From: an uncultured Chthonomonas sp. | Lineage (GTDB): Bacteria; Armatimonadota; Chthonomonadetes; Chthonomonadales; CAJBBX01 | Reading direction: 5' to 3' | Assembly: GCA_903885605.1 (NCBI GenBank) | Contig: CAISJD010000202.1 | Coordinates: 1-32,684, forward strand | Length of the DNA stretch: 32,684 nt | Part shown: one piece after another, positions 1 to 32,684 of the stretch | Layout: every line of letters begins with the position of its first letter | Position numbering within the stretch: position 1 is the stretch's first letter | Position numbers and translations under genes: made by a program | The notes under the pieces: model-generated | What the model saw: only the letters and a program-made list of their open reading frames with translations | Told to the model about the DNA's origin: nothing | Database searches by the model: none

Positions 1-2
1 AG

Positions 3-1586
3 CCGCTGGACGCCCGGCCCGCCGCGCCGCAGCCGCTCGACCTGCGCCCCGCCGCGCCGCAGCCGCTGCAACCGACACCCGTCGCGGCGCCCGCGCCGAT
101 CCCGATCGCTCAGCCGCCGGCTCCCACACCGATTCCGATCGCCAGGCCCGCCGGACCTGCGCCGATCCCCATCGCCAAGCCCGCTGCGCCCGCACCGATA
201 CCGATTGCGAAACCTGCCGCGCCGGCCCCGATTCCGATCGCGAAGCCTCCGGCTCCGGCGCCTATCCCGATCGCAAAGCAACCGGAACCCGCCGCACCGG
301 CTCCGATCCCGATCTCGAAGCCCACCGCGCCCGCGCCGCCGCCCGCGCCTGAACGGCCAAGGCCGACCATTCAGGCGGCATCGGCCGATGACCTCGACCT
401 GCCGCCGCTGGCAACCATCGCCGACGAGCCGCCCAAGGCCGCCGCCCCCTCGGGCCGGTTGGACCTGACCGGCGTGCCCATACCCGAACTGCCCACCGTC
501 GAGGCGCGTGGTCCGCAAGCTCCGCAACCCAGGCCGGCGGCTCCTGTGGCGCCGATACCGCCCGCCATGCCGCCGTCGCTTGCCACAGTCGTCCCGCCCA
601 TGGCCGGCGCGCCGGTCGCCGTGCCGAGGGCCGGCGGGCGGACGTGGTACTGCCGCTGGTGCGGCATGGAGAGCGAGGCCAGCGACAAGTGCAGCTGGTG
701 CCGCAAGGACCTGCGCAACCTGCCCTCATCGGGCCAGCAGGGTCGCGGACCCATCATCTCCGGACGGCCGACGGGCAAGCAGAAGCCTGCCGGCAAGGGC
801 AAGGGCCAGCAGCCGCAGGCTCAGCCCGCCCCGACCCCGGTACAGCCGGCGGCTCCGCCCGCCCCGGCGCCCAAGGCAGCGCCACCGGCGCCGCCCAAGC
901 CGCAGCAGCAGGCCCCGCCGTCGAAGCCCAAGGCCGCCGATGTGGGCATCCCCGAGATGACGCGGGTCCAGACCACCAAGTCGAAGTACTACCAGGACCA
1001 GGTGGTCGACCAGGTCTCAGGCACGCAGTATGACACCGATACCGGCGAGGTCGCCGGGAAGCCCGTCATCACCGTTGAGGGCATGGCCGAGGAGGAGCGC
1101 AGCCAGCTGGTGCGCAGCATCACCCTCTACTCCGGCGCCCTTGCGGCGGCCGTGATCGTGGGTACGTTGCTGACGCACTTCATGCCCAGCTGGTACCTGC
1201 TCTTCCTGGCGATGGTGACCTTTGCCGCCGGAATGGCGTTGCCGCTCTTCGGCGTGGCGCAGTACGGCGAGGACGACTCGACCGACGTGGGCTGGTTCGT
1301 GGGCTTCGCCGGCATCGGCGGCCCGTTCGTAGGCGGAATCGCCTACGGTGTGCTGGGTCTGATCAAGGGCGACGCCAACCCGGCGCTGGCGGGCATCTTC
1401 ATCGTGTCGCTTCTGGTGCGCATTCCGCTTGACATGGCCAAGGGAACCTCCATCGGCGCCTCGCTGAACGGCCTGATGCCCTTCACCGATCCTACCAACG
1501 CAATCCACTGGGCCGCCCAGCTGATGACGTTCCTGGGCTTGGTGGGTTGGTACTTCGCGGGGATGTTCCACAAGCTGGACGAGTAG
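3..1586 (+). CDS. Proline-rich, zinc-ribbon, multi-pass membrane protein (5' end outside window)
   Basis: The reading frame is open from the first bases of the window, so the gene starts upstream and 527 residues are visible. From the N-side it has about seven proline-rich repeats of roughly 11 residues (core APAPIPIAKP, about residues 29-110), then more Pro/Ala-rich sequence. A zinc ribbon follows (CRWC at 217-220, CSWC at 230-233), then a second Pro/Ala/Lys/Gln linker (about 245-305). The C-terminal part has about five hydrophobic segments (about residues 375-520). The stop is TAG. I do not recognise a named family. The architecture resembles the many bacterial membrane proteins with a cytoplasmic zinc ribbon joined to a bundle of helices by disordered linkers. 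The function is unknown, and the proline repeats suggest a flexible spacer or a protein-binding arm. It converges on the glutaredoxin gene. In-frame TTG/ATG codons exist inside, but the repeat region reads in the same frame, so I treat it as coding. Confidence 0.8.
   Translation, partial: PLDARPAAPQPLDLRPAAPQPLQPTPVAAPAPIPIAQPPAPTPIPIARPAGPAPIPIAKPAAPAPIPIAKPAAPAPIPIAKPPAPAPIPIAKQPEPAAPAPIPISKPTAPAPPPAPERPRPTIQAASADDLDLPPLATIADEPPKAAAPSGRLDLTGVPIPELPTVEARGPQAPQPRPAAPVAPIPPAMPPSLATVVPPMAGAPVAVPRAGGRTWYCRWCGMESEASDKCSWCRKDLRNLPSSGQQGRGPIISGRPTGKQKPAGKGKGQQPQAQPAPTPVQPAAPPAPAPKAAPPAPPKPQQQAPPSKPKAADVGIPEMTRVQTTKSKYYQDQVVDQVSGTQYDTDTGEVAGKPVITVEGMAEEERSQLVRSITLYSGALAAAVIVGTLLTHFMPSWYLLFLAMVTFAAGMALPLFGVAQYGEDDSTDVGWFVGFAGIGGPFVGGIAYGVLGLIKGDANPALAGIFIVSLLVRIPLDMAKGTSIGASLNGLMPFTDPTNAIHWAAQLMTFLGLVGWYFAGMFHKLDE
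88..330 (+). repeat. In-frame tandem repeat, mostly 33-bp units (APAPIPIAKP)
   Basis: About seven imperfect units encode A-P-x-P-I-P-I-A-K/R/Q-P with a two-residue variable tail. Most units are 11 codons (33 bp), with some of 10, 12 and 14 codons. Bases vary at third positions while the protein pattern is kept, which suggests selection on the peptide. The repeat lies inside the truncated membrane protein gene. Confidence 0.85.
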
Positions 1587-1595
1587 GTGTAGTCG

Positions 1596-1618
1596 GGGGC
1601 CCGCCGAGCGCCGGCCCC
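1596..1618. terminator. Hairpin between convergent genes
   Basis: GGGGCC (1596-1601) pairs with GGCCCC (1613-1618) across an 11-base loop. It sits in the 48-bp gap between two convergent genes. There is no T tract on either side, only a pyrimidine-rich stretch, so factor-independent termination is only a suggestion. Confidence 0.4.
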
Positions 1619-1634
1619 TCCTCCTCTGCCCCCT

Positions 1635-1886
1635 CTAGCCGAGTATGCGATCCAGCGCCGCCTCCAGGTCGCGGTCCGTGGGCTCCACCAGCGCCTCGCC
1701 GCCAAGCAGGATCGTGGGCACCTTGCCGGATCCCCCGTTCAACCCGCGCATGGCGGCTTCGGCTCCGGCGACCCGCTCGATGTCGATCTCCACGAACTCC
1801 ACGCCGCGCGCCGTGAGCAGGCGCTTGGATCGGTGGCAGTCGGGGCACCACGAGGTGGTGTAGGCGACAACCCTGGGTTGCGGCAT
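1635..1886 (-). CDS. Glutaredoxin-like thiol-disulfide oxidoreductase
   Basis: A small 83-residue thioredoxin-fold protein. The dithiol active site is CPDC (C14, C17) after the first strand and turn (YTTSWCPDC). The cis-proline loop is KVPT (P57), as expected in glutaredoxins. The CPDC centre and length fit the glutaredoxin/NrdH/mycoredoxin-like class that reduces disulfides or mixed thiols in the cytoplasm. Which reductant it uses (glutathione, mycothiol, bacillithiol or a thioredoxin reductase) cannot be told from sequence. The start is ATG with GGAGGAG about 8 bases upstream. It lies 23 bp downstream of the zinc-ribbon membrane protein gene on the same strand, so the two are probably co-transcribed. 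This suggests, without proof, that it keeps the zinc-ligand cysteines of its neighbour reduced. Confidence 0.88.
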   Translation of the reverse strand: MPQPRVVAYTTSWCPDCHRSKRLLTARGVEFVEIDIERVAGAEAAMRGLNGGSGKVPTILLGGEALVEPTDRDLEAALDRILG

Positions 1887-1909
1887 GGCTACGGCTCCTC
1901 CGTGCGGCG

Positions 1910-2656
1910 TCAGCGGCCGGGGCGCGGCGCGGCATCGCCCGTGAGGCGGACGACGGCCGTGGCGCCGAGTTCGCGGATGCGGCGGCGTATGGCGTCGGCT
2001 TTGCGCTCCGGCACGTTGCGGACCAGCGTCAGGGGCAGGGCCTCCATCTGGCGGCGGGCATCGGGCAGGTTGCAGACCAGGATATCCTGCAGGGCCAGCG
2101 CGACCTCGGTGGGGTTGCGCCCAACCTGGGTCAGGATGACGTCGAAGTTCTGCATCATGTCCGACGCTTCGGCGACGATGGACTTGGGGTCGTTCGGATC
2201 GGTCAGCGTCAGGCCGCGGTTACACTTGTCGCAGGTGAAGCGGACGGCCTTCACGGAGACCTTGTGGCTGGCGCGGCAGATGGGGCAGGTGAGGTCGCGC
2301 ACGGGGACCGGAAGCCCGTTCTCGTACTGCACGCGGCGGTGGCAACCCTCGCAGGTGTAGTCCTCGGTGGGCTGCGCCAGGAACATCATCTGGTGCTCGC
2401 AGTAGGGGCAGTAGACGGCCAGGCTAGGCCGTTGCCGCGCGCGGTTGGCGCGGAACCAGCCGACCGACATGATGACCACGCCGGCGGCCATGCCCAGCGC
2501 CGCCACGGGCCAGAGCTGGTAGAGGTTTACGAGCTTCAGGATCCACAGTAGCACCGCCGACACGACGAGGATGACCACGCCCCGGATAGCCAGCCTCACG
2601 GCTATCTCATAGGCGCGCTCCAGAAGATCGGAACGACTGTTGGTGGTCTGCGCCAT
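1910..2656 (-). CDS. Membrane protein with two zinc ribbons and an L7/L12-like C-terminal domain
   Basis: The protein is 248 aa. Two hydrophobic segments (about 24-42 and 49-68) form an N-terminal hairpin in the membrane. Two zinc ribbons follow: CPYC (83-86) with CEGC (102-105), and CPIC (124-127) with CDKC (142-145). Residues about 169-238 look like the C-terminal domain of ribosomal protein L7/L12. They begin FDVILTQVG, continue through a helix-turn-helix carrying the LPDAR/ALP pattern, and end with VPERKADAIRRRIRELGA. The true L7/L12 domain binds translation factors on the ribosome. Whether this copy does so is unknown, and such domains also occur outside ribosomes. The ATG has GGGAGAGG just upstream. 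A near-consensus promoter lies about 75-100 bases upstream of it. The glutaredoxin gene follows 23 bp later. The family as a whole is not one I can name. Confidence 0.82.
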   Translation of the reverse strand: MAQTTNSRSDLLERAYEIAVRLAIRGVVILVVSAVLLWILKLVNLYQLWPVAALGMAAGVVIMSVGWFRANRARQRPSLAVYCPYCEHQMMFLAQPTEDYTCEGCHRRVQYENGLPVPVRDLTCPICRASHKVSVKAVRFTCDKCNRGLTLTDPNDPKSIVAEASDMMQNFDVILTQVGRNPTEVALALQDILVCNLPDARRQMEALPLTLVRNVPERKADAIRRRIRELGATAVVRLTGDAAPRPGR

Positions 2657-2734
2657 TCACCTCTCCCATCACGGCCGTCCGTAGGGTCCGGACGCACACG
2701 CGGTCAGCCGCCCCAGCAAGGGCGCCACCCGGCA

Positions 2735-2763
2735 AGTATAGCCGCGCCCCGGCGGACTGTCAA
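2735..2763 (-). promoter_or_regulatory. Sigma-70-type promoter TTGACA-N17-TATACT
   Basis: Read on the minus strand, TTGACA (2763-2758) and TATACT (2740-2735) are separated by exactly 17 bases. The -35 box is a perfect match and the -10 box matches five of six. Transcription would start near 2728 and give a leader of about 72 bases before the zinc-ribbon gene at 2656. The -35 box contains the stop codon of the next gene upstream. The leader holds a small hairpin (CGTCCG 2676-2681 with CGGACG 2689-2694). Confidence 0.82.
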
Positions 2764-4148
2764 CTCCGGCCGGGACGCGCCGCGGATCCGCTGCCCAGCG
2801 TTACCTCAAAGACGGCGACGCCGTCGGGCACATCCAGCGCCAATCCTGTCAGCCCGCCCTCATAACCCGGCGCCCCGGCGAGCTTGACCGTCACCCACTG
2901 CTTGTCGCCGGATGGGAACGAGGCTTCGACGGAGCGGGCGGCGTCCCACCAGGTCTCGCGCCACCTGGCGTATTCGCTGGGCCGGGTGGAGGCCACCAGC
3001 GGCGGCGTGCCGCGCCAGTAGACGCGCACCTTGCCGGCCACACGCGACGTGAGGCGGATACGCACAGCGCCGGCCGCCTCGGCGCGCCAGAACGTGTTCG
3101 GACCCAGCAGGCGCACGGCCTCGCCGGGCTTGTCCGCGATCACCGCCAGGCCGCGCTCCGCCAGGGGGTATCCCGCGTCGCGGCCGTTGGCGTAGTACCA
3201 GCCGTGGCGCGCGGTGTCGAAGCGCCACGAGGGCGGCGACTTGGGCGCGAGGCGCCGGGCCTCGGCGCGTATCTGCTCCAGGCTGCCCACTACGAAGGTG
3301 CAATGGTACTCGTACACGAGGTTGTGGTCGAGGATCTCCGTGGCTATGGGCGACATGTAGCCGGTGGGTCCGTCCTTCTCGCCGCCTTTGCCGCGCTGCC
3401 CGGCGAAGCCGCCGTGGAACTCCATGGGCCGCTCCACGACGACGCCGATGCCGGTCCCCTGCTCGTTCACCAGCGCGGCCCAGGCCTCGGTGGGCAGGTA
3501 GTTCACCCAGGGCCAGCCCTCGCTGTGGGCGTTGCGGACCTCGGTGATCGGGCCTCCGGTGAAGGGCTTGTCGCCCTGATAGGTCATGAGCCGGTGCCAG
3601 GGGCCGTTCACGTAGACGGCGGGCACCTCCTGGCTGCTGCCCCGGTACTGCGTCTTGTCGCTACGGGCGTTGGTGAGCCGGGCGCGGTAGGAGAACTTGG
3701 AGCCGCCGGGCAGGAGCTTGATCCAGGTCTCCATGACGCACTCGCCCGGATCGTTGTCCATGGGCCAGAGCATGGGCACGGTCTTGACGTAGAGCTCGCC
3801 ATTGGCCACGCGATGCTCCAGCACCTTGGAGCCGTTGTGGTAGGCATCGCCGGTCTGGATGGGGTTCCAGGGGAAGCCGGACCAGGCCGGGCTCTTGCGC
3901 TTGCCCTCGCGCTGGTAGTTGGGCGGGCCGGAGTAGTAGGACTGCTGGATCTGGCGGCCCAGGTCGGCGGAGTTGATGATGTTCGGCCCGCCCGGCACGG
4001 AGACGTGGGTGATGGCCCCGCCCCACTTCAGGTTCACGCCCACGCGGATGGCGGCGTTCTCGACGAAGGTGTCGGCGGTCTGCTGCGCTCCTGCGCCGGC
4101 GGCAACCGCGGCCAGGCAACAGCAGGCGCCGAGGGTCTTGGTGTCCAT
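2760..4148 (-). CDS. Secreted protein of unknown family, probably carbohydrate-related
   Basis: A 462-residue protein. A signal peptide (about residues 1-21, Cys/Ala-rich, likely cleavage after AGA) indicates export. I chose the ATG at 4148 over the in-frame ATG at 4160 because GGAGG lies five bases before it, inside the longer reading frame. The mature protein is rich in Trp, Tyr and Gly and in short beta-type segments (PGGPNIINSADLGRQIQ, NPIQTGD, PMLWPMDNDPGE). The N-terminal part (WGGAITHVSVPGG) is reminiscent of galactose-mutarotase-like beta-sandwich folds in glycan enzymes. The last roughly 130 residues look like a separate beta-sandwich (VRIRLTSRVAGKVRVYWR). I see no clear catalytic signature, so I do not assign an activity. 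The sugar isomerase-like gene lies 44 bp upstream on the same strand, which fits a shared operon and a sugar-related role. Confidence 0.72.
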   Translation of the reverse strand: MDTKTLGACCCLAAVAAGAGAQQTADTFVENAAIRVGVNLKWGGAITHVSVPGGPNIINSADLGRQIQQSYYSGPPNYQREGKRKSPAWSGFPWNPIQTGDAYHNGSKVLEHRVANGELYVKTVPMLWPMDNDPGECVMETWIKLLPGGSKFSYRARLTNARSDKTQYRGSSQEVPAVYVNGPWHRLMTYQGDKPFTGGPITEVRNAHSEGWPWVNYLPTEAWAALVNEQGTGIGVVVERPMEFHGGFAGQRGKGGEKDGPTGYMSPIATEILDHNLVYEYHCTFVVGSLEQIRAEARRLAPKSPPSWRFDTARHGWYYANGRDAGYPLAERGLAVIADKPGEAVRLLGPNTFWRAEAAGAVRIRLTSRVAGKVRVYWRGTPPLVASTRPSEYARWRETWWDAARSVEASFPSGDKQWVTVKLAGAPGYEGGLTGLALDVPDGVAVFEVTLGSGSAARPGRS

Positions 4149-4192
4149 CGCATCCTCCATGGGGTGATCCAGTCTTCGTTGTGGGCTTTCGG

Positions 4193-4936
4193 TCAGGCCA
4201 GGGCGTCGGCGATGAACCGGCGGCTGTCGGCCAGGTCGAGGAAGGGGTCGCGCAGGTGCGTGTCATGCTCCACGAAGACCCAGCCATCGTAGCGCATGGC
4301 CACCAGGCGGCGCATGACGGCGGCGTTGTCCATGCCGATATTGCCGCGCCCGAGGCCGCAGAAGCGCCCCCACTCGGTCCAGCGCGCCAGGCCGAGGTCG
4401 GGGTTGGTCACCTCCCAGTCCTTCAGGTGCACGGCCACGAGGCGGTCGCCGTAGGCCTCCAGCGCCTCCATCGGGTCGCCGCCGGCAGCGGCCAGGTGCG
4501 CGGTGTCGAGGATCAGGCCCGCATCGGGGCACAGGGCCATGAACTCCGCCAGCTGCCCGGGGGTCTCCACGGGCGTGCCCATGTGGTTGTGCAGGCCGAC
4601 CCGCAGGCCCAACCGGGCGCAGGCGGCCACCTGGGCGTTCACCTGGCGACAGAAGGTGGGCAGGTCGCGCGCGGGCGCCGCGGCCCAGACATACGCGCAA
4701 CCCATGGCGGCCGCCCAGCGGTGGGACAACTCGGCATTGGGTCCGCGGCAGGTGCCCCAGGCGCAGCCGAGCCTGCGGAACGTGACGGCGCGGTCCACCA
4801 ACTGGGCCGTGTCCGAGGCCTCAAGCCGCTCGACGCCCTCGTAACCGATGGCCTTCAGGCGGCTGAGGCGCTCCTCAAGGTCGAGTAGCCCCCCGTCCCA
4901 GACGTTCATCCCGTAGTCGGCCACACCAAAGCGCAT
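4193..4936 (-). CDS. Sugar phosphate isomerase/epimerase-type TIM barrel (xylose-isomerase-like)
   Basis: A 247-residue protein with no signal peptide, so cytoplasmic. It carries the signatures of the AP-endonuclease-2/xylose-isomerase-like barrel superfamily: GYEGVE early (32-37), HNHMGTP (116-122), LDTAH (143-147), VHLKD (169-173), GRGNI (197-201) and VEHD (222-225). Likely metal ligands are D144, H170 and E223, with an acidic residue near the EGVE strand. Members isomerise or epimerise keto sugars, or act on inositols, hydroxypyruvate or dehydroshikimate, so the substrate cannot be told here. The ATG at 4936 is preferred to the one at 4960 because a purine-rich AAGGGGG precedes it and because the first strand MRFGVADYG begins there, as in the family. 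It is the first gene of a pair with the secreted protein at 2760-4148. A divergent URO-D-like gene lies upstream. Confidence 0.85.
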   Translation of the reverse strand: MRFGVADYGMNVWDGGLLDLEERLSRLKAIGYEGVERLEASDTAQLVDRAVTFRRLGCAWGTCRGPNAELSHRWAAAMGCAYVWAAAPARDLPTFCRQVNAQVAACARLGLRVGLHNHMGTPVETPGQLAEFMALCPDAGLILDTAHLAAAGGDPMEALEAYGDRLVAVHLKDWEVTNPDLGLARWTEWGRFCGLGRGNIGMDNAAVMRRLVAMRYDGWVFVEHDTHLRDPFLDLADSRRFIADALA

Positions 4937-5198
4937 AACGGCCCCCTTCCGCGCACACAACCGATCGATGGCGGGATTCTACCTGCCGAGCCGGGACTTG
5001 CAGCGCCGGGCCGGCAGACACGGACCGCCACGGACGACCACGGACGACCACGGACCCCACGGTCGCACACGGACCGCCGCCCTTGACGTCAGCCTGAAGC
5101 CCCGCCAGGGGCTGAATGCCCCCCTCACGTCCTCCTCCGCCGCCGGGCAGGAGTCTGCGGCGCCGGGCTGGAACCTATCAGCGCCAAGGAGGTGGACC
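4937..5198. promoter_or_regulatory. Divergent intergenic region between sugar isomerase-like and URO-D-like genes
   Basis: This 262-bp gap must hold the promoters of both flanking genes. I see no good -35/-10 pair. It contains the phased CACGGAC array (5019-5074), the perfect palindrome TGACGTCA (5084-5091) overlapping a TTGACG, and a hairpin AGCCCC-GCCA-GGGGCT (5098-5113). The ribosome binding site AAGGAGG ends six bases before the plus-strand ATG at 5199. Confidence 0.45.
5019..5074 (+). repeat. Six tandem copies of CACGGAC with a 10-bp period
   Basis: CACGGAC starts at 5019, 5029, 5039, 5049 and 5068. A partial copy, CACGG, starts at 5058. The spacings are 10, 10, 10, 9 and 10 bp, close to one turn of the DNA helix. 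The array lies between two divergent genes. Confidence 0.85.
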
Positions 5199-6257
5199 AT
5201 GCCTGTCGATACCATGACCCCGCGCGAGCGCTGGCTGGCCGTGCTGCGCCGCGAGACGCCGGACCGCGTCCCTACCGACTACTGGGCCACGCCCGAGGCC
5301 TCGGCGCGGCTTGTGGAGCACATGGGCTGCGGCACGATCCAGGAGGCCCTGGCGCGCCTGCACGTGGATGCTGTGGCCAACGTCGGCCCGGCCTACGCGG
5401 GGCCGCCCATCGCCGAGCGACATGACGCGTTCGGCATCCGCTACCGGAGCATCGACTACGGGACCGGCGCCTACTCCGAGGCCGAGACGCACCCGCTGGC
5501 CGCGTTCGAGAGCGTGGAGGCCATCGAGGCGGCCTACACCTGGCCTCGCGCGGACTGGTACGACTACTCGGTCATCCCGGCGCAGGTGGCGGCAGCCGGC
5601 GAGGCGCCCGTCCGGGGCGGCGGCTCGGAGCCCTTCCTCACCTACTGCCTGCTGCGCGGGATGGAGCAGGCGATGATGGATATTCTGGAGCATCCCGACA
5701 TCGTGGACTACTGCCTCGGCAAACTCTTCGACCTGGCCTACGAGACGACGCTGCGGACCTACGAGCAGGCATCCGGCCGCATCATGATCACCTACGTGGC
5801 AGAGGATATGGGATCGCAGGACCGCATGATGTTCTCGCCAGCGCAGGTGCGGCGCTTCCTGCTGCCGGGCATGAAGCGGATGATCGACCTGGCGCACCAG
5901 GCCGGGGCGTATGTCTTCCACCACAACGACGGTGCGGTGCGGCCCATACTGCCGACCATGATCGAGGCCGGGATCGATGTGCTGAACCCCATCCAGTGGC
6001 GCTGCCCGGGCATGGAGCGCGAGGGGCTGAAGCGCGACTTCGGCGACCGCATCATCTTCCACGGCGGCGTGGACAACCAGTACACGCTGCCCATGGGCAC
6101 GGTGGCCGAGGTGCGCCGGGAGGTGGCCGACAACCTGGCGATCCTCGGAGCGGGCGGCGGGTACATCCTGGCGCCGTGCCACAACATCCAGGCGGTGAGC
6201 CCGCCTGAGAACATCGTGGCAATGTATGAGACCTGCTACGAGTTGGGCTGGAGCTGA
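5199..6257 (+). CDS. Uroporphyrinogen decarboxylase-like (URO-D superfamily) protein
   Basis: A 352-residue cytoplasmic TIM-barrel protein. The opening MTPRERWLAVLRRETPDRVP is typical of the broad URO-D/MtaA/CmuA superfamily. So are the strand AYVFHHNDG (residues 238-245), GGVDNQ (289-294), GGGYILAPCHNIQ (319-331) and PPEN (335-338). The superfamily includes haem-pathway decarboxylases and zinc-dependent, corrinoid-linked methyltransferases. The zinc-type H-x-C pattern is changed to H242-N-D244, with C327 near the end. A zinc or methyl-transfer role is therefore possible but unproven, and I do not think this is the haem-pathway HemE. The start at 5199 is chosen because AAGGAGG lies six bases before it. 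Longer in-frame starts run through the repeat array. Its stop is 9 bp from the ThuA gene stop on the other strand. Confidence 0.85.
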   Translation: MPVDTMTPRERWLAVLRRETPDRVPTDYWATPEASARLVEHMGCGTIQEALARLHVDAVANVGPAYAGPPIAERHDAFGIRYRSIDYGTGAYSEAETHPLAAFESVEAIEAAYTWPRADWYDYSVIPAQVAAAGEAPVRGGGSEPFLTYCLLRGMEQAMMDILEHPDIVDYCLGKLFDLAYETTLRTYEQASGRIMITYVAEDMGSQDRMMFSPAQVRRFLLPGMKRMIDLAHQAGAYVFHHNDGAVRPILPTMIEAGIDVLNPIQWRCPGMEREGLKRDFGDRIIFHGGVDNQYTLPMGTVAEVRREVADNLAILGAGGGYILAPCHNIQAVSPPENIVAMYETCYELGWS

Positions 6258-6283
6258 GGGCCGCGACTACCTGCGCGCGGCCC
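6258..6283. terminator. Hairpin at the convergent URO-D/ThuA junction
   Basis: GGGCCGCG (6258-6265) and CGCGGCCC (6276-6283) form a perfect 8-bp stem with a 10-base loop. It begins right after the plus-strand stop and overlaps the last codons of the minus-strand gene. It is followed by AAAA on the plus strand and has no T tract in the direction of either gene, so it may act as a processing or pause site. Confidence 0.45.
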
Positions 6284-7007
6284 AAAAGAGCGCCTGCACC
6301 ACGAGCTTCCGGTAGTTCGCGTCCGTGTAGGCGACGTGGTCGTGGCCCAGCATCAGGTAGCAGGTGCGGGCCTTGCCGTAGGTGCGCGTCCAACCGATGA
6401 CGGGACCGCTGCGGGGCTCCGTGGCGGTGAGCAATGGCTTGGAGTCGGGCTCGACGCGGAAGCTGCCGTAGACCTCGTCCGTGATGTCGAAGTCCTCCAT
6501 ACCCCGCACGATGGGGTGCTTCCGGTCGGCCACGTGGACCCGGTACGGCACCGCGTCGACGTACGTGGAGGCTTTTACGTCGGGCCCCGCGCCGGCCGGG
6601 ACCGACTGGAAGTAGCGGCCGCCGATCATCTTGTCGAACTCGGGCCAGTCGGGATAGCCGGCCAGGCAGTGATGCAGAGCCACGAGGCCCTTCCCCTTGC
6701 GGATCAGCTCGGCGAAGGCGGTGCGCGCCTCGGGCGTGATAGGCGCCCACATATCGTAGAGCGCCACCACGTCGTAGGCCTTGCCGGCCTCGGGCGTGAG
6801 GAGCTTGTGGGCGTCGGGGTGCCTGGCCTCGGTCCACTCCACGCCGTCGAGGCTGTTCCACATCGCCGTGAAGGCCTCTCGCTCGAAGTCGTGCCCGCCG
6901 GTCACCACCAGCACGCGGAGGGGCTTCTGCGACGGCGCGGGGCTCGCGGCCGCGCCACAGGCCGCCCAGAGGCAGGCGGCAAGGGCCAGCGCTACACAGG
7001 GCTTCAT
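6267..7007 (-). CDS. Exported ThuA-domain protein
   Basis: The protein is 246 aa. The N-terminus ([17 protein letters not shown]) is a signal peptide. C17 could be lipidated, but the lipobox (W-A-A-C) is poor. The rest matches the ThuA (trehalose-utilisation-like) domain, a class I glutamine amidotransferase-like fold that lacks the usual nucleophile. It has LRVLVVTGGHDFE (30-42), DVVALYDMW (79-87), GLVALHHCLAGYPDWPEF (107-124) and LMLGHDH (218-224). ThuA proteins are linked to sugar metabolism, but their chemistry is poorly known. The gene starts with an ATG overlapping the TGA of the NagB-like gene (TGATG, sharing one base at 7007), which implies translational coupling. It is the last gene of the cassette. 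The position suggests that it handles the same sugar outside the membrane. Confidence 0.85.
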   Translation of the reverse strand: MKPCVALALAACLWAACGAAASPAPSQKPLRVLVVTGGHDFEREAFTAMWNSLDGVEWTEARHPDAHKLLTPEAGKAYDVVALYDMWAPITPEARTAFAELIRKGKGLVALHHCLAGYPDWPEFDKMIGGRYFQSVPAGAGPDVKASTYVDAVPYRVHVADRKHPIVRGMEDFDITDEVYGSFRVEPDSKPLLTATEPRSGPVIGWTRTYGKARTCYLMLGHDHVAYTDANYRKLVVQALFWAARR

Positions 7008-7936
7008 CAGTGCATCTCGGCGGCACAGGAGCCGATGCCGGGGCGGTAGTAGTTGAACAGCACATCCGGGTGGTCGGCCAGGAGCGACATGGGCACGGCG
7101 GCGTCGGCCAGGCCCTTGGAGATCATGAAGGCCGTCAGGCGCTGCCCGAAGGGGTTGTCGTGCGTTCCCGCCTGCCAGATGGAGACGCGTTCGGCCTGCC
7201 ACGTCTGCACAGGGCCCACCGAGAGGGCGTGCGTCGGCACCAGGGCCACGTTGCCGCCGCCGCTGGTGCGGGCGTTCTGCACCAGGGTGAGCGGATGGAG
7301 CTCCACCACGCGGGTGCCCTGCCGTCGGTAGACCTCGGGCGGAGGCGGCGCGTCGACATAGGCGCCGTTGCGGCGCGGCGGGTCGTTGAAGGCCCAGTGC
7401 TTGATCTCGCCCTGTCCGCCCTGCATCACGGCGCAACAGACGCCGCTCCAGGAGGCCTCGTAGGCGCTGGTGTCGGCCTTGGGGAAGTGGAGGTTGGCCT
7501 CGGGCATGGCCAGGCTCGGGTCGATGCGCCCGAAGCAGAGCTCCCGGTCGGCGCGCTCGAAGGAGAGCGGGTGGTCCACCGGGGCCTCACGGCTGTCCAG
7601 GTACCACTCGTCCATGCCCCAGAAGTGCGAGTCTTTGAGCGAGAGGCCCGTGGCGTTGACCAGGCGCGCCACCAGCGGAAGCTGCTCCGTTGGGCCGATG
7701 GGTCCGCAGATGCCCACGGGGTTGTCCGGCGTGGATCGGCGCCAGGCCGAGATGTACTCCAGAGCCTCGGCCAGGTAGAACTCGTCCAGCGAGTCGAACA
7801 TGCGGACGGTGAAGCCTGGCCGGCTCAGCTGCTCCATGTCATTCACGGTCAGCTTGGCCACGTCGGCCAGCAGGTCCGGTTCCAGCGTGGTGTAGTCCCA
7901 CCAGTCGGGCGCGATGCGGCTCAGGGGTCTGCTCAT
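7007..7936 (-). CDS. Divergent glucosamine-6-phosphate deaminase-like (NagB family) protein
   Basis: The protein is 309 aa and cytoplasmic. Its NagB likeness rests on several blocks. [10 protein letters not shown] (105-114) fits NagB FNMDEY, so D109 would match the catalytic Asp72. [16 protein letters not shown] (171-186) fits the GGVGNDGHIAFNEP block. [21 protein letters not shown] (237-257) fits the ALTVGVGT...A..V strand. NagB turns glucosamine-6-phosphate into fructose-6-phosphate and ammonia. Here the sugar-phosphate loop is [10 protein letters not shown] (75-84) rather than GTGSTP. In the triad block the Asp141 position is Ile178, His143 is kept (H180), and Glu148 is Asp185. The reaction or substrate has therefore probably changed. 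AGGAG lies ten bases before the ATG. The PIG-L gene is 42 bp upstream and the ThuA gene overlaps its stop. Confidence 0.75.
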
Positions 7937-7957
7937 CGTCTTCGTCTCCTCGTGGAC

Positions 7958-7979
7958 GGCCGGTGCGCGGGCGCCGGCC
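7958..7979. repeat. GGCCGG/CCGGCC inverted repeat after the PIG-L gene
   Basis: GGCCGG (7958-7963) and CCGGCC (7974-7979) form a 6-bp stem with a 10-base loop. It sits in the 42-bp gap between the PIG-L stop and the NagB-like start. It may pause transcription or protect the upstream message, and has no T tract. Confidence 0.35.
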
Positions 7980-8752
7980 TAGGCTTTCGAAATATCGACC
8001 ACGCCGGTCAGCCGGCTCAGCGGGTTGTCGGCCGGGTGCGGATGCCCCAGGTGCTGCCGGAAGGCCTCGGCGTGGCTCCCTCCGGCCAGCGGCCCGCGGA
8101 TGCCGCTCCAGCGCCGGGCGGACTCGATGTAGTTATCCATGCCGTGCTGCCGCCGGAGCCAGTCGCGCTGGCTGGCGTGGCAGGCCAGGGCGGCCAGCTT
8201 GCGCTCAAGGACGTCGGAGATGTCCACGGCGAAGCTGAGCGGGCACTCGTCCCCGAACATGTCGTGCCCCTCCAGCGCGTCGGTGTAGAGCAGGTAGGGC
8301 AGGCCGAAGGTGGGCGATCCGCCGCCGGGCGTCTCGTAGTTGCGCATGGGCGCGTTGAAGCAGGCGTCGCGCACGAGCTGCGACGTGATGATATGGTCGA
8401 ACATGTAGTCGTAGGGCGGCGTGGTGATGACGACGCCGGCGTCGACCTTACGGAGCATGGCGGCCACGCGGCGGCGGGCGTCCGCATCGAAGACGAAGTC
8501 CACATCGCCGAACTCGAGGCAGGTATAGGAGGCGGCGCCCACGGCCTGCGCCCCGGCGGCGGCCTCGGCGCGGCGGATATCGGCGATCTCGGCGCGGCCC
8601 ATCTCCACCGAACCCATGTCGCCGGAGGTCATGGTGGCCACGTGGACCTCCACGCCGGCGTCGGCCAGGCGGATCAGCGTCCCGCCGCAGAGGATCTCCA
8701 TGTCGTCCGGGTGGGGCATCAGGGCCAGCACGCGGTTGTTCCAGACCTGCAT
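7979..8752 (-). CDS. PIG-L/LmbE-family zinc deacetylase
   Basis: A 257-residue cytoplasmic protein. It has the PIG-L N-acetylglucosaminyl deacetylase motif PHPDD (residues 13-17; zinc ligands H14 and D17). The third ligand H120 is in MFDH. The end of the domain, VDISDVLERKLAALACHASQ (177-196), is typical. The family removes acetyl groups from N-acetylglucosamine-type sugars (GlcNAc-inositol, bacillithiol and mycothiol precursors, antibiotics, diacetylchitobiose). The start is ATG at 8752, sharing its A with the TGA of the acetyltransferase gene (TGATG), so translation is coupled. The longer in-frame extension upstream is the shadow of that gene. Being next to a NagB-like deaminase makes removal of N-acetyl and then of the amino group a reasonable pathway guess. 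Confidence 0.9.
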   Translation of the reverse strand: MQVWNNRVLALMPHPDDMEILCGGTLIRLADAGVEVHVATMTSGDMGSVEMGRAEIADIRRAEAAAGAQAVGAASYTCLEFGDVDFVFDADARRRVAAMLRKVDAGVVITTPPYDYMFDHIITSQLVRDACFNAPMRNYETPGGGSPTFGLPYLLYTDALEGHDMFGDECPLSFAVDISDVLERKLAALACHASQRDWLRRQHGMDNYIESARRWSGIRGPLAGGSHAEAFRQHLGHPHPADNPLSRLTGVVDISKA

Positions 8753-9291
8753 CACTTCAGTCCTTCCCTGGTCACTCGCAGCACGTACTCGGGGCAATCC
8801 TCCCCGGGCACCTGGACCGTCTTGACATACTCGAAGCCGATCTTGCCGTAGGCGCGTATGGCCGCCGCGTTCTCGGGGTCCGGCCCCACCACGCAGCAGG
8901 AGACCGTCTCCTCGGTGAAGAGGAACTCCCGAATGTACTGCGCCAGCGCGCGGCTTCCGAAGCCCCTGTGCAGATAGGCCGCCTCGCCGATGAAGAGGTC
9001 CAGGCCGGCCGCCCCCGGCTCGATCCGCAGCGCGGCGGCATAGGTCGGGTAGTCGCGGATCAGGTACGACTGGATGTAGCCGATGGGCGCGCCTCCGAGC
9101 TCGATGAGGGACCCCCGCGCCGGCTCCACGCCCGATATCTTCGGCCCGTACTCGGCCTGGACATCGGCGTAGCTCATGTCGCGCCGGGCGTACCAGCGCC
9201 GGGCATCCCCGGCCGCCAGCCACCGCGCCAGGCGCGGCAGGTCGGCCACGGTGAGGGGCACAAACTGGATGGGAGGCGGGTGATCCGGCAC
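8752..9291 (-). CDS. GNAT-family N-acetyltransferase (AAC(6')-like)
   Basis: The protein is 179 aa. The acetyl-CoA binding motif A is HRGFGSRAL (108-116), preceded by LDLFIGEAAYL (97-107). Motif B is NAAAIRAYGKIGFE (141-154). The order and spacing match AAC(6')/RimJ-type GNAT enzymes, which acetylate amines on sugars, antibiotics or polyamines. AAC(6')-like sequence does not by itself mean drug resistance. It is first in the cassette with PIG-L, NagB-like and ThuA genes. A GNAT and a deacetylase in one coupled transcript could interconvert acetylated and free amino sugars. The ribosome binding site is AAAGG, about six bases before the ATG. A perfect 14-bp palindrome lies 36-49 bases upstream of the start. 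Confidence 0.85.
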   Translation of the reverse strand: MPDHPPPIQFVPLTVADLPRLARWLAAGDARRWYARRDMSYADVQAEYGPKISGVEPARGSLIELGGAPIGYIQSYLIRDYPTYAAALRIEPGAAGLDLFIGEAAYLHRGFGSRALAQYIREFLFTEETVSCCVVGPDPENAAAIRAYGKIGFEYVKTVQVPGEDCPEYVLRVTREGLK

Positions 9292-9326
9292 GGTGTACCT
9301 TTCAGGATGGGCTCACGCCTATAGTT

Positions 9327-9340
9327 CCGCACCGGTGCGG
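9327..9340. promoter_or_regulatory. Perfect 14-bp palindrome upstream of the GNAT-PIG-L-NagB-ThuA cassette
   Basis: CCGCACCGGTGCGG is its own reverse complement over all 14 bases. On the minus strand it is followed two bases later by TATAGG, a possible -10 box, so it would fill the usual spacer between -35 and -10. That is a classic repressor operator position. No convincing -35 box is seen. Confidence 0.5.
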
Positions 9341-9371
9341 CCGTCTCCTGCCCCGGCAGCGGGGGCCAGGG

Positions 9372-9418
9372 TTGCCGACTTGCCGCTCTGCCAGCGGCGG
9401 CAAGTGGCAAGTCGGCAA
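9372..9418. repeat. 13-bp perfect inverted repeat with an extra internal arm
   Basis: TTGCCGACTTGCC (9372-9384) is the exact reverse complement of GGCAAGTCGGCAA (9406-9418). Inside the loop, AGCGGCGGCAAGT gives a second partner for ACTTGCCGCT, so two alternative stems compete. The element lies just after the end of the GHL10-like gene (minus strand). It could act as its terminator or be a REP-type element. Confidence 0.7.
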
Positions 9419-9438
9419 GATGGATGGGTGTGACCGCC

Positions 9439-10686
9439 CTACGCCAGCGCCTCCTGGAGCGTGTCCCACATGCCGTAGGCGGTGAGCTGGCCCGCGCAGA
9501 AGATGCATAGCCTTCCCGTGCCGGCGGCGCGGATGGCGGCTACGGTGCGCCGGAGCTTCTCGTGGGGCCATTGGGCCTGCGGGAGGGCGGCTTCGGCCTC
9601 CTCCTTGTATAGGAAGTTCACCGCGAAGCCGGGCCAGAGGGTGCGGTAGTCGCGGGCCCAGACCTTCTGCCGGCCTATCGCCTCGGCGAGCAGCGTCAGG
9701 TACTGCTCGAACGTGCCGGGGAAGTGGTCGCGGTAGTCCATGGGCATGCAGTGCTCGACGTAGGGCGCGAAGGTGCGCCAGTCCTGCCCGATGAAGCGGC
9801 CGCTGTGGATGGGGTTCTTGAAGACCGCCGCGGAGAACCCCATCTGGGGACGCACCTGCCGCACCGCCTCGCGCACCTCGCGTGCGAACTCGGTGACCCA
9901 GTGCGTGCGGTAGCTGTAGAAGAAGTGGTCCAGGTCGTTCAGGCCGCCCTGGAAGAAGCCGCCGTGGAGCAGGAACCGGCTCTGCATGGCCCGCGGCAGG
10001 CGGTCCCAGTTGGGCGGCAGGACGCGCGGGCTCTGCTCCCAGTGCGACTCGAGGTAGGGCCGGTCGTAGAGCTCGTGGTAGAAGGGCTCATCCGGGATCG
10101 CATCTGACACGAAGCCCGCCCAGCGCGGCATTTCGCGCAGGCAGTCGTCGCAGAAGCAGTAGGTGTCGGGCGCCAGGTCGCCGGGGTAGCGGATGTAGTC
10201 GTGGTGGACGGCGTCCACCTCGTAGCGCTCGGCGAACTCGCGGATGAGGGGCACGAGCCACTGGTCGGTGTAGCCGGGCCGGCGCGCTGGGCACATCCAG
10301 ACGGCGCCGTAGCGGCTCCCTCGGAGCGTCGTGCCGCAGGTGGGCCGACCGTCGGCGTCGGCGGCGGCCCACTCCGGGTGGCGTCGGTAGGCGGGGCCCT
10401 GCTCGCCCTCGTAGTAGTCGATGAACCAGGCGTGGAGCTGGATGCCGGCCTCGCGGCAGCGCCGGAGCAGGTGCGCCGGCATGTCGAACCCCTCATAGCC
10501 GGGCTCGACGGCCTCTGCGAACTCGCGGCTGGGGTAGCGGAGCAGGCCGTGCCCGCCCTTCACCTCCATGATGAGCGCCGTCACGCCCGCCCGCGCCGCC
10601 CGCTCGACGAACGCAGCCACCGAAGACTCGGACATCCCCGCGTCCGACGGCCCGCACCAGATCCCGCACTCCATCCGCTCGCCCAT
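9439..10686 (-). CDS. GHL10/YngK-like glycosidase-type TIM barrel
   Basis: The protein is 415 aa. The pattern matches the glycosyl-hydrolase-like GHL10 (YngK, formerly DUF187) barrel: VTALIMEVKGGHG (35-47), IQLHAWFIDYYEG (82-94), VDAVHHDYIRYP (157-168, the most typical motif) and CMPMDYRDH further on. CFCDDC (177-182) gives a cysteine cluster that could bind a metal. Members are thought to act on polysaccharides, but few have a known activity. Unusually, I see no signal peptide, so this one may work in the cytoplasm or have a role other than extracellular hydrolysis. The start at 10686 has GGAGGGG about 8 bases upstream, and an ATG four codons later is a fair alternative. The gene lies 147 bp upstream of the GNAT gene on the same strand, with strong inverted repeats between, so it is probably a separate transcript. 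Confidence 0.8.
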   Translation of the reverse strand: MGERMECGIWCGPSDAGMSESSVAAFVERAARAGVTALIMEVKGGHGLLRYPSREFAEAVEPGYEGFDMPAHLLRRCREAGIQLHAWFIDYYEGEQGPAYRRHPEWAAADADGRPTCGTTLRGSRYGAVWMCPARRPGYTDQWLVPLIREFAERYEVDAVHHDYIRYPGDLAPDTYCFCDDCLREMPRWAGFVSDAIPDEPFYHELYDRPYLESHWEQSPRVLPPNWDRLPRAMQSRFLLHGGFFQGGLNDLDHFFYSYRTHWVTEFAREVREAVRQVRPQMGFSAAVFKNPIHSGRFIGQDWRTFAPYVEHCMPMDYRDHFPGTFEQYLTLLAEAIGRQKVWARDYRTLWPGFAVNFLYKEEAEAALPQAQWPHEKLRRTVAAIRAAGTGRLCIFCAGQLTAYGMWDTLQEALA

Positions 10687-10713
10687 GGCGCCCCCCTCCC
10701 GGCCTGTTCGGCC

Positions 10714-10742
10714 CCCGATGGGCAGAACGTTACCCGATGGGC
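10714..10742. repeat. Direct repeat CCCGATGGGC, 19-bp period, upstream of the GHL10-like gene
   Basis: CCCGATGGGC occurs at 10714-10723 and 10733-10742, 19 bp apart and 28-56 bases upstream of the minus-strand start. Each copy is itself a short inverted repeat (CCC-GAT-GGG). Two such sites on about the same helix face look like a regulator binding pair. Confidence 0.5.
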
Positions 10743-10785
10743 GGCGAATGCCGGCACGTCCGCGTCCGTTTCACGACCACCCCGT

Positions 10786-10833
10786 CAACGACGTCAACCA
10801 CGTCCAAGTGGACGGGTCCTGTTGGCGTCGTTG
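10786..10833. terminator. Nested hairpin across the end of the HEAT-like gene
   Basis: CAACGACGTCAAC (10786-10798) pairs with GTTGGCGTCGTTG (10821-10833) with one mismatch. Within the loop CGTCC-AAGT-GGACG forms a second stem. The structure spans the stop codon of the minus-strand gene at 10794. There is no T tract, so termination is inferred from position only. Confidence 0.5.
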
Positions 10834-11699
10834 GCAGCGCTGTCGGCGCAGGCGGTCGGCGCGTCGTCGGGCTCGGGGCATGGCGCCGGCCGAAGGAGCG
10901 TCGCGGTGTCGGCTGAGGCGCCGGCGGGGGCCGGCCGCACGAGCATCTCCGCCGGGTTGGTGGGGTCCGACGCCGGGCGGAGGAGCGTCCTGCTCAAGCG
11001 GTTGGCCGGGATGCGCTCCTCCACGGCCTTCAGGGCCGCCTCGGCGGCGCGCCGCAGTTCTGCGTGTTGCCGTTTGCCCCGGCCCGCCTTGCCTGCCACC
11101 AGCTTGCGGAGGATGGCCGCGTCCTCCTGCGTGTCGCCGATCTGCGAGAGGGCGTGCACGGCGGCGGCGGCCAGCTGCACATCCGGTGACAGGATGCAGA
11201 CCCGGAGGCGGCCACGGTCGCCCGGCACCAGGAGGGAGGTACCGTCGGGCGTCACCGCCCAGAGGAGGCGGGCTAGCGGCGGACCCACTACAGAGAGGCC
11301 ATTGATGAGGCCTGAGCCCGACCAGGCAGTCTGGAGCAAGGGGCCGATGGCCCGCTTGTCGGCCGCTTCGCCCAGGAGCCGGACGGCCGTGCGCTGCCTG
11401 CGAGAGTATGCGAACAGCGCACCCAGACCCATTCCCGCCATCGCGAGGCCTGATGAAATCCTCCCCAGCCCCACCGCGTCGGCAAGGGCACTGATCGTCA
11501 CTGCCATCACCGCGTATGCGCCGGCAAACCGGGCCAGCGCCAGCCACCGCTCCTGCCGCACGACCTGCACAAGCCGAGGGAGGGCGACGGGGCCCAGGTT
11601 GGCCAGATCGCGCGCGGCGATCCGTGCCGCCGCGGCGTCGCGGCCCGAGGCGCGGCGCAGGAGGTCATCAACTTGCCTGGCAAGCTCGGCTTCGGTCAT
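10794..11699 (-). CDS. HEAT-repeat-like membrane protein
   Basis: The protein is 301 aa. It begins with a helical repeat (MTEAELARQVDDLLRRASGR, then ARDLANLGPVALPRLVQVV) of HEAT/armadillo type. Two hydrophobic segments follow (about 65-85 and 92-112). More paired helices come next (LLGEAADKRAIGPLLQTAW; AAAAVHALSQIGDTQEDAAILRKLV). The last roughly 60 residues are a Pro/Ala/Thr-rich disordered tail. Such repeats usually hold partner proteins and do not act as enzymes. The start at 11699 is chosen because the helical repeat begins there. The in-frame extension to 11981 reads through the hairpin-rich intergenic region and looks non-coding. No function can be assigned. The GHL10-like gene is next on the same strand, 107 bp away. 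Confidence 0.7.
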   Translation of the reverse strand: MTEAELARQVDDLLRRASGRDAAAARIAARDLANLGPVALPRLVQVVRQERWLALARFAGAYAVMAVTISALADAVGLGRISSGLAMAGMGLGALFAYSRRQRTAVRLLGEAADKRAIGPLLQTAWSGSGLINGLSVVGPPLARLLWAVTPDGTSLLVPGDRGRLRVCILSPDVQLAAAAVHALSQIGDTQEDAAILRKLVAGKAGRGKRQHAELRRAAEAALKAVEERIPANRLSRTLLRPASDPTNPAEMLVRPAPAGASADTATLLRPAPCPEPDDAPTACADSAANDANRTRPLGRG

Positions 11700-12067
11700 G
11701 GAGGCCCCGCTACGGGTGGTGTTGTGACGATGAACGATACCACGCAATGGGAGGGGATGGTGGGGCGCGCAGACCGGTGCAACTGCCCTGGGTGGGGTGG
11801 CCGTGGGTGCAACGGCCCGGCGACTGAAGTCGCGGCAACGTAAGGCGGGAAGTCGCCCTTCGGCGACTCCACGGCGAAGGCACACACCCCTTGGCGCTCC
11901 TACAGCGCCCGGTAGGGCACTTCGCGTCTCTACTTGGCCGTCGGCTCTGGCCGGCGGCGTTCCGCTTCGCTCTCTCCGCATGGATTGTGCGCCCCGGCTT
12001 GTTCCGTCGCAGGATTGCGCGGCTCGGCGGTGAACCTTAGGGCATCACGCATCAGGAGCCATGCCAC
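11700..12067. other. 368-bp intergenic region with three clustered hairpins, divergent genes on both sides
   Basis: No credible gene is seen. Bases 11820-11909 hold three short stem-loops: GCGACT-GA-AGTCGC (11820-11833), AGTCGCC-CTTC-GGCGACT (11851-11868) and GGCGCT-CCTAC-AGCGCC (11893-11909). The first two share the AGTCGC arm. The region should contain promoters for the HEAT-like gene (minus) and the URO-D-like gene (plus), but I find no clear consensus boxes. AGGAG lies nine bases before the plus-strand GTG start. Confidence 0.6.
11820..11909. repeat. REP-like cluster of three palindromic units
   Basis: Three stems of 6, 7 and 6 bp with loops of 2, 4 and 5 bases lie within 90 bp, the first two sharing the same arm sequence (AGTCGC). 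The short non-coding spacing resembles bacterial REP/palindromic intergenic elements. A copy count in the genome is needed to prove it. Confidence 0.55.
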
Positions 12068-13153
12068 GTGGAGCTAACGGGTAAGGAGAGGATCGCGCGC
12101 ATCCTTCGGCGCGAGCCGGTGGACCGCATCGGGCTGTTCGAGCACTTCTGGGGCGATACCCACGCCGAGTGGAGCAAGCAGGGCCACCTACACGAGGGCG
12201 AGGACCTGGCCGATACCTTCGGCTTCGACATGGCGCTCTGCTGGCCGCTCAACTTCGTCGCGGACCTGGACTACCCCGGCGAGGTGCTGGAGGAGACCGA
12301 CGAGACCATCCTCACGCGCAACGGCAACTACGCCACCATGCGCTCGCACAAGCTCCACTCCTCCACGCCGGAGCATGTGGACTTCCTTGTGAAGGACCGC
12401 CAGGGCTGGCTGGAGCACATCAAGCCCAAGCTCACTATCGACCGCCGGCGCATCAACTTCGAGGGCTACCGCAACGCCCGCAAGTACGCCGCCGACCGGC
12501 AGCGCTTTTTCGCCTGGTCGGGCGTCAACGTCTTCGAGATCATGAAGGACGTATGCGGCCACCAGTACATGCTCATGGGCATGGTGGACGACCCGGAGTG
12601 GGTGCGCGACATGGCCGACACCTTCGGTGCGCTCTGCGTAGAGCTGCAGAAGATCCTCTTCGCCGAAGAGGGGCTGCCCGACGGCGTCTGGTACTACGAG
12701 GACATGGGCTTCAAGGGCCGCCCCTTCATGTCGGCCGCCATGTACCGCGACATCATCCAGCCGGCCCACGCGCACACCATCGGCTACGCCAAGTCGCAGG
12801 GCCTCCCCGTCATCATGCACTCGTGCGGCTACATCGAGCCGCTGCTGCCGGGCATGGTGGAGGCCGGCATCGACTGCCTGCAGGTGATCGAGGTGAAGGC
12901 CGGCATGGACCTGCTGAAGCTCTACCGCGAGTGGGGCGACCGGCTCTCCTTCTGCGGCGGCATCGACGTGCGGGTGCTCTACACCAACGACCGCGAGCAG
13001 ATCGACGCGGAGCTGGAGGCCAAGATCCCCGAGGTGATGCGCCGCAACGGTTACATCCTGCACAGCGACCACTCGATCCCGAACACGGTGAACTACGAGA
13101 CCTACCGCTACTTCGTGGACCGGGGCCTGGCGCTCGGCACGTACGGGGCCTGA
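12068..13153 (+). CDS. Uroporphyrinogen decarboxylase-like (URO-D superfamily) protein, GTG start
   Basis: A 361-residue cytoplasmic TIM-barrel protein. It opens with KERIARILRREPVDRIGLFE, the usual start of non-haem URO-D-like proteins. The later barrel strand is GLPVIMHSCGYIEPLLPGMVEAGIDC, written here as IMHSCG (249-254) and EAGIDC (265-270). FCGGID (296-301) also fits. The H251-S-C253 pair matches two of the zinc ligands of MtaA/CmuA-type methyltransferases. The third position is HSDHS (332-336), not a cysteine, so an altered metal site is possible. The GTG start has AGGAG nine bases before it; the nearby ATG at 12060 is out of frame. Four bases separate its stop from the ATG of the 998-aa lipoprotein gene, so the two are surely one transcript. 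Substrate and reaction are unknown. Confidence 0.87.
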   Translation: MELTGKERIARILRREPVDRIGLFEHFWGDTHAEWSKQGHLHEGEDLADTFGFDMALCWPLNFVADLDYPGEVLEETDETILTRNGNYATMRSHKLHSSTPEHVDFLVKDRQGWLEHIKPKLTIDRRRINFEGYRNARKYAADRQRFFAWSGVNVFEIMKDVCGHQYMLMGMVDDPEWVRDMADTFGALCVELQKILFAEEGLPDGVWYYEDMGFKGRPFMSAAMYRDIIQPAHAHTIGYAKSQGLPVIMHSCGYIEPLLPGMVEAGIDCLQVIEVKAGMDLLKLYREWGDRLSFCGGIDVRVLYTNDREQIDAELEAKIPEVMRRNGYILHSDHSIPNTVNYETYRYFVDRGLALGTYGA

Positions 13154-13157
13154 CCCC

Positions 13158-16154
13158 ATGCGAACAGGGAGCGCCTGGGCCTGCTTCGCCGCGCTGGCGG
13201 CCGTGGCGGGGTGCGCCGGCGGGCAGGTGACGGTCGCCAACCGGAGCCTCTCCATCGCCTTCGACGCGGCGGGACGCGTGCGCAGCCTGCGGAACCCGGC
13301 CGGCGGCGCGGAACTGCTCCATGGCGTTCCCAGCCTGCCGTTGCGCCTCTACCGGCACTCCGGCAACGCGCTGACGGAGGTCTCGCTGCACGCCCGGTCC
13401 GCCCCGCAGAGCCTCAAGTCGGGCCAGGCCATGGCGGTGGAGTACGCCGGTCCGGGCGTCGTGGCCCGCGTGACCGTCGAGGCGCCGGACCAGGGCGGCA
13501 GGACCGACTGGCGCGTTGCGGTGACGAACCAGGGCGGCGAACCCATCGCCGAGGTGGTCTTCCCCTCCTTCGTCGGCGCCCGCGTGGGCACGAAGGGGTC
13601 GGACGACTGGCTCGTGCGGCCCAACCGGTACGGCCAGCGCATCCCCGACCCCGAGCGCAACCTGGAGCGCAAGGAGGGCGAGGTGGTGGACGGCCTCCCC
13701 TACGCCGGGTGGTGGAACCAGCCGCGCCTCATCTACCCCGGCAGCGCGGGCATGTTCTGGATGGACCTGCACGACGCCACCGGCGGGCTCTACCTCGCCT
13801 CGGCCGACAAGACGCTCATCGGCGGCTTCCTGGAAAGCAAGCCCGGCAACGGGCTGGCTCTGGGCATCGGCAAATACGTGCGCATCCAGCCCGGCCAGAC
13901 GCTGGCCCTGCCCGCCGTGGTCGGCATCCACGCCGGCGACTGGCGCTGGGGCGCGCGCACCTACCGACGCTGGGCCGAGGCCTTCATGCGGAAGCCGCAG
14001 ACGCCGACCTGGGCGCGCGAAATGCCCAACTGGTACTGGCGAGCCATGCTCTGGAGCATGGGCCCCACGCGGCCGCCGCTCACGTCGCCGTTCAGCTGGG
14101 CGGACCTCGACGGCAAGCTGATGGATGGCGCGCTGGCCCTGGGCTCCTCGGTGGTGGGACTGGCCGGGCAGGAGTTCATGGGCCACGACTTCGGCTACTG
14201 GTGGCCCGACCCGACGCTGGGCGGCGAGGCCCTCCTGCGTCGGCAGGTGGCCGACGTCCGGCGGCGCGGCGGCAAGGTGGTGCCCTACATCAACCCGATC
14301 TACGTCTGGGAGGGCTTCCCAGCCGTGCCCCACGCCGACGACCCCGCCTTCCAGGAGCGCCTGGCACAGGCCCCGCCCGACAGCGCCGCCCCGCGCCCGC
14401 TCTGGGAGCGCTACCGCCGCGACACGGCTAGGAAGTACGACGGCGTGGATAACTACGTGGAGACGCACTACTTCGGCAACCTGGCGCAGACCTGCCTGGC
14501 AAGCCGCCAGTGGCAGGACTACGTGCTCTTCTGGACCCACAAGTACGCCACGGACTACGGCTTCGCAGGCGTGCAGTGGGACCAGCTCGGCGCCTATCCG
14601 AGCCAGTACTGCACCAACGAAGCCCACGGCCACAGCGTCTCCGGCACGGGTGCGCAGGGAATGTTGCGGCTCGCCGACCGTATGTGGGGCGACCCACGCT
14701 ACCGCGTGCCGAAGGACTTCTACATCTGGTATGAGGGCGCCTCCGACGTGGCGGCCCAGCGGCTCCATATGGGCCACGCCGGCTACGACATGTGGATGCC
14801 CTACAGCTACCCGGAGATGATCGCCGTCACCTTCCCCGGAGCCGTCTTCAGCGGCGAGTACCCCTCGATGCCCGGCGTCAGCGGCCCCGCCAAGGTGCGC
14901 TACCAACGCAGCGTGGAGATGAGCTTCCTGGCCCGCGGCAAGCTGGGCTCCGGCGGCGACGAGCATGGCCGCAAGATCGAGGCCGTGGGCCGCCTGACCG
15001 AGGCGCTGAAGGGCCTCTACTGGTACACAGGCTACCGGGGCGATGAAGGCATCCGGTCGCCGGCGGGCCTCCGCTTCAGCCTGCTGGAGGTGGACCGCGC
15101 CGAGTGCCCCTTCGCGGCAGGGCCCACCTGGGTGCTGCCGTACATGGACACCCGATCCGACCGTGCCGCAGCCCGCGTGCTGCTGGACCCAAAGGCCATC
15201 GGCATCCGAGGCCCGGTGCGGGCCACGCTCTACCGGGGCGACGCGCCCGACGCGCCGGTGGCCGTGCCGCTGCGTCCCGCCGCCGGAGGCCGCCTGGAGA
15301 TGGCCTTGCCTGCCATGGACGCCGTGAGCCCCTTCAGCCGCGAGCAGGCCTATGGCGCCGAGGACGGGACCACATCGACCATCGGACTGGTGGTCCTCAG
15401 CGCCGTGCAGCCCCGACGGCTTCGGCTGCTGGCGCCGCAGACGGTCCGGCGCGGCCTGGCCGTGACGCTGCGGACCGTGGAGGAGCGGATCATCGGCATC
15501 GACGCCCGCGCCGAGATCGTGGAGGGCAAGCCCGCGGGCGGGTTGGTTCCCATCGACGTAGCCGACGGCAAGGCATCGGTCGTGCAGCGTGCGGGGCGCC
15601 TCTGCCGGCGGATCGCGCTGCCGGATGCGCCCTACGCCTACTTCCACGTCACCGATCCCCGCTTCACGAGCGGCGAGGCCATGGTGCAGGTGGATGTGGA
15701 GTACCTCGACGAGGGCGTCGGCGCGTTCCGGCTGCAGTACAACTCAAGCGACCCCTTCGCCATGCCCTACAAGTTCGGCGAGTTCAACTCAGATCACAAG
15801 GCGAGCGCCTGGATCCACAAGCGGGGCACAGGCCGATGGCGCACCGCGACGCTGACGCTGCCCGACGCGCGCTTTGCCGGGGCCATGTCCAACGGGGCCG
15901 ACCTGCGCGTGGACGCTTGGGGCGGCACACAGCACATCGCCGCGCTGCGCCTGAAGCGGCTCCAGGTGGAGCGCAAGCCCGTGCCGGGGGTGAGCGTGAT
16001 GGTGGGCAGCGACCGCCGCACCACTGGGCGCGACGGCTCGCTCACCTACACCTTCGCCGCCGGGGACCCGACGGGCTGGTACGTGCTGGACGCCCGCAAG
16101 CCCGATCGCAGCGGCCTCCTGCCCACCGGCGGCCGCATCAAACTGCAGGAGTAG
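13158..16154 (+). CDS. Large lipoprotein with putative glycoside-hydrolase-like barrel (DUF6259-like)
   Basis: The protein is 998 aa. A signal peptide ends in a lipobox, LAAVAGC (C19), so it is probably anchored in a membrane and faces outwards. Residues about 23-260 are beta-rich (a mutarotase-like sandwich). WRWGARTYRRWAEAFM (262-277) leads into a TIM-barrel-like region to about 620. Two acidic residues sit where retaining or inverting glycosidases keep theirs: D475 in GVQWDQ and E526 in IWYEG. This is close to what I know of the DUF6259 family, seen in glycan-degrading bacteria, whose activity is not established. About 650-998 hold two or more beta-sandwich modules that could bind sugar. 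No strong ribosome binding site precedes the ATG. Its four-base distance from the URO-D-like stop suggests coupled translation. Confidence 0.78.
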   Translation: MRTGSAWACFAALAAVAGCAGGQVTVANRSLSIAFDAAGRVRSLRNPAGGAELLHGVPSLPLRLYRHSGNALTEVSLHARSAPQSLKSGQAMAVEYAGPGVVARVTVEAPDQGGRTDWRVAVTNQGGEPIAEVVFPSFVGARVGTKGSDDWLVRPNRYGQRIPDPERNLERKEGEVVDGLPYAGWWNQPRLIYPGSAGMFWMDLHDATGGLYLASADKTLIGGFLESKPGNGLALGIGKYVRIQPGQTLALPAVVGIHAGDWRWGARTYRRWAEAFMRKPQTPTWAREMPNWYWRAMLWSMGPTRPPLTSPFSWADLDGKLMDGALALGSSVVGLAGQEFMGHDFGYWWPDPTLGGEALLRRQVADVRRRGGKVVPYINPIYVWEGFPAVPHADDPAFQERLAQAPPDSAAPRPLWERYRRDTARKYDGVDNYVETHYFGNLAQTCLASRQWQDYVLFWTHKYATDYGFAGVQWDQLGAYPSQYCTNEAHGHSVSGTGAQGMLRLADRMWGDPRYRVPKDFYIWYEGASDVAAQRLHMGHAGYDMWMPYSYPEMIAVTFPGAVFSGEYPSMPGVSGPAKVRYQRSVEMSFLARGKLGSGGDEHGRKIEAVGRLTEALKGLYWYTGYRGDEGIRSPAGLRFSLLEVDRAECPFAAGPTWVLPYMDTRSDRAAARVLLDPKAIGIRGPVRATLYRGDAPDAPVAVPLRPAAGGRLEMALPAMDAVSPFSREQAYGAEDGTTSTIGLVVLSAVQPRRLRLLAPQTVRRGLAVTLRTVEERIIGIDARAEIVEGKPAGGLVPIDVADGKASVVQRAGRLCRRIALPDAPYAYFHVTDPRFTSGEAMVQVDVEYLDEGVGAFRLQYNSSDPFAMPYKFGEFNSDHKASAWIHKRGTGRWRTATLTLPDARFAGAMSNGADLRVDAWGGTQHIAALRLKRLQVERKPVPGVSVMVGSDRRTTGRDGSLTYTFAAGDPTGWYVLDARKPDRSGLLPTGGRIKLQE

Positions 16155-16161
16155 CCCGGCT

Positions 16162-16224
16162 AAGGGGCCATAGAACCAAGGCGACGATCAGGACCGCTGT
16201 CGCCGCTCGCCTTGGTCACCCCTT
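16162..16224. terminator. Two-part inverted repeat between convergent genes
   Basis: AAGGGG (16162-16167) pairs with CCCCTT (16219-16224). Inside it, ACCAAGGCGA (16175-16184) pairs perfectly with TCGCCTTGGT (16207-16216). The element fills most of the 92-bp gap between the large lipoprotein gene and the HAD gene, which converge, and could end transcripts from both sides. Confidence 0.65.
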
Positions 16225-16246
16225 CCCCCGGCACGCGTTCACCCCT

Positions 16247-16915
16247 TCAGCCGGCGGCCTGCCCGACAAGCTCCCGCATCTCCGCCGGCCCCACCGTCTC
16301 CAGCGACGCCACGATGCGGTCGGCCGCCTGCAGCGATGCGGCCGGATGCGTGGTGGTCACCGCCAGGCAGGCCATGCCCGCCGCCTTGGCCGCCTGCACG
16401 CCCACCACGGCATCCTCCACCACGGCGCACTGCGCGGGCGGCAGGCCGATGCCGGCGGCGGCCTTGAGGAAGACCTCGGGGTCCGGCTTGCCGATGGTGA
16501 CGTCGCCGGAGCTGACGATGGCCTCGAACGCGCCCTCGAGGCCGATGATCCTCAGCACGAACAGGATGTTCACCAGCGGCGTGGAGGAGCCCAGCGCCAC
16601 CCGGAAGCCCGCCGCCCCCAGCGCGCGCACCAGCGCCACGGCGCCGGGCAGGGCCTGCAGGTCATGCTGGGCCAGCTCGCGGTAGAGGGCCTCCTTGCGG
16701 TCCGAGATGGCCTCCACCTGCTCCGGCGGCAGTTCGCGGCCGTAGACGTGGGCCAGCACTGCGCGGTTCGGCATGCCGAAGGTCTTCAGGAAGGCCGCAT
16801 CCGTCATCTCGAAGCCGAACTCCGGGCCGGCCAGCCGCCACGATTCGCGGTGGAAGGATGACGAGTCGATGAGCACGCCATCCATGTCGAAGATGACGCC
16901 TAGCTGCTTGTTCAA
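16247..16915 (-). CDS. HAD-superfamily beta-phosphoglucomutase-like phosphatase/mutase
   Basis: A 222-residue cytoplasmic protein. Motif I is FDMDGV (D10 nucleophile, D12 acid/base), motif II is GSST (109-112), motif III is K143 in GKPDPEVF, and motif IV is VVEDA with E167 and D168. The cap domain sits between motifs I and II (about 15-85). Length and motifs match the beta-phosphoglucomutase/phosphatase branch, which moves or removes phosphate on sugars. Exact chemistry cannot be told. The start is a TTG, either 16921 or 16915. I prefer 16915 because AGGGG then sits about eight bases away, against about two for 16921. It follows the GH2 gene, so a glycosidase followed by a sugar-phosphate enzyme fits a catabolic operon. 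Confidence 0.87.
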   Translation of the reverse strand: MNKQLGVIFDMDGVLIDSSSFHRESWRLAGPEFGFEMTDAAFLKTFGMPNRAVLAHVYGRELPPEQVEAISDRKEALYRELAQHDLQALPGAVALVRALGAAGFRVALGSSTPLVNILFVLRIIGLEGAFEAIVSSGDVTIGKPDPEVFLKAAAGIGLPPAQCAVVEDAVVGVQAAKAAGMACLAVTTTHPAASLQAADRIVASLETVGPAEMRELVGQAAG

Positions 16916-16939
16916 ATGCAAAGTCCCCTGTCTGTGTTG

Positions 16940-19177
16940 TTAGCGTGAGCGGGCCGGAGCCGGCGGCTGGTCGCTGATGCCCACATCGATGAACTGCCCG
17001 CCGGAGGTCTGGCGGCAGTGGACGGCGATGACGTTGGCGCCGGGCCGTAGCGCGGCAAGGGCCGCCGGTGCGATGCCGGCCTCCTCGTAGTCGCCGACGA
17101 AGCCCTCGGCCTTGCAGGCAAGCACCCCGTTGATGTAGACCTCGGCATCCTCGTCGTGGTGGAGCAGCAGGAACGGAGCGTGCCATGGCTTCGCGGGCAT
17201 TTGCACGGTGCGCCGGATCCAGATGTCGCCTGTCCGCCACTCGGTGCGGACCACGGAGCCGGGCGTGCCGGCGGTGCCGAAGCCGCCGGGGCCGGAGAGC
17301 CACGCGCCGTCATCGAAGCCGGGCTGGTTCCAGCCCTCGGCGGGCTGGTCCGTTGTGTGCCGCCAGGTCTGCGGCGCCTGCTTGGAGGTGGCCACCAGCG
17401 CCCGAGACGGCGGCAACGCGGCCAGCTTGCCGAGGTTGGCCTGCGCCATGAGGGCCAGGTCGGGTTTCACGACCTCGCGGTCGTAGGTCATCAGGCCGTT
17501 GCACTCGGTCTCCACATCCGTGGTCTGGGTGTAGACGGCGGCGCAGAGGCCGGGGTCGTCCTTCAGCGCCCAGGTGCGGCGGAGCAGGTCCACGTAGCGG
17601 CTCGTCAACGCGCGCTGGTCGGCCATGCCCCGGTATCCCCAGCTCTCGCTGGACCAGGTGTGCCCCTTGATGGCCAGTCCCAACCCGCCGAACTCGCCCA
17701 GCACGGCGGCGCGGGCCGCCTCGGGCTTGGGGCTGCCGGGGCCGGGGTAGTTGTGCATGTCGATCACGTCGCCGCACTGCTTGTCGGTCCAGCCGCTGGC
17801 GTTGCTCACCAGCCGCGAGGGGTCGGTCTTCTTCACCCACGCGGTCAGCCGCTCGGTGTCGTGCTGGCCCCAGCCCTCGTTGAAGACGATCCACATGATG
17901 ATGCTCGGGTGGTTGCGCTTCTGCTCGATCATGCGCGCCAGCTCGACCTCGAACTGCTTGCGGCCCTCTGGCGTGTTGTTGTCGCCGGCGGGCATATCCT
18001 GCCAGATGAGCAGCCCGAGCCGGTCGCACCAGGCGTACCAGCGCTCGGGCTCGACCTTCACGTGCTTGCGGGCCATGTTCATGCCGAAGCGCTTGGTCAT
18101 GTCGATGTCGTAGCGCAGGGCCGCGTCGGTGGGCGCGGTGTAGATGCCGTCAGGCCAGAAGCCCTGGTCCAGCGGACCCACCTGCATGACGAACTTGCCG
18201 TTGAGCATGAGCCGCGTGATGCCGGCGGCGTCCTTGCCCAGGCGGATGTCGCGCATGCCGAAGTAGCTCTCGACACTGTCCACCACCGAGCCGCCTCGGA
18301 CCAGCTCGACCTTGAGGCCGTAGAGGAAGGGCTGCTCGGGCGTCCAGAGGCGCGGAGCCGGCACAGGCAGCGACAGGTCGGCGCCCGGCGCGCCCTTGGC
18401 TTGGCCGACAGGGAGGGAGCCCTCCAGCGCCCGGCAGCGCACCGTGATCCCCGCCGCCGAGCCGGCCACGGCCGCCTGAATGCGCAGGCGCTTGCCGGCC
18501 AGGTCGGGCGTGAGCCGAAGCGAGGCGATGGAGGCCGCGGGCACGGGCTCCAGCCAGACCGTCTGCCAGATGCCGGTGCAGCCGGTATAGAAGATGCCGC
18601 CGGGCCTGAGCACCTGCTTGCCGCGGGGCTGCGGGCCCTTGTCCGACGGGTCCCAGACGCCCACCTGCAGCGTCTGCAGTCCCGAGCCGCTCAGCGCCGG
18701 GGTGATGTCGGCCGAGAAGGCGTCAAAGCCGCCCTTGTGCTCGGCCACGATGCGCCCGTTCACGCTGACGCGGGCATCCCAGTCCACGGCGCCGAAGTGG
18801 AGCAGCACGCGCTGCCCCGTCCATCCAGACGGAACCTCGAACGTGCGGCGGTACCAGACGCGATCCCTATCGGTTACCTTCCGCATGACGCCCGAGAGGG
18901 CCGATTCCACGGGGAAGGGGACCAGGATGCGCTCGGGGTAGGACGCCGGCTCCGGCGCATCGGCGGGAGTGATCGCCAGGTCCCAGAGGCCGTTGAGGTT
19001 CAGCCAGCGCGACCGGACCATCTGCGGGCGCGGGTACTCGGGTAGCGCCTTGTCGGCCCGCACCTGGGCCGCCCAGCGTGTGGCCAGCGGTCCCTTGGCG
19101 GGGCGCCATGTTCCAGGCGATTGGGCAACGGCCGAAGTCGTAAGGGCCGCGAGGGCGGCTATTGGCAGCAGGCGCAT
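16940..19177 (-). CDS. Secreted glycoside hydrolase family 2 enzyme (beta-galactosidase/glucuronidase type)
   Basis: A 745-residue protein. The signal peptide is MRLLPIAALAALTTSAVAQ. Residues about 50-215 form the sugar-binding jelly roll (LNGLWDLAI, YRRTFEVP, VDWDARVSVNG). About 215-315 form the immunoglobulin-like domain (RLWTPEQPFLY). About 316-595 form the catalytic barrel. E434 in NEGWG is the likely acid/base and E495 in GEFGG the nucleophile. About 600-735 form an extra jelly roll (GWNQPGFDDGAW). GH2 enzymes release beta-linked galactose, mannose or glucuronic acid. The loop MQVGPLDQGFWPDG (331-344) replaces the RGVNRHE of beta-galactosidases, so the specificity is open. The ATG at 19177 has GGGAGG eight bases upstream and is followed directly by the signal peptide. 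The HAD gene follows 24 bp after its stop. Confidence 0.9.
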   Translation of the reverse strand: MRLLPIAALAALTTSAVAQSPGTWRPAKGPLATRWAAQVRADKALPEYPRPQMVRSRWLNLNGLWDLAITPADAPEPASYPERILVPFPVESALSGVMRKVTDRDRVWYRRTFEVPSGWTGQRVLLHFGAVDWDARVSVNGRIVAEHKGGFDAFSADITPALSGSGLQTLQVGVWDPSDKGPQPRGKQVLRPGGIFYTGCTGIWQTVWLEPVPAASIASLRLTPDLAGKRLRIQAAVAGSAAGITVRCRALEGSLPVGQAKGAPGADLSLPVPAPRLWTPEQPFLYGLKVELVRGGSVVDSVESYFGMRDIRLGKDAAGITRLMLNGKFVMQVGPLDQGFWPDGIYTAPTDAALRYDIDMTKRFGMNMARKHVKVEPERWYAWCDRLGLLIWQDMPAGDNNTPEGRKQFEVELARMIEQKRNHPSIIMWIVFNEGWGQHDTERLTAWVKKTDPSRLVSNASGWTDKQCGDVIDMHNYPGPGSPKPEAARAAVLGEFGGLGLAIKGHTWSSESWGYRGMADQRALTSRYVDLLRRTWALKDDPGLCAAVYTQTTDVETECNGLMTYDREVVKPDLALMAQANLGKLAALPPSRALVATSKQAPQTWRHTTDQPAEGWNQPGFDDGAWLSGPGGFGTAGTPGSVVRTEWRTGDIWIRRTVQMPAKPWHAPFLLLHHDEDAEVYINGVLACKAEGFVGDYEEAGIAPAALAALRPGANVIAVHCRQTSGGQFIDVGISDQPPAPARSR

Positions 19178-19345
19178 AAGTGATCCTCCCGTTGCGCGCA
19201 TCGGTTCCTGGGGGTGCGGCAGGCGACGCATCGGGCGGCGGCGTCGCGACATCGTCCCTAAGTGTAGCCCCGCTGCCGCCAAACGGAAGCGCCCGCCTCC
19301 CCCCGGCGGCGTCGGCGGGCGCTCCAAGATCAAGTGCCGATGGCC
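19178..19345. promoter_or_regulatory. Intergenic region upstream of the GH2 gene, with terminator for the upstream gene
   Basis: The gap of 168 bp contains a terminator-like hairpin near its 19288-19323 end. On the minus strand it also has TACACT (19266-19261), a possible -10 box for the GH2 gene, but no clear -35 box. Confidence 0.35.
19288..19323 (-). terminator. GC-rich hairpin after the SBBP-repeat protein gene
   Basis: AGCGCCCGCC (19288-19297) and GGCGGGCGCT (19314-19323) form a perfect 10-bp stem with a 16-base loop that itself pairs (CCGCC type). It lies 23 bp past the stop of the large surface-protein gene. On the minus strand the stem is followed by TCCGTTTGG, a short T-containing tail, consistent with an intrinsic terminator. 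Confidence 0.65.
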
Positions 19346-22300
19346 TCAGGGCGCGACGGTGAGGGTGCCCGTATTGGTCGCGGGGTTGTACTCGTCATCG
19401 CCGGCGTAGGACATCGTCTGGGTCAGGGCGCCGGCCGACGACGGAATATAGGCTACCCAGGCCTTGCCGTCCGCGCCGGTGGAGACGGCAGCCACCGTGG
19501 TGGTGGCGATGCGGAACTCGATGGGCTTGGAGGCCATGGGCAGCAGGTCGCCGTTAGGCCTGTAGTCGTAGAGGTAACAGGTGAGTTTCGTTGGGACGTT
19601 GCGCGCGGCCCCATGGCTGTGCACCCAGACGTAGGTGTTCTTCTTGGCGGCCAGAACCTGCAGCGTGCCGGTGTTGGTGGTCGCGGGCCAGTCGGTATCT
19701 CCGGCGAAACTGACGGTCAGCGTATGGTTACCCGCCGCGGTGGCGGCCGGCACGGTGTAGGTTAGCGCGGCCTTGCCGTACGTCCCCACCGTTGGGGCGC
19801 TGCCGATGGTCGTGCCGCCCAGCGAGTAGGTCAGTGTCTTGCCCGGGATGCCGTAGAGCGCCGCCCCCTCCCAGAGGTAGGCGACAAGGCTGCACCGGTT
19901 GCCGGCGTAGGCCTTGCCGCCGACCACCGAGATGTGCGTGGTGATGGGCAGGCTAACCACGATGGAGGTCTCGCAGGGCGCATGCACCCCGTCGCCCTGG
20001 AACCTGGCGTAGATCGTGCAGGTTCGCTGGCGCGCCGGGACATCCCAGTAGAGCTCGGCAATGCCGTCGATGTTGGTCACGTCGTCGAACGTCGAGGCGT
20101 CCGGCAAAGTGTAGCGGACGGTGCCGTTGGGGACGGCCTGGCCGATGGTCGTCGTGGTCGTCGTGGGCACGTAGCACATGTTGCCGACCAGCCATGAGGC
20201 GGCAGTGTCCGCGATGATCTGGGTGCCGACGCGGCTGATCGTCACGTCGCCGGTATCCGAGATCGGCATGTACTCGCTGTTGCCCTCGAACGTAGCGGTG
20301 TAGGTCAGGGCGCCGTAGGTGCCGCTGGGCGGGGTGTAGGAGGCTGTGGCCAATCCTGACGCGTTGGTGGTCCCGGTGAGGGTCTGTCCGTCAGGCGTGG
20401 TGAACTTCACCGTGACACCCGCGATCGGAGTTCCGTTCCATGTCAGCGTGGCTGTCAGGCTGATGGGCTGGAGGACTGTGCCGGCGGCCGCTCCGGCCGT
20501 GATGGCCGTGAGCCCCCGGATGGTGATGTTCGCCGTTCCGGTGGTCGCAGCCGAGCCGTCATATGCCTCATAGGTGAAGGAGTCGGTCCCCTTGTAGGTG
20601 GGCGAAGAGGGCGTATACGTGAACGAGCCGTCCGCGTTCAGCGTCACCGCGCCGTGTGCCGGAGTGGAGGCGCTTCGCGCGATGAGGGCCGATGGACCGT
20701 CCGGGTCCGAAGCGCCCGCCAAGACGCCGGGTGATGTGACGGTGAGCGTGCCGTCCGCGTCTACGGTGTACGAGTTCGTGCCGACGGTGGGAGGATCGTT
20801 CACTGCAGCCACGTTGAGCGTGACCGTCGCCGGCACGCTGTCGACGGTGCCGTCGTTCACCTTGAAGGTAAAGCTGTCGGAGCCGCTGTACTCGGCCGAC
20901 GGGGTGTAGGTCCAGCTACTGCCGGAGCCGGTCAGGGCGCCGTGCGTCGGCTGCGTGAGGACGGTGTAGGTGAGGGGATTGCCGTCCGGATCGGTGCCGG
21001 CCAGGGTGATCGCCTTGGCGATATCCTCAGTGACGCCGACCGTCTGCGGCGTGGCGGTAGGCGCGTCGTTCACCGCTCCGACTGTGATCGAGACCGTCGC
21101 CGGCGCGCTGGTCGTCACATCGTCGCTTGCCGTGAAGGTGAAGCTGTCAGGCCCGTTGTAGTCGGCGTCCGGCGTGTAGGTCCAGCTGCTGCCCGAGCCC
21201 GTGAGGGTTCCGTGCAATGGCTGGGTGGCGATAGCATACGTGATGGGATTGCCGTCCGGGTCGGAGCCGGTCAGCGTGATGGCCTTGGCGATGTCCTCTG
21301 TCGCACTGACCGACTGGGCGTCTGCGGACGGCCCGGTGTTGTACCGGAACGTCGCTACGATGCCGTTACGGTTGCCCAGGTTGGTGGGCTGGTACGCATT
21401 GGCCGTCACAGGGAAGTCGGTGCTGTGGGTGTCGCCGCTCAGGTAGACGATCCCATCGGTGCTCATGGTCACGTCGGTGAACTGGTCGTCGTTGCTGCCA
21501 CCCATATAGGTGGCGTAGAGCACGTGGTCGAGCGTGCCGTCCATCTCCACGATGATGCCGTCTGTGTTTCCCGCGTTCACCTTCTGGTACGCGTCAGACG
21601 TGACTGGGAAGTCGATGGAATCGGTGCTTCCCACCACGAACACCCGTGAAGCGTTGGAGTTCATGGCCACCGCCGTGCAATAGGTATTGCGCAATCCGCC
21701 CAGATAGGTCGAGTAGAGGATGCCTGTCAGTGTCTGGTTGATTTTCGTAACGAAGCCAGCTGACAGCCCGATGCGCGTAGCCTGGTAGGCTGTGGGCGAG
21801 ACCGGGAAGTTGGTCGAGAACGTCTGCCCACAGACAAAGACGTTTCCCAGTGGGGTTGCGGCAAGGCTGTTGGCGACATCGTCGGTGGCGCCGCCCAGGT
21901 ACGTGCAGGCGGCTATCGCTCCGGTACCGGCCGAGACCTTGCTCACGAATGCATCCGTCCCGCCGCCGGGCAGCGGCTGCAACGCTCCCGGTGTCACCGG
22001 GAAGTTGGCAGACGCCGTCACTCCCACCAACTCCACGTTGCCGCCAATGTCGTACCTGCACCCGTTGGCCCAGTCGTCGGCCGCTCCGCCGATGCAGCGC
22101 GAGATCAGGCGCGACGTGCAGCTCGCATTCACCTGCGTCACGAAGGCGTCAATGTTGCCGCTGTAGGCATAGCCTCCCAGCGTAGGGAACCCGCTGGACG
22201 CCGTCTCGCCCACCACCACGGCTTGCCCGGCGCCATCGACGGCGACATCGTGGGCTTTGTCGGCCTTGTTGCCGCCTATGTAGGTGGAGTAGACAATCGC

Positions 22301-23404
22301 CGAGCCCGTTGCGTTCAGCTTGGTGAGCACGGCATCGAACGTGCCGCCGCCGTAGGATGCCTGCACCACTCCCGGCGTGGTCGGGTAGTTATTGGATGTC
22401 GTGTACCCGGCAATGTAGGCGTTGCCGGAAGCGTCCACGTCGATCATGCTCCCGGAATCGAGTTGTGAGCCGCCGATGAAGGTGGAGTAGACCATCGCGC
22501 TCCCCGACGGGTTCATCTTCGTGACCACCACGTCATAGTTGCCCTGGTTGGCGGCACGGTAAGCACCCGCTGTGGTGGGGTAGTCGGGCGAGTTGGCCTC
22601 TCCGACCACGAAGATATTCCCTGCGGCGTCGTTGGTTACGCCATAGACGGTGTCCGACTGGAAGCCGCCGATATGGGTTACGTACTGGAAGGCCGGGTCG
22701 ATGACCAGCGGCCGCCGGGCATCGTAGGGGCCCAGGTCAAACGCCACGCGCGTCGCCTTGCCGCCGCGGGCACGGGTCACGCGGTAGGACGAGGTGACCG
22801 GCCTCCGCCTGCCGCTGATGACCTGATACGACACCGGCCTGCGCCACCGCACATCGCCGTCCGCCGTGCCGACCACGAGATCGCCGCCCGACACCCTGAC
22901 CGGGCCCGGCGCCGAGACCTCGAGCAGAATGCTCCGCGGGTCTGCCCCTGGCGCCACAACGTAGTCGCACTCCATCTCGCCCCTGGCGCTGTAGTAACGC
23001 ACGTCGATGCCGGGATAGAGATCCGCCGACCGAACGCTGCCATACCCGGCCATACCGGTGCGCCAGTCCTCGCGGCGACCTACCAGGTGGTTGGTGGCGC
23101 CGGGCAGCAGTCCCTCGCCCGTCACCGAACGGCCTTTCCCGCCGATCGCCCTGATGGCAATGGAGCTGCGCGGCAGGGCGATCACGACCGAGTCGCACGT
23201 AACAAAGAGCGACGAACGGCTACCCCGGGCGACGTACCGGACTTCGGACGGGTAGCGGCCGGCGTTGGCCTCGAACCGGGATGGGAGGTTCGGGGCCATG
23301 CCGGGCCCATGGCCGGCGCCGGCCGGGCCTGAGGCAAACACCGTCACGGCCGTTGCGAGAGAGCTGAGCCGGGCCGCTGCCCGACCGCAACGTACCACCG
23401 TCAT
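19346..23404 (-). CDS. Very large exported protein: DUF7948-type N-domain, seven SBBP repeats, cadherin-like and Ig-like modules
   Basis: The protein is 1352 aa. The first about 31 residues look like a signal peptide. Residues about 40-235 begin FEANAGRYPSEVRYVARG and resemble the N-domain found before SBBP (beta-propeller) repeats. About 240-690 contain seven repeats of about 60-66 residues (YST-IGG ... DVAVD-GN-FVVG-T-S-FP ... DA-VTK-N), enough for one seven-bladed propeller. Residues 691-965 form three cadherin-like/VCBS-type modules, two of them closely alike (TEDIAKAITL...DPDGNP, WTYTP...Y.G.DSFTF). About 966-1352 form four Ig-like modules. I see no LPXTG, PEP-CTERM or Por-type tail, so anchoring is unclear. 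A surface adhesion or ligand-binding role is inferred. The ATG has AGGAGG seven bases upstream. Confidence 0.85.
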   Translation of the reverse strand: MTVVRCGRAAARLSSLATAVTVFASGPAGAGHGPGMAPNLPSRFEANAGRYPSEVRYVARGSRSSLFVTCDSVVIALPRSSIAIRAIGGKGRSVTGEGLLPGATNHLVGRREDWRTGMAGYGSVRSADLYPGIDVRYYSARGEMECDYVVAPGADPRSILLEVSAPGPVRVSGGDLVVGTADGDVRWRRPVSYQVISGRRRPVTSSYRVTRARGGKATRVAFDLGPYDARRPLVIDPAFQYVTHIGGFQSDTVYGVTNDAAGNIFVVGEANSPDYPTTAGAYRAANQGNYDVVVTKMNPSGSAMVYSTFIGGSQLDSGSMIDVDASGNAYIAGYTTSNNYPTTPGVVQASYGGGTFDAVLTKLNATGSAIVYSTYIGGNKADKAHDVAVDGAGQAVVVGETASSGFPTLGGYAYSGNIDAFVTQVNASCTSRLISRCIGGAADDWANGCRYDIGGNVELVGVTASANFPVTPGALQPLPGGGTDAFVSKVSAGTGAIAACTYLGGATDDVANSLAATPLGNVFVCGQTFSTNFPVSPTAYQATRIGLSAGFVTKINQTLTGILYSTYLGGLRNTYCTAVAMNSNASRVFVVGSTDSIDFPVTSDAYQKVNAGNTDGIIVEMDGTLDHVLYATYMGGSNDDQFTDVTMSTDGIVYLSGDTHSTDFPVTANAYQPTNLGNRNGIVATFRYNTGPSADAQSVSATEDIAKAITLTGSDPDGNPITYAIATQPLHGTLTGSGSSWTYTPDADYNGPDSFTFTASDDVTTSAPATVSITVGAVNDAPTATPQTVGVTEDIAKAITLAGTDPDGNPLTYTVLTQPTHGALTGSGSSWTYTPSAEYSGSDSFTFKVNDGTVDSVPATVTLNVAAVNDPPTVGTNSYTVDADGTLTVTSPGVLAGASDPDGPSALIARSASTPAHGAVTLNADGSFTYTPSSPTYKGTDSFTYEAYDGSAATTGTANITIRGLTAITAGAAAGTVLQPISLTATLTWNGTPIAGVTVKFTTPDGQTLTGTTNASGLATASYTPPSGTYGALTYTATFEGNSEYMPISDTGDVTISRVGTQIIADTAASWLVGNMCYVPTTTTTTIGQAVPNGTVRYTLPDASTFDDVTNIDGIAELYWDVPARQRTCTIYARFQGDGVHAPCETSIVVSLPITTHISVVGGKAYAGNRCSLVAYLWEGAALYGIPGKTLTYSLGGTTIGSAPTVGTYGKAALTYTVPAATAAGNHTLTVSFAGDTDWPATTNTGTLQVLAAKKNTYVWVHSHGAARNVPTKLTCYLYDYRPNGDLLPMASKPIEFRIATTTVAAVSTGADGKAWVAYIPSSAGALTQTMSYAGDDEYNPATNTGTLTVAP

Positions 23405-23657
23405 GTCTCATCCTCCTGACGTGTCTGTGCGGCCGTCGAACGCCACCAGGGGGTATGACCACGACCCTTCGCGCGGTACGCACGATTCCGGGCGGCGACG
23501 GCAAACGCGGCCAAGCCGTAGCAGTCCTATTGGCAATCAGTTAGCGATTTGTGGCCTTGGAGTAGCCGCTTTATACCCCAACTCCCACGGTGAACGGTCG
23601 CGGGAACGCAGTACACAGGTCGGCAAGCCGTAAGCGTCAGAGGAGCTTGGGAGCGGT
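23405..23657. promoter_or_regulatory. 253-bp promoter region of the large surface-protein gene
   Basis: The stretch 23525-23580 is less GC-rich than its surroundings. On the minus strand it contains TATAAA (23575-23570), a possible -10 box, but I find no matching -35 box. Two near-identical short palindromes, CGGCCAAGCCGTA (23508-23520) and CGGCAAGCCGTA (23621-23632), flank it 113 bp apart. No small gene or structured RNA is recognised. Confidence 0.4.
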
Positions 23658-25625
23658 CTAGAAGATGAAGGTGCGGTACGTACTGATCCCCATGGCCCAG
23701 CCCCAGAGCGACCAGACCGCGGCGATGACGTAGTCGCCGAGGATCAGGCCCAGGAAGAAGGGCAGGGCCTGCCGGTACATGCGCGAGCCGCCGTACCTGA
23801 CTACCATGGACTTCAGGAGCCACCCGATGAAGATCGCCGACCAGAAGTACTCCAGCGCGTAGCTATTGGCCAGCGCGTAGCCGATGGGGTGGAACGGCCA
23901 CCAGAAGAAGCGCGCCTTGGCAAGCGCCAGCGCAAGGGTCACGGCCGCGCCTCCGCCGGTGAACGTGAGCGCCATGCCGTCCAGCGGCTTGGGGTTGTCG
24001 GTCCAGTCCTGCAGCCGGCTGAACGCCTCGCGGCCGATGCCCGTGGCGTAGGCCGCGATCTTCGGCGTGGCCTCCCCGCACCGGTAGAACGTATCAAGCA
24101 GCGCGAACCAGCCGAAGATCGAGCCGAGTAGCGCCGCCAGAACCATGGCCCAGACCAGGCGGCGGGCCTCCATGCCCAGCGTCTGTGCGGCCTTCATGCC
24201 CTCCAGCTGGTGCGGCATGGGGTGGCACCGGTAGCCCCGGTTGAACCAGAACATGAAGCTGAGGAGCGTCAGGTTCTGTTGCCCAAGCGCCTGGGAGCCG
24301 AAGAGCGAGACCACGAAGCGCTCGGGGTTCACCCAGTTCAGCTCGTGCGCGGGCGGCCCCAGCTCGGCGCGGACCCGCGTGATGCCGATGGAGAGGATGA
24401 AGTAGAACGCGAAGTAGACGATGGGCAGCCAGACCGACATTCCGGCCGCCACGCAGGCCCCGGTCAACACGGCCATGCCGCCGAGCAAGCCCAGCGCCGC
24501 GGCGCGGTACGAGATACCCGCATGCGGGTCGCTGCCGCCCTTCCACGCCATCACCAGCACGTCCTTCAGGTAGCCGCGGGAGAGCCAGACCATGGCCACC
24601 GAGAGGCCGATCCACGCGCCGGTGCCCTGCTCCTGGATGTACGGGATGCGGGCCAGGGCCGACGGCGCGCCGGGGTCGCGGAAGCCCCAGACCACGCATC
24701 CCACGTCGATGAGCTTCCGCAGCACGTAGAAGAACCAGCAGGAGAAGGCCAGGTCCAGCGGCAGGAAGAAGGCAAGCCCGATGGCGAACGGGAAGAAGCC
24801 CACGGGCATCCAGCCCAGCCCGTTCCAGGGCGGCGAGGCGGCGAAGTAGGGCCCCAGGTCCTGCAGCTTCAGGTGGAGGTGCGGCACCGAGGGGTAGAGG
24901 TAGTTCAGGTTGTTGAACGTCTGCACTACCACAGGTATGGCGAAGCCGAGCCAGAGCATGCGCTCGCGGTAGGTGGCCGTCGTCGTGATGGAGAGCGGAA
25001 TCTGGATGGTCGGGTAGGCGAGCTTCTCGTCATCGGTCCATCGCTTGCGGAGTAGCACGTTGAGGCAGAGCATCACCCAGGTGAGCAGCATGATAAAGGC
25101 CGTCCAGAAGAGGATCGGCGGAAGCCAGGCGGCCAGGTGCCGCGGGCTCCAGAAGGTGCTGTTGCCGATGTAGTAGCCCCGCAGGGCGTCGCGGTCGGCC
25201 GGAGCCATCCAGGTCGGCACGAAGCTGAAGAAGCGGTTAAGCCGGTTCGTGGGGTCGTCGAACCATCGCATGAAGCCCAGCACAGAGGGCAGGTTCTCGA
25301 GGCTGTCGCGGCCCATGACGGCCGAGCCCATGCTGAGCATGATGTAGACCGTCATCAGCTCGCCTTGCGAGAGGGCCAGGCCGGGCTTGCGCTTGGCGAT
25401 CGCCGCGTTGAGGCCGGTGAGCACCAGGATCATGAAGATCACGTGGAAGAAGAGGCTGACGCAGGTGCTGTCCAGCGAGTTCCACTGCATCTCCATGGCT
25501 GCCATCCAGAGGCAGCTCACGGGGATCAGCAGGGAGCCGAGCAGGACGGCCCGGCCGCTGACGCCGCGCGGCGTAGGCGGGGCCGTTGCGGGCGCGGGGG
25601 GCCGGTCCGTGAGGTCAGTTGCCAT
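23658..25625 (-). CDS. Large multi-pass membrane protein of DUF6785/DUF6784 type (OPT-transporter-like)
   Basis: A 655-residue protein with about 12 or more hydrophobic segments spread over its length. A short Pro/Ala-rich cytoplasmic N-terminus (about 1-24) precedes the first segment. The overall pattern resembles the DUF6785/DUF6784 proteins common in Armatimonadota and Planctomycetota: LSQGELMTVYIMLSMGSAVMGRDSLENLP (about 84-112), long charged loops with NWVNPERFVVS and HPMPHQLEGMKAA, then GGGAAVTLAL and a re-entrant C-terminus. They look like relatives of oligopeptide (OPT) transporters, but the substrate is unknown. The ATG at 25625 follows AGGGG by four bases. It overlaps the tail of the M61 gene by 100 bp. 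Its gene order (exported protein, peptidase, transporter) would fit peptide release followed by uptake, which is inference. Confidence 0.8.
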   Translation of the reverse strand: MATDLTDRPPAPATAPPTPRGVSGRAVLLGSLLIPVSCLWMAAMEMQWNSLDSTCVSLFFHVIFMILVLTGLNAAIAKRKPGLALSQGELMTVYIMLSMGSAVMGRDSLENLPSVLGFMRWFDDPTNRLNRFFSFVPTWMAPADRDALRGYYIGNSTFWSPRHLAAWLPPILFWTAFIMLLTWVMLCLNVLLRKRWTDDEKLAYPTIQIPLSITTTATYRERMLWLGFAIPVVVQTFNNLNYLYPSVPHLHLKLQDLGPYFAASPPWNGLGWMPVGFFPFAIGLAFFLPLDLAFSCWFFYVLRKLIDVGCVVWGFRDPGAPSALARIPYIQEQGTGAWIGLSVAMVWLSRGYLKDVLVMAWKGGSDPHAGISYRAAALGLLGGMAVLTGACVAAGMSVWLPIVYFAFYFILSIGITRVRAELGPPAHELNWVNPERFVVSLFGSQALGQQNLTLLSFMFWFNRGYRCHPMPHQLEGMKAAQTLGMEARRLVWAMVLAALLGSIFGWFALLDTFYRCGEATPKIAAYATGIGREAFSRLQDWTDNPKPLDGMALTFTGGGAAVTLALALAKARFFWWPFHPIGYALANSYALEYFWSAIFIGWLLKSMVVRYGGSRMYRQALPFFLGLILGDYVIAAVWSLWGWAMGISTYRTFIF

Positions 25626-27265
25626 TTCGCCCCTAGGTTCACCGGAAGGCGCACGTGATCCTTCCTCGGCGCCCCTGTCTCGGCGGGATGCGGCTCCGCA
25701 ACGGCGTCGCGGCCCCAGAGCCAGGCGTCACGCCGGGCGCGCGTCTCCGCGAAGGCGGAGGGATCGACGGCGAGGACGACCCCGGATCGGGTGCGCTCCA
25801 GGCGTAACCCCAACGCCTCGGCGGCCCAATCGAAGGGCATGGGCCCAACGCCGGCCACCAGCCGGTCGTAGTCCGACGCCATCTCGGAGCCCGTCAGGGC
25901 CAGCACGCACTCGCGAAGATTCGCCGGCGCGTAGCCGGGCTTCGGCGGGCTGTAGAGCGGCAACATACGGCGCAGGACATCCTCCAGGCCTCGGACGCCC
26001 TGCGAGCCGCGGCGCACGGCGGCATCCAGGCAGAAGCCGATCAGTGCGCCCTTGAGGTAGTAGCTCATGCCGGCGTAACCGCTGCTCTGGCCACCTTCCC
26101 AGACGCGGCGGCTTGCCTCCTCGGCGCTCACATTGGCCGCCGCGGGTGTGGCCTCGTACTGGGCGATGTCATCACCGAGCCAGTTCAGGAACTCCGCCTG
26201 CGTGATCTGCCCCGAGCGGAAGAGGACCAACCGGGCGAGGTACTCCGTGACGCCCTCGGCGAACCAGAGGGTCGGGCAACGCAATGGCGTGCGGTAGTCG
26301 TAGGGGATCATCCCCTGCGGCCGCAGGCGCTTCACGTTCCAGGCGTGGAGGAACTCGTGGCAGGCCAGCGCTGAGAACATCGCGTTGGGCGCGCCCGACC
26401 ATGCCACACGGGCCGAGTCGGCGTGCTCAAGCCCTCCCCCCTTGTTGCCGCCGTCGACGAAGAGGGCGTAGCGCTTGAAGGGCGCTGGGCCGAGCATGGC
26501 CGCGGCCGATGCCACCACGGGCCGGAACCGCGCCGCCGGCGGCCCGGCCTCCATGGGCGCGCCGGGACCGAAGGTGGCCACGGTCACCCGAATGCCGGCC
26601 TCAAGGAACGTGGCCTCGTCGCGCCGGCCCACGAGGATCGGCGCATCGACGAGGTCGTCGTAGCTCGGCGCCGTGAACCCGCCTGGCTCGCCGGCCTGCT
26701 CCTGCAGCGGGCAGAGGGCGGCGCTCCAGCCCGGCGGAGCCTCCACGGTCAGCGCCACGGGTTCGGACTGCCGATCCTGAACCAGCATCAGGAGCGCCGG
26801 GCCGCTGAAGAACGCATAGCGGTCGGTGACAATCGCGTTCTCCGAGAAGAGGCCCGCCTCCTGATTGGGTACCGCGTAGCGCACACGTACCTCGGCGCCG
26901 CGGGTGGCCACCTCCCACAGGTCGCGCTCCGGCCGGCTCACGGCCAGCGGCGCGCCGTCGGGCGTGGCCGCGCTGAACTCCGTGACGCCGCGCCAGTGGT
27001 TCTGGAGACGGTAGTCGCCGGGGGTCCAGGATGGCATCACGACCCGCAACGGGCGGCCCGCCTTCAGTCCCGCGACCGCTATCTCGACGCGGGTCCGGCC
27101 GGCCCGGCCGGCCACGGGCGGCTCAGGCCGCACAGTGTAGCGAATCTGGGGGACGACAGGCGCGGCAAGGGCGGCCGATGCGGCGACCAGCCAGGCCGCC
27201 GTCGCAACGCCGCGCAGCCAGGCCCAGGCGCTGCCGCCGAGCCTACGCGCCGCCGCGGTTCTCAC
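25526..27265 (-). CDS. M61-family (glycyl aminopeptidase-like) metallopeptidase, C-terminal PDZ domain apparently lost
   Basis: The protein is 579 aa. A signal peptide is likely (WLVAASAALAAP, 25-36). The N-terminal beta-domain has the family's MPSWTPGDYRL (77-87) and DDLVDAPILVG (203-213). The zinc site is HEFLH (H303, E304, H307) followed by AWNVKRLRP, and E337 in WFAEG is the third ligand. All catalytic residues are present. Family members usually end with a PDZ domain. Here its expected start (ALGLRLERTRSGVVLAVDPS, about 484-503) is followed by unrelated basic, Pro/Arg-rich sequence. From residue 547 on, this tail overlaps the next gene, so the end looks like a read-through after truncation. 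The GTG start overlaps the upstream gene by 23 bp with no strong ribosome binding site, so coupling is likely. Confidence 0.82.
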   Translation of the reverse strand: MRTAAARRLGGSAWAWLRGVATAAWLVAASAALAAPVVPQIRYTVRPEPPVAGRAGRTRVEIAVAGLKAGRPLRVVMPSWTPGDYRLQNHWRGVTEFSAATPDGAPLAVSRPERDLWEVATRGAEVRVRYAVPNQEAGLFSENAIVTDRYAFFSGPALLMLVQDRQSEPVALTVEAPPGWSAALCPLQEQAGEPGGFTAPSYDDLVDAPILVGRRDEATFLEAGIRVTVATFGPGAPMEAGPPAARFRPVVASAAAMLGPAPFKRYALFVDGGNKGGGLEHADSARVAWSGAPNAMFSALACHEFLHAWNVKRLRPQGMIPYDYRTPLRCPTLWFAEGVTEYLARLVLFRSGQITQAEFLNWLGDDIAQYEATPAAANVSAEEASRRVWEGGQSSGYAGMSYYLKGALIGFCLDAAVRRGSQGVRGLEDVLRRMLPLYSPPKPGYAPANLRECVLALTGSEMASDYDRLVAGVGPMPFDWAAEALGLRLERTRSGVVLAVDPSAFAETRARRDAWLWGRDAVAEPHPAETGAPRKDHVRLPVNLGAKWQLTSRTGPPRPQRPRLRRAASAAGPSCSAPC

Positions 27266-27650
27266 GTGGGTTCAGGAGCGGCACGGTCTTGCGGACGTTG
27301 GCCAGCCAGATCTCGGCCAGCCGGCGGGGCGAGCAGTTGTTGGCGGCGGCATCGGCGGCGGACACCGTGACGAGCACCTTGCCGTTGATCGTGATGGAGA
27401 CGGTCTCCTTGCTGGTCACCTTCAGGCAGATGTCCGCAGGCCCGATGGGCCTCGCAGCCACCGAGAGCATCTCTGTGAGGCGCTCGTCGAGCTGCTCCAC
27501 GCGCTGCTCGGGCGTCAGGCTCTTGTACGGAGCGCGTAGCCGCAGGACCTGCTGCCCGGCCACCGACCAGACGACGGGGTCGTCGGCGACGGCGTGGCCG
27601 GAAGACGTGACCGCAATCGCAATCGCGACAACAAGGATTGTGCAGCGCAT
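27243..27650 (-). CDS. Small exported protein of unknown function
   Basis: A 135-residue protein. The signal peptide is MRCTILVVAIAIAVTSSGHAVA. The mature part reads VVWSVAGQQVLRLRAPYKSLTPEQRVEQLDERL, then a beta strand pair (VSITINGKVLVTVSAADAAANN) and a helix. The SLTPEQRVEQLDERL plus INGKVLVTV pattern resembles the periplasmic N-terminal region of some mechanosensitive channels, here without the channel. The ATG at 27650 is chosen because GGAGG lies seven bases upstream and the signal peptide starts there. The longer in-frame opening to 27773 would run through the promoter region. It is first of a minus-strand set with the M61 peptidase (23-bp overlap) and the OPT-like protein. It may be a small partner or regulator of one of them. 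Confidence 0.7.
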   Translation of the reverse strand: MRCTILVVAIAIAVTSSGHAVADDPVVWSVAGQQVLRLRAPYKSLTPEQRVEQLDERLTEMLSVAARPIGPADICLKVTSKETVSITINGKVLVTVSAADAAANNCSPRRLAEIWLANVRKTVPLLNPRENRGGA

Positions 27651-27787
27651 GGTGCCACCTCCGATGCCGGACCAGGCTATCGCGGCGTCGCCGCAACCAG
27701 GGACCCGGCCACAGCAGTATACGGTATATACGCACCGGCCATGGCGGCCGGACGCCATAGGTATAATCCGCACCTGAGAGGGCCACC
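27651..27787. promoter_or_regulatory. Divergent promoter region between the small exported protein and coiled-coil genes
   Basis: On the plus strand a perfect -10 box TATAAT (27762-27767) lies 20 bp upstream of the ATG at 27788, giving a leader of about 14 bases. On the minus strand TATACT (27722-27717) lies about 66 bp upstream of its ATG. Neither has a good -35 box at 17 bp. GTATATAC (27725-27732) is a perfect palindrome between them, and GGCCATGGC-type sequence lies at about 27738-27746. Confidence 0.65.
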
Positions 27788-28126
27788 ATGCAGGAAGACC
27801 TTGAGCAGGCGATTGACGAGGCGCTGGACGGCCGGCCCCGAGCCGCCGCCCTGGTAGAGATGGCCGAGGCGCTGCAGGACAGGCGCGACCGGCTTCGAGC
27901 CGAGCTGCGGGGCTCGACCGACGAGGCCCGCGCCAAGGAGCTACGCACCCGGCTACGCGAGACGGAGCGCCAGTTGGAGGTGCTGCGCGAGGAGCACGCC
28001 ATCACCGAGTTCGTGGAGATGTCGGTGAAGGCCGCCGTACTCAGGGCCGCGCCCTCGCCGGACCAGCAGCAGAGCCCCGACTTGCCGGGCGCCTCATCGG
28101 TCCCAACGGGCGACGACGACTATTGA
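27788..28126 (+). CDS. Small coiled-coil protein of unknown function
   Basis: The protein is 112 aa. Residues about 1-85 are an almost continuous charged helix (AEALQDRRDRLRAELRG, RLRETERQLEVLREEH) with heptad spacing, so a coiled coil is likely. The last about 25 residues are disordered, Pro/Ser/Asp-rich. There is no signal peptide or membrane segment. The perfect TATAAT 20 bp upstream marks it as the first gene of a plus-strand operon. The stop overlaps the TTG start of the EamA gene by four bases (TTGA), which suggests coupled translation. No family is recognised. It may be a small structural or regulatory partner of a neighbouring protein. Confidence 0.7.
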   Translation: MQEDLEQAIDEALDGRPRAAALVEMAEALQDRRDRLRAELRGSTDEARAKELRTRLRETERQLEVLREEHAITEFVEMSVKAAVLRAAPSPDQQQSPDLPGASSVPTGDDDY

Positions 28127-29025
28127 GCGGCCCGGCATCGCGCGCCAGGGTAGGCATCGCCTTTGCGGTCACCATACTGCTGTGGGGCTCGGCTTTCCCA
28201 GCGATCCGGTACGCGGTCCGCTCCTTCTCGCCGGCCCACCTCACGCTGCTCCGCTTCCTCTTCGGCTGCGCCGCCATGACGATGATCGCTGTCGTCGGCC
28301 GCGTGCCGATCCCGCCCGCGCGGCTCCTGCCACGGGTCGCCCTGATCGGCGTCATGGGTTCGGTGGGCTACCATCTGGCGCTCAACTTCGGGCTCCGGAC
28401 CGTCTCTGCGGCGGCCGGCAGCCTCATCGTCAATCTCTCGCCGGTCCTCACGGCCATCCTGGCCCGGACCTACCTGCGCGAGAGGATGGGGATGCGCGGC
28501 TGGTCGGGCTTGGCGCTGGCTGTGGCGGGCGGCGCCGTCATCGCCTCCGGTGAGCTGGCGGCCCAGAAGATGGGCGTGCGCATGGCTCCCACCGGCATCG
28601 TGCTGCTCTTCTTCTGCGCCGGCTGCTGGAGCGTGGTGACCGTGATCCAGAAGCCCATGATGCGGAGCCTCTCTCCGTCGCAGGTGGGCGTCTGGTCGGT
28701 CCTCATCGGCACCGTCCCGTTGCTTGCCCTCTCCGGCGGGCTTCCCGCCGCAGTGGCTTCAGCCCCGCGCGAGGCGCTGGCAGCGGTGGCCTACCTGGGC
28801 ATCGGACCGATCGGCGTGGCCTACCTCACCTGGAACTACTGCCTCCACCGGCTCCCCGCTTCCAAGCTCTCGGCGGCCACCTACGTGTTGCCCGCGGTCG
28901 CCATGTTGGTGGCCTGGGTCTGGCCCGGCGAGGCGCCCAGGGCCACCACCGTCGTCGGGGGAGGGATCGCCCTGCTCGGCGTCGTATTGGTCACCACGGA
29001 CCGGCAGATCGGCATAGCCGACTGA
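28123..29025 (+). CDS. EamA/DMT-superfamily transporter
   Basis: A 300-residue protein with about ten hydrophobic segments arranged as two similar halves (each an EamA domain of about 130 residues). LLWGSAFPAIRYAVRSFSP (19-37) in the first half and FFCAGCWSVVTVIQKP (162-177) in the second sit where the family has its conserved segments. EamA/DMT proteins move small metabolites, often exporting amino acids, nucleotides or sugars across the inner membrane. The start is TTG at 28123, overlapping the previous stop by four bases. This is a plausible coupled start because no better in-frame one lies earlier than the first membrane segment. The sulfatase gene begins 24 bp after its stop. Its substrate is unknown, and export of an organosulfur or sugar product would fit the operon only as a guess. 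Confidence 0.85.
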   Translation: MSGPASRARVGIAFAVTILLWGSAFPAIRYAVRSFSPAHLTLLRFLFGCAAMTMIAVVGRVPIPPARLLPRVALIGVMGSVGYHLALNFGLRTVSAAAGSLIVNLSPVLTAILARTYLRERMGMRGWSGLALAVAGGAVIASGELAAQKMGVRMAPTGIVLLFFCAGCWSVVTVIQKPMMRSLSPSQVGVWSVLIGTVPLLALSGGLPAAVASAPREALAAVAYLGIGPIGVAYLTWNYCLHRLPASKLSAATYVLPAVAMLVAWVWPGEAPRATTVVGGGIALLGVVLVTTDRQIGIAD

Positions 29026-29049
29026 CCACTCACGCACGGCGGAGACGCG

Positions 29050-30534
29050 ATGCGCATCCTATTCCTTGACCTCGACACACTGCGGCCCGACCATCTGGGT
29101 TGCTACGGCTACCATCGGAACACCTCGCCCAACATCGACCAGATCGCGGCCGAGGGCGTGCGGTTCGACAACTACTACTGCTCCGACGCGCCGTGCCTTC
29201 CCAGCCGCGCCGCGCTCTTCACCGGGCGCTTCGGCATCCATACCGGCGTCGTAGGCCATGGCGGCACCGCAGCCGACATTCGTCTGCAGGGCCCGGACCG
29301 GGGCTTCGCCGACCTCTGCCGCCATGACAACCTGCCCGCGTTCCTGAGGTCGCAGGGCTTCAAGGCCGCCTCCATCAGCCCGTTCGCCGAGCGGCACGGG
29401 GCCTGGTGGTTCAACGCCGGCTTCAACGAGATGCACAACACCGGCAAGGGCGGCATGGAGTCGGCCGAGGAGGTCACTCCCACCGCGCTGGACTGGATTC
29501 GGCGTAACGCCAAGGGCGACCAGTGGTTCCTGCACCTGAACTACTGGGATCCGCACACGCCCTACCGAGCTCCGGCAGACTTCGGCAACCCGTTCGAGGG
29601 GCAGCCCGTGGCGCAGTGGATCACGCCCGACATCCTGGAGTTGCACCGCCGCGCCGTCGGCCCGCATACCGCGCGTGAGATCGGCATGTACAACAGCGAT
29701 CCACTGCCCCAGTTCCCGCGCCACGTGCCCGAGGTGCGGCACATGGAGGATGTCCGCCGCCACTTCGACGGCTACGACTGCGGCATCGCCTACATGGACC
29801 AGCACATCGGCCAGGTGATGAACGCGCTGGCCGACGAGGGTGTGATGGACGACCTGGTCATCATCGTCTCGTCGGACCATGCCGAGAACCAGGGCGAGTT
29901 CGGCATCTACGCCGAGCACGCCACGGCGGACCACGCCACCTGCCGCATCCCCATGATCATCCGCTGGCCGGGCGGCGCACGGGGAGCGTCCGATGCGGGC
30001 CTGCACTACAACCTCGACCTGTGCCCGACGCTGGCGGCCCTGCTGGGCGGGCAGCCGCGCGCGTCATGGGACGGCGTCAGCTATGCCTCATCGGTCCTGC
30101 GCCCCGGGTCCGACGGCGGCCGCGAGGCCCTCGTCCTGAGCCAGTGCGCCCATGTCTGCCAGCGAAGCGTGCGATGGGGGCCGTGGCTCTACATGCGGAC
30201 CTACCACGACGGCTTCCACCTCTTCGCAGAGGAGATGCTCTTCAACGTCTCCACGGACCCGCACCAGCAGCGCGACCTTGCCGCCGACCAGCCGGCGCTG
30301 ACCAACGAGGGCGCGGCGCGGCTGCTCCGCTGGGAGCACCGGATGCTGGCCGGCGCGCCGGCAGGCCACGCCGCCGATCCGCTCTGGACGGTGATGCAGG
30401 AGGGAGGGCCGCTTCACGCCCGGGGCCACCTGAAGTCCTACTGCGACCGCCTGAAGGTTACCAAGCGCGCCTGGGCCATACCCGAACTGCTCCGGCGCCA
30501 CCCCGATGACCCCAGCGTCCGAGGGGCCGCATGA
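29050..30534 (+). CDS. Type I sulfatase (formylglycine type), no signal peptide
   Basis: The protein is 494 aa. The sulfatase signature is C49-L-P-S-R-A-A-L-F-T-G-R (49-60). Cys49 would be converted to formylglycine, the catalytic residue. Metal and substrate residues fit the family: D7 and D9 in LDLDTLRPDHL, D276 and H277 in SSDHAENQGE, and HLNYWDPHTPY (162-172). Sulfatases remove sulfate from glycans or small esters. Some close relatives are phosphonate or phosphate hydrolases, so that is a less likely alternative. There is no signal peptide, so it should be cytoplasmic, unlike most glycan sulfatases. The maturase must be encoded elsewhere. The start has CGGAG before the ATG. The stop overlaps the DUF202 gene (ATGA), so the two are coupled. 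Confidence 0.9.
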   Translation: MRILFLDLDTLRPDHLGCYGYHRNTSPNIDQIAAEGVRFDNYYCSDAPCLPSRAALFTGRFGIHTGVVGHGGTAADIRLQGPDRGFADLCRHDNLPAFLRSQGFKAASISPFAERHGAWWFNAGFNEMHNTGKGGMESAEEVTPTALDWIRRNAKGDQWFLHLNYWDPHTPYRAPADFGNPFEGQPVAQWITPDILELHRRAVGPHTAREIGMYNSDPLPQFPRHVPEVRHMEDVRRHFDGYDCGIAYMDQHIGQVMNALADEGVMDDLVIIVSSDHAENQGEFGIYAEHATADHATCRIPMIIRWPGGARGASDAGLHYNLDLCPTLAALLGGQPRASWDGVSYASSVLRPGSDGGREALVLSQCAHVCQRSVRWGPWLYMRTYHDGFHLFAEEMLFNVSTDPHQQRDLAADQPALTNEGAARLLRWEHRMLAGAPAGHAADPLWTVMQEGGPLHARGHLKSYCDRLKVTKRAWAIPELLRRHPDDPSVRGAA

Positions 30535-30962
30535 GCGAGCCGACGCCGCAGTCGCTGGGAGGCGATCCGGAGTCCGGCGGCGGCGATCGGCCGGTCACCG
30601 ATCCGCGCATCTACCTGGCGGCCGAGCGGACGCTCCTGGCGTGGATCCGCACCGGATTGGCGATGATGGGCCTCGGCTTCGTGGTGGCGCGGTTTGGGCT
30701 CCTGATGAAGGAACTAGCAATAGAGGGGCACGCCGCGCTGGCCCGGCACCAGGCGCCCGCGGGCTGGCTCGGAACCGTCCTTGTGCTTCTCGGCGTCATA
30801 GTAAGTGCGGTGGCCACGGCGCAGCACGTCCGGACCGTCGAGCGTCTGCACCGCGGCGTGACGTACCGGCCGTCGGCCTTCAGCCTGGAGGCCGCTGTAG
30901 GGGTCGTCTTGTCGGTCTTGGGCGTGTTCATGGCTTTGCATCTGCTGGCGGCGTTGCGCTAG
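30531..30962 (+). CDS. DUF202 (YidH-like) small membrane protein
   Basis: A 143-residue protein. After a Gly/Ser/Pro-rich N-terminus it has the DUF202 pattern DPRIYLAAERTLLAWIRTGLAMM (residues about 24-46). The recognisable motif is AERTLLAWIRTGLA. Two further hydrophobic segments follow (about 78-100 and 120-140), three in all. The function of DUF202 proteins is unknown, and they are widespread in inner membranes. The ATG overlaps the sulfatase stop by four bases (ATGA), so translation is coupled. It ends this operon; the next gene lies 64 bp on. Confidence 0.87.
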   Translation: MSEPTPQSLGGDPESGGGDRPVTDPRIYLAAERTLLAWIRTGLAMMGLGFVVARFGLLMKELAIEGHAALARHQAPAGWLGTVLVLLGVIVSAVATAQHVRTVERLHRGVTYRPSAFSLEAAVGVVLSVLGVFMALHLLAALR

Positions 30963-31026
30963 CCCGCCGGCCCTATCCTTCAGTAGCTCGCCGCGGCCTG
31001 ACCGTGGGGCCGCAAGGAGGTTGGCC

Positions 31027-31737
31027 ATGCGACTCTCGGACAACAGCAGGCTCACCGACCAGCGCGTGCAGGAGTGGTTCCTTCTCCAGAAGGCGCGCGA
31101 CAAGCAGGCGGAGACCGCGCCGAAGGCCGTCCGCCCCGGACCCACCGTCACGATCTCGCGGCAGTTCGGCGCCGGCGGCAATTCCGTGGCCACGCGGGTC
31201 GCGGCGCTCCTCGGCGCTCCCTGGACGGTCTGGGACAAGGAGGCCATCAAGGTGGTGGCTGATAACGCCCAGATCAAGCAGGAGATGGCCCAGGCCATGG
31301 ACGAACGGTCCCGATCCTGGGTCCAGGAGATGTTCCGAGACCTGCTGGGCGCCGACCACATCGACAGTAGCGCCTACAAGCGCATCCTCATCGAGACGCT
31401 CCTCAGCGTGGCGCAGCAGGGGCACAAGATCATCGTCGGGAGGGGCGCCAACTACGTCATGCCCCAGGCCCTCAATGTCCGTCTCGAAGCCGCCGAGGAG
31501 TGGCGCGTCCAGGCGACGATGCGGATCGACAACCTGAACCACGCCGACGCGGTGAAGCAGGTCCATCTGGTGGATGCCGACCGCGCCAAGTTCGTGCATG
31601 ACGTCTACGGCAAGGATGTGGCGCAGCACAAGGCCTACGACATGGTGCTCCGCGTGGATGCGCTAGGGGGCTACGACACAGCCGCGGCGGCCGTAGCGGC
31701 GGCGGCCCGCGTCATGTACAAGCTGCCGGACGCCTGA
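31027..31737 (+). CDS. Cytidylate-kinase-like family protein
   Basis: The protein is 236 aa and cytoplasmic. It matches the second cytidylate-kinase-like family: TVTISRQFGAGGNSVATRVAALLG (from residue 40), with the nucleotide loop region FGAGGNSV. VWDKEAI (68-74) and IIVGRGANYVM (about 135-145) also fit the family. A canonical GxxGxGKS loop is not present, as is normal for this family, whose exact phosphate donor and acceptor are unproven. The N-terminal 35 residues are extra. I chose ATG at 31027 because AAGGAGG lies six bases before it; the TTG six bases earlier is too close to that site. It is 64 bp past the DUF202 gene and converges with the beta-helix gene with a gap of two bases. Confidence 0.85.
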   Translation: MRLSDNSRLTDQRVQEWFLLQKARDKQAETAPKAVRPGPTVTISRQFGAGGNSVATRVAALLGAPWTVWDKEAIKVVADNAQIKQEMAQAMDERSRSWVQEMFRDLLGADHIDSSAYKRILIETLLSVAQQGHKIIVGRGANYVMPQALNVRLEAAEEWRVQATMRIDNLNHADAVKQVHLVDADRAKFVHDVYGKDVAQHKAYDMVLRVDALGGYDTAAAAVAAAARVMYKLPDA

Positions 31738-31751
31738 GGCTACAGGTAGCC
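31738..31751. terminator. Short palindrome across the convergent stop codons
   Basis: GGCTAC-AG-GTAGCC reads as a 6-bp stem with a two-base loop. It begins one base after the plus-strand TGA and contains the minus-strand stop codon. It may mark the meeting point of two transcripts, but the stem is weak and there is no T tract. Confidence 0.35.
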
Positions 31752-32684
31752 GCCCGCGGCGCCGAGGTTGTTGCGCAGGACGGTGCCCTCGGCATCGTCT
31801 TGGCGCACGTTGGCCTCCACGTTGCGGTTGAGGATGTTGCCCTCGATCACCGTGCCGTCGGCCCGCGACAGCTCGATGCCCACGCGGTTGTCCTGGATGT
31901 CGTTGCCGTGCAGCGTGTGGCCGTGGGGGCGCAGGTCGGGGCGCTCCTCGTTCTCAGCCGGGCCGGGCCGGATGCCGTGGTTCTGGTTCGCCGCGATGCG
32001 TACACCCTTGCCGTTCCGCGTGAACGTGTTGCCCTCGATCTGCCAGCCGTAAGAGGTGGCGTGATCCGGGAAGGACTGCGCGAACGCCTCGACGCGCACG
32101 CTCCATAGCAACACGCCATGCCCGTTTGCCTGGAGCGTGTTGCGCTGCACGCGGAAGCCGTGGCCGTTCTCGACGGCGATGCCTGCCTGGCGGTTCATCA
32201 CCATGCGGCACTCCTCGATGCATGTATCCCACGAGAAGCCTAGCCAGAAGCCGTAGTTGCACCGGTCGGCGTAGTTCCGGACAAACCGGTTGCCCCGGCA
32301 GAAGGTGGCCTCGAAGGCGATATTGGGGCTCAGCGAGGCGTCGTTCTCAACGAACACGTTGTCATCACAGCCGCACTTGGTCCCGTCCGGCGCCAGCCCC
32401 GCCAGGAAGAACCCGTCGCCGCCCAGCCGCGCGGTGTTGCGCCGGAACGTGTTGCGGCAGGAGGCGCGCACCACCACGAACCCGGCTGCGTCGGCGCCCA
32501 TGTGGCCGAAGTGGAGGCCGCCGTCGCGGGGCTCGAACCGGCAGCAGTAGTCCGCGGAATTCTCCTCGAAGAGGCTGTCGCAGGTGGCAGAGAGGTACAA
32601 GCCGAAGCCGCTGTTGTAGTTCGCCTGGTTGCACCGCACGGTGAGGCCCGAGCAGCCGTAGGCCAGCAAGCCGCTCTGCTGGTG
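31740..32684 (-). CDS. Right-handed parallel beta-helix repeat protein (5' end outside window)
   Basis: The frame is open to the right edge of the window, so the start is missing and 314 residues are visible. The sequence is a run of about 22-25-residue turns of the type N-F--N-A--G-GI-L: TFRRNTARLGGDGFFLAG, QRNTLQANGHGVLLW, IEGNTFTRNGKGVRIAANQN and HGNDIQDNRVGIEL. These Asn-ladder repeats are those of parallel beta-helix (PbH1/NosD/pectate-lyase-like) proteins that bind or cut polysaccharides at the cell surface. I see no catalytic residue set, so the exact class is open. Cysteines are unusually common in the first half (CDSL, YCCRFE, CGCDDN), which could form disulfides in the helix core. 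It converges on the cytidylate-kinase-like gene. Confidence 0.8.
   Translation of the reverse strand, partial: HQQSGLLAYGCSGLTVRCNQANYNSGFGLYLSATCDSLFEENSADYCCRFEPRDGGLHFGHMGADAAGFVVVRASCRNTFRRNTARLGGDGFFLAGLAPDGTKCGCDDNVFVENDASLSPNIAFEATFCRGNRFVRNYADRCNYGFWLGFSWDTCIEECRMVMNRQAGIAVENGHGFRVQRNTLQANGHGVLLWSVRVEAFAQSFPDHATSYGWQIEGNTFTRNGKGVRIAANQNHGIRPGPAENEERPDLRPHGHTLHGNDIQDNRVGIELSRADGTVIEGNILNRNVEANVRQDDAEGTVLRNNLGAAGGYL

Follow-up and report, generated by a model that had tools for sequence, protein, structure and literature searches.

Architecture of the protein

The window analysed here, a 32,684-nucleotide stretch of DNA from an uncultured Chthonomonas sp., encodes a membrane protein whose C-terminal end resembles that of the ribosomal stalk protein bL12 (L7/L12), and the question is whether this end still serves translation, now at the membrane, or whether an old fold has been given another partner. 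The features of the gene, its neighbours and the related loci are collected in Table 1. The first-pass annotation had seen the L12-like domain as joined to a membrane hairpin and two zinc ribbons, and the arrangement holds across the family: the four CxxC pairs are present in all 55 aligned members, and two hydrophobic segments are found in 44 members, one in 10 and three in 1, segments being counted with a hydrophobicity threshold of our own choosing. Four CxxC pairs fit a double zinc ribbon, for which a metal-binding role is predicted; among the best 25 of its 35 Pfam matches, the window protein has no zinc-ribbon model over its cut-off. The second membrane segment of the window protein is followed by a strongly basic stretch, which suggests that its zinc-ribbon and L12-like parts would lie in the cytoplasm; in other members, the charge after the membrane segment is weaker, zero or slightly negative.

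Table 1. Positions of the gene, its domains, its neighbours and related loci. Coordinates without a locus prefix are those of the window.
Feature	Location	Strand or orientation	Basis or detail
248-aa gene: TM hairpin, two zinc ribbons, L12-like C-terminal domain	1910..2656	(-)	frame, orthologues, dN/dS
Putative two-helix membrane hairpin, residues 8-74	2435..2635	(-)	low-confidence AF2 helices 8-43 and 46-74; hydrophobicity
Zinc ribbon 1, C83-C86 / C102-C105	2342..2410	(-)	invariant in 30/30; CxxC conservation
Zinc ribbon 2, C124-C127 / C142-C145	2222..2287	(-)	CxxC conservation across members
bL12 (L7/L12) C-terminal-like domain with altered factor-binding face, residues 171-236	1949..2146	(-)	PF00542, PDB, profile, model, alignment
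83-aa glutaredoxin (WCPDC)	1635..1886	(-), same strand, 23 bp downstream	PF00462, E 1.4e-13
Convergent gene	459-1586	(+)	N-terminal CxxC pair (CRWC, CSWC), Pro/Ala-rich linker, hydrophobic segments
ECF sigma and TM-protein loci	L107-L111, L113-L118, L120, L124-L127, L132	upstream	neighbour clustering
bL28-type neighbour loci	L047, L050, L054, L057-L061, L064	convergent with gene or gene pair	
TM and zinc-ribbon-only versions	L124:5892-6353, L125:5857-6315, L126, L127		152-153 aa
uL10-bL12 frame	L066:237-1295	(-)	352 aa
uL10-bL12 frame	L065:1822-2916	(-)	364 aa

For the whole gene, comparisons inside the genus give dN values of 0.016-0.030 and dS values of 0.34-0.40. Divided by domain, dN/dS is about 0.08-0.16 for the L12-like domain against 0.02-0.05 for the membrane and zinc parts; the L12-like domain is the part of the protein under least constraint. 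The AF2 model of the full-length protein is too weak (pTM 0.38) to base conclusions about its fold on.

Origin of the C-terminal domain

The likeness to the L7/L12 C-terminal domain, originally noticed by eye over residues of about 169-238, is borne out by profile searches. PF00542 matches residues 171-234 at 29.1 bits (cut-off 25.9, E 1.2e-6), the match taking in positions 1-64 of the 67 in the profile; the first sequence matches of phmmer in the PDB are the E. coli L7/L12 chains (E about 3e-4), and a profile of 30 family members improves the L7/L12 match to E about 1e-7. Individually, 17 of these 30 members match PF00542 at E <= 0.01. In single hhalign comparisons, the family aligned with bL12 at a probability of 98.6 and E 1e-15 and with ClpS at a probability of 58 and E 1e-4, while bL12 and ClpS aligned with each other at E 0.02; the bL12 set consisted of 15 sequences (14 from Armatimonadota and that of E. 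coli) and the ClpS set of 30 sequences of relatives. Core residues are largely common to 55 family domains and 14 bL12s, and P91 (55/55) and A103 (53/55) stand in register with bL12. At the level of sequence comparison, the homology to the bL12 C-terminal domain (PF00542) is thus confirmed, and we read the domain as descended from bL12 within the L12/ClpS fold. The protein as a whole is no bL12: its score of 28.1 bits with the equivalog model TIGR00855 lies below the cut-off of 84.4, as expected since the domain is common to otherwise different proteins. A separate bL12-type gene in the same genome, clipped by the contig start, scores 103.6 bits.

The predicted structure agrees with the expectation of an L7/L12 fold. 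An AF2 model of residues 163-240, built from four sequences, has the element order b-a-a-b-a-b of the bL12 C-terminal domain family, at a pLDDT of only 70.9, and a Foldseek search of the PDB with this model places E. coli L7/L12 at the top (1rqu, E 3e-4, TMq 0.70; 1ctf, 8.5e-4) and ClpS after it, from about 1e-2. With the weaker full-length model, Foldseek gave no match at E 0.001, and L7/L12 came second at 0.022; the list was headed by RBR ubiquitin ligases (probability 0.63 and 0.38), which we took as zinc-ribbon likeness and set aside. The model would fit the ClpS fold as well (Z about 9-10), and ClpS and L7/L12 are tied in VIA-align, with Z of 10.0 and 9.6, so it is the sequence that points to bL12.

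An altered factor-binding face

According to the title of a reference in PMC12737465, the L12 C-terminal domain has a conserved region to which IF2, EF-Tu, EF-G and RF3 bind. For the comparison of this face, 55 family domains were aligned with 14 Armatimonadota bL12s; the family set omits the window protein (L003), the same-genus L004 and L005, L129 (very like L024/L025), L130 (short) and L124-L127 (without the L12-like domain). The bL12 residues that we take to contact translation factors, K65, K70, R73 and G79, are kept in 13, 14, 13 and 14 of the 14 bL12s, against 2, 2, 1 and 0 of the 55 family members, in which position 73 is mostly Q (44/55) and position 79 mostly N (41/55). The mean charges of helices 4 and 6 are inverted between the two groups: net charge over positions 65-74 averages +2.0 in the bL12s and -1.36 in the family, and that over positions 99-113 -1.79 and +1.67, respectively. 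The last helix of the family is conserved and basic, with the motif P-x-R/K-K-A-D/E, and K occupies position 102 in 50 of the 55 members, a position that is E, D or A in bL12. From the residue losses and the charge inversion, we argue that the surface for translation factors has probably gone and that another surface is conserved. The earlier suggestion of a translation-factor-type domain placed at the membrane is weakened accordingly by these counts; its companion, in which the fold would now serve a different partner, fits the loss of the factor face better.

A glutaredoxin neighbour

Directly downstream of the membrane gene lies a small glutaredoxin gene, assigned to its family by a PF00462 match of 51.3 bits against a cut-off of 22.9 and by its CxxC. 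A search of 61 relatives at E <= 1e-6, a threshold that more distant redoxins would escape, found the glutaredoxin in 23 genomes, 20 in the window's order and 3 elsewhere. Among the 31 genomes of the order, 20 have both genes, 8 the membrane gene only, 3 neither and none the glutaredoxin only. All 20 matches follow the membrane gene on its own strand, at a distance of no more than about 200 bp, and at this threshold no match was found away from the membrane gene within the order. The 8 genomes lacking a match beside the gene, of the 28 that have it, are to be read with G010 in mind, where the gene runs off the contig. Outside the order, the pair was seen in 1 of 38 fetched loci (1/33 and 0/5; genome G196, locus L128). 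The paired redoxins carry CxxC in 13 of 14 cases and CxxS in one (L054). The glutaredoxin is a probable operon partner of the membrane gene.

Distribution of the family

The protein was matched in 44 of 61 genomes at 1e-3, the weak matches including ordinary bL12s (13 such loci were examined), and an alignment search gave matches in 212 of 291 Armatimonadota genomes at 1e-5, bL12 again among them. Taking listed matches with E <= 9e-27, we count the membrane protein in 147 of the 291 genomes, partial matches included (those of G010 and G160 end at profile positions 118 and 187); in the codes assigned by the search tool, the families represented are f1, f2, f3, f6, f14, f28, f29, f30 and f31. 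Four of the 147 genomes, all of one genus, lack the L12-like domain, their proteins ending after the zinc ribbons. A remnant of the lost domain was sought near these four shortened genes and none was found in place; a minus-strand match at L124, over 32 positions with E 0.005, was not counted as one. A wider contig scan found three loci, labelled Armatimonadetes bacterium, uncultured Chthonomonas sp. and bacterium, and a plasmid search with the membrane protein returned no match. In another family of the phylum, L130:2328-2690 encodes a shorter protein that has a membrane region and a single zinc ribbon and may be a relative of the N-terminal module.

A possible role and its alternatives

With the presumed factor-gripping residues replaced and a redox gene as a frequent neighbour, the domain has probably been redeployed to keep some other partner at the membrane, and we favour this over translation-factor binding. 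Put as a working model, to which we give somewhat less than an even chance, the protein would be a cytoplasm-facing docking platform at the membrane, with zinc ribbons served by the glutaredoxin and a bL12-derived end for a partner that is not a translational GTPase. The hairpin would anchor the protein, with the topology proposed above; the double zinc ribbon would form a cysteine-rich middle module, the metal or thiol state of which the downstream glutaredoxin may maintain or switch; and the C-terminal domain would dock its partner via the conserved basic last helix. The zinc ribbons could instead be purely structural or bind nucleic acid. Counting against the model are the 8 genomes of the order in which the gene has no glutaredoxin match, the rarity of the pair outside the order, the CxxS redoxin of L054, the genus in which the protein ends after the zinc ribbons and the comparatively low constraint on the L12-like domain.

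The alternatives differ mostly in what they make of the C-terminal domain. A membrane-bound stalk, with the domain still binding translational GTPases (EF-Tu, EF-G, IF2 or relatives) and concentrating them or ribosomes at the membrane, would agree with bL12 being the best sequence relative and with a face that is not changed throughout, position 84 being still basic in 53 of the 55 members and position 82 E, D or Q in 51; against this stand the near-complete replacement of the four presumed contact residues and the inverted charge of positions 65-74, and we hold the stalk to be quite improbable. Another role known for the same fold is that of ClpS (PF02617), and a ClpS-like adaptor, binding proteins or the Clp unfoldase and passing substrates on at the membrane, would account for the tie on Z, for a ClpS profile that is closer to the family than to bL12 and for a ClpS-like ...LQ in helix 4 of the family. 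The pocket, however, tells against it. Of the E. coli residues that we take to form the ClpS N-degron pocket, N34, D35 and H66, none is kept in the 55 members: the N34 column never has N and has D in 6, the D35 column has neither N nor D in any, though the D36 column next to it has D in 19, and the H66 column never has H. Judged from these columns, the N-degron pocket is absent from the family. Moreover, separate ClpS matches occur in 28 of 31 genomes, including the window's own, and PF02617 does not appear for the window protein among the best 25 of its 35 Pfam matches; the adaptor is, we believe, very improbable.

A rather different possibility, in which the protein would be a regulatory accessory to an ECF sigma-factor unit that signals at the membrane, comes from the gene neighbourhood. 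Of 33 loci taken from other families, 17 have genes for an ECF-type sigma factor and for a TM protein upstream in the same orientation, the TM-protein gene being 27-94 bp away in 11 loci and 831-959 bp in 6, and the sigma identity was confirmed by Pfam in all four genes tested. The cluster is nevertheless absent from the other 16 loci and from the 25 clusters listed for loci of the window's order and some further loci, and in 13 of the 33 loci a pyrophosphatase gene (Pfam on one) stands downstream on the same strand, so the gene context varies; such an accessory role seems improbable for the family. Finally, the likeness to bL12 might be chance or convergence upon a generic small a/b fold. Unrelated PBP2x and SpoVD chains do reach Z 7.0-8.4 in VIA-align, and the confidence of the domain model is modest, but a near full-length Pfam match over the cut-off, the low E-values of the profile and hhalign comparisons and the conserved P91 and A103 in register with bL12 make an origin other than descent hardly credible.

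The docking platform that we prefer can be extended to a history, one that we offer as a conjecture and think unlikely to hold in full: a membrane zinc-ribbon protein would have captured a bL12 domain, which lost its factor face, gained a conserved basic face for docking and now forms the output arm of a membrane switch that is under glutaredoxin control and has been retained by several Armatimonadota families. The case matters in that a ribosomal stalk domain has apparently left translation and persisted in many genomes of a single phylum, the residues that we take to be factor-binding being consistently replaced in the membrane copy. The presence of bL12 and the membrane copy in one genome provides a natural comparison for finding the residues that make the stalk domain specific to GTPases, and the finding draws attention to a membrane protein with a possible redox link in a phylum that has been little studied.

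Relation to known proteins

With the bL12 C-terminal domain, the family shares the order of elements, the length, the core residues and the invariant P91; unlike bL12, its domain is tethered to membrane segments and zinc ribbons, has K65, K70, R73 and G79 replaced and ends in a helix that is on average basic instead of acidic. The zinc-ribbon model of YgzB / DUF2614 (PF11023, PRK02935) also aligns with the N-terminal half of the family: PRK02935 is matched by 7 of 30 members at E <= 0.001 and by the window protein at E 0.11 (12.3 bits, cut-off 108), and member L122 reaches 23 bits with PF11023 (cut-off 21). YgzB / DUF2614 carries a TM hairpin, and YgzB has a link to PerR; the family model of 118 positions leaves no room for an L12-like domain. 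Similarly, the zinc-ribbon stretch of the DmmA C-terminal domain (NF041259, PF22289) aligns with window residues 47-109 at E 4.9e-7 and with 16 of 30 members at E <= 0.001, and within NCBIfam the E-value of the window protein is slightly better for DmmA than for the bL12 equivalog. The score of 30 bits against a cut-off of 60 leaves the protein outside NF041259, and the DmmA family is without the L12-like domain.

Of a similar kind are the TM proteins encoded beside Skillet-2 lipocones, which, in the excerpted text of PMC12419801, have a ClpS-ribosomal L7/L12 domain in their cytoplasmic region. They, too, are membrane-anchored, and a zinc ribbon occurs in an alternative form; as excerpted there, they have a single TM segment, with either an HTH fused to L12/ClpS or a fusion of a zinc ribbon and a helix, whereas a single chain of the window family combines the two-helix hairpin with both zinc ribbons and the L12-like domain. 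An excerpt of PMC7159879 describes the L12/ClpS domain as inserted in vWA conflict-system components with beta-propellers in some Bacteroidetes, which is, as in the window family, a reuse outside the ribosome; the available part of PMC3581485 has no mention of L12. Given these published fusions and reuses, as far as the excerpts describe them, membrane proteins in which an L12/ClpS domain is fused to other parts are of a kind already known. A hairpin, a double ribbon and a bL12-like domain combined in a protein whose gene neighbours a glutaredoxin did not appear among the papers listed in our literature searches.

Other neighbouring genes

The gene convergent with the pair in the window (459-1586) has related ORFs in 8 independent loci and no Pfam family over the cut-off. 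In one family of the order, a bL28-type gene is convergent in 9 loci, as judged by clustering (with sequence in 7 and Pfam on 1). Shadow frames of real genes were disregarded in the neighbour clusters. At L109, the TM protein beside the ECF sigma gene has a weak STN match, below the cut-off.

In two genera of family f4, uL10 and bL12 share a single open frame that no stop codon interrupts, and the Pfam models for uL10 and for the dimerisation and C-terminal parts of bL12 all score over their cut-offs. Just before the bL12 ATG, these frames have a purine-rich stretch (GAGGGAGAG / GAGGGGGAG), so an internal start may yield free bL12 as well.
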